DNA of 64,000 nucleotides, taken from Verrucomicrobiales bacterium (GTDB taxonomy: Bacteria > Verrucomicrobiota > Verrucomicrobiia > Verrucomicrobiales > DEV007). The position numbers and the translations under genes are program-made. Below, piece after piece: positions 1-64,000 of the stretch (positions are counted from its first letter, which is position 1; each line of letters starts with the position of its first letter). The notes under the pieces were generated by a model that saw only the letters and a list, made by a program, of their open reading frames with translations, was not told the origin of the DNA and did not search any database. The DNA lies in assembly GCA_016795385.1 (NCBI GenBank), contig JAEUHI010000033.1:1-64000 (forward strand). Direction: 5' to 3'.

Positions 1-3930
<3,930 letters not shown>

Positions 3931-3934
3931 GATT

Positions 3935-4708
3935 TCAGGACTTCGGATTCAGGCAGGCGAGGGCGGGGAAATCGCGACGCCATTGCAGGAGCGCCTCGCG
4001 GTCGAGATCGGCATGGAGGACGCAGGGTTCGTCTCCGGCCTGGGCGAGGACTTCGCCCTTGGGGCCGACGATGAGGCTCGCCCCGGGATAGGAGAGATGC
4101 GGATCGCTGCCGGCGCGATTCACGCCGACGACGTAGGCGAGATTCTCAATGGCGCGGGCGCGGAGCAGCGTGATCCAATGATCGACGCGGGCGACGGGCC
4201 AGTTCGCGATCACGACAAAGAGTTCGGCTCCGAGCGCGGTGGCTTCGCGGAAGGGCTCGGGGAACCGCAGGTCGTAGCAGATGAGCGGCGCGACTTTCCA
4301 GCCGTTGATTTCGAAAACGACGGCTTTGTCTCCAGCAGGATAATGATTCGCCTCCTGGGCGAGGGGGAAGGGATTGCGTTTGCGGTAGCGCGCAACTTCG
4401 CCTCCATGGGGTCCGAAGCAGACCGCTTCGTTGGCACCGAGGGCGGGGTTTTCGTTTTGAGAAGCGATCCCGGCGATGACGTGGGAGTGATGCTTCCGTG
4501 CGAGACCGGAGAAGAATTCCTCGGATTCGCCACCCCGTGCTTCAGTAACGGCGGCGGTATTCATCGTGAAACCGGCGGTCGAGAGCTCGGGAAAGACGAG
4601 CAAGGAACCCGCGTCGATCTTGGATCCCGCGAGCAGCGAACCGATGCTTGCGAAGTTGGCTTGGCGATCTTCCCAAGCGATGTCTGTCTGTAATCCGACG
4701 ACGGTCAT
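3935..4708 (-). CDS. omega-amidase / nitrilase-family carbon-nitrogen hydrolase (YafV-like)
   Basis: 257-residue cytoplasmic hydrolase of the nitrilase superfamily. The Glu-Lys-Cys triad is visible: E41 in FPELS, K110 in RYRKRNPF and C144 in LICYDLRFPE. The short length and the CYDLRFP signature fit the omega-amidase branch (NIT2/YafV), which hydrolyses alpha-ketoglutaramate or ketosuccinamate to the keto acid and ammonia. It is the first gene of a minus-strand unit and stops only 4 bases before the likely CTG start of the PKS, so the two are probably translationally coupled. Whether it serves the PKS pathway or general nitrogen salvage cannot be told from sequence. A long AT-rich segment upstream should hold its promoter. 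Confidence 0.85.
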   Translation of the reverse strand: MTVVGLQTDIAWEDRQANFASIGSLLAGSKIDAGSLLVFPELSTAGFTMNTAAVTEARGGESEEFFSGLARKHHSHVIAGIASQNENPALGANEAVCFGPHGGEVARYRKRNPFPLAQEANHYPAGDKAVVFEINGWKVAPLICYDLRFPEPFREATALGAELFVVIANWPVARVDHWITLLRARAIENLAYVVGVNRAGSDPHLSYPGASLIVGPKGEVLAQAGDEPCVLHADLDREALLQWRRDFPALACLNPKS

Positions 4709-4929
4709 GAGTCTCTCAATTGCGAATTTAGATCTCAGTTCTGAAAATTATCGCAATTCTGGAATAAGTTCAACGTAATTTCAATAAATTCTGCAATTTC
4801 TTCGGGCGAGTTAATTGCCAATAATAATAGTTTTTATGGTAAATGCAAGAAACGAAGCTTTTAAAAATGTTTTCGAGGAAGGATTTACCTTGAAGAGACG
4901 GCGGATGGATCACGAGAATGTCGGGATCC
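4709..4929. promoter_or_regulatory. AT-rich divergent intergenic region
   Basis: Between the divergent amidase and small membrane-protein genes, roughly 4735-4880 is far more AT-rich than anything around it. It contains an inverted repeat AATTGCGA (4718-4725) and TCGCAATT (4751-4758), and several A/T runs that could serve as -10 elements in either direction. I cannot pick a single convincing promoter. The region most likely carries two divergent promoters and possibly an operator. Confidence 0.4.
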
Positions 4930-5283
4930 ATGTCCTTCCGTCGCCGTCTCCGGCTGGACCTGAGTCCAGCCTTGGGTGCCCTTCTCGCTCTCTCCGGCGT
5001 GATGGTTTACTGCGATCTTGTTTCGGGAGGAGTTTTTCCTTGGTCCGTGGAAGCGGCCTTCGGGATGGGGATGCGTTTTTGCCTGCTCTGGTGGGTCTGG
5101 TCGGACGCGGTGCGGCGACGCTACGCCCTGATGCCGGTGTGGGGCACCTTCATGGTGTTGGATACCGGGAGCACCACATTGGTCTATCTGTTCGCCTCCC
5201 GCGGATGGTGGGGAATCGTGACGCTCGTGCTCTACGCCGTCGCTTTCACCTCGGTGAGTTGGCTGGTGGCGTGGCTCGTTTAG
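4930..5283 (+). CDS. small hydrophobic membrane protein, unknown function
   Basis: 117 residues from ATG 4930 (ATG 4918 would add four residues). After a basic N-terminus (MSFRRRLRLD) there are three to four hydrophobic segments rich in Trp, Leu and Val, so it is predicted to be an integral inner-membrane protein. I recognise no family. It is convergent with the ABC exporter and the two coding regions overlap by 38 bp at their 3' ends. A competing minus-strand frame across the same bases has no hydrophobic pattern or recognisable motif, which supports this strand. Confidence 0.6.
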   Translation: MSFRRRLRLDLSPALGALLALSGVMVYCDLVSGGVFPWSVEAAFGMGMRFCLLWWVWSDAVRRRYALMPVWGTFMVLDTGSTTLVYLFASRGWWGIVTLVLYAVAFTSVSWLVAWLV

Positions 5284-7021
5284 ATTTCCCGTTGGAGGAA
5301 AAGGCCGCGGCGGAGAGTTCCGCGTAATAAGGCGAGATCTCGAGCAGCTCGTCGTGGGTGCCGCTGGCGAGGACTTCACCGGCCCGCATCACGTAGATCT
5401 TGTCGGCCTCGACGATGGTCGAGAGCCGATGGGCGATGACGAGACAGGTGCGGTTTTTGCGCAGTTCTTCGAGCGCGCTTTGGATGAGATGCTCGCTCTT
5501 GGTATCGACCGCACTGGTGGCCTCGTCGAGGAGAAGGATGGGGGCGTCTTTCAGAAACGCGCGTGCCATGGCGAGGCGCTGGCGTTCTCCTCCGCTGAGG
5601 CGCATGCCACGTTCTCCGACTTCGTGATCGAGCCGGCCCTCGAGGCGTTGCACGAACTCATCGGCGCAGGCGAGCCGCAGCGCCGCCCAGATTTCGTCAT
5701 CGGTGGCGTCGTGTTTGCCGAGGAGGAGATTGCCGCGCACCGTGGTGGCGAAAAGGAAGGCATCCTGGGTGACGTAGGCGATGGCATCGCGCAGACTGAT
5801 TTTCGAGTAGTCGGTGAGCGGTCGGCCATCGAGGAGGATGCGTCCCTCGTCGGGATCGTAGAAGCGGTTCAGCAATTGGAAGATCGTGCTCTTCCCGGAA
5901 CCGGTCGCGCCGACGATGGCGACGGTCTGCTGCGGCATCACTTCGAGGGAAACCCCGTTCAAAATGGTGCGTCCGGGGCCATAGCCGAAGACGACGCGCT
6001 CAAAGCGGATCTCGCCCTGGACTTCGCCGATGACCTCGCCCGATTCGAGATCCTCCTCGCCCGCTTCGTCGAGCACCTCGAAGACGCGGCGCGCGCTCGC
6101 CATGCCGGTGACGAGATTCTGATTCACGCCGTGCAGGCGGGTGATGGGTTCGTAAAGGAATCCGGTGAGGAGAATGAATTTCATCAATTCACCAAGGGTC
6201 AGGCGTCCCTCGACGCACCAGGCCGCACCCACGGCGAGGAGAATGACGAGGCCGGTGCTCCCAAGGAAACTCATGAGCGGGCCGTAGACCGCGGCCGCGG
6301 CCATCATGCGCTGCTGCACGGCACGGAAGCCACGGCTCGTCGCGTCGAAGCGATCCTGCTGGCCGTCCTCGTAGGTGTAGCTCTTGATCTGGCGGATCCC
6401 GGCAATGGTGTCGAAGAGCATCGCGTTCATTTCCGCCGAGGCTTCGCGGGATCGTTTCGCGCGCGGGGCGAGGAGCCGGGAGTAGATCCACCCACCCGCG
6501 GCCAGGAGCGGCGTCGGCAGGAGGATGAGCCAGGTCAGTGGTACGTTTGTGAGGAACATCACGACCGTGGTGATCGCGATCTGCAGGATCGCGGTGACGC
6601 CCTGCTCGATGCCTTCGAGGACGACACGCTGGGTCGCCGGGACGTCCTCGGCCATGCGGGTGAGCACGTCGCCCGAGCTTCGCTGATCGAACCACGCGAG
6701 CCCCAGCCTAGCGATCTTGCGATGGAGCCGGGCCCGCAGGTCGTAGATCATGCGTTGCTCGAAGATCGAATTCACCCGGGTGCGGAGGTAGAAAAGGAAT
6801 TCGCGCGCGGCATAGGCACTGAGCGCGAGTCCGGCCGCCTGCCAGACGAGATCCGCCTTTCCATTTGGAATGATGTCGTCGATGAACCATTGCATCACTC
6901 CCGGAAAGACGAACATCAGGAGTGTGCCGCAGGCGGCAAGGAGGAATTGCAAAAGCGCAATGCGCCAATGCCCGAGGGCAAAGGCGAGGAGGCGTCGGGC
7001 CGGAGAGGGCGGTGTCGTCAA
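5246..7021 (-). CDS. ABC exporter, fused permease-ATPase (MsbA-like)
   Basis: 591-residue half-transporter. Six transmembrane segments lie in the first 310 residues, followed by a nucleotide-binding domain with Walker A GATGSGKST (about residue 375), Q-loop, signature LSGGERQRLAMARA, Walker B ILLLDEATSAVD and H-loop VIAHRLST. All catalytic motifs are intact, so it should be an active homodimeric exporter. The closest general type is MsbA or multidrug/lipid exporters. The substrate is not deducible. It heads a minus-strand group but the next genes are unrelated, so co-transcription is uncertain. The 3' end overlaps the convergent membrane-protein gene. Confidence 0.9.
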   Translation of the reverse strand: MTTPPSPARRLLAFALGHWRIALLQFLLAACGTLLMFVFPGVMQWFIDDIIPNGKADLVWQAAGLALSAYAAREFLFYLRTRVNSIFEQRMIYDLRARLHRKIARLGLAWFDQRSSGDVLTRMAEDVPATQRVVLEGIEQGVTAILQIAITTVVMFLTNVPLTWLILLPTPLLAAGGWIYSRLLAPRAKRSREASAEMNAMLFDTIAGIRQIKSYTYEDGQQDRFDATSRGFRAVQQRMMAAAAVYGPLMSFLGSTGLVILLAVGAAWCVEGRLTLGELMKFILLTGFLYEPITRLHGVNQNLVTGMASARRVFEVLDEAGEEDLESGEVIGEVQGEIRFERVVFGYGPGRTILNGVSLEVMPQQTVAIVGATGSGKSTIFQLLNRFYDPDEGRILLDGRPLTDYSKISLRDAIAYVTQDAFLFATTVRGNLLLGKHDATDDEIWAALRLACADEFVQRLEGRLDHEVGERGMRLSGGERQRLAMARAFLKDAPILLLDEATSAVDTKSEHLIQSALEELRKNRTCLVIAHRLSTIVEADKIYVMRAGEVLASGTHDELLEISPYYAELSAAAFSSNGKSKRATPPANSPR

Positions 7022-7106
7022 AGCGTCGGGATCGTCGGCGCGGCGCAGCTCCGATGCAAGAGGAGAGCGGGAAGGAAACCGCGGGTTTCTTCGCGATCCG
7101 ATTGAG

Positions 7107-7433
7107 TCACTCCAAGGCGATCGCGACCGCCACGAAGACGATCACGGCCATGCCGAGGGCACCCATGATGATGCCGAAAATGGCGCGGCCCATCCCGTGT
7201 TTGGGATTGGCGGTGAGGCGGCTGCGCCGGATCTCCCTCACCCCGAGGATGCCGAAGACGAGGGCGAAAGGTGCGCCGATGAAGATGAAGGAAAAGAGAC
7301 CGGCATAACCCGCGGCGATGGCCCAGCCGGAGCGACCCACGGGAATGAGCATACGCATGGCGGCATCCTGTCCGGGATCGATGGGACGCGGAGGGCCAGG
7401 CAAGGGAGGGGGAAGGGACGGTGGTGTGGGCAT
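7107..7433 (-). CDS. DUF4190-type small membrane protein
   Basis: 108 residues from ATG 7433 (an in-frame ATG at 7457 would overlap the upstream gene). It has a proline-rich cytoplasmic N-terminus (TPPSLPPPLPGPPRP), then two hydrophobic segments separated by a basic loop (GVREIRRSRLTANPKHGMGRA). This is the layout of DUF4190 proteins, in which two TM helices flank a GxxxxxxxxG-rich turn. Function is unknown. Family members are often found fused to other domains, but this one stands alone. It lies 13 bp downstream of the isomerase-like gene, so the two are probably co-transcribed. Confidence 0.75.
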   Translation of the reverse strand: MPTPPSLPPPLPGPPRPIDPGQDAAMRMLIPVGRSGWAIAAGYAGLFSFIFIGAPFALVFGILGVREIRRSRLTANPKHGMGRAIFGIIMGALGMAVIVFVAVAIALE

Positions 7434-7446
7434 GCGATCAAAAGAT

Positions 7447-8259
7447 TCAAGCGGCAACCGTGCCGATGCCGAGTACTTTCCTCATGTCGCGATCGACGCG
7501 GGTCAGTTCTTCGACGCCTCCGCCCCGCACTTCCGCGGTAGCCCACCCGTGGTAGCCGATCTCCGCAAGGGCGGCGCGCACGGCGGGCCAATCGACATTT
7601 CCTTGGAAAAGATCGCAGTTCTTCCCGGCGGCGTGATCGTGATCCTTCACGTCGATTTTGAAAACGAGAGTCCCGAGTCCGCGGATCCAGGCAGCGGCCC
7701 CGCCGTCGAAGCGGTCGTGATTGCCGATGTCGAAGAACGCGCCGATCCACGGACTGTGGAACGACGTGAGATAGTCTTTCCAGGCGGCGAGCGTTTCGCC
7801 GTGGCCGTTGCCGACGTTCTCGCAGGCGATGCGCACGCCGAGCCGCGAGGCGGCGGGCAATGCCTTGAGCAATTGTTCGCGGCTGCGTTCGCCGACCTGC
7901 TCCGCGTTTTCACGCTCGGGATCGGTGGCCTTGCCGACCACCTGCAGCACGGTCGAAGCACCGACGGCGTGGGCGAATTCGATCGCGCCGATCGTGTTCC
8001 GCAGCGCGGCTTCGCGCACGGCGGGGTCGGGATCGCTGAGGCGAACTTCCCAATGCTCCGCGATGTTGATGTTGTGGACCGGCAGTTCGTGCTTGTCGCG
8101 GGCCTGCTTCACCTCATCGATCACGTAGACGCCGGGCCCGGTCAGGGAAATGCCGTCGAAACCCGCGGCCTTGGCGACGCGGAAGAGCTCGTCGGTGCTC
8201 GAGCCTTTCGGCAGCCGCACCATCGACCATTTCACGGCGGTGAGGATCGTCGGGGTCAT
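7447..8259 (-). CDS. sugar phosphate isomerase/epimerase, xylose isomerase-like TIM barrel
   Basis: 270 residues, with no signal peptide. The pattern is that of the AP-endonuclease-2 / xylose isomerase-like barrel: an early hydrophobic strand, a Glu in IACENVGNGHGET, FDIGNHDRF and VKDHDHAAG as metal-binding positions, and a final Glu in TAEVRGG. Members act on free or phosphorylated sugars and inositols, usually with Mn2+ or Zn2+. The exact substrate cannot be assigned. Eight bases upstream of the ATG lies a copy of the window-wide motif CCTGACAAA (reverse complement at 8268-8276). Confidence 0.8.
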   Translation of the reverse strand: MTPTILTAVKWSMVRLPKGSSTDELFRVAKAAGFDGISLTGPGVYVIDEVKQARDKHELPVHNINIAEHWEVRLSDPDPAVREAALRNTIGAIEFAHAVGASTVLQVVGKATDPERENAEQVGERSREQLLKALPAASRLGVRIACENVGNGHGETLAAWKDYLTSFHSPWIGAFFDIGNHDRFDGGAAAWIRGLGTLVFKIDVKDHDHAAGKNCDLFQGNVDWPAVRAALAEIGYHGWATAEVRGGGVEELTRVDRDMRKVLGIGTVAA

Positions 8260-8277
8260 GAGGGGTGTTTGTCAGGA

Positions 8278-8682
8278 TCAGGGAAAGGCCTTCTTCAGCT
8301 CCTCGTTCACGTTCGTGCCGTCGGCCCAGATCGTGACGAGGTAGCGCGGAGGTTTCGCCTCGCGGTCGCGGGTGGTGCGCACGACGATGTCTGTCGCGTC
8401 GGTGAGCAGTTCGCGGAGCTTTTTGATGCGGTCGTTGTTCTTGGCGCGGGCATCGGGCTCGAGGCCTGCCCCTCCGGCGTCGAGCAGGGCGAGGATCTGG
8501 TTGTGGGTCCAGACGCCGAAGCCGAGATCAATGTCGAGGGCGAGATGCTCGCCGTCGACGATGCGGACGAGTTTGGCCCAGTAGACGTAGTTCGGCTCGG
8601 GCGGATCTTCGGAGCGAAGCGCCGGGACGGAAAGAAAGAGTGTCAGCAGTAGGAGGAGGCGGGGGAGGAAGGAACACTTCAT
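8278..8682 (-). CDS. secreted SNase-fold (thermonuclease-like) protein
   Basis: 134 residues from ATG 8682, chosen because a signal peptide begins there (MKCSFLPRLLLLLTLFLSVPA). The mature part has the staphylococcal-nuclease-like opening strand KLVRIVDGEHLALDIDLGFG, but the usual catalytic Asp/Arg/Glu set is not evident, so nuclease activity is doubtful. The fold also occurs in non-catalytic homologues. The gene sits between the isomerase gene (18 bp downstream) and the end of the cbb3/copper operon. Its own transcription start was not identified. Confidence 0.6.
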   Translation of the reverse strand: MKCSFLPRLLLLLTLFLSVPALRSEDPPEPNYVYWAKLVRIVDGEHLALDIDLGFGVWTHNQILALLDAGGAGLEPDARAKNNDRIKKLRELLTDATDIVVRTTRDREAKPPRYLVTIWADGTNVNEELKKAFP

Positions 8683-8762
8683 GCGCCGAGCTTGAGCCGA
8701 ACGCCGCCGGGTGGCAAGCACCGAAATGCTCAGGGTGGGGCGTGAAGCGGCTACGGGAGAAG

Positions 8763-8795
8763 CAACAGGGTCGATTGGTCGAGGCAACCCTGTTG
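8763..8795 (-). terminator. hairpin after the P-type ATPase gene, possible terminator
   Basis: A perfect 9-bp inverted repeat, CAACAGGGT (8763-8771) and ACCCTGTTG (8787-8795), with a 15-nt loop, lies 10 bp past the ATPase stop in its direction of transcription. There is no clean U-run after it, so it is at best a weak intrinsic terminator or an mRNA 3'-end stabiliser for the cbb3 operon. Confidence 0.4.
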
Positions 8796-8804
8796 GGTGT
8801 CTCC

Positions 8805-11207
8805 TCACACCCGCGCCGCCATCGAGGTCGTTACGAGCGAGCTCAGGGGCATCATGATCGCGGCGAGGAGGGGACTCATGAGGCCGGCGAGGCAGAGGGC
8901 GATGGCACCGAGATTGTAGAGCAGGGCGACGGCGAAGAGTCGGGCGATGTGTTGTTTCCGGCGGGTCGCGGCATCGAGCAGGAGGGGGATGGCGTGGAAG
9001 CCGCGGCCGGTGAAGACGAAGTCGGCACGGTTTTCGATGGCGCGGATGCCGGTGGCGGGTGAACCGGAGGCGGCCGCGGCTTCGAAGGCGAGACCGTCGT
9101 TGCCTCCGTCGCCGACGAAGAGGGTTTTGTCAGGATGATCTGCGGCGATGAAGGCGGCCTTTTCGGCGGGAGTGAGGTTCGCGTGGACGTCGGCGGGATC
9201 GAGCCCGAGCTTGGCGGCGGTGGAGGCGACCCGGGCGGCATCGGGATCGCCGCTGAGGATGCGGAGCCGGTAGCCGCGGCCTCGGAGGCGTCGCAGTTGT
9301 TCGACGGCGCCGTCGCGGATCGCTTCCTCGAAGGTGAAGGTGGCGAGGGCGACGCCATCGCGCGAGAAGACGCAGGCATCGCCGGGCTGTCCGGCGGCCC
9401 AGTCGCCGCGGCCGAGGCGCCAGGTGACGCCATCTTCGGTGAATTCGACCCCTTTGCCGGAATGTTCTTCGATGCTGCCGGGGCTTGTCGCGGTGGGATC
9501 CCAGCCCTGGCGTGCGACGATCACTTCGCGAAGGGCGCGGCCGACGGGGTGGTGATTGGTTTCGGTGAGACGGCGGAGGGCGGCGAGGGACCCGGGGGCG
9601 AGGCGGTCGATCGCTTCGGGATCGGTGAGCCGTTTGACGGGTTCGGTGAGGGTGCCGGTCTTGTCGAAATTGAGGCGGTCGATGCCTTTGAGCCGCGACC
9701 AGAGGCTGTGACGCCGGATGAAGAGTCCGTGTTTCCGCAGTTTGGAGAGAAGGATCTCTTCGAGCAAGGGCAGGGCGAGGCCGAGGGCGCAGGGGCAGGA
9801 GACGACGAGCACGGAGATGAGCACCTGCAGGGCGGAGGCGGCGCCCTTCCCGGCGTAGAGCCACGCGGCGGCACCACCGAGGGCGACGAGGATGACGGAG
9901 ATGAGGTAGTACTTCCGGATCGGATGGGTGGAGGAGGCGGCGGAATGTTCGTCGAAATTGTCGTCGGCGGGAGCGAAGAGTTGCTCGAGGAAGGAGCCCC
10001 CGTAGCCGTGTCCGGCGACGACGCGCAGGGGATGGGCGGAGGCGCTGCGGGCTCCGGCGGGGATGCGTTGGCCAGTGGCGTAGAGGACGGGCTCGGGCTC
10101 GCCGTTGATCCAGTCGAGATGGAATTTGGCCGCGTCGGAGTCGAGGATGGCTTCGACGGGCACCATGCCGCCGGGGGAAATCTCGAGGAGGTCGCCTTCG
10201 CCGATGCGGGCGAGGGGGATGCGCTCGCGATCGCCGTTGCCGCCGAGGCGGTGGGTGGTGGTGATCTCGCGCTCGCGCGCCCAGAGCTGGCGGCGGTTGC
10301 GGTCGAGGAGACGCAGGTGGATGTAGCGTCCTGACAACATCAGAAAGGCGAACATGGCGACGAAGTCGAAATAGAGGAGCTCTTTCACCCCGAAGATCCA
10401 TCCGGCGACGGAGCCGAGCCATGCGGCGATGAGGCCGAGGGAAATGGGCACGTCCATGTGCAGGGCGCGGAGTTGGACGGAGGTGAGGGCGCGCTGGAAA
10501 AAGTAGGAGCCACCGACGGCGAGGGCGAGGGTGGAGGAGGCGAAGGCGACGAGGGTGAAAAGGCGATCGAGCTCGTGCCCGGTCTCGAGCCCGAGATACG
10601 AGGGCAGGGTGAAGGCCATCGTGTTCATTGCGAGCCCGGCGGTGACGCCGAGACGGGTGAGGAGGGCGCGGCTTTCCTGCGGGGCCTCTTCCTCCCCGGG
10701 GCGGCAGATGGAGGCGGGGTAACCGTAGCGATGGAGATCGCGGACGAATTCGAGGGCATCGAAATCGCCCGGATTCCACCAGAGGGTGAGGGTGGAGCGC
10801 GAGGTGTCGCTGCTCATGCGCAGAGCCCCGGGGTGCTGGCGGAAGAGGTGGTCGACGAGCCAGACGCAGGCGGTGCAGGAGAGATTGCCGAGGCGCAGGG
10901 TGAGGCGCGCGGGGGAGTCGGGCGAGGGACGATCGGTCTCGGCGGCGGTGACGGCTTCGGCGATTTCCTCGAGCTGGTCGCCGGCGGGATCGAGCTGGGT
11001 GGCGGGCTGGAGGACGCGGCGGCCGAGGAGCTCGTAGAAGGATCCGAATCCGCCGGATTGGATGAGGTCGTGGACGACGCGGCAGCCGGAGCAGCAGAAT
11101 TTTTCCGCCTGGAATCTCGGTTGGAAGCGGTTGCCGCAGTGGTCGCAGCGACGCTCTTCGACGACGGCAGGTTCGGGCAGTGAGGTGTTTGTCAGGACGG
11201 CGCTCAT
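8805..11207 (-). CDS. ccoI: copper-type heavy metal P1B-ATPase (CcoI/FixI-like)
   Basis: 800 residues from ATG 11207, which overlaps the upstream stop by 4 bp. It begins with a Cys-rich metal-binding module (CDHCGNRF, FCCSGCRVVHDLI), followed by an HMA domain with SCTACVW. Then come eight TM helices with the transport motif SCPCALG, the phosphorylation site FDKTGT, a His-Pro motif in NHHPVGRAL and VGDGGNDG. This architecture and the position at the end of a cbb3 operon match CcoI/FixI, the ATPase needed to supply copper to the CcoN binuclear centre. TTTGTCAGG motifs occur at codons 4-6 and again at 9126-9134. Confidence 0.92.
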   Translation of the reverse strand: MSAVLTNTSLPEPAVVEERRCDHCGNRFQPRFQAEKFCCSGCRVVHDLIQSGGFGSFYELLGRRVLQPATQLDPAGDQLEEIAEAVTAAETDRPSPDSPARLTLRLGNLSCTACVWLVDHLFRQHPGALRMSSDTSRSTLTLWWNPGDFDALEFVRDLHRYGYPASICRPGEEEAPQESRALLTRLGVTAGLAMNTMAFTLPSYLGLETGHELDRLFTLVAFASSTLALAVGGSYFFQRALTSVQLRALHMDVPISLGLIAAWLGSVAGWIFGVKELLYFDFVAMFAFLMLSGRYIHLRLLDRNRRQLWAREREITTTHRLGGNGDRERIPLARIGEGDLLEISPGGMVPVEAILDSDAAKFHLDWINGEPEPVLYATGQRIPAGARSASAHPLRVVAGHGYGGSFLEQLFAPADDNFDEHSAASSTHPIRKYYLISVILVALGGAAAWLYAGKGAASALQVLISVLVVSCPCALGLALPLLEEILLSKLRKHGLFIRRHSLWSRLKGIDRLNFDKTGTLTEPVKRLTDPEAIDRLAPGSLAALRRLTETNHHPVGRALREVIVARQGWDPTATSPGSIEEHSGKGVEFTEDGVTWRLGRGDWAAGQPGDACVFSRDGVALATFTFEEAIRDGAVEQLRRLRGRGYRLRILSGDPDAARVASTAAKLGLDPADVHANLTPAEKAAFIAADHPDKTLFVGDGGNDGLAFEAAAASGSPATGIRAIENRADFVFTGRGFHAIPLLLDAATRRKQHIARLFAVALLYNLGAIALCLAGLMSPLLAAIMMPLSSLVTTSMAARV

Positions 11208-11905
11208 TCGACTTCGTTGAGGCAGCGGCAGGCGGCGTTCCCGGGATCGAGACCTTGGCTGAGGAGCTGGGGATAATGCCACATCAGGGAGAGGGCGGCG
11301 GCGGCGGCGAGTCCGCGTTTGGCATAAAGGAAACCGCGGTCGCCGAGCTTGCGATTCACCCAAGAGGATCCGATCTGCACGGCCCAGATCGCGGGGAGGG
11401 CGCCGAGGCCGAAGGCGAGCATGGTCTCGACGCCGCGCACGGTCGATCCGGTGGCGAGGGAGAGGGCGAGCATGGCGTAGAGCGGGCCGCAGGGCAGCAA
11501 GGGGGTGGCGAGACCGATGATACCGGCGCGGAGGAGTGGGGGAAAATTCAGCGTTTTCAGCCGGATTTTCATCATCATGCGGCCGAGTCCGGGAATGGCG
11601 CCGAGGCGCTTGTCGAGCCCGAGGACGATGGCGAGGAGGAAGAGGATGAGGAGGAGTGGCAACCAGGGGATGCCGGCGGGATTGAAGGCGAAGCCAAGGC
11701 GTCCGCCGAGGAATCCCATGAGTCCTCCGGCGATGGCATAGCCGACGAGGCGGGCGAAATGATAGAGCCCGACGGAGGCAAGGGCGGGACCGCGTCCGGC
11801 GATGCCGAGCCCGCAGGTGAGCAGCCCGCACATCCCCGCGCAATGGAGGCTGGTGGCGAGTCCGGCAACAAAGAGGCCGCCGAGAGTGAGGGTTGCGGGG
11901 TCCAT
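11204..11905 (-). CDS. SafE/DsbD-2-like membrane protein of the cbb3 cluster
   Basis: 233 residues with six or more TM segments. The conserved SLHCAGMCG and TPLLPCGPLYAML motifs mark the sulfite exporter TauE/SafE-like (UreH_2/DsbD_2) family. Homologues sit between CcoG/CcoH and CcoI in many cbb3 operons and are implicated in copper handling during oxidase assembly. The paired conserved Cys residues fit metal or thiol chemistry. It overlaps the ATPase start by 4 bp (ATGA), so the two are co-translated. The C-terminus carries two further Cys (ACRCL) of unknown role. Confidence 0.85.
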   Translation of the reverse strand: MDPATLTLGGLFVAGLATSLHCAGMCGLLTCGLGIAGRGPALASVGLYHFARLVGYAIAGGLMGFLGGRLGFAFNPAGIPWLPLLLILFLLAIVLGLDKRLGAIPGLGRMMMKIRLKTLNFPPLLRAGIIGLATPLLPCGPLYAMLALSLATGSTVRGVETMLAFGLGALPAIWAVQIGSSWVNRKLGDRGFLYAKRGLAAAAALSLMWHYPQLLSQGLDPGNAACRCLNEVE

Positions 11906-11911
11906 GGTCGG

Positions 11912-11957
11912 GCGGCCTTCGGCCGCAGTAAAAGGTAAAAGGTAAAAAGTAAAAGGT
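11912..11957. repeat. hairpin plus AAAAGGT-type microrepeat
   Basis: Between the SafE-like gene and the 42-aa gene lie a small perfect hairpin (GCGGCC-TTC-GGCCGC, about 11912-11926) and then four imperfect tandem copies of a TAAAAGG unit up to 11957. The tract is AT-rich in a GC-rich operon and contains no gene. It lies within a likely transcript, so it may be an mRNA processing or spacer element. This is the only such array in the operon. Confidence 0.6.
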
Positions 11958-11959
11958 CC

Positions 11960-12088
11960 TCAGCGCTCGTGCGTCTGCAGTTCAACGGTGGCGGGGCGGT
12001 GTTCGGCGGCGATTTTCAGGAGCACGGTCCAACTGCCGATGAGGATGAGGAAGGCGAAGACGATCCAAAGCCAGGGGCGCTTTTTCAT
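11960..12088 (-). CDS. 42-residue single-TM peptide in the CcoH/FixH position
   Basis: ATG 12088 opens a 42-codon frame: MKKRPWLWIVFAFLILIGSW begins a basic start plus one TM helix, followed by a short polar tail ending VELQTHER. It lies 46 bp after ccoG and before the SafE-like gene, exactly where FixH/CcoH (about 150-170 aa) is encoded in typical cbb3 operons. FixH has the same topology, an N-terminal TM helix and a periplasmic domain, but the domain is absent here. It could be a minimal CcoH, a remnant, or an unrelated small subunit. Confidence 0.6.
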   Translation of the reverse strand: MKKRPWLWIVFAFLILIGSWTVLLKIAAEHRPATVELQTHER

Positions 12089-12134
12089 GGCGGAGTGGAT
12101 TGATGAAGTGGTGGAGTCCGGGAGTGATGGGATT

Positions 12135-13529
12135 TCAATCGAGGGCGTAGGCGCTGGGGCCGAGGAATTCGATGTTGTCCTTGATCTCGAAATCGCCGGG
12201 ATTGATTTGTCCTTTCAGCTCGATGCGGAATTCGCCTTTGTAAGAGGGTTTGGGGACCTGGATGATGAGGGTCTTCATGGTCTCTTCGCCGGGCTGCAGG
12301 GTGATGGTCTCCTCGAGGCCGATGACTTGCGCACCTTCGGGCAATCCTTCGAGACGGATGCGGAATTCGGTGGGCTGCTGCTGTTTGGTGATGAGCTGGA
12401 GACGGTACTGGTTCCTCACTCCGGCATCATCGACGTAGTAGGGCTGTCCGGGCATGCGGATGAGCTCGGCTTTGGCGGAGTGCAGGGTGGTGAGGAAGAG
12501 GCCGAGGACGGCGAGGCCGAGGAACATGAAGCCGGTGTAAAGGATGGTGCGGGGCCTGACAAAACGCTTTTTCCCGCCGGCGAGGCCGTTGAGCGAATCG
12601 TATCGGACGAGTCCCTTGGGGCGTCCGACTTTCTCCATGATTTCGTCGCAGGCATCGATGCAGGCGGCGCAGCCGATGCATTCGAGCTGCAGCCCGTTGC
12701 GTATGTCGATGCCGGTGGGGCAGACCTGGACGCAGCGGCTGCAGTTGATGCAGGCCCCGGCGCTGGGGTCGCTGGCTTTGCCACGGGGCTCGCCGCGCTT
12801 CGCGTCGTAGCCGATGATGACGGTGTCGTCGTCGGTCAGGGCGGACTGGATGCGGCCGTAGGGACAGAGGATGATGCAGAACTGCTCGCGGAACCAGGCG
12901 AAGGAGAAGTGGAGGCAGCCGGTGAGGAAGAGCATCACGCCGAAGGCCTTGAAGTGATTCATCGGCGACTGCCGCATGTAATCATAGAGGCGCGGGATGG
13001 AAATGAAGTAGGAGATGAAGACGTGCGCGATGAGGAGCGAGACGAGCAGGTAGAGCCCGTGTTTGACGAGGCGCTTGGTGATCTTCTCGGCGTTCCAGGG
13101 GGAGGCGTCGAGCTTCTTGCGCTTCGTCGAGTCCCCATCGACAAACCGCTCGATGCGGCGGTAGATGTGATCGAGAAAGACGGTGTAGGGGCAGGCCCAG
13201 CCACACCAGAGCCGGCCGAAGAGCGAGGTGACGTAGAAGAGCGAAAAGCCGAGACCGGTGAGGAGGAAGAACCCGATCCAGAGATCCTCGGCGAGGAAGG
13301 TGAGACCGAAGAAGTGGAAGCGCCGCTCGGCGAGATCGAGGAAGACGGCGGGGTTGCCGTTTATCGGGATCCAGGGGAGGAGGACGTAGATCGCGAGCAG
13401 CAGTGCCCCGAACACGCGCCGCCACACCGTGAATCGCCCGGAGACGTCCGAGGGGTGGAGGAAGTATCTCGATCCGTCGGCATTGACGGAGGTGAGGGAG
13501 TCGAGGTTGGGTTTTTTGATGGAGGACAT
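12135..13529 (-). CDS. ccoG: cytochrome c oxidase accessory protein CcoG (FixG/RdxA)
   Basis: 464 residues from ATG 13529, preceded at a suitable distance by GAGGG. An in-frame upstream start at 13580 would add 17 low-complexity residues. Visible features are several N-terminal TM helices, WCGWACPYTVF and FCIILCPYGR in the membrane part, a two-cluster ferredoxin domain (CINCSRCVQVCPTGID, CIGCAACIDAC), and a C-terminal Ig-like FixG domain. CcoG reduces Cu2+ for CcoI-dependent copper delivery. It follows ccoP by 63 bp in the same operon. Confidence 0.93.
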   Translation of the reverse strand: MSSIKKPNLDSLTSVNADGSRYFLHPSDVSGRFTVWRRVFGALLLAIYVLLPWIPINGNPAVFLDLAERRFHFFGLTFLAEDLWIGFFLLTGLGFSLFYVTSLFGRLWCGWACPYTVFLDHIYRRIERFVDGDSTKRKKLDASPWNAEKITKRLVKHGLYLLVSLLIAHVFISYFISIPRLYDYMRQSPMNHFKAFGVMLFLTGCLHFSFAWFREQFCIILCPYGRIQSALTDDDTVIIGYDAKRGEPRGKASDPSAGACINCSRCVQVCPTGIDIRNGLQLECIGCAACIDACDEIMEKVGRPKGLVRYDSLNGLAGGKKRFVRPRTILYTGFMFLGLAVLGLFLTTLHSAKAELIRMPGQPYYVDDAGVRNQYRLQLITKQQQPTEFRIRLEGLPEGAQVIGLEETITLQPGEETMKTLIIQVPKPSYKGEFRIELKGQINPGDFEIKDNIEFLGPSAYALD

Positions 13530-13592
13530 GGATGGTGTCCCTCGGAGGAGACGGCTTCGTGCGGATGGTCGTGATCGCACATGGTGTGTCGG

Positions 13593-14162
13593 TCAGGTTT
13601 GCGGTTGTTTGCTGAGAATGTAGGAAACGACCTGGGCGATCTCCGAGGGGCTGAGCTGGGTCTTCCACGCGATCATGCCCTTGGTGATGTCGGGAGATCC
13701 GTTGGTGACGATGTTCATGATCTCGAGAGGTTTGCCGCCGTATTTCCACTCGGTGTCGTTGAGCGGCAGGCCCGGGAGCTGGATGCCGCCGAGCTTGGCG
13801 GAGAGGTCGAGCCCGTGGCACGCGGCGCACTTCGTTTCAAAGATGGCCTTGCCCGCGCCGGTGTGGGTGGCGTCGGTGCTCATCTCTTTCAACGATTCGT
13901 TGCTGAGCGAGGCCAGCATGGTCTCGAGCTCTGCCTTTTTCTTTTCCTCGATGACGGCGATGTTCGCGTCGATGCGCTCATGGTCGGTGAGGGTGGGGAG
14001 GGTCGTCTGGTAATAGATGAACCAGGCGATGACGAACCACACCATCGTGATGTAGAGGGTGAAGAGCCACCAGTTGGGCAGCTTCTGGTCGTACTCCTGG
14101 ATCCCGTCGAAGACGTGTTCCCGGATCGTCACTTCGTTGTCGGTCTTGTTTTTCTGGCTCAT
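13593..14162 (-). CDS. ccoP: cbb3 oxidase subunit III CcoP, single-haem form
   Basis: 189 residues. The N-terminus is typical of CcoP (FDGIQEYDQKLPNWW followed by one TM helix). A linker with a Lys/Glu-rich helix then leads to one cytochrome c domain with CAACH and the axial Met in KGMIAW. Classical CcoP has two c-type haems in about 290 residues. This protein has one, so electron input to CcoO goes through a single haem. The start overlaps the ccoQ stop by 4 bp, and the gene is between ccoQ and ccoG. Confidence 0.92.
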   Translation of the reverse strand: MSQKNKTDNEVTIREHVFDGIQEYDQKLPNWWLFTLYITMVWFVIAWFIYYQTTLPTLTDHERIDANIAVIEEKKKAELETMLASLSNESLKEMSTDATHTGAGKAIFETKCAACHGLDLSAKLGGIQLPGLPLNDTEWKYGGKPLEIMNIVTNGSPDITKGMIAWKTQLSPSEIAQVVSYILSKQPQT

Positions 14163-14368
14163 CGGGGTGCGGTGTCGGAAGATGAAAGTTCGCGGGCTTG
14201 GCGGAGATCCTCGTCGCTGAGCAGCGGCAGGGAGGAGAGGCGGTCCGCTTCGGCCGGCTTCATCAGGATGGCCCGGATGAGGATGGCGATGAAGACCCCG
14301 GAGACGAGGGCGAAGCAGATGTAGGGCACATACTGGTGCCAGCTTTCAAGAATGACGCGTTGGAACAT
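14159..14368 (-). CDS. ccoQ: CcoQ-like small cbb3 subunit
   Basis: 69 residues from ATG 14368, preferred over an in-frame ATG at 14404 because the hydrophobic helix starts soon after. One TM helix (YICFALVSGVFIAILIRAIL) is followed by a polar tail. Its position between ccoNO and ccoP, its size and its single helix fit CcoQ/FixQ, which stabilises the CcoNOP complex. Sequence conservation in this family is low, so the name rests on context. Confidence 0.75.
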   Translation of the reverse strand: MFQRVILESWHQYVPYICFALVSGVFIAILIRAILMKPAEADRLSSLPLLSDEDLRQARELSSSDTAPR

Positions 14369-14408
14369 GGCGGGAAGCGGCCGGAGGCCGGGGTGAATTG
14401 TCAATCGG

Positions 14409-16937
14409 TTAGTTCTGGGCCGTGGTGACGGTAGGTGCGGGATCCGCGGGTTTCACGGGCTCGGCCTTGGGTGCCGGACGGAGCTTGTCGGGGATGCCGG
14501 GCATGATGGTGCGCGGCTTCGTCGGCTCGGGATTTTCCGGCGGGGCGACGACGTCGAAGGCGCCGAGCTTCTGGAGGTAGGCGATGACGGCGACGATCTT
14601 CGTGCCGGCGAGATAATCGCGGGCCTCGACTTCGTTCGTCGGCTCCTTGTCTCCCTTCTTCACGGGGATCTTCACCTTCTCGGCGACGAGGCGACCGGCG
14701 ATCTCCTGCGCCTGTTGGCGGGCGTGCTGTTCGATCTCCTCGGGAGTCATGATGGGGAAGGGGACTCCGAGGCGCTGTTGCACGGCGATCTTGCCGGGCA
14801 GGGCACCGAAGTCGGTCTTGCGCTGGGCGAGCCAGGGATAATTCGGCATGCGCGACTGCGGATTGAGGTCGCGGGGATTGAGAAGGTGGAGGTAGTGCCA
14901 CGAGTCGCTGCGGACTCCGCCTTCACGGGCGAGATCGGGACCGGTGCGCTTCGATCCCCATTGGAAGGGGTGATCGTAGATGGATTCACCGAGGCGTGAG
15001 TAATCGCCGTAGCGCAGCACATCAGGCACGAGGGTGCGGATCATCTGCGAGTGGCAGTTGTAGCAGCCTTCGCTGATGTAGACGTCGCGGCCGGCGAGTT
15101 CGAGCGGCGTGTAGACTTTCTGGAGCCGGTCCTCCACGTTCATGGCGCGGTTCACGGTGACGACGGGGATGATCTGCACGGCTCCACCGATGACGACGGC
15201 GATGACCACGAGGACGGTGAAGGGCAGGTAGTTCTCCGAGATGTCGTCATACCATTTCGCCCAGGTCGCGGTGTCCTTTTTGAACCGGTAGGTGGCGTAG
15301 GCGGCGAAGCCCAGGGTCACGAGCAGCGCCATGTGGCTCGCGCCGGGAGGCAGGAAGAACCAGAGGATGCCGAAGAAGAGGCCCCAGAAGGTGAGGGCGA
15401 TGGGATCGTTGCGGAAGACCGCGCCCCAGGCCATGCGATCTTTGGCAACGGCGGGATCCTCGAAGACTTCGCGGGTCTCGTCGACGGCCTTGCCCGATTT
15501 CGCGGTTTTCCAGATGTTGATGACGAGGAGGACGAATCCGACGAGGTAGAGCGTGCCGCCGATGGCCCGGGTGAGCATCAGCAGCTGGATCTTGTCGACG
15601 GTCTGGACAAATTCGTTGACGAGGCGGGTGCCGGTCGGGTCGGTTTCGTTCAGCATGAGCCCCTGGATGATGCCCGCGAACCAGAGCGAGGCGACGTAGA
15701 GGAGGATGCCGATCGTGCCGATCCAGAAGTGGAAGTTGGCGAGGTTGACCGACCAGAGTTTCGTCCGCCAGAAGCGCGGGGCGAGCCAGTAGAACATGCC
15801 CGCGGCCATGAAGCCGTTCCAGCCGAGGGTGCCGCTGTGGACGTGGCCGACGATCCAGTCGGTGTAGTGGGCGAGGGCGCTGACCGAGCGGATCGAGAGG
15901 AGCGGCCCCTCGAAGGTCGACATGCCGTAGAAGGTGACGGCCACCACGAAGAACTTGATCACCGGATCGGTGCGGAGCTTGTCCCAGGCGCCGCGCAGGG
16001 TGAGGAGGCCGTTGATCATACCGCCCCACGAGGGCGCCCAGAGCATGAGCGAGAAGAACATGCCGAGGATCTGGAGCCACTGGGGCAGCGCGGTGTTGAG
16101 GAGGTGGTGCGGTCCCGCCCAGATGTAGATGAAGACGAGCGACCAGAAGTGGACGATCGAGAGCCGGTAGGAGTAGACGGGCCGGTTCGCCGCCTTGGGC
16201 ATGAAGTAATACATGATCCCGAGGATGGGCGTGGTGAGGAAGAAGGCGACGGCGTTGTGCCCGTACCACCACTGCACGAGGGCGTCCTGCACGCCGCCGA
16301 AGACCGGGTAGCTGTGGACGAGGCTGGAGGGGATCTGGAGGTGGTTGACGATGTAGAGCATCGCCACCGTGATGATCGTGGCGATATAGAACCAGAGGGC
16401 GACGTAGAGCGACCGTTCCCGGCGGATCTTGAGGGTGAGGAAGAAATTCAGCGCGAAGACGACCCAGATGACCACGACCATCAGGTTGATCGGCCAGATG
16501 AGTTCGGCGTATTCCTTGCCGCGGGTGAGGCCGGCGGGGAGAGAGACGGCGGCGAAGACGATGATGAGCTGCCATCCCCAGAAATGGATTTTCGAGAGCA
16601 GATCGGAGAAGGTGCGCGTGTTGCAGAGTCGCTGGGTCGAGTAGTAGACCCCGGCGAACATCATGTTCCCCACGAAGGCGAAGATCGCGGCGTTCGTGTG
16701 GAGGGGGCGGAGGCGTCCGAAGGTGAGGAATTCGATGCCCTCGCTGCGGAACCAACCGAAGGTGAGGTATTCGAAGATCTTGCCGTTCACCTGCCAGAAG
16801 TTGAGCTGGAAGGCGATGAGCACGCCCACGAGCATGGCCACGACGCCCCAGCCGATGGAGGCGATCATGAACCACCGCGGCGTCTTGTCGTCGAAGGTGA
16901 TGGTTACCTTGTTTCTGGTCGGACTGTCACTGGTCAT
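14409..16937 (-). CDS. ccoNO: fused cbb3 oxidase subunits I and II (CcoNO)
   Basis: 842 residues from ATG 16937. The first about 500 residues are the haem-copper subunit CcoN with 12 or more TM helices and the ligand histidines in LHTNAAIF, WWYGHNAV, GPHHLLN and VGHVHSGTLGWN. After a few linking helices the C-terminal about 250 residues are CcoO, with one TM anchor and the c-type haem site GCYNCHSQMI. Separate ccoN and ccoO genes are the norm, and fusions are known in some phyla. The product is the terminal oxidase for low-oxygen respiration. The Pro/Ala-rich C-terminal tail is probably disordered. Confidence 0.95.
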   Translation of the reverse strand: MTSDSPTRNKVTITFDDKTPRWFMIASIGWGVVAMLVGVLIAFQLNFWQVNGKIFEYLTFGWFRSEGIEFLTFGRLRPLHTNAAIFAFVGNMMFAGVYYSTQRLCNTRTFSDLLSKIHFWGWQLIIVFAAVSLPAGLTRGKEYAELIWPINLMVVVIWVVFALNFFLTLKIRRERSLYVALWFYIATIITVAMLYIVNHLQIPSSLVHSYPVFGGVQDALVQWWYGHNAVAFFLTTPILGIMYYFMPKAANRPVYSYRLSIVHFWSLVFIYIWAGPHHLLNTALPQWLQILGMFFSLMLWAPSWGGMINGLLTLRGAWDKLRTDPVIKFFVVAVTFYGMSTFEGPLLSIRSVSALAHYTDWIVGHVHSGTLGWNGFMAAGMFYWLAPRFWRTKLWSVNLANFHFWIGTIGILLYVASLWFAGIIQGLMLNETDPTGTRLVNEFVQTVDKIQLLMLTRAIGGTLYLVGFVLLVINIWKTAKSGKAVDETREVFEDPAVAKDRMAWGAVFRNDPIALTFWGLFFGILWFFLPPGASHMALLVTLGFAAYATYRFKKDTATWAKWYDDISENYLPFTVLVVIAVVIGGAVQIIPVVTVNRAMNVEDRLQKVYTPLELAGRDVYISEGCYNCHSQMIRTLVPDVLRYGDYSRLGESIYDHPFQWGSKRTGPDLAREGGVRSDSWHYLHLLNPRDLNPQSRMPNYPWLAQRKTDFGALPGKIAVQQRLGVPFPIMTPEEIEQHARQQAQEIAGRLVAEKVKIPVKKGDKEPTNEVEARDYLAGTKIVAVIAYLQKLGAFDVVAPPENPEPTKPRTIMPGIPDKLRPAPKAEPVKPADPAPTVTTAQN

Positions 16938-17121
16938 GGTCGTTGGAAGGGCGGTTCGGCTGTTTGGGGTAAAGGGGCGCGGCGGCGGGTTCGTCGCGGA
17001 AGGGGAGGAGGGCATCCTGATCGGAGCACGAGCGTCCGTCCTGCCGGCTCCGCAGAAAGAGAGCGAGGAAGAAGATGGCGAAGACGACGCTGAAAAGGGT
17101 GGTGAGGAAAAGGACCTCCAT
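16927..17121 (-). CDS. ccoS: CcoS-like cbb3 oxidase assembly protein
   Basis: 64 residues from ATG 17121 (a GTG at 17133 would add four). One N-terminal TM helix, MEVLFLTTLFSVVFAIFFLA, is followed by a short polar tail with SDQDALLPF. CcoS proteins are about 50-70 aa single-helix proteins with an acidic DxxD-type tail, required for inserting cofactors into CcoN. It is the first gene of the operon and overlaps ccoNO by 11 bp. The name rests on size, topology and position. Confidence 0.7.
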   Translation of the reverse strand: MEVLFLTTLFSVVFAIFFLALFLRSRQDGRSCSDQDALLPFRDEPAAAPLYPKQPNRPSNDHDQ

Positions 17122-17434
17122 CGGAAAGCGCACCGCGGCGGTCGCGCGGCTGTGTCAGGATTCACCGCATTCGCGCGATGTGCTCCGCATTTGCAGCGAT
17201 CCCCTGCGCACAACTTGCTCTTTTGCGTACGAGAGTCCGCAATCCTGGCGTGGCGCCGCCCTCGAAATTTGTGACGGATCGGTTGGCTGACCCTCCCGCA
17301 CGCTAGTTTTTGAGAAAAATCGCTTGTTTGATTTGCAAATTTTAGATAAATTCGCAAAATCTGGCGCTTTTTTGATAATTTTCAGACCGAAAGCGTGCGT
17401 TTCCCCTTCTCCTTCGACGTTTTGCCATCCTTTT
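17122..17434. promoter_or_regulatory. divergent promoter region between the cbb3 operon and the kinase-like gene
   Basis: A stretch of about 310 bp holding no gene I can support. The right half (about 17300-17390) is markedly AT-rich and contains a perfect 10-bp palindrome ATTTGCAAAT at 17331-17340 next to TTTGAT. This only partly resembles an FNR box, so I do not assign one. A TGTCAGG copy lies at 17153-17159. Both the cbb3 operon (leftward) and the kinase gene (rightward) must start here. Confidence 0.5.
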
Positions 17435-19891
17435 ATGAACGACGAGTCGCTTGATGACGTGGAACTGGGAGTGTCCCTGGGCGCCGGATCCGCGGGCGAG
17501 GTCTTCGAGGTGGTGGGGCGTGAGCGCGAACGGGTCGTGAAGCGTTTCAATTCCCTCTCGATTGATCGCGATTTCCAACGCCGGAATTTCAGCAGGCTCG
17601 CTTCCCTGAGCGACGCCCACGGCATCCCGCGCGTGGTGGCGCATCGCTTTGATCGTCCGCCCTACATGGTGATGACCGAGCGTGCCGAAGGTCGACCGCT
17701 TTCCCGTTTCGGCGGCATGAAGGAGGCGGCGGCGTGGAAGGTCATCCGGCAACTCGCGGAGATCCTCGGTCATGCCCACAAACACGGCGTCTATCATGGA
17801 CACCTCCACCCGGGCAATGTGCTGCTCGCAGGGGAATCCGCCGAGGGCGTGCCGATCGTCCTCGACTTTGGTGCTGGTCTCGTCGGCGAGGTGCACCACA
17901 TCGATCTCGGCGAGAACGCCGCCTGGTGCGCCCCGGAGCAGCTCCTTTCCGCGGGACGGCCTTGGGGCGAGGGACGGCTCCAGAAATGGGATGTCTTCAG
18001 CTTCGGGTTGATCGCCTATTGGCTCATCAACGACCGCCTTCCCCGGGGACTCGGGTATCTGAAGGAGCGGCAGCATCAGATCACCCGGAGCGGGGGAAGA
18101 CCCGTGCCCTTTGATTTCCAGACTTACGTCGACGATCTGCATCACACCCCGGCCGTGGTGTGGGGAGCGTCTTTCAGCCTCAGCAAGGAAGCCCGCCTTT
18201 ATCGCGAGATCATCGACCGTTGTCTCGCCCTGAATCCCTCGGAGCGTCCCGTCGATCTCCGCGAGGTGCGCAACCAATTCCGCTCGCTCGAGGCCCGTTT
18301 CGCGCTCGAGGATGCCGAGGAACGTGTCGTGAAAGAGAGGCTGAAGCAAAAAGCGAAGCTCTTCGGGGCCCGCACCGTCGCGGCCTGTCTCGGCATCTCG
18401 TTTCTCGGTGCGACCTACTACCTCGTCGAGTATTTCCGTCGCACCTACTTCTTCCAGAACAAGGTGAGCGAACTGGACCAGGTCGTCGTCACGCAGCGAG
18501 CCCAGATCCATCACCTCGACGAACGGTGGGCCGATACCGTCACCGATCTGAAGCAATCGCGTGCCGCGGCCGACTCGTTTTTCCATCGCATGGCCGGAGG
18601 CGAAAGCGCGGGCGGAGGTGACAAGAGTCTGCCGAAAGAGGAGCTGGAAAAATCGCGAGCCTATTATGAAAAGACGCTCGCCGACGTGGGCGACAGTGCC
18701 GAGACCGCCCTCGAACGCGCTCGCGCATTGCACAGTCTCGCCCACATCGAGCGCAATCTCGGCCTGAAGGAAAAGGCCGTGCGCCATTTCCGTGAGGCCA
18801 TCGTTGCCTTTGAAAGAACGATCGCGGGTGTGGGCGATGAGGCGGACACCCTCCGCGACATCCATCTCCGTCTCGCCGACAGCGGCGAGAGCCTCAGCAC
18901 CCTGATGACGAATCCTCTCGGACCCGAGGCTCTCGAGGTGCTCGAGTCCTCCGTGAAGCATTTCGAGGAAGTGATCCGGCTGAAGCCCGATGATGTATCG
19001 AGCGTGACCCGTCTCGCCGGCACCGCCTTCAAGCTCGGCAGCGCCTACGACGCCCACCGCCGCCACGAGGAGGCCATCGCCGCGTATGCGAAATCCGCCG
19101 AACTCGCCGATGGCCTGCGCGAGCGGGGGCGTGCCGCCGGGGCGGACATCGCCCACCTCACCGAACTCGTCGGCAAACTCCAGTTCCAGACCGCGAAATC
19201 CCTGCGGCTCGCGGGGCGCCACGATGAAGCGATCAACGCCCATGTCGCGGCGATGGAGACGCTCGAGTTGCTCCGCAGCGTCAACGGATTCTCCCCCGTG
19301 CAGTCCGTGCAGCTCGCCGAAGGGTATCTCGAGTTGGGCGAGCTGTTCACCGACAAGGCCGCGACGCCGGAGGATCTCGATCAGCTTTTCAACGAGTCCC
19401 TCCGGCTCGTCACTCCGCTGAATACGGCGAGTCCCGAGGATGTCGAGGTCGCCGTGCTCCTCTGCCGCAGCCTCGTCCATCTGGGGGAGCTCGAGCGGAA
19501 CGAGGCGAAATGGTCGTCCGGCTATCGCATGACGGTGCGCGGGATCGAGGCCCTCGGAAAAGCGCTCGAGGCGAATCCCGATCACGTCGGTGGCCACCTC
19601 TCCCTCGCCGAGGCGCGGCTCGAGCATCTCGAGTTTCTCGATGGGGATGTGAAAGACTCCGTGAAGCTCGCGCTGAAGGGCGTCGAGGCGGCGGAGAAAG
19701 CGGATCTGATCCTGGGTCCCGGATCGTCCGTCCCCGAGCCGATGCGGACGCGCCATCGCGAACGTCTCGCCGCCGTTTTCAAGGTGTATGGCGACATCTG
19801 CACCGAACTCGGCGAGACCGAGGTCGCCGAACGCTGCCGCGAGCGCTCCGTGATCCAGGTGACTTCGGTGGACCAAGCGCCTCAGGAATGA
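17435..19891 (+). CDS. membrane-anchored Ser/Thr kinase-like protein with TPR region, HRD Asp replaced
   Basis: 818 residues from ATG 17435. A kinase-like domain occupies about 1-290: Gly loop LGAGSAGEVFEV, ATP-binding Lys K36, DFG at 144-146 and CAPEQ. The catalytic HRD Asp is His: residues 121-128 read HGHLHPGN where HxDLxPxN is expected. One TM helix (about 310-330, CLGISFLGATYYLVEYF) is followed by a coiled coil and an all-helical region with TPR-like repeats to the C-terminus. It is probably a pseudokinase or atypical kinase receptor that senses through the TPR part. It is divergent from the cbb3 operon and shares its upstream region. Confidence 0.85.
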   Translation: MNDESLDDVELGVSLGAGSAGEVFEVVGRERERVVKRFNSLSIDRDFQRRNFSRLASLSDAHGIPRVVAHRFDRPPYMVMTERAEGRPLSRFGGMKEAAAWKVIRQLAEILGHAHKHGVYHGHLHPGNVLLAGESAEGVPIVLDFGAGLVGEVHHIDLGENAAWCAPEQLLSAGRPWGEGRLQKWDVFSFGLIAYWLINDRLPRGLGYLKERQHQITRSGGRPVPFDFQTYVDDLHHTPAVVWGASFSLSKEARLYREIIDRCLALNPSERPVDLREVRNQFRSLEARFALEDAEERVVKERLKQKAKLFGARTVAACLGISFLGATYYLVEYFRRTYFFQNKVSELDQVVVTQRAQIHHLDERWADTVTDLKQSRAAADSFFHRMAGGESAGGGDKSLPKEELEKSRAYYEKTLADVGDSAETALERARALHSLAHIERNLGLKEKAVRHFREAIVAFERTIAGVGDEADTLRDIHLRLADSGESLSTLMTNPLGPEALEVLESSVKHFEEVIRLKPDDVSSVTRLAGTAFKLGSAYDAHRRHEEAIAAYAKSAELADGLRERGRAAGADIAHLTELVGKLQFQTAKSLRLAGRHDEAINAHVAAMETLELLRSVNGFSPVQSVQLAEGYLELGELFTDKAATPEDLDQLFNESLRLVTPLNTASPEDVEVAVLLCRSLVHLGELERNEAKWSSGYRMTVRGIEALGKALEANPDHVGGHLSLAEARLEHLEFLDGDVKDSVKLALKGVEAAEKADLILGPGSSVPEPMRTRHRERLAAVFKVYGDICTELGETEVAERCRERSVIQVTSVDQAPQE

Positions 19892-19898
19892 GCCGGAA

Positions 19899-22800
19899 TC
19901 ACCGGCGTTGAGGTGGTAATGTCAGGATCCAGCGCGCCTCTTCGCGCGTCGCGGGATCGATCGCGGGGTAAAAGACATAGGGCACTGCGAGGGACGATCG
20001 GCGTGCGGTGGCCCGGTCCTGTCTCCGGGCGATGGTGAGGAAGCTGGCCCGTGCGAAAGGATCGAGCGTCGCGATCGATCCGGAGCGTTTCATCGTCGCG
20101 GTGATCCGCTGCCATCTTCCGGAAAGCAGACGGTAATGCTGCAGCTCGATGCGGCGGGTGCCTCCCGCGCTCCGCGCGAGGAAGGTACCGCTCACCGCGC
20201 TGCGGTTCACGAGATCGAGGTAGGCGAGGCGCGTGCTGCCCGATCGCCATTTTTGGAATAGGATCTGTCCGGAGGCCGACGGCGTGATGAATCCCTCTCC
20301 GAGCCTCGGAGGAAACGCCGTGCCGATCACTGCATCGGGCACGAGACCGGCGGCATCCGGAGCCAGGGGGCGGAGGATCAGTTCGTATCCCACCGCAGCC
20401 CCTTCATCGCGTTCCACGAGAAGGCGATAGGAGGCGCCCGCCGCTCCGATGTGGGAGATCACCCTGGCCCCGTGGCTCTCCGAGGATGGCGCGACGAGTG
20501 CGCCCGACTCATCGTGCAGGGAGAGCACGACGCGGCCATCCGTGTCTGCGGTGATCACCGCGAGGTCGAGCCGTGTTTCCCCCGGAGCGAGAGTGACGCC
20601 ATACCAATCCGGATCGCCATCGACCGCCACCGCGTGGATCGTGCCGCCTCCGAGCGCGGTGGCGAGTGAGAGATCATCGTTGTTTTCATACTCATCATCC
20701 AGAGGATCCGTCGCGGAACCGTAACCGAGAGCGGGATCGGAAAAAACGGAAAGGCCGACTGCGTTTTCCCCGCGGACGAAATAGCGGTAGGTGCGTCCCG
20801 GCAGTGCGGTGAGATCGATCCACTCGGTCAGTGTCGTTTCACCGATCAGTTCAGCCGCGTCCGTCGAGGTGCCTTCGCTGCGATAGATCCGGTATTGGGT
20901 CGTGTCGGGCGTCGCTTCCCAATTCACCCGCACGCCGTCCGGAGCCGTGCCGGGCGTCGCGGAGATCCCCGTGGGAGCGGCTGGAGCCACGGCGAGCCGG
21001 AATCCGCTATCGAGGTTGCTCGGGCCGGAGTCGTTGCCCGCGACGATCGCCCTGACAAAGTACCAAAAGACGGTGCCCGCGGCGCCTCCCGCATCCGCAT
21101 GGCTCGTCGTTTCTCCGACCAAAGCGATCTCGACGGCTCCGGCGGAGAGGTCGGTGGTATTCCGGAAAACGCGGTAGCCGGTCGCGCCGGGCACCGCGCT
21201 CCATGTCAGGAGCGTCACCGACGAGGAGCTTCCATCCGAGGCCGAGAGCCCGGTCGGTGTGCCCGGGGGCAGGGGGATTTTCACACCCGGGACGGCGGAT
21301 CCGGTCGGTGCGGAGGTGCCGCCGGTATTGAGTGCTTCGACGAAATAATAGTGGGGATCGTTCACCGCTGTCGTCGTGTCGTGCCAGGAGAGTGAAGTCG
21401 TCGTGGCGATTTCGACCGCGCCGATGAAGGCGTTCACCGGATTGCGCGAGATCCGGTAGCTCTGCGCGCGGTCGGCGGCGGTCCAACTCACGCGGATGGA
21501 ATGGGGTGAATCATCGCTCGCCGTCACCGAGGCCGGCGCATCGGGCGGCAGTCGCTGGCGCCAACCCGGCTCGCCCGCCGAGCGTGGGGACTCGAGCGTG
21601 GCGACGCGGGCACTCACGAAATACCAATAGTCCGTGCCGGGCTCCGCGGTAACGTCGTCGTGCGAGGTGGTCGCGGGCGAGGCAATGAGGTCCGCATCGT
21701 CGCTGTTTTCGGTTAGACCCCGGTAGAGACGATACCCGTCGACTCCCGGGACGGCGTCCCAGGTGAGCGAGACCGCCGTGGTCGAGCTCCCGTCCGTGGC
21801 CGTCAATCCCGTGGGACCGGGGGGCAAAGGATTGGCCGGATAGGTGCCGGTGAGCGTGTAGGATCCGATGCTGCCGTAGGTGCCATAGCCCGTCACGAGA
21901 TCGCCCAGGCCCGTGCCGTAGAGGCGGAGGTAATAGGTTCCAGCGGTCACTGGCACCGAGAGACTCGCCTCGAAGGGACCGGTCGGTGCTGCCGTGGCGA
22001 GCACCTGCGATTGCCCATCGAGCAACTCGATCCCGACATCCAGATTGCGAAAACGGGGATGCGGAGTCGCCGTGACGACGATCGATCCGGCTTCCGCGCA
22101 ATCGAGACGGAAGAGATCTTCGTCGTTCGGCGAACTGATACGCCCCGACGCCTCGATCGTGCTCGACGGAGGAATCACCGTGGCGGTCGCTGAAGAATCG
22201 CCGTGATCATCCGGCAGATAGGGGAGTTTGCCCGAGATGATCGAGAGGTCGTCCTCGAGACGGTTGGCCCCCGCGTATTCGCCCTTGGAGAATTGCACGA
22301 TGGTGCGGCCGTATCCCGTGCCCATGATCGGCGCCCAGCTCACCCCGCTCGCGTGGGTGTGGCCGGTGTAGTAGGCGCGGCTCGAGGTGCCGTCGTGCCT
22401 CAGCCCCACCGTGTGCCCGATCTCATGACTGCCCGATTCGGCGGCCCCGTTCAAGGTCTGGTTGAAGACCCAGCAGTAGGGATTGATCGTGCTGCCAAAG
22501 GAGTTCACATAGGCCACGCCTCCAGCCGAGCCATACCATGCTTTCGTCGGGGTGAAGACCGTCATCACCCGGCTCCCGGGATCCGCCTCATCGAAGTCCG
22601 CACGGACCGTCGTCACATTCACGTCAAACACCGCGTAGTCCTCCGCGATCGTTTCCCAGATCCCTTCGATGTGCGCGGGGGTCGCAAAAGCGGCGGCGAT
22701 GATGGGCTCTCCTTCGTTGTAGGAGCTGTTCCACGGCGTGCCCGAAATCGTCTCACCGTCGAAGTCCAGATAAACCACCCGGGTGCTCCCGGGCCGGCTC

Positions 22801-23384
22801 CTCAGAGCAGGGATGCTTTCCTCCGGCCCTGACATTTCGCCAAGATCTCCTTCGCCGGCGAGTGGCTCGGGTGGCATGCCGGGGATCAGGCCGCCCGCCT
22901 CGAATCGCGCGCAGACGAGATCATCGGCGCGGAGCGGTTTCACCTCGACCGATCCGCCGCCCGGGTCGGTCGAAAAGACAAGAGCGGATCCGAGACGCCG
23001 CGAGATGAGATGTCCTTCGATCGTGCCTGCTGGTCCCAGGGAAAGGAAAGCGGTCGCACCGAGGTTTTTTCCCAGATCCAATCCGAGGACGCGTTCACCG
23101 GTGGGGAGATCCTGCCGCAGATTCACCTTTCCAGCGAGTCCGCCGCCCACCGGCAGCACCACGGTCTCGCCGACGGTATGGGTGAAGAGGCGCTTGAAGC
23201 CACCGATCGCGATCGTCTCCTTCGGCGAGAGCGGCCGGGCCTGGGAAAGCGCGGGCGGATCGGAGAGCGGATCCTCGACCCGCCCTGATCCCGGCCGATC
23301 CGGTCGCTCGGGATGGAGCGACAAGATTACCCCCACGGCGAGGCAGCCGAGTGCGGCAACGAGCAGGGGGAGGGGAGACCGCAT
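19899..23384 (-). CDS. large secreted metzincin protease with PPC and fibronectin type III domains
   Basis: 1161 residues from ATG 23384, where a signal peptide begins (MRSPLPLLVAALGCLAVGVI). The zinc site HEIGHTVGLRHD (about residue 320) matches the metzincin HExxHxxGxxH/D signature, and the Met-turn is APIMGTG. After the protease domain come a pre-peptidase C-terminal (PPC) beta-domain, four fibronectin type III modules with repeated GYRVYR-type strands, a second PPC-like domain (YENNDDLSLATAL) and a C-terminal beta-rich tail. It is an extracellular or cell-surface protease. It is monocistronic, and no sorting motif such as PEP-CTERM or LPXTG is visible at the C-terminus. Confidence 0.88.
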   Translation of the reverse strand: MRSPLPLLVAALGCLAVGVILSLHPERPDRPGSGRVEDPLSDPPALSQARPLSPKETIAIGGFKRLFTHTVGETVVLPVGGGLAGKVNLRQDLPTGERVLGLDLGKNLGATAFLSLGPAGTIEGHLISRRLGSALVFSTDPGGGSVEVKPLRADDLVCARFEAGGLIPGMPPEPLAGEGDLGEMSGPEESIPALRSRPGSTRVVYLDFDGETISGTPWNSSYNEGEPIIAAAFATPAHIEGIWETIAEDYAVFDVNVTTVRADFDEADPGSRVMTVFTPTKAWYGSAGGVAYVNSFGSTINPYCWVFNQTLNGAAESGSHEIGHTVGLRHDGTSSRAYYTGHTHASGVSWAPIMGTGYGRTIVQFSKGEYAGANRLEDDLSIISGKLPYLPDDHGDSSATATVIPPSSTIEASGRISSPNDEDLFRLDCAEAGSIVVTATPHPRFRNLDVGIELLDGQSQVLATAAPTGPFEASLSVPVTAGTYYLRLYGTGLGDLVTGYGTYGSIGSYTLTGTYPANPLPPGPTGLTATDGSSTTAVSLTWDAVPGVDGYRLYRGLTENSDDADLIASPATTSHDDVTAEPGTDYWYFVSARVATLESPRSAGEPGWRQRLPPDAPASVTASDDSPHSIRVSWTAADRAQSYRISRNPVNAFIGAVEIATTTSLSWHDTTTAVNDPHYYFVEALNTGGTSAPTGSAVPGVKIPLPPGTPTGLSASDGSSSSVTLLTWSAVPGATGYRVFRNTTDLSAGAVEIALVGETTSHADAGGAAGTVFWYFVRAIVAGNDSGPSNLDSGFRLAVAPAAPTGISATPGTAPDGVRVNWEATPDTTQYRIYRSEGTSTDAAELIGETTLTEWIDLTALPGRTYRYFVRGENAVGLSVFSDPALGYGSATDPLDDEYENNDDLSLATALGGGTIHAVAVDGDPDWYGVTLAPGETRLDLAVITADTDGRVVLSLHDESGALVAPSSESHGARVISHIGAAGASYRLLVERDEGAAVGYELILRPLAPDAAGLVPDAVIGTAFPPRLGEGFITPSASGQILFQKWRSGSTRLAYLDLVNRSAVSGTFLARSAGGTRRIELQHYRLLSGRWQRITATMKRSGSIATLDPFARASFLTIARRQDRATARRSSLAVPYVFYPAIDPATREEARWILTLPPQRR

Positions 23385-23531
23385 GGGACAGAGCGAAAGC
23401 CGGAAGTGTACTTCGCAACGGTAACGGCGGGGCGGGGTGTGTCGAGGGTGAAATCGGGGAGCGCGATCCGGCTTGCGGCGGCCGGAATTTTCCACTTCCC
23501 ATCGTCCCGCGCTTCCGGCAAACTCCGCGCC

Positions 23532-24257
23532 ATGTCACCCTTTGTCGCTGAATTGGTTGGAACCGCCTTGCTCATTCTTCTGGGCGGAGGCGTCGTCGCG
23601 AATGTCGTGCTCGCCCACACCAAGGGGAACGACTCCGGATGGATCGTGATCACGGCCGGGTGGGCCATGGCGGTGACGATCTCCGTCTACGCCGTCGGCA
23701 CGATCTCGGGCGGGCACCTCAATCCCGCCGTCACCCTCGCCATGCTCGCGATCGGCAAGATCGGAGCGGCGACGGCCGCGAGCTACGTCGTCGCGCAGTT
23801 TCTCGGAGCAATCATCGGAGCCTCCCTCGTCTACCTCGCCTACCTGCCGCATTGGCGGGAAACGAAAGACGCCGCGGCCAAGCTCGCCGTCTTTTCGACC
23901 GGTCCGGGGATCCGGCACACCGCAGGCAACCTCGCCACCGAGATCATCGGCACGTTTGTGCTCGTGTTAGGCGCGCTCGCCTTGCCGCGACCCGAGAATC
24001 TCGATGCGGCGACCGGATTCAGCACGGGCCTAGGTCCATTGCTCGTCGGTTTCATCGTCTTCTCGATCGGGCTCTCCCTCGGCGGACCAACCGGCTATGC
24101 GATTAATCCGGCCCGCGATCTGGGTCCGCGCATCGCCCACGCCCTCCTGCCCATCCCCGGGAAAGGATCCTCGGATTGGAGCTACGCCTGGATCCCCGTG
24201 CTCGGCCCCGTGATTGGAGGCGTGCTCGGAGCCCTCGTCTTCCGCGCCCTGTGGTGA
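23532..24257 (+). CDS. glpF: MIP-family aquaglyceroporin
   Basis: 241 residues, six TM helices plus two half-helices. The two NPA boxes are GGHLNPAVTLAM and GYAINPARDLGPR. The Asp after the second NPAR is typical of glycerol-conducting members (GlpF-type) rather than strict water channels. No glycerol kinase or dehydrogenase gene is adjacent, so the permeant could equally be water or another small polyol. The gene is flanked by convergent corA (3 bp apart) and the divergent protease. A TTA leucine codon in the TGTTAGG motif variant occurs at 23965-23971. Confidence 0.88.
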   Translation: MSPFVAELVGTALLILLGGGVVANVVLAHTKGNDSGWIVITAGWAMAVTISVYAVGTISGGHLNPAVTLAMLAIGKIGAATAASYVVAQFLGAIIGASLVYLAYLPHWRETKDAAAKLAVFSTGPGIRHTAGNLATEIIGTFVLVLGALALPRPENLDAATGFSTGLGPLLVGFIVFSIGLSLGGPTGYAINPARDLGPRIAHALLPIPGKGSSDWSYAWIPVLGPVIGGVLGALVFRALW

Positions 24258-24260
24258 ATA

Positions 24261-25376
24261 TCACAGCCAACGCATCCGGCGGAAGAGCCAGAACATGCCC
24301 GCGGCGCAGAGGAGGAAAATGATCCAGATCGCCGGATAAGCCCAGCGATGCTGGAGTTCCGGCATGTGCTCGAAATTCATGCCATAGATGCCGGCGATGA
24401 AGGTCAGCGGGAGGAAGATGGTGGAGAAGCAGGTGAGGACCTTCATCACCTCGTTCATCCGGTGGCTCGCGGAAGAGAGGTAGAATTCGCGCAGGCTGTT
24501 GCTCGCTTCGCGGAGGTATTCGACGGTCTCGATCGCCTGGATGGCGTGGTCGTTCAGATCGATGAAGTAGGGACGCGAGGCGGGCGTGAGGAGATTTTCA
24601 TTTTCCCGCAGCAGGCTCAGGGCGATCTCGCGGATGGGGCGGATCGTGCGGAAGACGCGGTTGGTCTCGCGTTTCAGGGCGTAGATCTCGGCGGCGTGGA
24701 CGGAGCGGTCGTCGAGCTGCAGTTTCTCATCGATGGCCGCGACGGCGTCGTCGAGATGGTCGATGACCGAGAGGTAGTTGTCGACCACGGCGTCGAGCAG
24801 CGCCCACGCGAGGTAATCGGCGCCATGGCGGCGGATGCGGCCGCCGATATTGGTGCGGATGCGTTCGATGACCGGGTCGAAAACCGGCGTGGGCGTCTCG
24901 CAGAAGGTGAGCACGAGATTCCCGGGGAGCAGCAGCAGCGAAAAGTGCTGCACCTCGCAGACGCCGTCTTTCTCCACATCGGTGACGAGGCGGGTGACAA
25001 CGAAGATTTCGGATTCGTGGTTCTCGATTTTCGAACGGCTGCCCGTGTGGAGAATGTCCTCGAGGACGAGCGCGGAAATGCCGAAGACGCGGCCGATTTT
25101 CGCGATTTCCCCGACCTCGTGCAGACCGGTGATGTGGAGCCAGTCCACCCGGTCTTCGTGAAGGGGCAGACCCTCTTCCGGGATGGACTCAAGAGTCTTC
25201 ATTTCCTCGAAAGCTTCGTTGTAGGAAACGAGGCGGAGGTGGGCCGCATCGACGCGCTTGTCTCCCCGATGGACGAGTGTCCCCGGAGATTGGGCGAGCG
25301 GACGTCGGCGTCGCCGCACCGGAACGGCGAGGGGACGGACGGGGCGGGGCGAGTCGGAATTCATATCCGCAAGCAT
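24261..25376 (-). CDS. corA: CorA-family Mg2+/Co2+ transporter
   Basis: 371 residues (ATG 25364 is an alternative start). A basic N-terminal tail and a long cytoplasmic alpha/beta domain are followed by the stalk helix and two C-terminal TM helices joined by the signature YGMNFEHMPE. The GMN motif is intact. The protein should form the homopentameric channel typical of the family, importing Mg2+ and possibly Co2+ or Ni2+. It is divergent from the KAS III cluster with about 110 bp between them. Confidence 0.93.
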   Translation of the reverse strand: MLADMNSDSPRPVRPLAVPVRRRRRPLAQSPGTLVHRGDKRVDAAHLRLVSYNEAFEEMKTLESIPEEGLPLHEDRVDWLHITGLHEVGEIAKIGRVFGISALVLEDILHTGSRSKIENHESEIFVVTRLVTDVEKDGVCEVQHFSLLLLPGNLVLTFCETPTPVFDPVIERIRTNIGGRIRRHGADYLAWALLDAVVDNYLSVIDHLDDAVAAIDEKLQLDDRSVHAAEIYALKRETNRVFRTIRPIREIALSLLRENENLLTPASRPYFIDLNDHAIQAIETVEYLREASNSLREFYLSSASHRMNEVMKVLTCFSTIFLPLTFIAGIYGMNFEHMPELQHRWAYPAIWIIFLLCAAGMFWLFRRMRWL

Positions 25377-25484
25377 ATCTGGACTTTAGCGGAAGTCAGT
25401 CACGACGTGGGGGAGATCGGGAAAAATCCCGGACGGACCGCATTTTCCAGTTGAAGGGGAGGCCCTCCCCCGGTTGCATGCGGG

Positions 25485-26483
25485 ATGAAATCCCCGCTCC
25501 CTCTCGCCATCACCGGCACCGGCATCGCCGTGCCGCGGACGATGCTGCCGGCGGCGGAGCTGGATGCGAGGCTGGGATTGCCCGCAGGCGAGAGCGAGCG
25601 GATCACGGGCATCGCAAAACGTCACACCGCGATCGACGAGACCGCCTCACAACTCGCCGCCGGGGCGGTGCGAGCCGCGCTGACCGACGCGGGGCTGGCC
25701 TGGGAGGCGGTCGATTGCCTGATCTGCGCCTCGGCGACGATGGATCAGGCGCTGCCCTACAATGCCGCGATGACTCTCGCGGAGCTGCCCGAGGCCCGGG
25801 AGCATCGCGTCGCCGCGCTGGATGTGGGAGCGAGTTGCCTTTCCTTTCTGCAGGCCCTCGATCTGGCGGCCTGTGCGATCTCGGCGGGTCGTTACGAGAC
25901 CCTCGTGATCGTCTCGTCCGATATCGCGAGCTTCACGACGGACTATCGCGACCTGCGCGGCAACGGGATCTTCGGGGATGGAGCGGCCGCCGCGGTGGTG
26001 CGGAGAACGCGCGAGGGCGAGCCCTCGGCGGTGCTCGCCTCGCGCAGTGTGACGCTGCCGGAGGGGATCGACTATTGCCGGATCCGGTCCGGTGGCTCGA
26101 GGTTTCACCGCCGCGGGTTTCCCGATCATGGCGAGGCCCTGTTTGAAATGACGGGACGCCCGCTCTACGCCCTCGTCGCCCGGGAGCTGCCGCGTTTTGT
26201 CGATGCCCTCCTCACCGAGGCCGGCGTGGCGAAGTCGGAGATCGATCTGCTCGTGCCCCACCAGGCGAGCCGGCAGGCGCTCGATCATGTCGCGAAGATG
26301 CTCGGGTTCGGAGAAGGCCGCATGGTCGACGTCTTCGCCGGATACGGCAACCAGGTCGCGGCCTCGCTGCCGACGGCGCTGCATTCCGCGATCCACGGGC
26401 ATGGACTGAAAAGAGGGGGCAAGGTGCTCTTGTTAGGGTCCGGTGCCGGCGTGACGATCGGCGGGATGGTGCTGGTGTATTGA
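25485..26483 (+). CDS. ketoacyl synthase III family enzyme (FabH/OleA-like)
   Basis: 332 residues, thiolase fold. Catalytic residues are visible: Cys in VGASCLSFLQAL, His in VPHQASRQAL and Asn in GYGNQVAAS. FabH-type enzymes condense acyl-CoA or acyl-ACP with malonyl-ACP, and the OleA relative condenses two acyl-CoAs head to head. The gene opens a tight four-gene cluster with an MBL hydrolase, an adenylate-forming enzyme and an NAD epimerase, which favours a dedicated pathway over housekeeping fatty-acid initiation (inference). A TTA codon lies in the TGTTAGG variant at 26431-26437. Confidence 0.88.
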   Translation: MKSPLPLAITGTGIAVPRTMLPAAELDARLGLPAGESERITGIAKRHTAIDETASQLAAGAVRAALTDAGLAWEAVDCLICASATMDQALPYNAAMTLAELPEAREHRVAALDVGASCLSFLQALDLAACAISAGRYETLVIVSSDIASFTTDYRDLRGNGIFGDGAAAAVVRRTREGEPSAVLASRSVTLPEGIDYCRIRSGGSRFHRRGFPDHGEALFEMTGRPLYALVARELPRFVDALLTEAGVAKSEIDLLVPHQASRQALDHVAKMLGFGEGRMVDVFAGYGNQVAASLPTALHSAIHGHGLKRGGKVLLLGSGAGVTIGGMVLVY

Positions 26484-26498
26484 AGTCTGCCGGATGCG

Positions 26499-27374
26499 AT
26501 GACGGAAACACCAGCGAAGCCCCCGGCCATCAAGTTCGACTTGCTCAAGGTCGGGCATTGCGGACATCCGGAATGTGTGGCAATGCGGGGTGGGGGGCTG
26601 GGATCGATCGAGTTCCCCGCGCTGGTCGGATTGATCGAGCATCCGGCGGCGGGTTTGATCCTCTATGACACCGGATACGCCTCGCATTTTTTCAGCGAGA
26701 CCAAGCGGGTGCCGGAATGCCTCTATCGTCTCGTCACACCGGTGCGTCTGCCACCCGAAGAGGTCTTGCTGACCCAGCTCGAATCGCGGGGGATCGCGGC
26801 GTCGGACATCGGCACGATCGTGATCTCGCATTTCCACGCCGACCACATCGCGGGGCTGCGGAATTTTCCGAAGGCCCGTTTCGTCGCGACCCAGGCGGAA
26901 CGCGCCTCGAACGAGGCCCGCGGGCGATGGGGACAGGTGCGCCGCGCCTATCTGCGCGGCCTCCTGCCCGCGGATTTCGACTCGCGGGTAACTTGGGCGG
27001 AGGAAATGCCCGCTCCGCTTGCCTTTCCTTGGCCGGGATTCGGTGTGGGTTTTGATCTGATCGGCGACGGCAGTCTCGTCGGTGTCGATCTGCCGGGTCA
27101 CACCGCTTCGCAGCTCGGGCTTCATTTCCGGGGAGAGGAATGGGGCGAGGTCTTCCTCGTCGGCGACGCCTGTTGGAAGATCGAGGGACTCGAGCAAGAC
27201 CGTCCTCCGGCGCGACTCGCCTATTCGCTTTTCGCCGATGGCGCAGCCTACGATGCGACCTTCGCAGCCCTGCGGGAACTGGCGATGGCACCGGGTGGTC
27301 CGATCGTGATTCCCTCGCACTGCGCCACGACCTGGGCGAAGCTCGGTGGCACCCGTCACATCGACCATGCTTGA
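26499..27374 (+). CDS. metallo-beta-lactamase-fold hydrolase
   Basis: 291 residues with no signal peptide. The zinc motif ISHFHADHIAGL is followed by the later metal ligands in LPGHTASQLGL, LVGDACW and a C-terminal VIPSHC. The overall arrangement resembles lactonase-type MBL proteins of the AHL-lactonase kind, though the substrate here is unknown. The gene starts 15 bp after the KAS III gene and overlaps the next gene by 8 bp. In an ole-type pathway the matching slot is filled by an alpha/beta hydrolase (OleB), so this enzyme could open or hydrolyse a lactone or thioester intermediate (inference). Confidence 0.85.
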   Translation: MTETPAKPPAIKFDLLKVGHCGHPECVAMRGGGLGSIEFPALVGLIEHPAAGLILYDTGYASHFFSETKRVPECLYRLVTPVRLPPEEVLLTQLESRGIAASDIGTIVISHFHADHIAGLRNFPKARFVATQAERASNEARGRWGQVRRAYLRGLLPADFDSRVTWAEEMPAPLAFPWPGFGVGFDLIGDGSLVGVDLPGHTASQLGLHFRGEEWGEVFLVGDACWKIEGLEQDRPPARLAYSLFADGAAYDATFAALRELAMAPGGPIVIPSHCATTWAKLGGTRHIDHA

Positions 27375-28638
27375 CCGGCTCCTCATCCTCTGGCACTTCG
27401 CCGCGACGCGCTGGTTTCCCGCACCGGGCCTGCGCACGCGCGCGCGTCGCCTGCATCGGTTCCTGGCGAGGGTGCGGCGCGAATCTCCCTTTTACCAACG
27501 TATCGATGGAGAGCCGCCGATCCTGACAAAGTGCGAATTCCTTGAACATTTCACGGAGTTGAACCGGCACGGATTCACTCTCGCCGAAGCCACCGAGGTG
27601 GCGTTGCGGGCGGAGCGGGAACGCGATTTCCGTCCGGAATTGCCGGGAGGTGTCACCGTGGGGCTCTCGTCGGGCACGTCGGGGACACGCCATGTCTTTC
27701 TCGTGGGACGTTCCGAGCGCTGCCGATGGGCGGGCCAGATGTTGGGGCATACCCTGGCTCCGGCATCGTTGCGACAGATCCTGAATCCCTTCGCGCCACC
27801 CCTGCGTCTCGCGTTCTTTCTGCGTGCGAGCAGCAATCTCTACACGACTCTCGCGAGCCGGCGCGTCGCCTTCGACTATTACGATCTGACGCGTCCTTTC
27901 GGCGACCTCATGCGCGCGTTGGCGGCGGCGCCTCCCGATGTCCTGATCGCCCCGGCCACGGTGCTCGCGGAGATCGCAAGGGCGCGTCCGGCGATCTCGC
28001 CGAGGCAGATCCTGTCGGTGGCGGAGGTGCTCGATTCGCGCGACCGAGCCCTGGTGGAAAATGTTTTCAATGTGCCGGTCGCCGAGGTCTACCAGGCGAC
28101 GGAGGGATTCCTCGGCTGCACCTGCCCGGCCGGGCGGATGCACTTGAATGAGGAAACACTCCACATCGAGCCTCTCTGGATCGATGACGAACACGAGCGG
28201 TTCCACCCGGTGATCACCGATTTTTCAAGATCGACGCAATGGTTCGTGCGGCATCGTTTGAATGATGTGCTGCGGTATGATCCGACGCCTTGCCCCTGCG
28301 GCAGGAGGACGAAAACCCTGCTCGCGATCGAGGGGCGGGCCGAGGAGGTGCTATGGCTGCCGGACGATCGTGGCGAACCCGCCGCCGTGTTTCCCGATAC
28401 GGTGCGTCAGGCGATCTATTCCCTCGCCTCGCCACCCGACCGTTATCGCGTTGAACAACACGCGATGCGCTGGGAGGTGCGAATGTCAGGGGGCGATGAA
28501 GGCGAGGTGCGGAAGTCGTTCGCGGGTCTCGCCGATCGTCTTGGTCTGGTTCGACCTGAGGTCGTCTTTCTTCCCTGGACCGAGCAACCGGCGTCGGAAA
28601 AACAAAAGCGCATCCGATGTCTCGCCAAGCCGGAATGA
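27367..28638 (+). CDS. adenylate-forming enzyme, F390 synthetase / CoF-synthetase-like (PaaK family)
   Basis: 423 residues from ATG 27367, inside the end of the MBL gene. The P-loop-like motif LSSGTSGTRHVFLVG and the later EVYQATEGFLGCTCP place it in the PaaK/CoF-synthetase branch of ANL adenylating enzymes. A Cys-containing segment near the C-terminal hinge (PTPCPCGRRT) is typical of that branch. It probably activates a carboxylate as the acyl-AMP. The acceptor is unknown. In ole clusters the ANL enzyme OleC forms a beta-lactone from a beta-hydroxy acid. Copies of the TGTCAGG core occur at 27522 (reverse) and about 28485. Confidence 0.85.
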   Translation: MLDRLLILWHFAATRWFPAPGLRTRARRLHRFLARVRRESPFYQRIDGEPPILTKCEFLEHFTELNRHGFTLAEATEVALRAERERDFRPELPGGVTVGLSSGTSGTRHVFLVGRSERCRWAGQMLGHTLAPASLRQILNPFAPPLRLAFFLRASSNLYTTLASRRVAFDYYDLTRPFGDLMRALAAAPPDVLIAPATVLAEIARARPAISPRQILSVAEVLDSRDRALVENVFNVPVAEVYQATEGFLGCTCPAGRMHLNEETLHIEPLWIDDEHERFHPVITDFSRSTQWFVRHRLNDVLRYDPTPCPCGRRTKTLLAIEGRAEEVLWLPDDRGEPAAVFPDTVRQAIYSLASPPDRYRVEQHAMRWEVRMSGGDEGEVRKSFAGLADRLGLVRPEVVFLPWTEQPASEKQKRIRCLAKPE

Positions 28639-29627
28639 AAACGAAGATCCTCATCACGGGGGCCTCGGGATTCGTGGGGCGCTCGTTCTGCCTCCGCCAC
28701 GCCTCGCGCGACGATCTCGAGATCCGCGGGCTGGCGCGTCGTCCCATGGGGCTGCCCGGATACATACAGGCCGACCTGACGCGTCCGCTCTCGATCGATT
28801 GGACTCCCGATGTGGTCATCCATGCGGCGGCGCGATCGTCGCCCTGGGGGACGAAGCGGGACTTTCACCGTCAGAACGTGCGGGCGACCGAGCATGTGAT
28901 CGACTTTTGCGAGCGGCGCGGGGTGAAAAAGCTCGTCTTCGTCTCCTCGAGTTCCGTCTTTTACCGGGACGAGGATCAGCTCGACCTCACGGAGGATTCG
29001 CCGATCGGACCGACTTATGTGAATGCCTATGCGTCGACCAAACACGAGGCGGAAAAGCGGGTGCATCGCTATCGTGGCGAATGGTGTGTGGTGAGGCCGC
29101 GTGCGGTCTTCGGACCCGGCGATACGGTGCTTTTCCCCCGCATTCTGCGTGCGGCGGCAGAGGGACGCATGATCTCGATCGCGCGACCTGGAGCCCCCGC
29201 GATCGGCGACCTCATCTACATTGACACCCTTTCCGACTATCTCCTTCGGGCAGCGCTCGATTCCTCAGTGGTCGGAGATTTCAACGTGACCAATGCCGAG
29301 CCCGTCGTGATGCAGGATCTGCTCGCGGAGATCTTTTCGCGCCTTGGGCTACCGCCCGCCGATCGCAGCGTCCGCTTGGCAAAAGCGATGCGGATCGCGG
29401 GAGTGGTCGAGGGATTCTACCGCGTTTGTCTTCCGTGGCGCGAGCCGCCGATCACGCGGTACGGCGTGGGAGTGCTCGCCTATTCCAAGACCTTCGATGT
29501 CGCGAAGGCCCTGCGGGTGCTCGGTCCGCCGAGCGTGCCCTTGCGCGAGGGGATCGATCGATTCATCGAATGGCAACAGGCGCGGAACGCGGAAATGGCG
29601 TCTGGCGACGAAGGCAAAACCACGTAG
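28635..29627 (+). CDS. NAD(P)-dependent epimerase/dehydrogenase (extended SDR, OleD-like)
   Basis: 330 residues from ATG 28635, overlapping the previous stop by 4 bp. The Rossmann motif GASGFVG, the active-site Ser in FVSSSSVF and Tyr-Lys in NAYASTKHEAE give a complete extended-SDR triad. The C-terminal half resembles 3-beta-hydroxysteroid dehydrogenase-type SDRs, the family to which OleD (2-alkyl-3-keto acid reductase) belongs. It is the fourth gene of the cluster. It may reduce the beta-keto product made by the KAS III enzyme (inference). Confidence 0.87.
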   Translation: MKTKILITGASGFVGRSFCLRHASRDDLEIRGLARRPMGLPGYIQADLTRPLSIDWTPDVVIHAAARSSPWGTKRDFHRQNVRATEHVIDFCERRGVKKLVFVSSSSVFYRDEDQLDLTEDSPIGPTYVNAYASTKHEAEKRVHRYRGEWCVVRPRAVFGPGDTVLFPRILRAAAEGRMISIARPGAPAIGDLIYIDTLSDYLLRAALDSSVVGDFNVTNAEPVVMQDLLAEIFSRLGLPPADRSVRLAKAMRIAGVVEGFYRVCLPWREPPITRYGVGVLAYSKTFDVAKALRVLGPPSVPLREGIDRFIEWQQARNAEMASGDEGKTT

Positions 29628-29636
29628 TCTAACGCG

Positions 29637-30236
29637 ATGATCGATCCAGCTTCCACAAATGGCGCCCGCCCGCGGATCGCGATCTTCGGCGGATCCTTTG
29701 ATCCGGTGCACCGGGGTCATCTCGCCATGGCCGCTGCCGCACGCGAGGTGGCCACGCTCGATGAGGTGATCTTCATGCCCGCGGCGGTTTCGCCCTTCAA
29801 GAAAGGCACCGTCGCGTCGGCGGAGCAGCGTCATCGCATGCTCTCGATCGCCCTCGCGGAGGTCAGTCTGGATTGGGCGCGTGTCTCGGATTTCGAATGG
29901 AAACGCCCCGGCCCAAGTTATTCCTGGGAGACGGCGCGCCATTTTCGCTCGCTCGACCCCGATACGGAATGGTGCTGGATCCTCGGCACCGATCAGTGGG
30001 AGCAGATCGACCGCTGGGCCGAGCCGGAGCGGTTGCGAGAGTCGCTCCATTTTCTCGTCTTCACCCGCGAGGGGCAAACCGTGCGCGATCGCCCAGGTTG
30101 GCGGCACACCGCGATCCCCTTTGCTCATCCTGCATCCTCGACCGCGATCCGATCCGACTTCGCGGCACACCGCGACTGGCTCACGCCGGGGGTCGCCGCG
30201 TTTGCCGAAAAAGAGGGGATTTATCAAAAAACGTAA
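29637..30236 (+). CDS. nadD: nicotinate-nucleotide adenylyltransferase
   Basis: 199 residues with the nucleotidyltransferase opening FGGSFDPVHRGHL and the C-terminal SSTAIRSD motif. The acceptor-site region WILGTDQWEQIDRW is typical of NadD. It adenylates nicotinate mononucleotide in NAD synthesis. It starts 9 bp after the SDR gene, so it is probably co-transcribed with the cluster, although its role is housekeeping. The ribosome silencing factor and proA genes that often accompany nadD are not here. Confidence 0.93.
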   Translation: MIDPASTNGARPRIAIFGGSFDPVHRGHLAMAAAAREVATLDEVIFMPAAVSPFKKGTVASAEQRHRMLSIALAEVSLDWARVSDFEWKRPGPSYSWETARHFRSLDPDTEWCWILGTDQWEQIDRWAEPERLRESLHFLVFTREGQTVRDRPGWRHTAIPFAHPASSTAIRSDFAAHRDWLTPGVAAFAEKEGIYQKT

Positions 30237-30279
30237 GGGATCGATCCAATCCATCGTTTCATTCCGTAGACAAACATTC

Positions 30280-30615
30280 ATGAAAGCCATCCATCTCGAT
30301 TCCTCCAATTTCGATACCACTCTCGCCGGGACCGATCTGCCCGTGCTGGTCGATTTCCACGCCGAATGGTGCGGCCCTTGCAAGATGCTCGGTCCCATCG
30401 TCGAGCAGATCGCCGAGGCGAAAGACGGCGAGGCCGTCGTCGCCAAGGTCGACATCGACGCCGCGCGCGATCTCGCGATGCGCTACCGCATCACCTCCGT
30501 GCCGACGGTGATCGTCTTCAAGGGCGGCGAGCCCGTCGTCGGCGCCCGCGGCGTGCAGACCAAGGCTGCGCTCGAATCCATGATCGCCGAAGCGGCCGCG
30601 AAATCCGTGGCCTGA
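30280..30615 (+). CDS. trxA: thioredoxin
   Basis: 111 residues with the redox site WCGPC (residues 30-34) and the cis-Pro segment SVPTVIVF. It is a cytoplasmic dithiol reductant for ribonucleotide reductase, peroxiredoxins and similar partners. It starts 43 bp after nadD and is followed by a strong intrinsic terminator, so it is the last gene of the plus-strand unit. Confidence 0.95.
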   Translation: MKAIHLDSSNFDTTLAGTDLPVLVDFHAEWCGPCKMLGPIVEQIAEAKDGEAVVAKVDIDAARDLAMRYRITSVPTVIVFKGGEPVVGARGVQTKAALESMIAEAAAKSVA

Positions 30616-30680
30616 TCGTCCCCGCGACGACCCGAACGGGCATTTTCCGGCTACGCGAAGGCGTCACCGAATCGCGCTGA

Positions 30681-30720
30681 AAACGGGATCTTCCTGTGCG
30701 AAGATCCCGTATTTTCATTT
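30681..30720 (+). terminator. Rho-independent terminator after trxA
   Basis: An A-run leads into a perfect 11-bp stem, ACGGGATCTTC (30683-30693) pairing with GAAGATCCCGT (30700-30710), with a 6-nt loop and a T-rich tail ATTTTCATTT. It is the clearest intrinsic terminator in the window and separates trxA from the DUF1592 gene. Confidence 0.9.
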
Positions 30721-30724
30721 CGTG

Positions 30725-33106
30725 ATGATTCGTCGTTCCCCCTCCCTCCTCGCCGTTTCCTGCTCCCTCCTTTTCGCGGGGGCGACGTCCGCGCGGGCCG
30801 ATCAAAAGGCCTTCGATGCGATCGAGCCGCTTCTTGCCACCCATTGCTACGATTGCCACGGCGATGGCGCGAGCAAGGGCGACTTCGCGATGGACGATTA
30901 TGCCTCGATCGAGGCCCATTTGCAGGATTTCGACGTCTGGTTTGAAATCTGGAAGAACGTCCGCAGCAATCTGATGCCTCCGGCCGACAAGCCGCAGCTC
31001 AAGACGGAGGAAAAAGAGAACATCCTTTCGTTCATTGAATCGACCGTCTTCAAAATCGATCCGAAAAATCCCGATCCCGGCCGGGTCACGATCCGCCGTT
31101 TGAACCGCGAAGAATACCGGAATTCGATCAAGGATCTCCTGAAATACGATTTCAACGTCGCCGACATTCTTCCCGCGGACGACACCGGCTACGGATTCGA
31201 CACGATCGGAGACGTCCTCAGCATCTCGCCGCTGCTGATGGAAAAGTATCTCGAAGCCGCGGATCTCGTCGTCGAGAACGCTGTGCCGACGAAGGGTCCT
31301 GAGATCGTCGAATGGTGGTTCGACGCAAAGACTTTCAAAGACGAGCGCAGCAAGGACTGGGGGCTCGATTGGATGCCCTTCGACCACGCCCGGAAGATGC
31401 AGTCGAAACCCTGGGTCAGCCACGACGGGGAATACGAGATCCGTGTCGACTTCCGCGTCCGCGGATCCGACGAGGCCAGTTCGAATACCGCCACGTTGAA
31501 GATCGGCGTCGATGACAAGACCCTGACCGAACGCAAACTCGGCTGGGACAACTCCGAGCGTCTCACCCTGAAAACCAAGGCCGTCCTGAAGCAGGGGAAA
31601 GATGCCGCTTTCTGGGTCGCGACCGAGACGGGCGAGCCGCCGCGCGAAGGAGAGAGCAAGCTCGCCGTGACGGTGGAAAGCTTTCGCATCCGCGGGCCGC
31701 TCGATGGCAGCAAGAAGGATTACCCGTGGAATTCCCGCCACCTCTTTTCCCAAGGTCCTCCCGCCGCCGACGAGAACGCGCGCGATCCCTATCGCGAGGC
31801 CATTCTCCGGAAATTCGCGACCCAGGCCTTCCGCCGCCCCGTCGACGACGAAACTTTGAAACGTCTCGTCGCCCTGGCCCGGCAGGTCGACACGCAGCCG
31901 GGTTACAACTTTGAACATGGCATCGCCGAGGCCATCACCGCGATCCTTGTCAGTCCGCGTTTCCTCCTGCGCGCCGAAATCCAGCCCGAGCCTGACAATC
32001 CGTCAAAGGTCGTGCCGATCGACGAGTATGCCCTCGCCTCGCGACTGTCCTATTTCCTCTGGACCTCCATCCCCGACGACGAACTGCTCAAGCTCGCGGG
32101 CGAAGGGAAGTTGCGCGCGAATCTGCGGCAGCAGGTCGATCGCATGCTGAAAGACGACAAGTCCAAGCGCATGGTGACGAACTTCGTCGGCCAATGGCTC
32201 CAGGCCCGCGACGTCGAGACACTCAGCTTCAACGAGAGATCCCTCCTCGGGGAAAAGGATCTGGAAAAAGCACGCCGCATCTTCAACGGCAGGCTCCGGC
32301 AATCGATGCGCCTCGAGAGCGAGGAGTTTTTCGCCCACATCCTCCGTGAGAATCGACCCGCGACCGAGCTGCTCACCGCGAACTACACCTTCCTCAACGA
32401 GCCCCTCGCCGAGTGGTACAACATTGACGGGGTGAAGGGCAATCACATGCGCAAGGTCGACGTGCCGGCCGACAAACATCGCGGCGGGCTCCTCAGCCAG
32501 GGGACTTTCCACCTCGTCACCTCGAATCCGACGCGAACCTCTCCCGTGAAACGCGGGCTTTTCGTGCTTGAGAATTTCCTCGCCACCCCCGCGCCGCCGG
32601 CCGTGCCTGATGTGCCGCCGCTCGAGGCCGCCGCCAAAGGGGACAAAAAGAACCTGCCCCTGCGGGAACTCCTCAAGATCCATTCCGAGCAGAAGCTGTG
32701 CGCCTCCTGCCACGCCCGCATGGATCCCATCGGGCTCGCCTTGGAAAACTACAACGCCATCGGTGTGTGGCGCGAGGATGACAAGGGCCATCCGATCGAC
32801 ACGGCCGGGCAGCTCATGACCGGTGAGAAATTCGGCAATGCCGCCGAGCTCGGAAAAATCCTCGCGACGGCCCGCAAGGAAGACTTCCACCGCGCGCTTT
32901 CCGAGAAGTTGATGACCTACGCCGTCGGCCGCGGGATCGAATACTACGACGCCCCCACCATCGACAAGATCGTCGCCGATGCCGAGAAAAACGGCGGCAC
33001 CCTGCGTCAGATTCTCTACGGCGTCGTCGAAAGCGCCCCCTTCCAGAAACGCCGCGGAGACGGTGGTTTCAGTGCCGGAGGGGCGAAGGAGTCGGGGGCT
33101 GAGTGA
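30725..33106 (+). CDS. DUF1592/DUF1588/DUF1587-type secreted cytochrome protein
   Basis: 793 residues from ATG 30725, with a signal peptide. A single c-type haem motif CYDCHG lies near residue 42 in a Planctomycete-type cytochrome C domain. Then come DUF1587 (TIRRLNREEYRNSIKDLL), a beta domain (about 190-320), DUF1592, DUF1588 (LCASCHARMDPIG, a second CxxCH-like motif) and a C-terminal DUF1585. The family is expanded in Planctomycetes and Verrucomicrobia and is usually followed by a DUF1552 gene. That partner is absent here. Proposed roles are in periplasmic electron transfer linked to polymer breakdown. Direct function is unknown. Confidence 0.88.
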   Translation: MIRRSPSLLAVSCSLLFAGATSARADQKAFDAIEPLLATHCYDCHGDGASKGDFAMDDYASIEAHLQDFDVWFEIWKNVRSNLMPPADKPQLKTEEKENILSFIESTVFKIDPKNPDPGRVTIRRLNREEYRNSIKDLLKYDFNVADILPADDTGYGFDTIGDVLSISPLLMEKYLEAADLVVENAVPTKGPEIVEWWFDAKTFKDERSKDWGLDWMPFDHARKMQSKPWVSHDGEYEIRVDFRVRGSDEASSNTATLKIGVDDKTLTERKLGWDNSERLTLKTKAVLKQGKDAAFWVATETGEPPREGESKLAVTVESFRIRGPLDGSKKDYPWNSRHLFSQGPPAADENARDPYREAILRKFATQAFRRPVDDETLKRLVALARQVDTQPGYNFEHGIAEAITAILVSPRFLLRAEIQPEPDNPSKVVPIDEYALASRLSYFLWTSIPDDELLKLAGEGKLRANLRQQVDRMLKDDKSKRMVTNFVGQWLQARDVETLSFNERSLLGEKDLEKARRIFNGRLRQSMRLESEEFFAHILRENRPATELLTANYTFLNEPLAEWYNIDGVKGNHMRKVDVPADKHRGGLLSQGTFHLVTSNPTRTSPVKRGLFVLENFLATPAPPAVPDVPPLEAAAKGDKKNLPLRELLKIHSEQKLCASCHARMDPIGLALENYNAIGVWREDDKGHPIDTAGQLMTGEKFGNAAELGKILATARKEDFHRALSEKLMTYAVGRGIEYYDAPTIDKIVADAEKNGGTLRQILYGVVESAPFQKRRGDGGFSAGGAKESGAE

Positions 33107-33115
33107 GCCAATTCC

Positions 33116-33478
33116 ATGAAACCTCTGCGTGTCTTGATCCTCGCGTGGTTCGCCATCTCAGCCGCCCCGGCTGCTTTCGCCGAGCAGGTCCTCGACACGC
33201 CGAGTTTCCGCATCGTGATCGAGCACTTGTGCGAGGAAGGCTGCGTCTCCTGCGATCAGATTCGTTATACCGGAACCAGCAAAAAGACGAAACGGTCCAT
33301 CACCCTGATGGGAGAAACGGTTCACACGCTGGAGGAAGATGGCGTCACACCCAACAAATTTCTGGGATACCGGTTCCGTTCGGGGAAGACGGTCTATTTC
33401 ATCGGTCACCTGGGAGTATTGGAAGTCACGCAAGACGGAAGGACGCTGGTGCACGAAAAGGGTAGGTGGGTCTTCTGA
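33116..33478 (+). CDS. small secreted protein with paired Cys, unknown function
   Basis: 120 residues with a signal peptide (MKPLRVLILAWFAISAAPAA). The mature part is beta-rich, opening with FRIVIEHLCEEGCVSCDQIRY, whose Cys residues may form a disulfide, and ending KGRWVF. It resembles small periplasmic proteins of unknown function with a CEEG...CD...YTGTSKK layout, possibly lysozyme-inhibitor-like, but I cannot assign a family. It follows the DUF1592 gene by 9 bp and is likely co-transcribed. Confidence 0.7.
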   Translation: MKPLRVLILAWFAISAAPAAFAEQVLDTPSFRIVIEHLCEEGCVSCDQIRYTGTSKKTKRSITLMGETVHTLEEDGVTPNKFLGYRFRSGKTVYFIGHLGVLEVTQDGRTLVHEKGRWVF

Positions 33479-33605
33479 CCCGGACGGTATGCGGTTGCGA
33501 ATCCGTGGCTATTGCGAATACGGTATTTCGAATGAATTCGATGCATCCCGGGGGCACGACGCAACTCTGACTTGCGGCTGTCCCGATCGGAGCGACCTTC
33601 CCCGC

Positions 33606-33869
33606 ATGAGCGATACTCCTGTCACCAAGAAACCCGCCGTTTTCAGCATCGCTTCCATTCTCTCGATCGTGGCCGCCATCGGCAGCTTCATGACGGGGGC
33701 GATCTTCGGACTGATCCTCGCCATCGTGGCGATCTTTTTCGGATTCTTCGGCGTGCTGATGTCGCTGGCCCCTTCGCGGCGAGGTGGCATCGTCAGCGTC
33801 CTCGCATTGATCGGTGGCGTCATCGGCATCGTGGCCGCGGTCTTCAAGGCCATCCTCTGGTTCTTCTGA
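33606..33869 (+). CDS. small two-helix membrane protein (DUF4190-like)
   Basis: 87 residues from ATG 33606. A short polar N-terminus is followed by tightly packed hydrophobic segments separated by APSRRGG, as in DUF4190 proteins. It is a second small protein of this type in the window (compare 7107-7433), though without the proline-rich tail. Function is unknown. A 12-bp palindrome GTCGGATCCGAC lies just after the stop (about 33880-33891) but lacks a T-tract. Confidence 0.7.
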   Translation: MSDTPVTKKPAVFSIASILSIVAAIGSFMTGAIFGLILAIVAIFFGFFGVLMSLAPSRRGGIVSVLALIGGVIGIVAAVFKAILWFF

Positions 33870-33959
33870 TCCGAGAGGGTCGGATCCGACACCGAACAGG
33901 GTCTGGTCGGACGTGAAACCGGGCTTTTCCGGCGCGGATTTCTGCGCTTTGCTCGGCGC

Positions 33960-35699
33960 ATGAGAATCGCTCCCTTTTTCTTTGCCGCCTTGTTCGTGCT
34001 CCATCCCCTCGTTGCCCAGGAGGAGAATTATCCCGTCCCGCCTGAATCGGTGAAGCAGGAAGGGGTGCCCGCCGGCACCGTCACCAAAGGCGTCTTCGCC
34101 GCGAGCACGATCTATCCCGGCACGACCCGCGAGTATGCGGTCTATGTGCCGGCGCAGTATGATGGCTCGCAGGCGGCGGCGCTGATGGTCTTCCAGGATG
34201 GGCTGGGATATCTGAACAACGTCCCCGTCACCTTCGACAATCTCATCCACGCCGGTGAGATGCCGGTAACGATCGGTCTTTTCGTCAATCCCGGTGTGGT
34301 GCCGGAGCTGGATGAAAACGCCCTCGCGCGCTACAACCGATCCTTCGAATACGACGCCGCGGACGACCGCTACGCGCGTTTCCTTCTCACCGAGATGATG
34401 ACCCATGCGCTGAAGGATCTGAAGGTCACGACCGATCCGAACCTGCGCGCCATCTGTGGCTCGAGCTCGGGCGGGATCGCCGCCTTCCAGGTCGCGTGGG
34501 AGCGGCCGGATCAGTTCCGTCGGGTCTTCACCACCGTGGGCACCTATGTCGGCTTGCGCGGTGGCAACGAGCTGCCCGTGCTCGTCCGCAAGCTCGAGCC
34601 GAAGCCGATCCGGATTTTTCTGCAGGATGGCAAGAACGACAACAACCTCTATTGCGGGAGCTGGTGGGTCGCCAACCAGGACATGCTCGCCTCTTTCCAA
34701 TGGGCCGGCTACGAGGTGAACCACGCCTGGGGCGAGGGCGGGCACAACCGCAAGCACTGCAACGCGATTTTTCCCGAGGTGCTGCGGTGGCTTTGGCAGG
34801 ACTGGAAAGGTGCGGGAGCCGTCGTGCGCACCCATCCCGATCAATCGAAGAGCAAGGCGAACGATTTCCTCATCGAGGGCGAAGATTGGCAACTCGTCAG
34901 CGAGGGACACGGTTTCACCGAAGGACCGGCGGTGAACGCGGCGGGAGAGCTCTTTTTCTCCGACCTCGAGCAGAGCAAGATCTGGCGGGTCGGTGCGGAT
35001 GGAAAGGTCTCGCTCTTCCGGGAGAACACGGGAAAGGTCAATGGCCTCGCCTTTGCTCCCGATGGCAGGACGCTCTACGGCTGTGAGGGAGAGCCGGGGC
35101 GGATCGTCTCGTGGGACATCGCGACCGGTGAGCAGAAAGTCCACGCGGAAAACGTGAAGCCGAACGATGTCGTCGTGGGGCACGATGGCACGGTCTATTT
35201 CTCCGAGCCGCGCAAGAAGACCATCCACGTCATCACTCCGGCGGGCGAGGTGAAGGTGGCGTCGGAGGAGTTTTCGGGAGTGAATGGCGTCGTCCTCAGC
35301 ACGGACCAGTCGCTCGTCTACGCGGCGGACTTCGGCGGGCGATTCGTGTGGTCGGGACAGCGGAAGCCCGACGGCACCCTCGCCTATGTGCAGCCCTACT
35401 ACCATCTGCATCTGCCGCCCGCTTCGGTCGATGTGCGCAGCCAGGCCGACGGCATGGCGGTGGCGAAAGATGGCTGGCTCCTCGTCGCCACGGCGATGGG
35501 CGTGCAGATCTGCGACCAGCCCGGACGCGTCCATCTCATCGTGCCGGGTCCGATCGGGGAAAGGCATCCGGCCAATGTGGCTTTGTCAGGAAACACCCTC
35601 TACGCCACCTGCGGGTCAAAGGTTTTCAAACGCAAGGTGAAGCTCGAGGGAGCGCAAGCCTGGGACGTGCCGGTGAAGCCGGAGAAGCCGAAATTGTGA
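33960..35699 (+). CDS. secreted esterase - SMP-30/gluconolactonase fusion
   Basis: 579 residues with a signal peptide. Residues about 30-290 are an Esterase-D-like alpha/beta hydrolase with the nucleophile motif GSSSGG and a His in WGEGGHNRKHC. Residues about 305-565 are an SMP-30/gluconolactonase beta-propeller (EGPAVNAAGELFFSD, GRTLYGCEGE). Both parts usually occur as separate secreted proteins in carbohydrate ester and lactone metabolism. The fusion suggests de-esterification coupled to lactone hydrolysis on one substrate (inference). A TTTGTCAGG copy at 35582-35590 encodes Leu-Ser-Gly through TTG-TCA-GGA. Confidence 0.87.
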   Translation: MRIAPFFFAALFVLHPLVAQEENYPVPPESVKQEGVPAGTVTKGVFAASTIYPGTTREYAVYVPAQYDGSQAAALMVFQDGLGYLNNVPVTFDNLIHAGEMPVTIGLFVNPGVVPELDENALARYNRSFEYDAADDRYARFLLTEMMTHALKDLKVTTDPNLRAICGSSSGGIAAFQVAWERPDQFRRVFTTVGTYVGLRGGNELPVLVRKLEPKPIRIFLQDGKNDNNLYCGSWWVANQDMLASFQWAGYEVNHAWGEGGHNRKHCNAIFPEVLRWLWQDWKGAGAVVRTHPDQSKSKANDFLIEGEDWQLVSEGHGFTEGPAVNAAGELFFSDLEQSKIWRVGADGKVSLFRENTGKVNGLAFAPDGRTLYGCEGEPGRIVSWDIATGEQKVHAENVKPNDVVVGHDGTVYFSEPRKKTIHVITPAGEVKVASEEFSGVNGVVLSTDQSLVYAADFGGRFVWSGQRKPDGTLAYVQPYYHLHLPPASVDVRSQADGMAVAKDGWLLVATAMGVQICDQPGRVHLIVPGPIGERHPANVALSGNTLYATCGSKVFKRKVKLEGAQAWDVPVKPEKPKL

Positions 35700-35756
35700 G
35701 CGGATCGTGCGGACGGGGATTGACAGAGTGGGGCAGGATCGGTTCTCCTCCGATGC

Positions 35757-36917
35757 GTGAACCTGATACTTCCTTTTCTCGGCATTGCCGGGGTCAGCGC
35801 GATCTTTGTTCCCCTGGCGGTGCATATCGCCATGATCCCGTGGCGTCGTAGTGAAGGGATGCATTGGACGGAGCGGGCGAGACTGCTGTGGCCGGCGCGA
35901 AAAAGCATCTTTGCCGCCTCCCTCGCGGGAGCCGCTTTGGCGGTCATTGGAGGAAGCAGGATCTTCGGATGGGAGGTTCCGATCGTGTTCGTGCCGGCGG
36001 CGGTTATGTTGGGCTCCCTCGCCTTGTATCCTTCGGTCCGGGAAGTGGAGCCGCGCTATCGTTTTCTTGTGTGGCTGAGGGAATTGATCTGGGCCTTCGC
36101 GCTCAAGGGAGCGCCGGCGCTGTTCGCGCTTTATCTCATGGGAACAATGCCGGAGGAAATGGAAGCCACCGATGGATGGATTTTCCTCACCCTGTTTCTG
36201 ACTTCCGCCTTTCTGGTGAGCGGGATCTGGATGCCGTTGGTGTCGAGTCGCTGTGAGGGTGGGCATCGGCTCGCGGAGATGCAGCAACGTCTTGATCGAA
36301 TCGCCGCGGAGGCGTCGACGGTGGGTGGCGTGGTGCCTCGGCACGTCTGGCTGGCCGATACTCCGCTCGCGAATGCCTTTGCGTTGCCCCTGAACCGCTC
36401 GGTCATCTTCACGACGAGGGCGATGGAGATCCTGGATGACGAGGAATGCCGCGCCGTGATGCTCCATGAATACTCCCATCTGCGCGAGCCTTTCCTGATG
36501 GGATTGCTCCGGGTCGTGTCGTCGGTGAGTTATCTGGTCATCGTCTTCGTGCGTCCCGTTCTTCACGCCTGGGGTGCGACGGGTTTGATGGGACTCGTTT
36601 TCGGATACCTGCTTTTCCAACGGTTCGCCGGAAAGATGATGCGGCGCATGGAGCACCAGGCCGATTCTATGGCCACGGGGCCGGAGGGCGATTCGCCTGT
36701 CTACGCGAGGGCGCTGGAAAAGCTGCACGAGGCCAACCAGCTCCCGGCGGTGATGCCGGGAAATCGCATGGTCCATCCGCATTTGTATGATCGGATGCTG
36801 GCGGCCGGACTTACTCCCGATTACCCGCGGCCTGCGGCCCCTTCCGGGTGGTCGCCCGTTTCCCTGATCTGCCTGGGGATCGCCTTCGCCGCGATCGTGG
36901 GTCTGTTTTGGATCTGA
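35757..36917 (+). CDS. membrane M48-like zinc metallopeptidase
   Basis: 386 residues starting at GTG 35757. No ATG exists in frame nearby. Several TM helices flank a peptidase domain with HEYSH (zinc His-His and catalytic Glu) and a downstream EHQADSMA carrying the third zinc ligand Glu, as in M48 (HtpX/Ste24) enzymes. The active site would face the cytoplasm or the membrane interface. Its substrate is unknown. M56 (BlaR1-type) is the alternative, but the ExxAD motif favours M48. Confidence 0.82.
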
Positions 36918-36988
36918 CTCCCGGCGCAATCGAGGCGGCCTCTTGCAAAGGCGGGGGCGTCACACTAGGCTTTGCCAAGCATCCCCCT

Positions 36989-37522
36989 ATGAAAATCTCC
37001 CTGCTTTCCCTGCTCACGATCTTCTCCCTCTCGGTCGGTCTTCACGCCGAGGAACTCAAAGTCGGCGACAAGGCACCCGACTTCAAATTGCCGGCTTCCG
37101 ATGGCAAAACCTACCAGCTCTCGGACTTCAAGGGCAAACAGGCGGTGGTCATCGCCTGGTTCCCCAAGGCGTTCACGGGTGGCTGCACCGCGGAGTGCAA
37201 ATCCTTCCGCGCCGATGGTGCCGAGATCCGGAAATTCGATGTCGCCTACTTCACGGCGAGCTGCGATCCCGTTGATGGGGAAAAAGGCAACAAGGCTTTC
37301 GCCGAGTCGCTGGGACTCGATTATCCCATTCTCAGCGATGACACGAAGGAAACCGCCACGGCCTACGGTGTCGTGAACGCCGAGCGCAGCGTGCCGCAGC
37401 GCTGGACCTTCTACATCGGCAAGGACGGCAAGATCCTCCACATCGACAAGCAGGTGAAAACCGCCGAACACGGCAAGGATGTCGCCACGAAGCTGAAAGA
37501 GCTCGGTGTCGACGAGAAGTGA
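36989..37522 (+). CDS. exported peroxiredoxin (AhpC/TSA, BCP-like)
   Basis: 177 residues from ATG 36989 with a signal peptide ([20 protein letters not shown]). The thioredoxin-fold domain contains [12 protein letters not shown]: the peroxidatic Cys with a resolving Cys five residues on, as in the BCP/PrxQ subfamily. It reduces peroxides in the periplasm. The reductant is unknown. A weak promoter (TTGCAA, 17 bp, TAGGCT) lies upstream. The stop overlaps the GTG start of the next gene by 4 bp. Confidence 0.88.
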
Positions 37523-39570
37523 TCCGGATTTTTCCCCGTCCCGGCGTGCCCTCGCATTTGCTACGAAGAGCCGGACGGGTGCTGTGGGTGCTGCTCCCGG
37601 TCCCTTGGAGCATTGCCGCTGAAAACGTACCCTTGCGCACGGGACCTCACCGTGATGTGACGATCGCGGTGGTGGAGCCAGGTGTCTCCGAGGTCGTCCT
37701 CACTGGTGTCTCTCCGCATTTCTGGACCGCGCCCGTCGACGCGGCCTTCGATCCTGACAAACACACCGTCATCTCATTCGAGTATTTCTCGCCGTCGGGG
37801 ATGGAGTCGGTCCATCTTCGCTACCGGCAGAGTGATGGCAGCATGACCTATGCGGGGGAATCGGCGATGCCGATCGCGGAGACGTGGCAGCCTTTCTCGA
37901 TCGACTTTTCGGAGGTGCGGCCGCCCGCTCCGAAGGGGGATGCGGCTTTCCGCTTTCATCTCGCCTTCGCCTATAAGCCGGGCAGTTCCCTTCGGATCCG
38001 GAATTTCGAGGTGAGGGCACCGAATGAATCCGAGCGGGCCGCGAGGGTTCGCCGCGACGAAGTTCGTCAGCAGCGTGAGAACGAGGCGGCCGCGATCCTT
38101 TCGTCGTTGCATGCCGACTTCTCTGAAACGATTTCGTCCGTGACGATCTCTCCGGAATCGGTGCGGGTCTCGGGTGACGCGGGGAAGGGCGCGCGACTGC
38201 GGGAGCTTCTCATCCACGAGTCATCGACCTCCCTCAGCGCCGCAACGTGGGTGTCGGATGAATGGAAGGGCGAATTCTCGCTCGAGCTGCCGCGTTTCGC
38301 CGACGGGCGGGATCGGGCGCTCTCCCGCTGGCGGTTGGAAAACGGGGAAGGAAAGGCGGTCTCCCGCGCGAGATGGTATGACTCCGTGGAAGCGGGTGTG
38401 ACACCTGAGTTGCCGAAGCTGACCGCAACCCATCAGAAAGGCCTCGGAGGCATCCCGCCCATTCCGCAGCCGGATCACGTCCTGTTCGAACTCGGGATCC
38501 GCCACGCGACGATCAATCTCGTCCTTTCACCGATGATTTCGGAAACGCCGCGGCCGGGTTTCACACCTTTCAAAGTCGATGGTCGCGAGTGGTATGCGAA
38601 CGAACCCTTTCTGAAGGGACTCGAGACGACGGTGAGGCATCTGAATGCGAAGGAGGTGCTCGTCAGCGGAATCCTCCTCGTGCCGAATCACGCGGGCAAA
38701 CCCATGACCCATCCCGAAGCGGAGCCGCGCGGCATTTACGCGATGCCGAATCTCGCCGAGGCCGGTGGAGCCGCCCACTACCGCGCCGCGATCCATCTTC
38801 TCGCCGAGCGGTTCACGAGACCCGATTGCCGCATCATCAACTGGATCCTTCACAACGAAATCGACCAGGCCGGGGTCTGGACGAATATGGGCGATCAACC
38901 TCTCGCCCGCTATCTCGAGAGCTATGTGCGCTCGATGCGGTTGGTCTACCACACGATGCGTTTGCGCGATTCGCACGCGCGCACCTTCATCTCCCTGACG
39001 CATCACTGGATGAAGCCGAGTTTCGGATCGGGGGCCTACACGGTGCGTCCTTTGCTCGATCTCTTCGGTGAAATGGCCTCGGCCGAGGGCGACTTCGAGT
39101 GGGGCGTGGCCTACCATCCTTATCCGCAGGATCTCCGCAATCCCGATGCCTGGAATGACCGGGACGTGACGGGCGACTTCGAGACGCCCTACATCACACC
39201 GAAAAATCTCGAGGTCTTGCCCGCCTATCTCGCCCAGCCGCGTTTCCTGTATCGGGGTAAACAACCGCGGGCAATTCTCTTCTCCGAGCAGGGATTCAAC
39301 ACGCCGACTTTGAGTGAAGCGGACCAGCGACGCCAGGTCGCGGGACTGATCTACACCTTTCGGAAACTGCCCTCGCTCCCCACGGTGGAGGCCTGGCATC
39401 TGCACCGGTATCAGGACATGCCTGACGGAGAAGGAGGTCTGCGGCTCGGGATCCTCGACGAGCATGGGACGCGCAAGCTGGGATGGCACGCCTACGCCGC
39501 GATCGGCACCGATCGGGAAGGGGAGTATGCCAAGATCGCCGATGAGGTGATCTCGGCGCCGGCGGAATAG
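37519..39570 (+). CDS. DUF5722 secreted glycosidase-like protein
   Basis: 683 residues from a GTG overlapping the peroxiredoxin stop (GTGA), with a signal-like hydrophobic N-terminus. The first about 250 residues are beta-rich and carbohydrate-binding-like. The C-terminal TIM-barrel-like part carries a strand-4 type Asn-Glu in [11 protein letters not shown] and a second Glu in [10 protein letters not shown], the acid/base and nucleophile pattern of clan GH-A. This matches DUF5722, annotated as putative glycoside hydrolase. Activity is unproven for the family. A CCTGACAAA copy lies at 37753-37761. Confidence 0.8.
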
Positions 39571-39644
39571 CCAGATCGGGTGGTGAAAATCTTGAAAGAG
39601 GAGGATGCCTCGTTCGTATTAGAGGCGATACTCTTTGAGATTCC

Positions 39645-40733
39645 ATGACACGCGTTTTCGCCCTACTTTTGTTCACCTTCGCCCTCGCACCCTGCACCAC
39701 GCGTGCCCAGGCGACCTTTGACGATCTCGCCCGCTTCGTGGCCGGCCAGCCGATGAGCCCCGGCAGTCCGCTGCGCCAAATCGAGGCTTTGCCCTCGGTG
39801 CGCAAACACACCGCCGATACCTCGGCCTTGACGAAAACCTGGAACGACCGGCGCCTCAACACCCTGCGCGACTGGGCGCGGAACGAAGTGCATCCCCGGA
39901 TCGTGCGGCCAAAGGTGGTGAAGTATCCGTTCGGCGGACCGGATTTTGTGCATGCCGCGACCATTTTCCCGGGCGCGGATGAATACATCCTCGTGGGACT
40001 CGAGCCGCTCGGAACCTTGCCCGATTTCCTCGCGATGAGCGATCCGCAGCTCGGCTTTTATCTCACCCAGCTCAACCATACCCTCCGCAGCATCTCGCAG
40101 CGGAATTTCTTTATCACCACCGAGATGCGGGAAGACTTCGGCAAGGCCGGTGTCGATGGGGTCTATCCCGTGCTCTTGTATTTCGCCTCGATGACGAAGC
40201 ACGAAGTGATCAACGGTCAGTTCGTGAAGCTCGACGCGGGCGGCAATCCGGTGGTTTCCGACGCGGCCAAGGCGGATGGGATCCGTCTGGAGATCCGCGC
40301 CCTCGACCGGCTGCCCGATTTTCCCCAGACCGCGAGCCTCTATTATTTCAAATACGACCTTTCCGACAGCGGATTCAAGGCGAGCAGCACGATGAAGAAA
40401 TTCCTCGATCAGCGCCCGGGCGGGATGGGGTATCTGAAGGCGGCGTCGTATCTCATGCACCAGAATGGATTCGCCAACATCCGCAATTACCTGGTGGGGG
40501 ACTGCCAGTTCATCCTGCAGGATGAGTCGGGCATCCCGGCCGAGTTCTTCGCGACCTATTTCAACGTGACCTATTTCGGGAAATACGCGGGTCCGATCGA
40601 CATGTTCAAGGAGTATGACCAGCCTTACCTGAGACAGGTCTATGCCTCAGGCGTCGCCCGGCCGTTGCCCTTCGGCACCGGTTACCGCATGCGCGACGAG
40701 GACTCGATCCAGATGCTCGGGGTGAGGAAGTGA
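39645..40733 (+). CDS. secreted protein of unknown family
   Basis: 362 residues with a signal peptide (MTRVFALLLFTFALAPCTTRA). A Cys in the signal region does not fit a good lipobox. The mature protein is mixed alpha/beta without repeats or known catalytic motifs, with conserved-looking stretches such as PFGGPDFVHAATIFP and GTLPDFLAMSDPQLGF. I do not recognise it. It lies between the glycosidase-like gene and the sulfatase, each separated by about 65-75 bp. Confidence 0.75.
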   Translation: MTRVFALLLFTFALAPCTTRAQATFDDLARFVAGQPMSPGSPLRQIEALPSVRKHTADTSALTKTWNDRRLNTLRDWARNEVHPRIVRPKVVKYPFGGPDFVHAATIFPGADEYILVGLEPLGTLPDFLAMSDPQLGFYLTQLNHTLRSISQRNFFITTEMREDFGKAGVDGVYPVLLYFASMTKHEVINGQFVKLDAGGNPVVSDAAKADGIRLEIRALDRLPDFPQTASLYYFKYDLSDSGFKASSTMKKFLDQRPGGMGYLKAASYLMHQNGFANIRNYLVGDCQFILQDESGIPAEFFATYFNVTYFGKYAGPIDMFKEYDQPYLRQVYASGVARPLPFGTGYRMRDEDSIQMLGVRK

Positions 40734-40797
40734 TCGCGCGATTTTTCGCCGCGATTCGGTTGCCATCCGGCCCTCGGACGCGGTAGGATCGCGCCTC

Positions 40798-42312
40798 ATG
40801 AGAATCCTCCCGCTCTTCGTGTTGTTGTTGGCTCTCTCCGTGTCGGCGGAGCCACGCAAGCCCAACGTCATCGTCATCATGGCCGATGACCTCGGCTTTG
40901 GGGACATTTCCTGCCAGGGGGCGACGACCTACGAGACGCCGAACATCGATCGGCTCGCCGCCGAGGGGATACGCTTCACGAGCGGGTATTGCACGGCTTC
41001 GACCTGCACACCGACCCGCTTTTCGCTACTCACCGGCGGCTACGCCTTTCGGACGAAGGGCACGGGTATCGCGCCGCCGAGTGCGCCGGCCATTATTCTG
41101 CCGGGTGACGCGACTTTGCCCGGAATGATGCAATCGGCCGGATACGCGACGGCGGTGATCGGGAAATGGCATCTGGGGCTGGGGGGCGTCGAGGGTCCCG
41201 ACTGGAACGCGGAGATCTCGCCCGGACCCCTCGATATCGGGTTCGATCATTGTTTCCTCCTGCCGACCACGAACGATCGCGTCCCGCAGGTTTATCTGCA
41301 GGATCGACGTGTCTTGAACTTGGATCCGTCCGACCCCATCCGCGTTTACCAGAAGAAACCATCCGAGGATCATCCCACCGGCATCACCCATCGCGACTCG
41401 CTGAAGATGGATTGGACGCACGGTCACAACCACACGATCCACAATGGCATCAGCCGGATCGGCTTCTACACCGGCGGGGAAAAAGCGAGATTCCGCGACG
41501 AGGATCTCGCCGACGAGTGGGTGAAGCGCAGCGTCGCCTGGATGGAGTCGAAGAAGGAGGCGCCCTTCTTCCTTTTCTACGCGGCCCATGAACCGCACGT
41601 GCCCCGGATGCCACACGAGCGATTCCAGGGGAAAACACCCCACGGCTATCGCACCGACAGCATCCTCGAACTGGACTGGTGCGTGGGTGAGATCCTGGCC
41701 GCGCTCGACCGGCTCGGCATCGCGGAGAATACCCTGGTGGTGTTCTGTTCGGACAATGGTCCGGTGATGGACGACGGCTACGCCGACGGAGCGCTCGAGA
41801 AGGTCGGTGATCACCGGGCCGCCGGACCGTTCAAAGGCGGCAAATACAGCGTCTACGAAGGCGGGACGCGGACACCTTTCCTCGCGCGGTGGAAAGGGGC
41901 GATCGCTCCGGGAGTCTCCGACGAGATTGTGGCGACGATCGATCTCTATTCGAGTCTGGCTGCCTTGACCGGCACTGCGGTGCCGGAGGGCGCGGCGCGG
42001 GATTCGGAGAATGTCTTGGGTGCTTTGTTAGGTGAGCCGGGAGCGAAGGGACGGACGGAGCTGGTGCAGCAGGACAATGGATCCTCCGGCAATTTCGGCT
42101 TCCGCTCGGGCAAGTGGAAGCTCGTGCGGCACGACAAGGGCAAGGCCCGCAACGTCGTCGTGGAGAAGCTGCTCGAGACGACCGATGTGCCGAGGCTGCA
42201 GTTGTTCGACCTGGCGGCCGATCCGGGCGAGACGCGTGATTTGTCAGCCAAGGAGCCCGAGCGCCTCAACGCGATGGCGAAACGGCTCGAAGAGATCGTG
42301 GCGTCGGAGTGA
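40798..42312 (+). CDS. secreted sulfatase, arylsulfatase A type (Cys-type)
   Basis: 504 residues with a signal peptide. The N-terminal metal site MADDLGFGD and the formylglycine motif CTPTRFSLLTG (Cys converted by FGE, C-x-P-x-R) are intact, as are GKWHLG and the later HGYRTDSILELD. It cleaves sulfate esters from glycans outside the cytoplasm. Sulfatases are often expanded in Verrucomicrobia and Planctomycetes. An FGE gene is not in the window. TTTGTTAGG at 42024-42032 supplies a TTA leucine codon. Confidence 0.93.
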   Translation: MRILPLFVLLLALSVSAEPRKPNVIVIMADDLGFGDISCQGATTYETPNIDRLAAEGIRFTSGYCTASTCTPTRFSLLTGGYAFRTKGTGIAPPSAPAIILPGDATLPGMMQSAGYATAVIGKWHLGLGGVEGPDWNAEISPGPLDIGFDHCFLLPTTNDRVPQVYLQDRRVLNLDPSDPIRVYQKKPSEDHPTGITHRDSLKMDWTHGHNHTIHNGISRIGFYTGGEKARFRDEDLADEWVKRSVAWMESKKEAPFFLFYAAHEPHVPRMPHERFQGKTPHGYRTDSILELDWCVGEILAALDRLGIAENTLVVFCSDNGPVMDDGYADGALEKVGDHRAAGPFKGGKYSVYEGGTRTPFLARWKGAIAPGVSDEIVATIDLYSSLAALTGTAVPEGAARDSENVLGALLGEPGAKGRTELVQQDNGSSGNFGFRSGKWKLVRHDKGKARNVVVEKLLETTDVPRLQLFDLAADPGETRDLSAKEPERLNAMAKRLEEIVASE

Positions 42313-42324
42313 TGTCTTTGTCTT

Positions 42325-42410
42325 CCTACTCATACTCATACTCATACTCATCCTTCCGCGTCGAGGACGTCCGGTTTTGAGTAAGAGTAGGAGGTAAGAG
42401 TATGAGTAGG
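42325..42410. repeat. CATACT microrepeat with inverted-repeat partner between convergent genes
   Basis: Four tandem 6-bp CATACT-type units follow the sulfatase stop (42325-42350), and a complementary GAGTATGAGTAGG array lies 60 bp on. The outer 13 bases (42325-42337 and 42398-42410) pair perfectly and the rest pair imperfectly. The tract fills the gap between two convergent genes and could form a bidirectional terminator-like hairpin. Confidence 0.7.
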
Positions 42411-42436
42411 AGCAACAGCGAAGAAGCTTGGCTCCT

Positions 42437-43645
42437 TCACTGTTGAACGACCTGCGCAACAATGATGTTTGGCGCGGCCTGGGGAGCGGGGCCGCTCCAG
42501 GAGTCGACGATCTGCACGGTGACGCCGCTGGCGGTGTTCGCAAAGAGCACGGGAGCGACGGAATGCGGAAGGCGGATGCACCCGGCCGAGGCGGGGTAGC
42601 CGGGGAGATCACCGACGTGCATGCCCACGGCGCTCTGGTCGAGGCGCTGCCAGTAAGGGAGGGAGCAGCCGTAGATCGTCGAGGTCTTGCCCGACTGGAC
42701 GCGCTCGGTGATTTTGAATTCACCCCGCGGGGTGTATTTGCCGGAACGCGCGGTGGAGACGGCGGTGTCGATCGCGATCTGTCCATCGACGAGGAGGTAG
42801 GCGCGCTGCTTCGAGATATCGACGACGATCTTCTTCGTGCTTTTGTTGGATTTGCCGTAGTCGAGGAGCGCCTGGTTGAAGTAAGCATCCTGGTGCACGT
42901 CCATCCATCCGGATTGCTGTTGCTGGATCGGGGCGGGTGCCTTCTTCACGGTGCTGGAGTAGGCGACCTGCTGGATGCGCATCTCCTTTTTCGCGAGAGG
43001 CTTGAAAATGCCGGCCTCGGCGCTCGTCACCGAACCGAGGGTGATCCCGAGGAGGGCGAGCACGGTGATGACCTCGCGGGCTCCATGGGCCTGGATCTCG
43101 GCATCTTCGAAGATGAAGCCGAACTCACCGGAGTTGTTCCGGCAGAAGGCCTGGAACTGATCCTCGTTCGCGAGGAGCAGACCGAGGAGCTGGACGCGGG
43201 CGGAGTTGCCATCGTCGCCCGCCTGCCAGCGGATCAAGGGCAGGGTGGTGCCTTCCGCCTTGAGATCGGAATTTTTCAGCGAGGAAGAGATCACTTCGAG
43301 AAAGCGGCGCACGAAGTCCTCCGGCTCGGAGGCATCGGAGAGCGTTTCGAAGGAAGCCGCGTCGGGAAAGAGCCCCTGCAGGGAGATCTCGTAGGCCTGA
43401 TCCCCCCAGGCGGGTGTCGCTTCGGCGTTGTTCTCGTTCACCTCCAGGGTGAAAAGCTGGAACAATTCGGTCTCCTGCGGATTGGCGACGAGGGTGACTC
43501 CATCGACCGAGACATCGAACCACAGTTGGGACTCGGCGAACATCGAGGCGCAGGCCTCGACTTCGCTCTTGCCGGTGGGGGCCTGGTCGGAACCCTCGGC
43601 GGGGAGTTGGTTGACGGGGCCCAGGAAGGTGGCGGTGGTATTCAT
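42437..43645 (-). CDS. L,D-transpeptidase with N-terminal accessory domain and internal TM helix
   Basis: 402 residues from ATG 43645. The C-terminal YkuD domain has HVGDLPGYPASAGCIRLP with the catalytic Cys in SAGCIR, so cell-wall 3-3 cross-link formation or cleavage is likely. The first about 200 residues are an acidic domain I do not recognise, followed by one hydrophobic helix (VITVLALLGITLGSV) that would act as a signal anchor. Most YkuD proteins have a signal peptide directly before the periplasmic part, so a cytoplasmic N-domain is unusual. It is the last gene of an operon with a subtilase and a GAF protein. Confidence 0.87.
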   Translation of the reverse strand: MNTTATFLGPVNQLPAEGSDQAPTGKSEVEACASMFAESQLWFDVSVDGVTLVANPQETELFQLFTLEVNENNAEATPAWGDQAYEISLQGLFPDAASFETLSDASEPEDFVRRFLEVISSSLKNSDLKAEGTTLPLIRWQAGDDGNSARVQLLGLLLANEDQFQAFCRNNSGEFGFIFEDAEIQAHGAREVITVLALLGITLGSVTSAEAGIFKPLAKKEMRIQQVAYSSTVKKAPAPIQQQQSGWMDVHQDAYFNQALLDYGKSNKSTKKIVVDISKQRAYLLVDGQIAIDTAVSTARSGKYTPRGEFKITERVQSGKTSTIYGCSLPYWQRLDQSAVGMHVGDLPGYPASAGCIRLPHSVAPVLFANTASGVTVQIVDSWSGPAPQAAPNIIVAQVVQQ

Positions 43646-43701
43646 GGTGTGCTTGTCAGGGTGAGTGTGTGGTGGTGGTTGTGTCGGGTTTCGGAAAGGC
43701 T

Positions 43702-44511
43702 TCACCAATCGGAGCTGAGGCCGGGGTGCCAGGGCTCGGCGATGGTCGCGAGGATCTCGTGCATGAGGGGAGGGCGGATGCCGGGATAGACCGAGAGGAT
43801 GCGGGCGATCATGCCCGCGACCCGTGGAGCTGCGAAACTGGTGCCGGTCTGGTATTGCACGCCTCCGCCGAGCCAGGCGACCTCGATGTTTTCACCGCGG
43901 GCGGAGTAGCCGACGAGGTGATCGGGCCGGAAGAAGACCGCCTCCGAATCCGTCTCGGCGAGATCCACGCCAATGACCGAAGCAAAATGGGCGGGCCACT
44001 CCGTCTCGCGGCTGTCGAGATTGCTGCAGGCGGCGACGACATGGGCGCCACGCAGCCATGCCTCATCGGCCCATTCCTTGTGCGGCAAAATGAATTTGGC
44101 GAGGCCCCGGCATCCGAAGCTGCAATTCAGCACGTGATAGCCCCGCCGGATCGCTTCGCGGACGCCCGCGCAGATGAGGTGCGTGCGCGAGGCGCTCCGC
44201 GCGTCGATGACCCGGAAGCTGCCGACCTCGGCGCGGGGGGCGACTTCGTGGATGATGCCGGCGACGGCGGTGCCGTGGCCGTAGGTGTCGTGTCCCGCCC
44301 CTTCGATGATGCGGACGCGGCCGTCCTCCTCTTCAAAGCCGACCGAGTCGCGGAGCGTGAGATTCGCGAGTCGGGGATGGCCGGCCTCGATGCCGGAATC
44401 GATCACGGCGACACGCACCCCTTCACCCGTGCCGCTGTGTGCGGCCTCGCGGACTTCGGCGATGGTCGGCCAAAGTTTCGAGGAGGGCGTTTCTGTCAGG
44501 GGAGAGACCAT
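43702..44511 (-). CDS. cytoplasmic S8 subtilisin-like serine protease
   Basis: 269 residues. The triad is complete: Asp in VAVIDSGIEAGHP, His in GHGTAVAGII and Ser in GTSFAAPRVAG. There is no signal peptide and no propeptide, so it is predicted to be cytoplasmic, like the protease domains of cyanobactin and other RiPP systems or of regulated bacterial subtilases. It overlaps the GAF gene by one base (TGATG-type) and lies 56 bp before the L,D-transpeptidase gene. No precursor-peptide gene is seen. Confidence 0.87.
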   Translation of the reverse strand: MVSPLTETPSSKLWPTIAEVREAAHSGTGEGVRVAVIDSGIEAGHPRLANLTLRDSVGFEEEDGRVRIIEGAGHDTYGHGTAVAGIIHEVAPRAEVGSFRVIDARSASRTHLICAGVREAIRRGYHVLNCSFGCRGLAKFILPHKEWADEAWLRGAHVVAACSNLDSRETEWPAHFASVIGVDLAETDSEAVFFRPDHLVGYSARGENIEVAWLGGGVQYQTGTSFAAPRVAGMIARILSVYPGIRPPLMHEILATIAEPWHPGLSSDW

Positions 44512-45083
44512 CAGATCTCGAGATTGAGGATGCGGGTGAGGAGCCGGTAGTTCACGAGTCGCTCGAGGACGGTGGAGAGACGGCGCACGCGGTTCAGGCC
44601 ACGCGCCGTGAAACCGCAGGGATCGGGGGCATCGAGGCTGGGCTTGAGCTGCACGCAGCTGATCACTCCCTGCACTTTTCCCCCGAAATAGAAGGGTGTC
44701 GCGATGAGGGCCGCGGTGACCTGCTTCATCGCTTCGTCGACCCGCTTCGAGTGTTTCGCGTTGAGATAGACCTGGTTTTCACAGAGCGGCTGCTCGGAAG
44801 CGTAGACGAGACTGGTGAGTCCCTCCGAGAGCGGCTGGTGCCATCCGATGAAGGCGGGATCGGGCTCCGAATGGGTGACGATGAGATTCTCTTCATCGAG
44901 GTCCGCGATCCAGACGGAGATGGAATCGGCGGAGAGGCTTTCCATCACCATGCGCAGGGTGGTCTGGCCGGGATCGCCGATGAGCCCGCGGAAATCTTCG
45001 GGAGAGATGGCGGCGGCGGCGCGGGCGAGGGCCTTTTCAATCGCCGGGGCGTGCTCGGAAAGGAGTGGGTCGGGCGTGATCAC
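44511..45083 (-). CDS. GAF-domain protein
   Basis: 190 residues. A short helical lead is followed by one GAF-like domain (SLSADSISVWIADLDEENLIV, then YFGGKVQGVISC and a final helix). There is no kinase, cyclase or HTH domain, so it would act as a stand-alone sensor partner. The coupled downstream gene is the subtilase, so ligand-controlled proteolysis is plausible (inference). A good promoter precedes it. Confidence 0.8.
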   Translation of the reverse strand: MITPDPLLSEHAPAIEKALARAAAAISPEDFRGLIGDPGQTTLRMVMESLSADSISVWIADLDEENLIVTHSEPDPAFIGWHQPLSEGLTSLVYASEQPLCENQVYLNAKHSKRVDEAMKQVTAALIATPFYFGGKVQGVISCVQLKPSLDAPDPCGFTARGLNRVRRLSTVLERLVNYRLLTRILNLEI

Positions 45084-45139
45084 GGGCGGGAGATGCGGTT
45101 CAGTTCGTCGCGCGCCGCGGGAGGAGCCCGACGCGTCAA

Positions 45140-45168
45140 AGGATACCCGATAGACGCGCGGGCGGCAA
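45140..45168 (-). promoter_or_regulatory. sigma70-like promoter for the GAF-subtilase-transpeptidase operon
   Basis: On the minus strand TTGCCG (45163-45168), a 17-bp spacer and TATCCT (45140-45145) precede the GAF ATG by about 57 bases. The match is moderate, but the spacing is ideal and no other candidate is visible in the 120-bp gap. Confidence 0.55.
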
Positions 45169-45206
45169 TTTCATTCAGGGATTTGTGAGGGACCGCCCCC
45201 CGTCCG

Positions 45207-46184
45207 CTAGTTTCGCTCGCCGGGCTCCTTCGCGAGCAGTTCGCCGAGCACCGAGGCGCTCGTCGCGGGATTTCCCTTGATGCGGACGTAGCGGTGGTCC
45301 CTTTTTTGATCGGTCTTCCACTCGCTGTGTCCATCGGAGTCGAAGACGACGCGGCCACCCTCGACGACGTTCCAGAGATCCTCTTGCGGACCACGTACCG
45401 CGAGAAGGACGGTGGCGAGATCGTGGTTGGGTTTGCCGATCTCCAGCGAGGGGCGGTCGTGATGGAGACGCAGCTCGTAGGCGCGGCGGACGGGATTTTC
45501 CTTCGGAGCCGCGAGCAGCTCGGGACCATTCGTCATCGCCGCGCCGACTTCGTAGCCCTGCCAGACGATGGGCGTCGGCCATTCATTGGCGACGGTGACG
45601 GCGGCGGCGGGGTCGAGTTTGATATTCGTCTCGGGGCGGGCGGTGCGCGGAAAGCCGCCTCCCATCACGTAGAGGGATTTCACCTTGGCCTTCACGAGAT
45701 CGGGCTCGGCGCGGAGGAGGTCCTCGAGATTGCTCAGGGCTCCGACGCTGCAGATCACGACCGTGCCATCCGCCTCCCGGGCCAACGTCTCGCGGTAGAT
45801 GGCGAGAGCGTCGGGCATGGCGTCGTCGGGCTTGGCATCGTGGGGAAATTCATCGCGCAGGGCGGCGCAGTAGGCGCTGGGCTTGCCTTTCTTGGCGGAG
45901 CCGGTGGCCCCGTCCTTGTCCGTGCCGATGGGAATCTCGCCGCGGCCATACCAGGTGTTGATCGCATCGGCGGCGGCGGCCGAGGCATTCGAGGGATCCT
46001 TGCGGTTCGTAACGATGGCGAGGATCTCGGCCTCTCCGAGGTCGGCGAGAGCGTGCAGTACGGCGAGCGCACCGGCGTCGTCGCAGTCGTTCGCCATGTC
46101 GGTGTCGAAGATGATCTTCACCGGCGCGGCTTCGATCGATCCGGCGAGAAAAGCGATGGAGAGGAGGGAAAGAAAACGTTTCAT
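45207..46184 (-). CDS. secreted nucleoside hydrolase-family protein (copy 1)
   Basis: 325 residues from ATG 46184, with a signal peptide (MKRFLSLLSIAFLAGSIEA). The Ca2+/substrate motif FDTDMANDCDDAGAL matches the inosine/uridine-preferring hydrolase family (DTDxxxDDxxAL), as do VMGGGF and a C-terminal His-rich part. It hydrolyses ribonucleosides to base plus ribose or acts on a related ribosyl compound. It is about 40% similar by eye to the upstream gene, whose stop overlaps its start, indicating tandem duplication. Confidence 0.87.
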   Translation of the reverse strand: MKRFLSLLSIAFLAGSIEAAPVKIIFDTDMANDCDDAGALAVLHALADLGEAEILAIVTNRKDPSNASAAAADAINTWYGRGEIPIGTDKDGATGSAKKGKPSAYCAALRDEFPHDAKPDDAMPDALAIYRETLAREADGTVVICSVGALSNLEDLLRAEPDLVKAKVKSLYVMGGGFPRTARPETNIKLDPAAAVTVANEWPTPIVWQGYEVGAAMTNGPELLAAPKENPVRRAYELRLHHDRPSLEIGKPNHDLATVLLAVRGPQEDLWNVVEGGRVVFDSDGHSEWKTDQKRDHRYVRIKGNPATSASVLGELLAKEPGERN

Positions 46185-47206
46185 CAGCGGACGGGTGGTT
46201 CGGTGCAAAGCTGGACGAAGGCCTCGCGGACCTTCTCGGTCTGGACGGCATTCATGAGGAGATAACGGTCGTTGCCATCCCCCTTTTCGCGGAAGTCGGT
46301 GCGGCCCTCGTCATCGACATGGACGTGACCCTGCGGCGAAAGATCGAAGTAACCGCGGTCGGGGTAGATCGCGTAGAGAGCGGCGGTGAGATCCCAGGTG
46401 GGGCGGTCGTGCGGTTGCTGCGGCACGTAGGCGAGGTAGCTGTCCTTGATCAGGTGGGGCTCCATGTAGTTGTAATCCTCGACGATGCTCTTCCAAGGAT
46501 AAGCGGCGGCGATACCGATCTCGAAGCCGCTCCAGATCACCGGGGTGGGCCACTCGGCGGCGATGCGTTTGGCCGAGGGGATGTCGAGCTTCACGTTGTA
46601 CTCGATGTGCTTCGTGTTGAACCCGATCGTCTGGAACGCTCCTGCCATGATGACCAATTCCTTCACCTTGGCTTTGATGAGCGCAGGACCGTCGAGCGGG
46701 GAAAACTCGTCGCCCTTTGAATCGAGGAGACGGGCGAAGTTCGTGAAAAATCCGACCTGCACCAGCATCACCGATCCATCGGGCTGGGCGGCGAGGGTCT
46801 TGCGGATCAGCGAGACGGCCTCGGGCGCCTTTGTGCCGTCGAGGTCGTGGGGGAAGAAGGGTTTGCCTTCGGGTCCCTTGCGATCGACCTGGCCGTTGTA
46901 TTTGCCTTCCTCTTTCGCGGCTCCGTCGCGCACCGCGCCGAGCGGGAGATCGGGGAAGCCGTACCAGGTGTTGAGGGCGTCGATGTAGGCGACCGACCTG
47001 GGATGATCCTTCGTCGAGGTTACGGCGAGGAGTTCGACCGCGCCTCGTCGGGCCAGCTGGTGGATCATGGCGAGGGCCATGGCATCGTCGATGTCGTTGC
47101 CCATGTCGGTGTCGAAGATCATCTTCACGGGTGCCTTGGTCTCCGCGTGGGAGATTGAGGTCGTGAGGAAGGCGAGGGCGAGGAGACTGAAGAGGGTTTG
47201 ACGCAT
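46184..47206 (-). CDS. secreted nucleoside hydrolase-family protein (copy 2)
   Basis: 340 residues with a signal peptide (MRQTLFSLLALAFLTTSISHA). The motif FDTDMGNDIDDAMALAM is a closer match to the canonical DTDxGxDDAxAL signature than that of copy 1. The downstream part carries IMAGAFQ and a variant C-terminus. Its periplasmic location suggests salvage of extracellular nucleosides. It is the first gene of the pair. A ribose-type ABC binding protein and permease are encoded 1-3 kb away on the same strand and could import the released ribose (inference). Confidence 0.88.
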   Translation of the reverse strand: MRQTLFSLLALAFLTTSISHAETKAPVKMIFDTDMGNDIDDAMALAMIHQLARRGAVELLAVTSTKDHPRSVAYIDALNTWYGFPDLPLGAVRDGAAKEEGKYNGQVDRKGPEGKPFFPHDLDGTKAPEAVSLIRKTLAAQPDGSVMLVQVGFFTNFARLLDSKGDEFSPLDGPALIKAKVKELVIMAGAFQTIGFNTKHIEYNVKLDIPSAKRIAAEWPTPVIWSGFEIGIAAAYPWKSIVEDYNYMEPHLIKDSYLAYVPQQPHDRPTWDLTAALYAIYPDRGYFDLSPQGHVHVDDEGRTDFREKGDGNDRYLLMNAVQTEKVREAFVQLCTEPPVR

Positions 47207-47285
47207 GATGGAAGAGGGTTGGGTGCGCTAAGGATGACGTGGAATCGCGGGGGTGCCAAGGGGCGGGATTCTCCACGTTTGGGGT

Positions 47286-47322
47286 TTGATGTGACGTATA
47301 TTTCGTGTAAAATGTTACGTCA
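47286..47322 (+). promoter_or_regulatory. promoter plus operator-like inverted repeat of the toxin-antitoxin genes
   Basis: TTGATG (47286-47291), a 16-bp spacer and TAAAAT (47308-47313) form a sigma70-like promoter. An inverted repeat TGACGTA (47292-47298) and TACGTCA (47316-47322) brackets the -10 box, the usual geometry of an autoregulatory TA operator. The ATG starts 9 bases after the -10 box and there is no Shine-Dalgarno, so the mRNA is probably leaderless. Confidence 0.65.
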
Positions 47323-47564
47323 TGGCAAAGCTTACCCTGCACGTCCCTGATCGCCTCATTGCCGCCGCAAAGCAGGAAGCGGAAGCGAGAAAGACATCCG
47401 TATCCAAGCTGGTGAGCGACTATTTCCGGATCTTCGCGAAGTCGGAAGAGCCGGGCCAACCGGTGGGTTTGCCGCCGGTGACAGCTTCACTGGTGGGATG
47501 CATCCAAGGGGCGGATGACGACCGGGATGCGTATGTGGACCACCTTGAACGGAAACACTCGTGA
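47322..47564 (+). CDS. antitoxin, DUF6364-like ribbon-helix-helix type
   Basis: 80 residues. The N-terminal strand plus helices (KLTLHVPDRLIAAAKQEAEA, then TSVSKLVSDYFRIF) resemble DUF6364/RHH antitoxins, where the strand binds DNA. The C-terminal about 40 residues, acidic at the end, would bind the PIN toxin. The start overlaps the operator, and the stop overlaps the toxin GTG start by 4 bp. This is the standard order, antitoxin first. Confidence 0.8.
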   Translation: MAKLTLHVPDRLIAAAKQEAEARKTSVSKLVSDYFRIFAKSEEPGQPVGLPPVTASLVGCIQGADDDRDAYVDHLERKHS

Positions 47565-47974
47565 TCGCGCTGGTCGATACGAATGTCGTCCTCGACGTGA
47601 TGTTGGGACGAAAGCCGCATCTCATGGATTCGGCATCGGTTCTGGCGGCGGTCGAGACGTCGAAGTGCGGAGGGCTTCTTTCCGCGACAACGGTGACGAC
47701 GATCCACTACATCGCTGAGCGCCAGATCGGGAGACAAGCCACGCTTGGACGAATTTCTGATCTCTTGTCCCTTTTTGGCGTTGCTCCGGTGAATCAGGCC
47801 GTATTGGTATCCGCGCTTGGACTTGGAATGGCCGATTTCGAGGACGCGGTGTTGCATGAGGCGGCGATCCAAGCCGGGGCGGACTGCGTTGTGACGCGGA
47901 ATATCAACGACTTCGGGCTTGCGATGATTCCCGTCTACACACCTGCTCAGTTCTTGGCGGCGCTCGCCATTTAG
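47561..47974 (+). CDS. PIN-domain toxin (VapC-like, PIN_3)
   Basis: 137 residues starting at GTG 47561. The acidic active-site residues are in place: Asp in ALVDTNVVLD, DFEDAVL in the middle, and TRNINDF near the end, as in the PIN_3 (PF13470) group of VapC-type endoribonucleases, which cleave tRNA or rRNA. It is co-translated with the antitoxin. It is convergent with the ABC permease gene, 25 bp away. Confidence 0.87.
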   Translation: MIALVDTNVVLDVMLGRKPHLMDSASVLAAVETSKCGGLLSATTVTTIHYIAERQIGRQATLGRISDLLSLFGVAPVNQAVLVSALGLGMADFEDAVLHEAAIQAGADCVVTRNINDFGLAMIPVYTPAQFLAALAI

Positions 47975-47999
47975 AAAGGTTGACGGAGGATGCTTTCGT

Positions 48000-48956
48000 T
48001 TACCTCCGCCCCCGCCACACATCCGCGATCGCCGCGAGGACGATGACGAGGCCGGTGATGAGGTATTTCACAGGATCGGAGGCGCCGAGATTCGCGAGGC
48101 CGGCGTCGAGGGTGGCGATGATGAGGACGCCGAGGAAACTCCCCGTGACGGAGCCGCGTCCGCCCATGAGACTGGTGCCCCCAACGACGACAGCGGCGAT
48201 GGCGGAGAGCTCGATCCCGGCTCCCGCGTTGGGATCGACCGCGCCCATTTTCGAGCTCGCGAAGGCGGCGGCGATCCCGGCGAGGGCTCCGGCGAGGGAA
48301 AAGACGGCGATGCGGACGGGACGGGTGCGGATGCCGGAGTAGATCGCGGCTTCCTCGTTCGCTCCGATGACGAGGACCTTTCGCCCGAAGACGGTGCGAC
48401 GAAGGACGATTTGTCCGGCCACGACCAAGAGCGCGGCGAGGAGGATCGCGGGGGAAAGCCCGAGTCCGCCGAGGGGCGCTCCGAGCGCTTCCACCGGCTT
48501 GCCGATGTAGCGTGTCTCGGAATCCGTGGCGAGATAGGCGAGTCCGCGCGCGACCTGCATCATGCCGAGGGTGACGATGAAACTGGCGACGCGGAAGCGC
48601 ACGGAAACGAAGCCGTTGACCCAGCCGCAGGCGGCGCCGGTGAGCATGGCGAGGGGCAGGGCGGCGAGGAGCGGGAGCCGCGCATCGACCATGGCGAGTC
48701 CGAGGATGGATCCGGAAAAGGCCATGACCGATCCGACGGACAAGTCGATACCGCCGGTGAGGATGACGAAGGTCATGCCGACGGCGAGGACGGTGAGGGC
48801 GGGCACCTGGTTGGCGATCTGATGGAAGGTGGCGGCCCCGAGGAAATTCCTGCCAAAGACACCAAAGACCGCGACGAGCAGGGCGAGCACCCCGAGCAGC
48901 CCGAGCGATTCGCCGAGGCGGAGGCGGGAGGGTGAAGGTGTCGCGTCAACGGTCAT
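48000..48956 (-). CDS. rbsC: ribose-type ABC transporter permease (RbsC-like)
   Basis: 318 residues from ATG 48956, with eight to ten TM helices. The family motif GANEEAAIYSGIRTRPVRIAV and the loop GGTSLMGGRGSVTGSFLGVL match the BPD_transp_2 branch (RbsC/XylH/AraH). It pairs with the binding protein gene upstream. No ATPase gene (RbsA) is adjacent on either side, so it must rely on an ATPase encoded elsewhere or beyond a rearrangement. Confidence 0.9.
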   Translation of the reverse strand: MTVDATPSPSRLRLGESLGLLGVLALLVAVFGVFGRNFLGAATFHQIANQVPALTVLAVGMTFVILTGGIDLSVGSVMAFSGSILGLAMVDARLPLLAALPLAMLTGAACGWVNGFVSVRFRVASFIVTLGMMQVARGLAYLATDSETRYIGKPVEALGAPLGGLGLSPAILLAALLVVAGQIVLRRTVFGRKVLVIGANEEAAIYSGIRTRPVRIAVFSLAGALAGIAAAFASSKMGAVDPNAGAGIELSAIAAVVVGGTSLMGGRGSVTGSFLGVLIIATLDAGLANLGASDPVKYLITGLVIVLAAIADVWRGRR

Positions 48957-48980
48957 GTCTACCACGGTGAATTTGATTTT

Positions 48981-49050
48981 CCTCCGTGTTCCTCCGTGCC
49001 CTCTGCGGTGGAACCGTCTCTACCACAGAGATCACGGAGGTGCACGGAGG
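48981..49050. repeat. long imperfect hairpin between rbsB and rbsC
   Basis: Two 29-base arms (48981-49009 and 49022-49050), built from CCTCCGTG units, pair with only a few mismatches around a 12-base loop. On the transcript the hairpin lies just downstream of the binding-protein stop and upstream of the permease start. This is the position where REP-type stem-loops protect binding-protein mRNA from 3' decay. CTCCGTG/CACGGAG repeats of this style recur in intergenic regions of many GC-rich genomes. Confidence 0.85.
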
Positions 49051-49056
49051 CGGGAA

Positions 49057-49992
49057 TCAAGGCAGCTGCGCCTTGGTGATGAGATCGACGGGAGTCTTCT
49101 TGTCTTCCGGCGCGGCTTCGCCCTTGAGGATGGAGAGCGCGGCTTCGATCCCATACACGGCGAGTTGTCCGCCGTGCTGGTCGGCGGTGGCGAGGACGCG
49201 GCCTTCCCGGATGAGGGCCTGGACGGCGCTGATGTTGTCGAAGCCGACGATACGGACCTGCCCTTCCTTTCCGGCGGCCTTGACCGCGGCGGCGGCACCG
49301 AGGGCCATGCTGTCGTTGCTGGCGAGGATGGCGGCGAGGTCGGGGTGGGCGGTGAGGATGGAGGCGGTGACGCTGTTGGCTTTCTCCATTTCCCACGAGG
49401 CGCTCTGCACGGCGACGACGGCGGCTCCGGCGGCCTGCATCGCCTCCTCGAAGCCGGCACGGCGCTGCTGGGCGTTGAAGGCGGTGGGCACACCCCCGAG
49501 AATGGCGACCTTGTCACCGCGCTTCAGTTGTTTGGCGAGTTCTTCGCCGACGAGACGGGCGCCCTCGCGGTTATCGGGGCCGACGAAGGGGATGGCGGCT
49601 CCGGCCTCGGCGAGGACGGTGCGGTCGAGGCGGTTGTCGATGTTGACGACGACGATGCCGGCCTCCTGGGCGCGCTTGAGGACGGGGACGAGGGCCTTCG
49701 AATCGGCCGGGGCGATGACGATGGCGGCGACGCCGCGGGCGATCATCTGCTCGACGAGGGCGACCTGCTGGGCGAGGTCCGTCTCGTTGCGGATGCCGTT
49801 GGAAACCAGATCAAAGCTCTCCGCATTCTGTTTTTGCCAGGCCTCCGCGCCGTCGGCCATGGTCTTGAAGAACTCGTTGGCGAGCGACTTCATGACGAGG
49901 GCGACCTCGGGCTTGCCGGGTGTTTCCGGGGCGCGTTCGCAGCCGGAGAAAAGGAGCGCGGCGAGAAGGGGGAGGAAAGAGAATCGTTTCAT
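49057..49992 (-). CDS. rbsB: sugar-binding lipoprotein of a ribose-type ABC transporter
   Basis: 311 residues from ATG 49992. A lipoprotein signal with lipobox LFSGC makes it membrane-tethered. The periplasmic binding protein 1 fold (Peripla_BP_4) is shown by the N-terminal KSLANEFFKTM, NIDNRLD, FVGPDNREGARL and SNDSMALGAAAA segments. It should bind ribose or a similar pentose and hand it to the permease, which is the next gene. The two tandem nucleoside hydrolases nearby would produce ribose. Confidence 0.9.
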   Translation of the reverse strand: MKRFSFLPLLAALLFSGCERAPETPGKPEVALVMKSLANEFFKTMADGAEAWQKQNAESFDLVSNGIRNETDLAQQVALVEQMIARGVAAIVIAPADSKALVPVLKRAQEAGIVVVNIDNRLDRTVLAEAGAAIPFVGPDNREGARLVGEELAKQLKRGDKVAILGGVPTAFNAQQRRAGFEEAMQAAGAAVVAVQSASWEMEKANSVTASILTAHPDLAAILASNDSMALGAAAAVKAAGKEGQVRIVGFDNISAVQALIREGRVLATADQHGGQLAVYGIEAALSILKGEAAPEDKKTPVDLITKAQLP

Positions 49993-50050
49993 GGGGGCGC
50001 GGGATGGTGGCAAAAGCCGTGGAAGGATGCCAGCCTTTTCCGAGGCCGGT

Positions 50051-50479
50051 TTACGCCTCGCCCCGGAAGACTTTTTGCAAATAGGTCCGGAACGTGGGCG
50101 CAAAGAATTCCTCGTCCGATCCGAAGGTCTCGTGCCGGTAGACCGAGGGGCTGTGGCCGAGCGAGAGGAGGTAGCGGTGCGTGGCGCTCTCTCCGAAGCG
50201 GATCCACGGATGGGCCGAGGCGCAGGGATCGTCGATCACCTCCCAGCGTGCGAGGGGCAGGACGGGCCACATCAAGCCGCGGGCGGCCTCGAGTCCGTCG
50301 GATTGGAGCAGGTAGGAACGGATCTCACCGGGGAGCGCGATCTCGTGATCCGTTTCCCAGGCCTCAAGCCGACCTTCTGACACGGGTGGGAAAAACGAAG
50401 CGTCGATTTTCGCGGCGCGAGCCTCGGTGCCCTCGGTGAGGGCGATGATGTCGGCTTTCCAAGAGGGGACGGGGGACAT
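50051..50479 (-). CDS. SMI1/KNR4 (SUKH) family protein
   Basis: 142 residues from ATG 50479. The SUKH pattern is visible: PPVSEGRLEAWETDHEIALP, SYLLQSDGLEAARGLMWPV, then WEVIDDP and FFAPTFRTYLQKVF. Many members are immunity proteins against polymorphic toxins, and others have general regulatory roles. There is no toxin gene next to it, so its partner is unknown. It stands alone between rbsB and the pseudopilin locus. Confidence 0.75.
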   Translation of the reverse strand: MSPVPSWKADIIALTEGTEARAAKIDASFFPPVSEGRLEAWETDHEIALPGEIRSYLLQSDGLEAARGLMWPVLPLARWEVIDDPCASAHPWIRFGESATHRYLLSLGHSPSVYRHETFGSDEEFFAPTFRTYLQKVFRGEA

Positions 50480-50531
50480 GGCGCAGTGTCCCACGACCGA
50501 CGGAGTCCGCAAGCGCCGCGCGCGACGCGTC

Positions 50532-52339
50532 TCAGTTGTTGAAATCGATCGAGCTGGTCTCGATGAGCGTCCCGTAAAGTCGCGTCGAGGCGCTTTGGCC
50601 CTCGAGCACGTAGAATTCATCGAAGCGCGAGAGACCGGCGGCGGAGGTTTCACCGAACTCGAGGAGGAGGGAGTATTCGATGCCGGCGAAGCTGATCGTC
50701 TGGGTCGCGTAGGGATTGGCAAGTTTGACGTAGTCGGCGTCACGCCAGGGATCGTTGGGATCCTCGTAGTTCGGCTGGTTGATGAGTTCGAACTGGAAAT
50801 CGAAGGCAGCGTTGGTGGAGACGCTCTTCATTTTGAGATCGAGATTCGCGGTGAAGCTCACCGAGGTGGCTCCGGTGTCGGTGACGATGGTGCCGTTGAA
50901 GTAATTCAAAGTGCCGATCTGGAAGCGGGTGCCGGGTTTCACGGTGTTGAAGGTGAGCGCGGTGTAATCGAGCCAGCTCTGGGAAAGAGGCACGGCGTTG
51001 GCGGCGTTCGTGTCACCGGAGAAATAATAATCGACCTCATCCTTTGTGTAATACTCGCGTCCCCAGGCGAATCGGTTCGAAGTGGTGCCGGAAAGATTGG
51101 AGACCATGTTTTTGTCACCACTCGGATTGGAGAACGTACCGGCTGCGAGCCCGTCGATACTTGCGACCTCCACCCCGAGAGTGCGCAGCGTGGCGGTGCT
51201 GGCGACATAGTAGGGATCGATGGGTACGGCGCGGGCCTGCACGAGGGTGCCGCTCGGGTAGGCGTTCCGGTTCAAGACAAAGGGGCTGATGTAGGTTTGC
51301 CAGGGATCGCCCCCGATCCGGTATTCGATCTTGGAGATCGCGGAGCTGTTTTGATTCGCGATCGTGACGGTGACGTCGCGATTCGTGAAAAGTCCGAATT
51401 CCGGGCTGCTGGGAGTGATCACTGGCGGAACGAGGTTGGCGGGGAGAGCGGTGTATTGTTGGTCGACCCGCGAACTGCTGGAGTAAAGGTCACTGGTCGG
51501 CACGGCTTGGGCGGCGATGACGGCTCCGGGAGCGGCGGAAATGCTGCCGGTGTAGAGAGTCCAGTTTCCGAAATTGACGGAATAATAGAGGTCGGACGAT
51601 CCCGCCGGATTGGGATTGAGGAGGCTGACGGGGAGATTGAAGGCGGTCACGGGAAAGGCGCCGCCGGCGATCGAGAACTGCGGCGGCGAAAGGGGCGTGA
51701 TCGACGAGCCGGAGGGGCCACCGCCGCTCGGGGGGGGGGGGCGGGAGGAGTCGGGGTTGTGTCGGCGACTTCCGCGACCGACACATTCGTCGGGCCGGGG
51801 AGCACGGAGGGCGCTGCATCGCGATAGTCCCAGATCCACGAACTGCTCTCGGCGTAGAGCATCGGGGTCTTGGGCTTGTAGGTTTTGGTCGGATCGGCGG
51901 AGACCGCACCGTCGTAGCCGAAGCTTTTGATCCCGGGTCCGTTGCCCGATTGCGACATCACGAATTGGCTCTGATCGGCATCCCAGTAGACACGCCAACC
52001 GGTGCTCTGGGCCTCGGCGGAGCTCTGATACTCAAAGGTCAGCCTCTCATCGATTTTCGAGCCGCTGAATCCCGGGATGCGTGAGGCATTGCTGAAACTT
52101 TGCTTCAGGACGTCGAGCACCTCATCCGCGGTTTTGGCTCCGGAGAGATCACCGCCAGATGCGAGGTAGGCGGAGACACTGCGGTTCAGCGTATCGACAT
52201 CAGAGGAAAGTTTGGTGTTCCGGGCCGAGCCGACGACTCCGCCCAGCATGAGCGCGCCGATGGACGCCAAAACACCGACCACGGCGACCGTGATCAGGCC
52301 TTCCATCAAGGTGAAGCCGTTCTGCTTCCGAGGTTTCAT
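50532..52339 (-). pseudogene. type II pseudopilin-like surface protein, split by a poly-C homopolymer (phase-variable or sequencing frameshift)
   Basis: Starting at ATG 52339, KQNGFTLMEGLITVAVVGV gives a type IV/II prepilin signal with the conserved Gly-Phe cleavage site and Glu5. A pilin-like domain follows, and then the frame runs into 12 C's (51730-51741 on the minus strand) after Pro-Thr-Pro. The reading frame is lost there and ends at 51647. The other part, 50532 to the tract, continues in another frame: a Ser/Gly-rich joint, a chitobiase-type C-terminal module (FTNRDVTVTIANQNS) and a carbohydrate-binding-like beta domain. Ten or 13 C's would fuse both into one protein of about 600 residues. 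With 12 the product is truncated. Confidence 0.8.
51730..51741. repeat. 12-base homopolymer at the pseudopilin frame junction
   Basis: Twelve G on the plus strand (12 C in the coding strand) sit exactly where the two pseudopilin frames break. Changing the run to 10 or 13 restores a single frame. It is either a slipped-strand phase-variation tract or a homopolymer length error. Confidence 0.9.
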
Positions 52340-52341
52340 TA

Positions 52342-52355
52342 ATGATACTTATCAT
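52342..52355. promoter_or_regulatory. operator-like palindrome upstream of the pseudopilin
   Basis: ATGATA-CT-TATCAT is a perfect inverted repeat 3 bp upstream of the ATG, in an AT-rich region of about 50 bp (52340-52385). The spacing leaves no room for a normal ribosome binding site, so the palindrome would lie over the transcription start or in a leaderless 5' end. A repressor site is likely but its factor is unknown. Confidence 0.5.
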
Positions 52356-52426
52356 AAATACAATAAATATCAAGATGAAAGTCCGGGGGCCTGCCACCCT
52401 CAAACGGGTGGAACGGAGTTATCACT

Positions 52427-53647
52427 TCACGCAAGCGACTGAGCGGCAAGAACTCCCGAGAGAATCGCGCCCTCGATCGAGGCACTCCGGGTGTGGTCGC
52501 CGCAGACGGCAATCGGGCCATCGAGGATTCCGGGAAGGCCGTGTCCGGGAATTTGGACCGGGAGAGCCTGATCGATGCGATGGGTGGACAAATGGGACCA
52601 CGACTCCGTCCGCGGACCAAACCAATCGAGCAATTCGGCTTCGACCTGCTTCTCCAGGGAGGGCGTATCGGCGTCTCCCATGACACTGACGGAAATGAGC
52701 GCCTTACCAGCCGGAGCGTAGGAGGGCGCGACATTCGACGGGACCGAGAGATGATGGATGAGACCGCGCCGGTCTCCCCGCAGGGCGATGAGGCGATCCC
52801 GGAAAGGAGGCTCAGGAGCGGCGTAGGAAAGGGTGACGGCCCGGCGCCAGTGGGTGGCGGGGACATGGGGGAGGAGTTGGTTGGCCGCCGCGCCATCGGT
52901 CGCGAGGATCACGCGCCGGGCGGCGAATTCGCCGGTGTCTGTCGTGGCGTGGGTGCCGGAAAGAGATCTTACCGGGGTGTTGAGGCGGATCGCCCCGGGA
53001 GGCAGGCGCGAGGCGAGTTGGTCCGGGATCGCCTGCATCCCGGCCGCAGGCAGGGTGGCCGCTCCACGACTGAACATCGCAAAGGTGAACTCGAACATCC
53101 GGCTCGAGGTCTCGAGGCGGTCTTCGAGAAAGATGCCGCCATAGAACCCGCGGAAGAAATCGTCGATCATTCCTTCCGAAAAACCCTCGTCGCGCAGCAG
53201 GTCCAGCGTGGTTCGGTGGGGATCCGACCAGATTTTTTCGAGCGGCTTCCGGAGAAGCCGCGCGCGGAGACGGGCGACACGCAGCTTGTCGAGCGGCGTG
53301 CCGATCGGCGACAGGGCGCTCGAAAACAGCGCGGCAGGCCGACGGAAGACGTCCATGATCCGGTGCATGCGGCCGCCTTTCCAGACGAGAGCGCCCGGCT
53401 CGAAGGCATGCAGATTGAGCGCGACGAGATCCACGAGCGAGCCGCTCACCGGATAGGCATCGAGAAAAACCTGGAATCCGCGATCGAGCAAGAAGCCCTC
53501 GACACGGTCGGTGCGGACCCGCCCGCCCACGGCATCGGAGGCTTCGAGCACGAGCACCTCGCGTCCCTCCTCGTGAAGACGCACTGCGGCGGCGAGTCCG
53601 GCGAGACCGGCACCGATGATGAGGATATCGACCGATTCAGAGCTCAT
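52427..53647 (-). CDS. FAD-dependent amine/protoporphyrinogen-type oxidoreductase
   Basis: 406 residues from ATG 53647, overlapping the upstream stop by 4 bp. The dinucleotide-binding motif GAGLAGLAAAVRLHEEGREV and the following VLEASDAVGGRVRTD are typical of the NAD(P)/FAD-dependent amine-oxidase family, including protoporphyrinogen oxidase and phytoene desaturase relatives. A C-terminal AVCGDHTRSASIEGAI is the second FAD site. Substrate is unknown. It is co-transcribed with an SRPBCC protein and a DUF429 protein. Confidence 0.85.
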   Translation of the reverse strand: MSSESVDILIIGAGLAGLAAAVRLHEEGREVLVLEASDAVGGRVRTDRVEGFLLDRGFQVFLDAYPVSGSLVDLVALNLHAFEPGALVWKGGRMHRIMDVFRRPAALFSSALSPIGTPLDKLRVARLRARLLRKPLEKIWSDPHRTTLDLLRDEGFSEGMIDDFFRGFYGGIFLEDRLETSSRMFEFTFAMFSRGAATLPAAGMQAIPDQLASRLPPGAIRLNTPVRSLSGTHATTDTGEFAARRVILATDGAAANQLLPHVPATHWRRAVTLSYAAPEPPFRDRLIALRGDRRGLIHHLSVPSNVAPSYAPAGKALISVSVMGDADTPSLEKQVEAELLDWFGPRTESWSHLSTHRIDQALPVQIPGHGLPGILDGPIAVCGDHTRSASIEGAILSGVLAAQSLA

Positions 53648-54102
53648 GGGGCGGAGGAAAGGGCGGCGGTGGTGACGGCGTGGCGATAGCGGAAAAGACG
53701 ATCGAGTTTTCGCTCGACGAAGGGCTTCCCAAAAATGCGGCCGATCCAGCCCAAGGGCAGCCGATAACGGATCGTGTCGGTGAGACGGCTCGTCGTGGGA
53801 GTGATGGGCTCGAAACGGTGTTCGTGCTCCCAGAAAGCAAAGGGCCCCTCCTGCTGACGGTCGATGAAGCCGGTGTCGGTGATCTCGTGCACCGCGATCC
53901 AGCGTTGTTTGAGTGGACCGATGATCCCCACCTCGATCACCGCGACCGCACCGTCCGTGAGAGCCTCGGGCATCGAGATCAGTCGCGCCTTTTCCCAAGG
54001 GGGAGTGAGGCGTGTGAAGGCACCGGGCTCGAAATGCCACTCGCGCAGCCGATCGACGGGCGCGTCGATCTCGCACGATCGGGTGAAGGTGAGGGGGGAC
54101 AT
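53644..54102 (-). CDS. SRPBCC-family (START-like) protein
   Basis: 152 residues with the helix-grip pattern (FTRSCEIDAPVDRLREWH, HEITDTGFIDRQQEGPF, LTDTIRYRLPLG). It belongs to the polyketide cyclase/dehydrase or ligand-binding START-like superfamily, which binds hydrophobic ligands. The coupled oxidoreductase downstream suggests that both handle the same lipid or terpenoid (inference). It overlaps the DUF429 gene by one base. Confidence 0.82.
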   Translation of the reverse strand: MSPLTFTRSCEIDAPVDRLREWHFEPGAFTRLTPPWEKARLISMPEALTDGAVAVIEVGIIGPLKQRWIAVHEITDTGFIDRQQEGPFAFWEHEHRFEPITPTTSRLTDTIRYRLPLGWIGRIFGKPFVERKLDRLFRYRHAVTTAALSSAP

Positions 54103-54857
54103 CAGGCAGGGATTACGTTTGCGGCCGGCGATCGGGGCAGGAGGATGTGCCCGGTCTCATCATCGCCGATCGCCTCGGTGCGTCGACCTTCGTATCGCAG
54201 GTGAAGATAAGCGATCAAGGCGCAGAGGATCGAATCGGTCTGATCCTCGATCGGTTTGCTCCAGGGCGCGGCGAGAAGGGCGCGGTGTGCGTCCCATTCG
54301 AGCCATTCGGGGAGTTCGCGGCCGAGGCAATCGCGCAGGCAGCCCTGGTAGCGGAGAAACTCGGCACGTCTCGAGGCGACGAGCCCTTTTTTGTATTTGA
54401 TCGTCTTTTCGATGCCGAACAATTGAATCGTCGCGGGATGTGGATAGACCTCGCTGGCGATGCGGGCGCCGCTGCTGGTTTCGGTGGTGAGCGCATAACC
54501 GCGCCCGACCAGTCCCGCCGCAATCCGCAGCGGTCTCCGGCAGAGCCTCTGGTTGGCGGGATGACACCCCGCGTGGTATCGACCGAAACGACGGGTGCAT
54601 TCCTTGTCGACCGGGCGCGAACCTTCCGCATTGGGACAAATGAGGGGCGCATCGATCGCGACGAACAGACGCGTCGCACTCTCCACGGAAGCGAGGGTCG
54701 TGAAGAGTGCGTCGTCGCCGCGCGAGTTGAAGGTGACCGGGGGCGCCGTCATCCTATGATCGAGACCGTCCTCGAAACGCAGGATCGTGACGCCATCGGG
54801 ATTCCGGTCCCCCCAGGCGAGATCGACTCCGACGAGAACGGTGGAGGGATTCATCAA
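54102..54857 (-). CDS. DUF429 protein, RNase H-fold
   Basis: 251 residues (ATG 54854 is an alternative start). The N-terminal VLVGVDLAWG plus a later Asp in VAIDAPLICPN and a C-terminal EDQTDSILCALIAY give the acidic triad of DUF429, a predicted RNase H-like nuclease family. Targets are unknown. It is the first gene of the three-gene minus-strand operon. Confidence 0.8.
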   Translation of the reverse strand: MMNPSTVLVGVDLAWGDRNPDGVTILRFEDGLDHRMTAPPVTFNSRGDDALFTTLASVESATRLFVAIDAPLICPNAEGSRPVDKECTRRFGRYHAGCHPANQRLCRRPLRIAAGLVGRGYALTTETSSGARIASEVYPHPATIQLFGIEKTIKYKKGLVASRRAEFLRYQGCLRDCLGRELPEWLEWDAHRALLAAPWSKPIEDQTDSILCALIAYLHLRYEGRRTEAIGDDETGHILLPRSPAANVIPA

Positions 54858-54972
54858 AGAGGGTTGAACCGGCCATCAGACCTTCTCAGGTCGCTCCGGT
54901 CAAATACGGACTTCGTCCGGGATCGTGAGTTGGGCTTGCACAGGGGCGCGCTTTTGCGCGATACTCCCGCCC

Positions 54973-55506
54973 ATGAAACCCGTGCTTCCGATCCTCGTTC
55001 TCACCCTCCTTTCCACGCTGACCTCCCTGCGTGCCCAGACGCAGACCCCGGACGGGGTTCAGCCGGGCATCAACGGCTTCTGGGAAGTCGTCACCGCCGG
55101 CGGACGTTTTGTCGCCCGCCTCGACCAGATCACCTCGGTGAGCGAGCAGGAATACCTCATCGATGGAGCGGTGCGGGTCTTTGAATGCACCGTCGATACC
55201 GACGGCGGGCAGACGGCGCGATTCTATTACCTCGAGCCGATCACCGACAGCTCCTCGATCACGACCGGCAGCGCCACGGTCGAGCGTCTCAAGAGCATCG
55301 CGAACAAGGTATCGGAGAAAGCCGGTACCGGCGACATCGATGCGATCGTGACGAAGCATTATCCCGACACCACCCACGCGAAGACCAGTGAATACCGGGT
55401 GAAAAACAAGGCCACGATCTCGCAGATTTATGATCATGTCCGCCGCGTCTGGGCGGAGGAGCGCGGCAAAGGCGGCGAGAACCAGCTCGTCATCCGCAAC
55501 GGTTGA
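54973..55506 (+). CDS. secreted protein, unknown function
   Basis: 177 residues from ATG 54973, with a signal peptide (MKPVLPILVLTLLSTLTSLRA). The mature domain starts NGFWEVVTAGGRFVARLDQI and contains a VDTDGGQTARFYYLEP strand, a possible small beta-rich ligand-binding fold. I do not recognise a family. It is 21 bp upstream of the aldo-keto reductase gene. Confidence 0.72.
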   Translation: MKPVLPILVLTLLSTLTSLRAQTQTPDGVQPGINGFWEVVTAGGRFVARLDQITSVSEQEYLIDGAVRVFECTVDTDGGQTARFYYLEPITDSSSITTGSATVERLKSIANKVSEKAGTGDIDAIVTKHYPDTTHAKTSEYRVKNKATISQIYDHVRRVWAEERGKGGENQLVIRNG

Positions 55507-55527
55507 TTCTCCCCGGACTCAGGCAAC

Positions 55528-56565
55528 ATGAAGTATCGCGAAATCCCGCACACCGACCTCCGCGTCAGTCTCATCGGCCTCGGCACGATGACCTGGGGCG
55601 AGCAGAACACGGAGGCCGAGGGCCACGAGCAGATGGACTACGCCCTCGAGCGGGGCATCAATCTTTTCGACACCGCCGAGATGTATCCGGTGCCGCCACG
55701 CGCCGAGACCTGTCACGAGACCGAACGCATCATCGGCACCTGGTTCGCCTCGCGGGGCACGCGCGACCAGGTCATCCTCGCGACGAAGGCGGTGGGGCCG
55801 GGGCCGCACGTCACCCACGTGCGCGACGGCAATCGCCACGATCGCAGCAATCTCACCGCCGCGCTCGAGGGCAGCCTGCGCCGGCTCCAGACGGACCACA
55901 TCGATCTTTATCAGCTCCATTGGCCCGATCGTCCCGTGCCCCTGTTCGGGGGACGCGATTTCAATCCGCCCGCGGCCAAGGAATCGATCCCGATCGAGGA
56001 GACCCTCGCCGTGCTCGCCGACTTCGTCGCCTCCGGAAAGGTGCGCCACATCGGTCTCTCGAATGAGACGCCGTGGGGCACGATGCGTTTTCTCGAGTTG
56101 GCGCGGAGCGGCGGACTGCCGCGGATGGTCACGATCCAGAATTCCTACAATCTCCTCAACCGCACCTTCGACGGAGGTCTCGCCGAAATCTGCCACGAGG
56201 AGGGGATGCGTCTCCTCGCCTATTCACCCCTCGCCTTTGGGCGTTTGTCAGGAAAATATCGCGGCGGCGCGAAACCGGAAGGAGCGAGACTCTCGATCTG
56301 GGAGCGCTTCGCCCGCTACAACGGGGCGAACTCCGACGCGGCCGTCGAGGAGTATGCCCGCATCGCCGAAGAAGCGGGTCTCGACTTCGCCCAAATGAGC
56401 CTCGCCTGGATCAACCAGCGTTTCCACGTCGCGAGCAACCTGATCGGGGCGACGACGATGGCGCAGCTCAAGTCGAACATCGACAGCGTCGATCTCGAGC
56501 TTTCCCAGGACGTCCTCGAGGCGATCGAGGCCGTGCATCGGAGGATCCCGAACCCGTGTCCGTGA
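55528..56565 (+). CDS. aldo/keto reductase (Tas-like)
   Basis: 345 residues. The AKR tetrad is visible: Asp in FDTAEMYPVP, Tyr in the same segment, Lys in ILATKAVG and His in YQLHWPDR. The length and the insertion after the Lys match the Tas/YajO-like NADPH-dependent branch. Substrates of these are generally small aldehydes or ketones. A TTTGTCAGG at 56244-56252 encodes Leu-Ser-Gly with TTG-TCA-GGA. Confidence 0.92.
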   Translation: MKYREIPHTDLRVSLIGLGTMTWGEQNTEAEGHEQMDYALERGINLFDTAEMYPVPPRAETCHETERIIGTWFASRGTRDQVILATKAVGPGPHVTHVRDGNRHDRSNLTAALEGSLRRLQTDHIDLYQLHWPDRPVPLFGGRDFNPPAAKESIPIEETLAVLADFVASGKVRHIGLSNETPWGTMRFLELARSGGLPRMVTIQNSYNLLNRTFDGGLAEICHEEGMRLLAYSPLAFGRLSGKYRGGAKPEGARLSIWERFARYNGANSDAAVEEYARIAEEAGLDFAQMSLAWINQRFHVASNLIGATTMAQLKSNIDSVDLELSQDVLEAIEAVHRRIPNPCP

Positions 56566-57113
56566 GGGCGGGTGCAGGACAAAAAAGTCAGGCCAATCCG
56601 TCCAGCCTGGCTGGAGAAACAACCGTCATCGGCGGAAGGAACGAGTATTGGCCCCGGAGGGGCCAAAGAAGGTAGCCGGTGGTGGAGCGAAGCGGAACCA
56701 CCGGACCACCACCCCGGAAAAGAGAAGCCCGCCCCGGAGGGGCGGAAGAAGCGGACCCGCTCACGAGAGCCGTACTTCTTCGAACTTCACCCCGCCGCGC
56801 ATCACAAACTCCAGATTCTCCTCGTGAAAGGTTTGCGTCCAAGATGACGTATGCTCGCGCTTCGTGGGTACGTCGAGGAGACGCCGGAGGCTTCTCGCGC
56901 CCCTCCCGGGCGCAATCGTTTCCTAGCGTGATTGACCGGTGGTTCCGCTGCGCTCCACCACCGGCTGCCGTCTTTCGTCCCGCTGGGAAGATTCTGCTTC
57001 AAAATTTGCAGTAGATGGAACCTGGACATGAACTCCCAACGATTCATCGGGTTTCCGGCGTAGCCTGACAATTCTGTCCCGCACCCTCCGTGAGGGCGGT
57101 TGGAAAATGTTGA
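56566..57113. repeat. REP-like repeat island in a 580-bp gene-free gap
   Basis: No supported gene. Two 31-bp copies of a CCGGTGGT-...-ACCACCGG element, at 56674-56704 and 56936-56966, are in inverted orientation with one mismatch, each able to form its own hairpin. Two small perfect hairpins with core GCCCCGGAGGGGC lie at 56649-56665 and 56729-56745. The arrangement resembles a REPIN or small non-autonomous element. The open frames across this stretch are artefacts of the repeats. A CCTGACA copy is near 57064. Confidence 0.85.
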
Positions 57114-57142
57114 TTGTCTCCGCTCGATTGAGTGGGTATAAT
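57114..57142 (+). promoter_or_regulatory. promoter with perfect TATAAT, likely leaderless start
   Basis: TTGTCT (57114-57119), 17-bp spacer, TATAAT (57137-57142). Transcription would start about 7 bases on, at the ATG of 57149, leaving no 5' leader. No Shine-Dalgarno is visible upstream of that ATG. Confidence 0.7.
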
Positions 57143-57148
57143 TACCAT

Positions 57149-57691
57149 ATGAACCGGACTTGCTTGATCATCGCCTCTCTCGTAGCATTTTTCGGCGCCT
57201 CCGTTGTCAACGCCACGGACTCTCCGCTCCTCGCCGCGCCGAAGGCCGCGCCGCAACCGGATCAGCCCGACCTGCTCGTGAGTGCGCGCAAGACCAGCAA
57301 GTTTAAAGGCGATGGGGTCTACAGCAGCCGGCTCCTCACCAAACAGCGTCTCAGCCGGGTCTCCACGCCTCGTGGCATCACCAACTATTTCCGCCTCCAA
57401 AACGATTCGCAGGGGCTCATGGCGGTGCCGTATTCCCTCTTCGGCGTCAAAGGGAGCAAGTCGGACAGCCGGACCACGATCTCTTATTTCAGCGACAAAG
57501 GAGCGAACGTAACGGCCCGGGTGACGCGCGGCAGCTACGTCCTGAATATCGCCACCGACGCCGAGGCGGCCTTCCGTCAGAAAATCGTTCCGAACGGTCC
57601 GGTCATCAATGACACCGCCTACAGCGTGAGCGCGGAGAATGTCGACACCCGTTCCAAAGACACGGCCGGCGTCCTCCTGCGCCATCCCTGA
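57149..57691 (+). CDS. secreted protein coupled to the STT3-like gene
   Basis: 180 residues from ATG 57149, with a signal peptide (MNRTCLIIASLVAFFGASVV). The mature part is Lys/Arg-rich beta, with no catalytic motif I recognise. The stop overlaps the start of the oligosaccharyltransferase-like gene by one base, so the two form an operon. It could be an accessory or acceptor protein for glycan transfer (inference). Confidence 0.75.
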   Translation: MNRTCLIIASLVAFFGASVVNATDSPLLAAPKAAPQPDQPDLLVSARKTSKFKGDGVYSSRLLTKQRLSRVSTPRGITNYFRLQNDSQGLMAVPYSLFGVKGSKSDSRTTISYFSDKGANVTARVTRGSYVLNIATDAEAAFRQKIVPNGPVINDTAYSVSAENVDTRSKDTAGVLLRHP

Positions 57692-60063
57692 TGTCCGCGC
57701 CGCGTTGGCGGATCCGGGAAGGGACGGCCTTCGTCCTGTTGGTGTTGGTCTGGGCTTTGCTCCGGGTCGTCCCGTCGGTGCCGCACGTGCTGCCGGCCCC
57801 GGGGGAGACGGTCTTGCTCGGGAATGATCCCTGGTTTCACCTGCACCAACTCACCGGTGCGGTGGAGCATTTCCCGAGGATCCTGCGCTGGGATGTCGGG
57901 GCGCTTTATCCCGAAGGCAGCCGGGTCGCGGCCGCCGGTCTCTTTCATCTCGGTCTGGCCGCGGTCGCGAAAGGTCTCGGCATCCCCGCGACGGAGACGG
58001 ATGCTCTCGCTTTGGTGCTGGCTCTCTCGCCGGTGGTTCTTGGCGCGGCTTCGTTGGGATTCCTCTTTCTGTTGGCTCGCGAGATCGGGGGACGGCGTCT
58101 CGCCTGGGTGACGCTGATCGTGCGAATCGTCTTTCCTGGGGGCGAGCTCGAGCGGACGCTCTTTGGTTTCGGTGATCAACATGCGGCCGAGATCCTCCTC
58201 GTCACTGCCAGCCTCTGGGCCTGGGTGCGATGGGCGAAGGAAGGAGCGGTGGTTCGCGCCAGCTTGTGGAAACGGGGCGCGTCCGGTGTCTTTGCCGCGC
58301 TGCCGGTGGCGGTTTTTCTTTTCACCTGGTTCGGTGCACCGCTGTTCCTGGCCGTTCTCATCGTTTCCTTTTGGATGGTCGAGGGGATCGGGATTTGTCA
58401 GGGGCGACGCGAGCCGCTGCCTGCTGCGGCCATCGCGTTTTTCGCCGGAATTTTCGCGATCACCGCCCTGGTCGGACTGTCGTGGCCCGAAGGAATCATG
58501 GTGCCCGAGGCCTGGCGGTTTTCCCTCGTGGCGCTGGCAGCGCAGGTGGCGCTGATGATCGTGGTGAAAATGGTGGCGGATCGGAGCAAGGGCACGATCC
58601 GTCCCATCGCCGCGTTGGGTGTTTTGTCAGGGCTGTTGTTGCTCGTGGCGGGGGTCTTTCTCGTTCTGAATCCCCGCGTGATCTCTCTGGCGGAACAGTT
58701 TCTCGGAACGGCCAACCGCGGCGTCTCCGAGCACGCGTTGGGGCCGCAGCAGGTCTGGTGGTGGGATTACGGACTATTGCTGCCCTGGCTCGTTTTCGGG
58801 ATCGGATGGGGCATCATCCATGCTCCCGCGAAGGCGCATCGGATGGTCTTTGCAGCGATCGGTTGCTGGGTCGTTTTGGCTTCGCTCCGGTCCGATTTCT
58901 TTTACCTGACCGGTGCTCTGTCGCCTCTCGCCATTGCCTTTGGAGCGCTGCGTTTTCGTGATCGGATGATGACACGGGGAAGGCATCGCCTCGCCCTGCT
59001 GCCGGCTGGGTGTGCGGGGCTGTCGTTGCTCCTCGCGGTGGCGCTCGGATGGCCCCGGGCACCCGGCATCACGCGTGACGAGGTCGCGGACATGGTCGTG
59101 GCGACGCGCCCTTGGCGGCAATCCATGGCGTGGTTGAAGGCGGAGGCGGAGGCATCCCCGATCCTGCCGACGACCCTCGTGGAGCCTTGGAGAAAACGCG
59201 ATGGATTCTCATACCCACCCGGGACGGGAGCGGTCTTCACCCATTGGCAGTTCGGAAATCTCGTGCCGACCCTCGCGCGACGAATCGCCGTCTCGGCCCG
59301 CAGCCGCAGTCCGGAGTTCATCGAATGGTTTCTCGAAACGGATGAGGCCTCCTCCCATCGCCGCCTCGGCGCGGTCGAAGGGATCCGCTACCTCGTGCTC
59401 GATGCCACGTCCGCTTGTGACCTCTTCGCGACCGAGGCGCTCCAGGCAGGAGTGCGCGCCGCGGATCTGCAGGTCGCTGATGGCGCCCTCTGGAAAGCGG
59501 TGCCGCTCAGGTCGTACGGCGAACCCTTCCGCCAATCGATCGGGGCGAATCTCTATCTCGGCGACGGCACCGTGATGGAGGGTTATCGGCTCGTCCACGA
59601 GAGCCGGGAGCAGGTCTTTGTCCGCTACCGCCTTCTTCCGGAGGAGGCGCTCGTGACCTTGCGATCGGATCTGATCGAGGACGCTACGGAACTCGACGCG
59701 TTGAGGCCTCTCACCGGGACAGGGGAAGTCTGGCGGGAGGAGGGCGGATACCTTTGCTATTCGGGCCAGGTGCTGCCCGCGGTGAAGGTCTTCGAACGGG
59801 TCACCGGTGCGGTCTTGGAGGGCAAGGCGGTGCCGGGCGTGAAGGTGTCGCTACAGCTCTCGTTCGCAGTCTCCGGAACCGGAAGAGAAATCACCTACCG
59901 GCGTGAAGCGGTCGCGGATGTCGAGGGCAAAGTGGCGTTCCGGGTTCCTTACGCGACCGGTGCGAGAGGAGAGCCCTACCGGTTGCACCTCGGTGGGGCG
60001 GAGGTCAGGCAGGTCCGGGTCAGCGAGAAGGACATCCGTGAGGGGGCGGTCATCCCCTTTTGA
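57691..60063 (+). CDS. STT3/PglB-like oligosaccharyltransferase-family membrane protein
   Basis: 790 residues. The N-terminal part has a dozen or so TM helices with the first-loop GNDPWFHLHQL, the DxH-type motif FGFGDQHAAEILL and the WWDYG motif in QVWWWDYGLLLPW, all as in STT3, AglB and PglB. The C-terminal about 300 residues are periplasmic with no recognised module. These enzymes transfer a lipid-linked glycan to Asn of secreted proteins. If active, this bacterium performs N-glycosylation. Two TTTGTCAGG copies lie at 58394 and 58623. Confidence 0.8.
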   Translation: MSAPRWRIREGTAFVLLVLVWALLRVVPSVPHVLPAPGETVLLGNDPWFHLHQLTGAVEHFPRILRWDVGALYPEGSRVAAAGLFHLGLAAVAKGLGIPATETDALALVLALSPVVLGAASLGFLFLLAREIGGRRLAWVTLIVRIVFPGGELERTLFGFGDQHAAEILLVTASLWAWVRWAKEGAVVRASLWKRGASGVFAALPVAVFLFTWFGAPLFLAVLIVSFWMVEGIGICQGRREPLPAAAIAFFAGIFAITALVGLSWPEGIMVPEAWRFSLVALAAQVALMIVVKMVADRSKGTIRPIAALGVLSGLLLLVAGVFLVLNPRVISLAEQFLGTANRGVSEHALGPQQVWWWDYGLLLPWLVFGIGWGIIHAPAKAHRMVFAAIGCWVVLASLRSDFFYLTGALSPLAIAFGALRFRDRMMTRGRHRLALLPAGCAGLSLLLAVALGWPRAPGITRDEVADMVVATRPWRQSMAWLKAEAEASPILPTTLVEPWRKRDGFSYPPGTGAVFTHWQFGNLVPTLARRIAVSARSRSPEFIEWFLETDEASSHRRLGAVEGIRYLVLDATSACDLFATEALQAGVRAADLQVADGALWKAVPLRSYGEPFRQSIGANLYLGDGTVMEGYRLVHESREQVFVRYRLLPEEALVTLRSDLIEDATELDALRPLTGTGEVWREEGGYLCYSGQVLPAVKVFERVTGAVLEGKAVPGVKVSLQLSFAVSGTGREITYRREAVADVEGKVAFRVPYATGARGEPYRLHLGGAEVRQVRVSEKDIREGAVIPF

Positions 60064-60075
60064 CCGAATCCCGCA

Positions 60076-60345
60076 TCACTTCCGCGCGGATCGTCCCAAC
60101 ATGTGCGCGGCGACAGGCAGGGTGAGAAAGGCGAGGGCGAGGGCCACGATCGCCTTCAATCCCACCTCCCAGGTCGGGAGACGCAGCACGAAAGCCGCGA
60201 GGATGAGGGCGAAGGCCGCACCGGCGGCTTTCGTCGAAGCATGCATGCGGCTGAGGAGGTCGGGGAACCGCCACACGCCGAGGCCCGCGATCAGCGCGAA
60301 AAATCCGCCACCGAGGAGGAGGAGGGCAGAAAGAATGTCAGTCAT
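60076..60345 (-). CDS. mrpG: Mrp antiporter subunit G
   Basis: 89 residues with three TM segments. GVWRFPDLLSRMHASTKA is the conserved MnhG/PhaG motif. It is the last gene of the Mrp operon. It overlaps mrpF by 8 bp. Confidence 0.9.
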   Translation of the reverse strand: MTDILSALLLLGGGFFALIAGLGVWRFPDLLSRMHASTKAAGAAFALILAAFVLRLPTWEVGLKAIVALALAFLTLPVAAHMLGRSARK

Positions 60346-60619
60346 GATCCTTGCGCGCGAGATGGGAGGGGCTGAGGAAAAGTGAGACACCGGTGGTGCC
60401 GACGTAGAGGACCAGTCCCGCCACGAGGGCGACGTCGAGCCAGAGGGCATCGCGCTGGAGCCAACCGTGGCCGAGGGCGAGCCCGATCGCGCAGAGCGCG
60501 ATGACATCGGCGGCATTGATGCGGTCGGCGAGGGTGGGGCCGCGCCAGAGCCTCGCACCGGCGCCGCCGATGGCGACGAAGAGGCAGAGGGTGAAGAGGA
60601 GATGGACGATTTCAATCAT
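60338..60619 (-). CDS. mrpF: Mrp antiporter subunit F
   Basis: 93 residues from ATG 60619. The upstream in-frame ATG at 60646 would add nine residues and overlap mrpE further. Three TM helices with GPTLADRINAADVIAL match MnhF/MrpF. It overlaps mrpE (8 bp) and mrpG (8 bp). Confidence 0.9.
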   Translation of the reverse strand: MIEIVHLLFTLCLFVAIGGAGARLWRGPTLADRINAADVIALCAIGLALGHGWLQRDALWLDVALVAGLVLYVGTTGVSLFLSPSHLARKDHD

Positions 60620-60959
60620 GCGGCTGTCTGCGGGATCGGAGGACATCGAGGAGCGGTTCTTCGAGTCCCTCTTGAATCGTTTTCGCGAGAGGGCCCCGAT
60701 CGTCGAGCGCGTGGATTTCGAGCGTTTTTCCGGGCTCGACGTGGAGGAGCAGAGTGCCGGGTGTGAAGGAGATCAGATTCGAGATGGCGAGGATCTCCAA
60801 AGGCGACTCCACCTTCGTCGGGATCGTGACGATGCCCGGATGGATCGAGGGTCGGCGCGAGAGCACTTTTCCGGCGATCACGAAGTTCGAGATCCAGAAA
60901 TCGACGACGTATCTCGCCACGAGGACGAGGAGGGAGAGCCATCGCGGGCGTGGTTTCAT
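60612..60959 (-). CDS. mrpE: Mrp antiporter subunit E
   Basis: 115 residues with the MnhE pattern: two or three N-terminal helices and FTPGTLLLHVEPGKTLEIHALD. It is part of the seven-subunit Mrp complex that exports Na+ in exchange for H+. It overlaps mrpD by 4 bp. Confidence 0.9.
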   Translation of the reverse strand: MKPRPRWLSLLVLVARYVVDFWISNFVIAGKVLSRRPSIHPGIVTIPTKVESPLEILAISNLISFTPGTLLLHVEPGKTLEIHALDDRGPLAKTIQEGLEEPLLDVLRSRRQPHD

Positions 60960-62446
60960 GGCGAGGTGGAAAGGGTGGCAGGGTTGGTGGCGAGGAGTTG
61001 GCGGGCGGCTTCATCCGCCAGTGAGATGAGCGATCCCGGAAAGAGGCCGATGAGGAGGGTGAGCAGGCCGAGGAAAGCCACCGGCAAGAGAAGCAGGGAA
61101 CGGCGGCACAAGGAGAGCGGGCCTCCTTTTCTTGGTGAATCTTTCCAAAAGGCCTCGCTCCAGATCTTCGTCATGGAAAAGAGGGTCACGACGCCGACGA
61201 GCAGGGCGATGGCGGTGACGATCCAGGCTTCCTCCCGCATCGCCTCGCGGATGAGGAGGAATTTGGCGAAAAAGCCCGAGAGCGGAGGAATGCCCCCGAG
61301 GGAAAGCGCGGGGATGAGAAAGAGGATCGCGAGGAGGGGCGTGGCCTTGAGGAGACCACCGAGTTTGGCGAGATCCTCGGTGCGTCCGGTGGAGGCGATG
61401 GCCCCGGCCGCGAGAAAGAGATTCGTCTTCACGAAGATGTGATGGACGGTGTAGAAGAGCGCGGCGGCGATGGCACCCTGCGTCATCAGCCCGAGCCCGA
61501 GGAGGATGTAGCCGATCTGGCTCACGATGTGGAAGGAGAGGATGCGGCGGACGTGGAATTGGCTCGCCGCACCGAGGACGCCGGCGATCATCGTGGCAAC
61601 GCCGACGAGGAGGAAGATGCCGGACGTGTATCCTGACAGAAATCCAAAAGCGCCGCCGAAAACGCGGAAGAGCGCGTAGACCCCAACCTTCGTGAGGAGG
61701 CCGCCGAAGACCGCCGCGGTCGCGTAGCCCGTGTTGGGGTAGGCAGGCGGGAGCCAGAAGTAGAGGGGGAAGACGCCGGCCTTGATCCCGAAGGCGATGA
61801 GGAGCAGCGTCGCCGAGCTGAGGATCACGGGATCCGATCCGCTTGCGACGAGACGTGCCGCGACTTCCTCGAGATTGAGGTGCCCCGTCTTTCCGTAGAG
61901 GATGCCGAGACCCGTGAGAAAAAAGAACGAGGAGACCATGTTGATCACCACGTATTGGGTCGCGCCCTCGAAGACGTGCCGCCTCCGGCCGAGCACCAGC
62001 ATCGCGAACGAGGACATCAGCATCACCTCGAACCAGACGAAGAGATTGAAGAGGTCGTTGGTGAGGAAGGCACCGTGGATTCCAGTGAAGAGGAGGAACG
62101 AGAAGGTGCCGTAGCCCTTCGCCCAGAGGAGACGACCGATCTCCCCCGCCGCGAAGAGCGCCCCGGCGAAGGCGACGGTCGCGCTGACGACGACGAGGAG
62201 GGCGGAGAGGAGGTCGACCTTGAAGGTGATCCCGACCGGCCTTTCCCATCCTCCGAGGTCGAGGCGGAGCGGGCCGCCTGCCGCGCGCACGGCGAGAAAG
62301 AGCGCCACGGCCGCGGCAAGGATCAGCGCGGTGCCGGCGATCAGGATCGAGCGCGAGACCACCGGAGAACGACGCCCCATCCACGCCACGAGGGCGAGCC
62401 CGAGGGGCAGGATCACGGGCAGGGCGACGAGGGCGGATTCCATCAT
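60956..62446 (-). CDS. mrpD: Mrp antiporter subunit D (proton-channel-type)
   Basis: 496 residues with 14 TM helices, homologous to complex I ND2/ND4/ND5 subunits. Key residues of the proton path are visible: Glu in FVWFEVMLM, Lys in IAFGIKAGVFPLYFW, and the His-Lys region YTVHHIFVKTNLF. It is probably one of the two ion-translocating subunits. The start (ATG 62446 or 62443) overlaps mrpC. Confidence 0.93.
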   Translation of the reverse strand: MMESALVALPVILPLGLALVAWMGRRSPVVSRSILIAGTALILAAAVALFLAVRAAGGPLRLDLGGWERPVGITFKVDLLSALLVVVSATVAFAGALFAAGEIGRLLWAKGYGTFSFLLFTGIHGAFLTNDLFNLFVWFEVMLMSSFAMLVLGRRRHVFEGATQYVVINMVSSFFFLTGLGILYGKTGHLNLEEVAARLVASGSDPVILSSATLLLIAFGIKAGVFPLYFWLPPAYPNTGYATAAVFGGLLTKVGVYALFRVFGGAFGFLSGYTSGIFLLVGVATMIAGVLGAASQFHVRRILSFHIVSQIGYILLGLGLMTQGAIAAALFYTVHHIFVKTNLFLAAGAIASTGRTEDLAKLGGLLKATPLLAILFLIPALSLGGIPPLSGFFAKFLLIREAMREEAWIVTAIALLVGVVTLFSMTKIWSEAFWKDSPRKGGPLSLCRRSLLLLPVAFLGLLTLLIGLFPGSLISLADEAARQLLATNPATLSTSP

Positions 62447-62790
62447 GATTCCGTGTTCGCGAGGGCCGGGACACCGGCGGCTCCGATGCGGGCGCGGGTC
62501 TTTTTAAGAAGGACGAGACAAAAGGCGAGTGATCCGAAGCTGATCACGATCGCGGTGAGGACGAGGGCTTGGGCGAGGGGATCGGGGTGATCGGCGGGCA
62601 GTGTCTCCGATCCCTCGGCGATGATCGCGGTGTCGCCCCGACCCAATCCCGCCGCCGTGAAGACGAGGAGGTTGGCCGCTTGCGCGAGCAGGGCGAGACC
62701 GAGGAGGATGCGGAAAAGACCTCCTCTCAGGAGGAGCAGGGCACCGCTGCCGGCGAGCAGTCCGATGAGGATGGCGGCGAGCGTTTCCAT
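62443..62790 (-). CDS. mrpC: Mrp antiporter subunit C
   Basis: 115 residues, three TM helices, homologous to NuoK: GLFRILLGLALLAQAANLLVF and the DPLAQALVLTAIVISFGSLAF segment are diagnostic of MnhC. The ATG overlaps the mrpB-like stop and the stop overlaps the mrpD start, so translation is coupled. Confidence 0.92.
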   Translation of the reverse strand: METLAAILIGLLAGSGALLLLRGGLFRILLGLALLAQAANLLVFTAAGLGRGDTAIIAEGSETLPADHPDPLAQALVLTAIVISFGSLAFCLVLLKKTRARIGAAGVPALANTES

Positions 62791-64000
62791 CAGGAGAGCG
62801 GGGAGGGCGAGGGTTCGGAGTTTTCAGCAGCACGGCGACCTTCCATGGCCCCGTAGAGGAGGAGGACGACGCCGGCGACAACGAGGTAGACGCCGATGTC
62901 GAAAAGCAGGGGAGTGCCGAGTTTCACCTTTCCGACAGCAGGCAGGGCGATTTCTCCGCCCCACAGCGCGGCGAGGTAACCGTCACCCGAGATCAGCCCA
63001 GGCAGTCCCGAGAGAGCCGCGGTGGCGAGGCCGAGCACCATCAGGGCGGGGGCACTCAGGGCGAAGACGCGGAGAGGGGCCGAGGGCCGGGCGAGATGCA
63101 CGAGGATGGCGGACATCGCCGCGACCAGTCCGCCGATGAAGCCGCCGCCCGGGTCATTGTGGCCGCGCAGGAGGAGGTAGATCGAAAACACCAGCATCGC
63201 CGGAGCGGTGTAGCGTGCCGAGGCCGAGAGCACCGGAGATGTCCCGAGTCGTTCCGCTGGAAAAGGCGAGCGAGCGTGGCCCAGCATGGCGGAGACACCG
63301 AGCGCGGCGATCATCAGCACGGTGATCTCGCCGAGTGTGTCGAGCGCACGGAAGTCGACGAGGATGACATTGACGACATTTCTCCCATGCGCCTCCGTCA
63401 GGCTCTTCGCGGCGTGTGCGATCGAGACCGGCTCGGCCAATTGAACGTCGAAGGCCTTCAAAGTGAGGAAGGTGAAGGCCAGCCCCACCGCGATGGCGAG
63501 GGGCACGGCGATCGCCCGCGGCACCCCGGCACGGCGCTCCTCCCGCATCGCCGGCAATCCGTAGAGGGCGAGGGCGAAGAGCAGCAGGGTCAGCGTCTCC
63601 ACGAGGATCTGGGTGATCGCGAGATCCGGCGCACCGTGCAGGGCGAAAAACACGGCGATGCCGAATCCCAGGCATCCCAGGATCAATACCGCCGTCATGC
63701 GGCGTCGGCAACGCAACACGGCGATGGCGGCGACCGCGACGAACAGCAGGGTCAGGAGCACGTCCGTTCTCACTTCGCCGCGTGAGGGCAGGGTGAGCAC
63801 GTAGCCGCTCCGCCACCACGCCGCGATGAGGCCCGCCACCGCGACTGAGAAGATCACCGCGAGATAGGTGTGGAGCCGGCCCGACTGGATCGTGCGGGTG
63901 ATGACACCGGCACCCGTGAGAAAACCCGCGAGTCCGGATCGAAAGAGGGTGACGCCGCTCCACATGGTCGCATCGCGGAGGAGATTGCCATAGCGCGAGA
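62790..64000 (-). CDS. mrpA: Mrp antiporter subunit A/B fusion (3' part)
   Basis: About 403 residues of the C-terminal portion. The 5' end is off the right edge and the frame stays open to the last base. First comes the tail of MrpA, including the DUF4040/MnhB-linked part [21 protein letters not shown], then a complete MrpB domain ending in [21 protein letters not shown]. MrpA and MrpB are separate in Bacillus, and fused forms are common in other phyla. It is the first visible gene of the Mrp operon. Confidence 0.9.

Follow-up and report, generated by a model that had tools for sequence, protein, structure and literature searches.

The OleABCD and OleACD systems, which lead to olefins and beta-lactones, are built from four roles, i.e., a ketosynthase (KAS), a hydrolase, an adenylate-forming (ANL) enzyme and an SDR. 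In OleA, Glu117, which is followed by a proline and comes from the partner subunit, is the essential base (PMC4578411, PMC7064751); it is present in all but two members of the OleA set (PMC7064751), and the equivalent glutamate is essential in the related PpyS (PMC4578411). The KAS III enzymes MxnB (myxopyronin) and CorB (corallopyronin) carry a valine at the position of the OleA glutamate (PMC4578411), and two chains are joined by these enzymes (PMC4578411, PMC5724707). A second substrate tunnel is a mark of this type of KAS. The partners of MxnB and CorB are carrier proteins of type I PKSs, their genes belong to large PKS clusters, and alpha-pyrones are formed. In the alkylquinolone system PqsA-PqsD-PqsE, an ANL enzyme, a KAS III enzyme and a thioesterase of the metallo-beta-lactamase (MBL) fold are combined.

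The window, i.e., the whole stretch of 64,000 nucleotides that was analysed, contains a core of four genes on the forward strand. The first gene (25485..26483) encodes an MxnB/CorB-like ketosynthase of the KAS III type with matches to PF08545 and PF08541, and the second (26499..27374) a lactonase-like hydrolase of the MBL fold (PF00753). Next are the genes for a PaaK/F390-synthetase-like ANL enzyme (27367..28638) and for an extended SDR of the 3-beta-HSD/OleD-like type (28635..29627; PF01370 and PF01073). The four enzyme types of the original prediction, including the PaaK/F390 branch for the ANL, were confirmed by Pfam and NCBIfam, and the ORF coordinates bore out the tight packing that it described, with spacings of +15, -8 and -4 bp. 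The mechanical ORF of the ANL begins with a GTG at 27346, but the ATG at 27367, which fits the overlap with the MBL gene, was used; for the SDR the start at 28635 was used, and an alternative ATG is located at 28617. The dN/dS values versus two congeners were 0.10-0.18 for each of the four genes, and therefore all four ORFs are real coding genes; they are intact, closely packed and under purifying selection. The gene nadD (29637..30236, forward strand; TIGR00482) follows 9 bp downstream of the core. It was considered as a pathway member and rejected, as it adjoins the core only in the window and in the genomes G001 and G010, and this adjacency is not conserved otherwise; nadD is thus probably outside the pathway. 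An ORF with a thioredoxin-like sequence (WCGPCK) was seen closely after nadD (29881-30615). No Rfam RNA was found in the region of 20-36 kb of the window.

The ketosynthase has the catalytic triad Cys118-His259-Asn289, which is invariant in the alignment of the core KAS. At the place of OleA Glu117 and PpyS Glu105 the window protein has Leu90, and in all 22 core KAS this position is L, I or V, with the following Pro kept. The same 22 proteins have Gln88, and so do MxnB and CorB; none of the FabH sequences has it. Profile comparison with the PDB revealed MxnB and CorB as the nearest solved relatives (341 and 328 bits), followed by FabH (up to 270 bits), PqsD (168 bits) and OleA (112 bits). In the phylogenetic tree, the 22 core KAS together with MxnB/CorB were split from 13 FabH-type sequences with a support of 1.00, and the placement of MxnB/CorB with respect to the core KAS was weakly resolved (support 0.54-0.90). 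An identity as housekeeping FabH, which would have spoken against the original prediction, was rejected by this split; the genome has its own separate FabH on contig C84, which was found on the FabH side. The model PRK09258, which we take to describe an OleA-like family, gave 88.9 bits with the window KAS versus a cut-off of 285, and none of 37 genomes had a protein over the cut-off. The triad, the glutamine at position 88 and the aliphatic residue at the OleA-Glu place are thus shared with MxnB/CorB. In contrast to these, the core KAS is free-standing and accompanied by SDR, MBL and ANL, and no PKS gene was found beside the core in the loci inspected. The chain fusion in malleicyprol formation was also considered as a parallel and was discarded; it uses an NRPS condensation domain, not a ketosynthase of the core type (PMC12304814).

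The other three enzymes also have conserved catalytic residues. In the MBL alignment, the metal ligands H111, H113, D115, H116, H201 and D223 are invariant, and the nearest relatives are AHL lactonases (92 bits by profile) and pyridoxolactonase. In the ANL protein the P-loop (101-106), Y242xxTEG, D300, G323R324 and K412 are invariant, and C253, H259, C309 and C311 are nearly so; the latter four look like a putative metal site. The ANL reached 315.5 bits with TIGR02304 ("F390 synthetase-related protein", cut-off 251.9), no Pfam match was obtained, and PF00501 was absent at 1e-3. In the SDR alignment S104, Y132 and K136 are invariant. The best NCBIfam model for the SDR, in the window and in its relatives, was OleD (NF042422).

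All four genes were found together in 24 of the 26 inspectable loci with a TIGR02304 protein, and chance adjacency is rejected because of this co-conservation. The homologues are thus not scattered, which would have spoken against the original prediction. The 24 loci span the order of the window organism, Pseudomonadota, Bacillota and Fusobacteriota, the identities to the window proteins are mostly 27-50%, and the gene order varies. Among 57 genomes of the window's relatives, eight (the window genome included) have an ANL over the cut-off, and a wider draw from the phylum added one more ANL-bearing genome, G299. In the window's order the four genes are adjacent in the window, G001, G010, G299, G037, G008, G016 and G056; in G018 the contig stops at the ANL. 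In the plasmid collection, 16 of the 18 inspected records have the four genes together. The records are from Paenibacillus, Pontibacillus, Pseudomonas, E. coli and Fusobacterium, and from Burkholderia, Paraburkholderia, Roseateles, Ketogulonicigenium, Paracoccus, Rhizobium, Shinella and Novosphingobium. The commonest gene order in them is KAS-SDR-MBL-ANL, and in the window clade the SDR is shifted to the end of the core. The two exceptions are the Pseudomonas megaplasmids pBASL58, which has a looser version of the gene set, and pMPPla107. On the latter (L039:7968-11556) only ANL and ATP-grasp genes were seen, with no KAS, SDR or MBL gene nearby. No phage copies of the core were found, and a search of the genome contigs with the ANL protein alone gave just one distant PaaK-like match.

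The core is linked in several phyla to genes for an ATP-grasp protein and for a PF13480-like protein of the GNAT type. Both genes are also present in the window genome, where they form a stand-alone pair of neighbours on contig C32 (306124-307152 and 307157-308263; L076:9122-11273), unlinked from the core, and this pair has 63% identity to the core-linked pair of G008. Also in G001 and G010 the two genes are split from the core. Within the genus, the pair was present in all six core-bearing genomes and in none of the nine core-lacking genomes tested (Fisher p = 2e-4, uncorrected for kinship). The ATP-grasp ligase and the GNAT-type transferase therefore belong with the core pathway. In G299 and G037, which are members of other families, the core is present and no close copy of the pair was found, and thus the amine-coupling step proposed below would not be universal.

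In the phylogenies, the window KAS groups with Paraburkholderia (support 0.99), and so does the window MBL (0.70). G008 and G016, which belong to the same genus as the window organism, carry a different core lineage (L024, L026). The ANL and SDR trees also part the two core lineages, and the link to Paraburkholderia is not resolved in them. The ATP-grasp and GNAT proteins of the window genome, in turn, group with those of G008/G016. Two core lineages in one genus suggest replacement or separate acquisition, and the simplest reading would be that the core was replaced in the window lineage and the older ATP-grasp/GNAT pair was kept.

The interpretation that we favour, with a probability of about 0.42, is that the core is the conserved heart of an uncharacterised, horizontally spread pathway for a small molecule or lipid, which is completed in this genome by the unlinked pair on C32. 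The enzymes of the set probably act on fatty-acid-like chains, which would be joined, trimmed, reduced and activated again. The best reading is a condensation of two chains, or one that yields a beta-keto product, after which the acid would be reduced and activated again, probably followed by coupling to an amine. The sequences themselves give the enzyme families, the intact active sites, the co-conservation of the core and its association with ATP-grasp/GNAT; the substrates, the order of the steps and the product are inferred. First, the KAS would load an acyl chain onto Cys118 and would make the C-C bond without a glutamate base of the OleA type; the partner may be a beta-ketoacyl chain with an acidic alpha-carbon, as in the mode of MxnB/CorB, or a malonyl unit in a decarboxylative reaction. 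Second, the MBL, as a di-zinc enzyme, would hydrolyse the thioester (or a lactone) to liberate the beta-keto acid; it could be a lactonase rather than a thioesterase. Third, the OleD-like SDR would reduce the beta-keto to a beta-hydroxy group, and fourth, the PaaK-like ANL would re-activate the acid as acyl-adenylate. Where present, ATP-grasp and GNAT would link the activated acid with an amine or an amino acid, and would acylate it.

By profile, the solved structure that the ANL matches best is phenylacetate-CoA ligase, and PaaK relatives usually activate aromatic acids; this preference would speak for an aryl substrate and against a fatty one. In an aryl route of the PqsADE kind, the ANL would convert an aromatic acid to the CoA form, the KAS would extend it with malonyl, the MBL would hydrolyse the aroylacetyl thioester, and, with the SDR, an aryl beta-hydroxy acid or signal would result. 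The KAS III, MBL and ANL of the core match the enzyme types of PqsD, PqsE and PqsA, but we regard this route as unlikely, because the KAS is nearer to MxnB/CorB and FabH (341/270 bits) than to PqsD (168 bits), and the MBL is nearer to lactonases (92 bits) than to PqsE (32 bits). In addition, the neighbours elsewhere are of a lipid type, i.e., a fatty-acid hydroxylase, a desaturase and PAP2 in E. coli and GT21 in Fusobacterium. The core differs from the Pqs set by the extra SDR, the gene order and the accessory genes.

The parallel to the Ole systems, on which the original prediction was based, held for the four roles and for the OleD-like character of the SDR. It did not hold for the other proteins, i.e., each of the 22 core KAS has L, I or V in place of the OleA glutamate, and the ANL resembles PaaK and not OleC, which is a beta-lactone synthetase of the PF00501 type. 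As predicted, the hydrolase slot is filled by the MBL fold, with PF00753 as its only Pfam match, and not by an alpha/beta hydrolase like OleB, a beta-lactone decarboxylase. Even the SDR is far under the OleD cut-off (144 versus 580 bits; 226 bits in G037). In a divergent Ole pathway, two fatty acyl-CoAs would enter a non-decarboxylative Claisen condensation, followed by SDR reduction and formation of a beta-lactone by the ANL; the MBL would act on this beta-lactone instead of OleB, and a beta-lactone or olefin would be the product. The reaction classes match, and a lactone substrate is plausible for a lactonase-like MBL, but the missing glutamate, the far weaker match of the KAS to OleA than to MxnB (112 versus 341 bits) and the absence of OleB and OleC make such a pathway quite doubtful. 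With respect to the product, the original prediction had named a beta-lactone, an olefin or another head-to-head lipid. Head-to-head chemistry may still apply because MxnB/CorB are the nearest characterised relatives of the KAS, and an olefin is unlikely, as both the OleA base and OleB are missing.

A catabolic or quorum-quenching module, in which the MBL, a CoA ligase, the SDR and a thiolase-fold enzyme would degrade a lactone or a beta-hydroxy acid, is improbable. The relationship of the MBL to AHL lactonases and pyridoxolactonase would fit, and every enzyme could work degradatively, but a KAS III with Cys-His-Asn is of the synthetic type and not a degradative thiolase, the conserved cluster lacks transporter and beta-oxidation genes, and ATP-grasp/GNAT and tailoring genes accompany the core. 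That the ANL adenylates coenzyme F420 within an F390 synthetase cluster can practically be dismissed, because the family name is its one favourable point, the neighbours do not fit, and no match to CofD (F420 gene cofD) was found in any of the seven core-bearing genomes tested, so that F420 would be missing and its adenylation is very unlikely to be the function of the ANL. Of the predicted F390/CoF branch, membership in TIGR02304, a model without assigned function, was thus retained and the F390 function was not.

The single genes were known under automatic names, and the TIGR02304 model existed before; the cluster would be a further member of the known kind of small pathways that are initiated by a KAS III. 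No description of the cluster or its product was found in the open-licence literature, and subscription journals may hold one. A screen of a kiwifruit pathogen contained one "coenzyme F390 synthetase" mutant, for which it is not established that the same gene is concerned (PMC9823363). We tentatively propose, at somewhat less than even odds, that the core and the ATP-grasp/GNAT pair represent a class of bacterial lipids or signals that has not been described so far, made with an MxnB-like KAS, an MBL, an OleD-like SDR and a PaaK-like ligase; it would be spread horizontally across phyla and, with different tailoring genes, be carried by about 12% of complete E. coli genomes. Beside the Ole, Pqs and pyrone pathways, this would be a further route that is initiated by a KAS III, with an MBL as hydrolase.

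The core set was found in 674 of 5,426 complete E. coli genomes (~12%, about one in eight), nearly always at full length, and the probiotic strain Nissle 1917 and CFT073 are among the carriers. The presence in well-studied strains makes the function of the "F390 synthetase-related" family directly testable. The E. coli set has seven genes, i.e., the core and genes for PAP2, a fatty-acid hydroxylase and a desaturase, and in the inspected genomes it is located between narI and the tyrT/purU region. In the chromosome of strain ABU 83972 (L043:6001-12882), for example, the seven genes were seen after narI and before tRNA-Tyr/purU. In Fusobacterium vincentii (L040:3246-10189), genes for a family-21 glycosyltransferase (GT21), a second SDR and an unknown protein of 215 aa are located upstream; the record is labelled as a 2.1-Mb plasmid and looks like a mislabelled chromosome. 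A Rieske protein is encoded beside GNAT and ATP-grasp in Rhizobium, Shinella and Roseateles (L041:9257-12521, L042:9221-12488 and L072:7206-10449). In the versions of the Rhodobacterales (L036, L068, L073), the core is adjoined by a divergent TetR regulator gene and a sulfotransferase gene.
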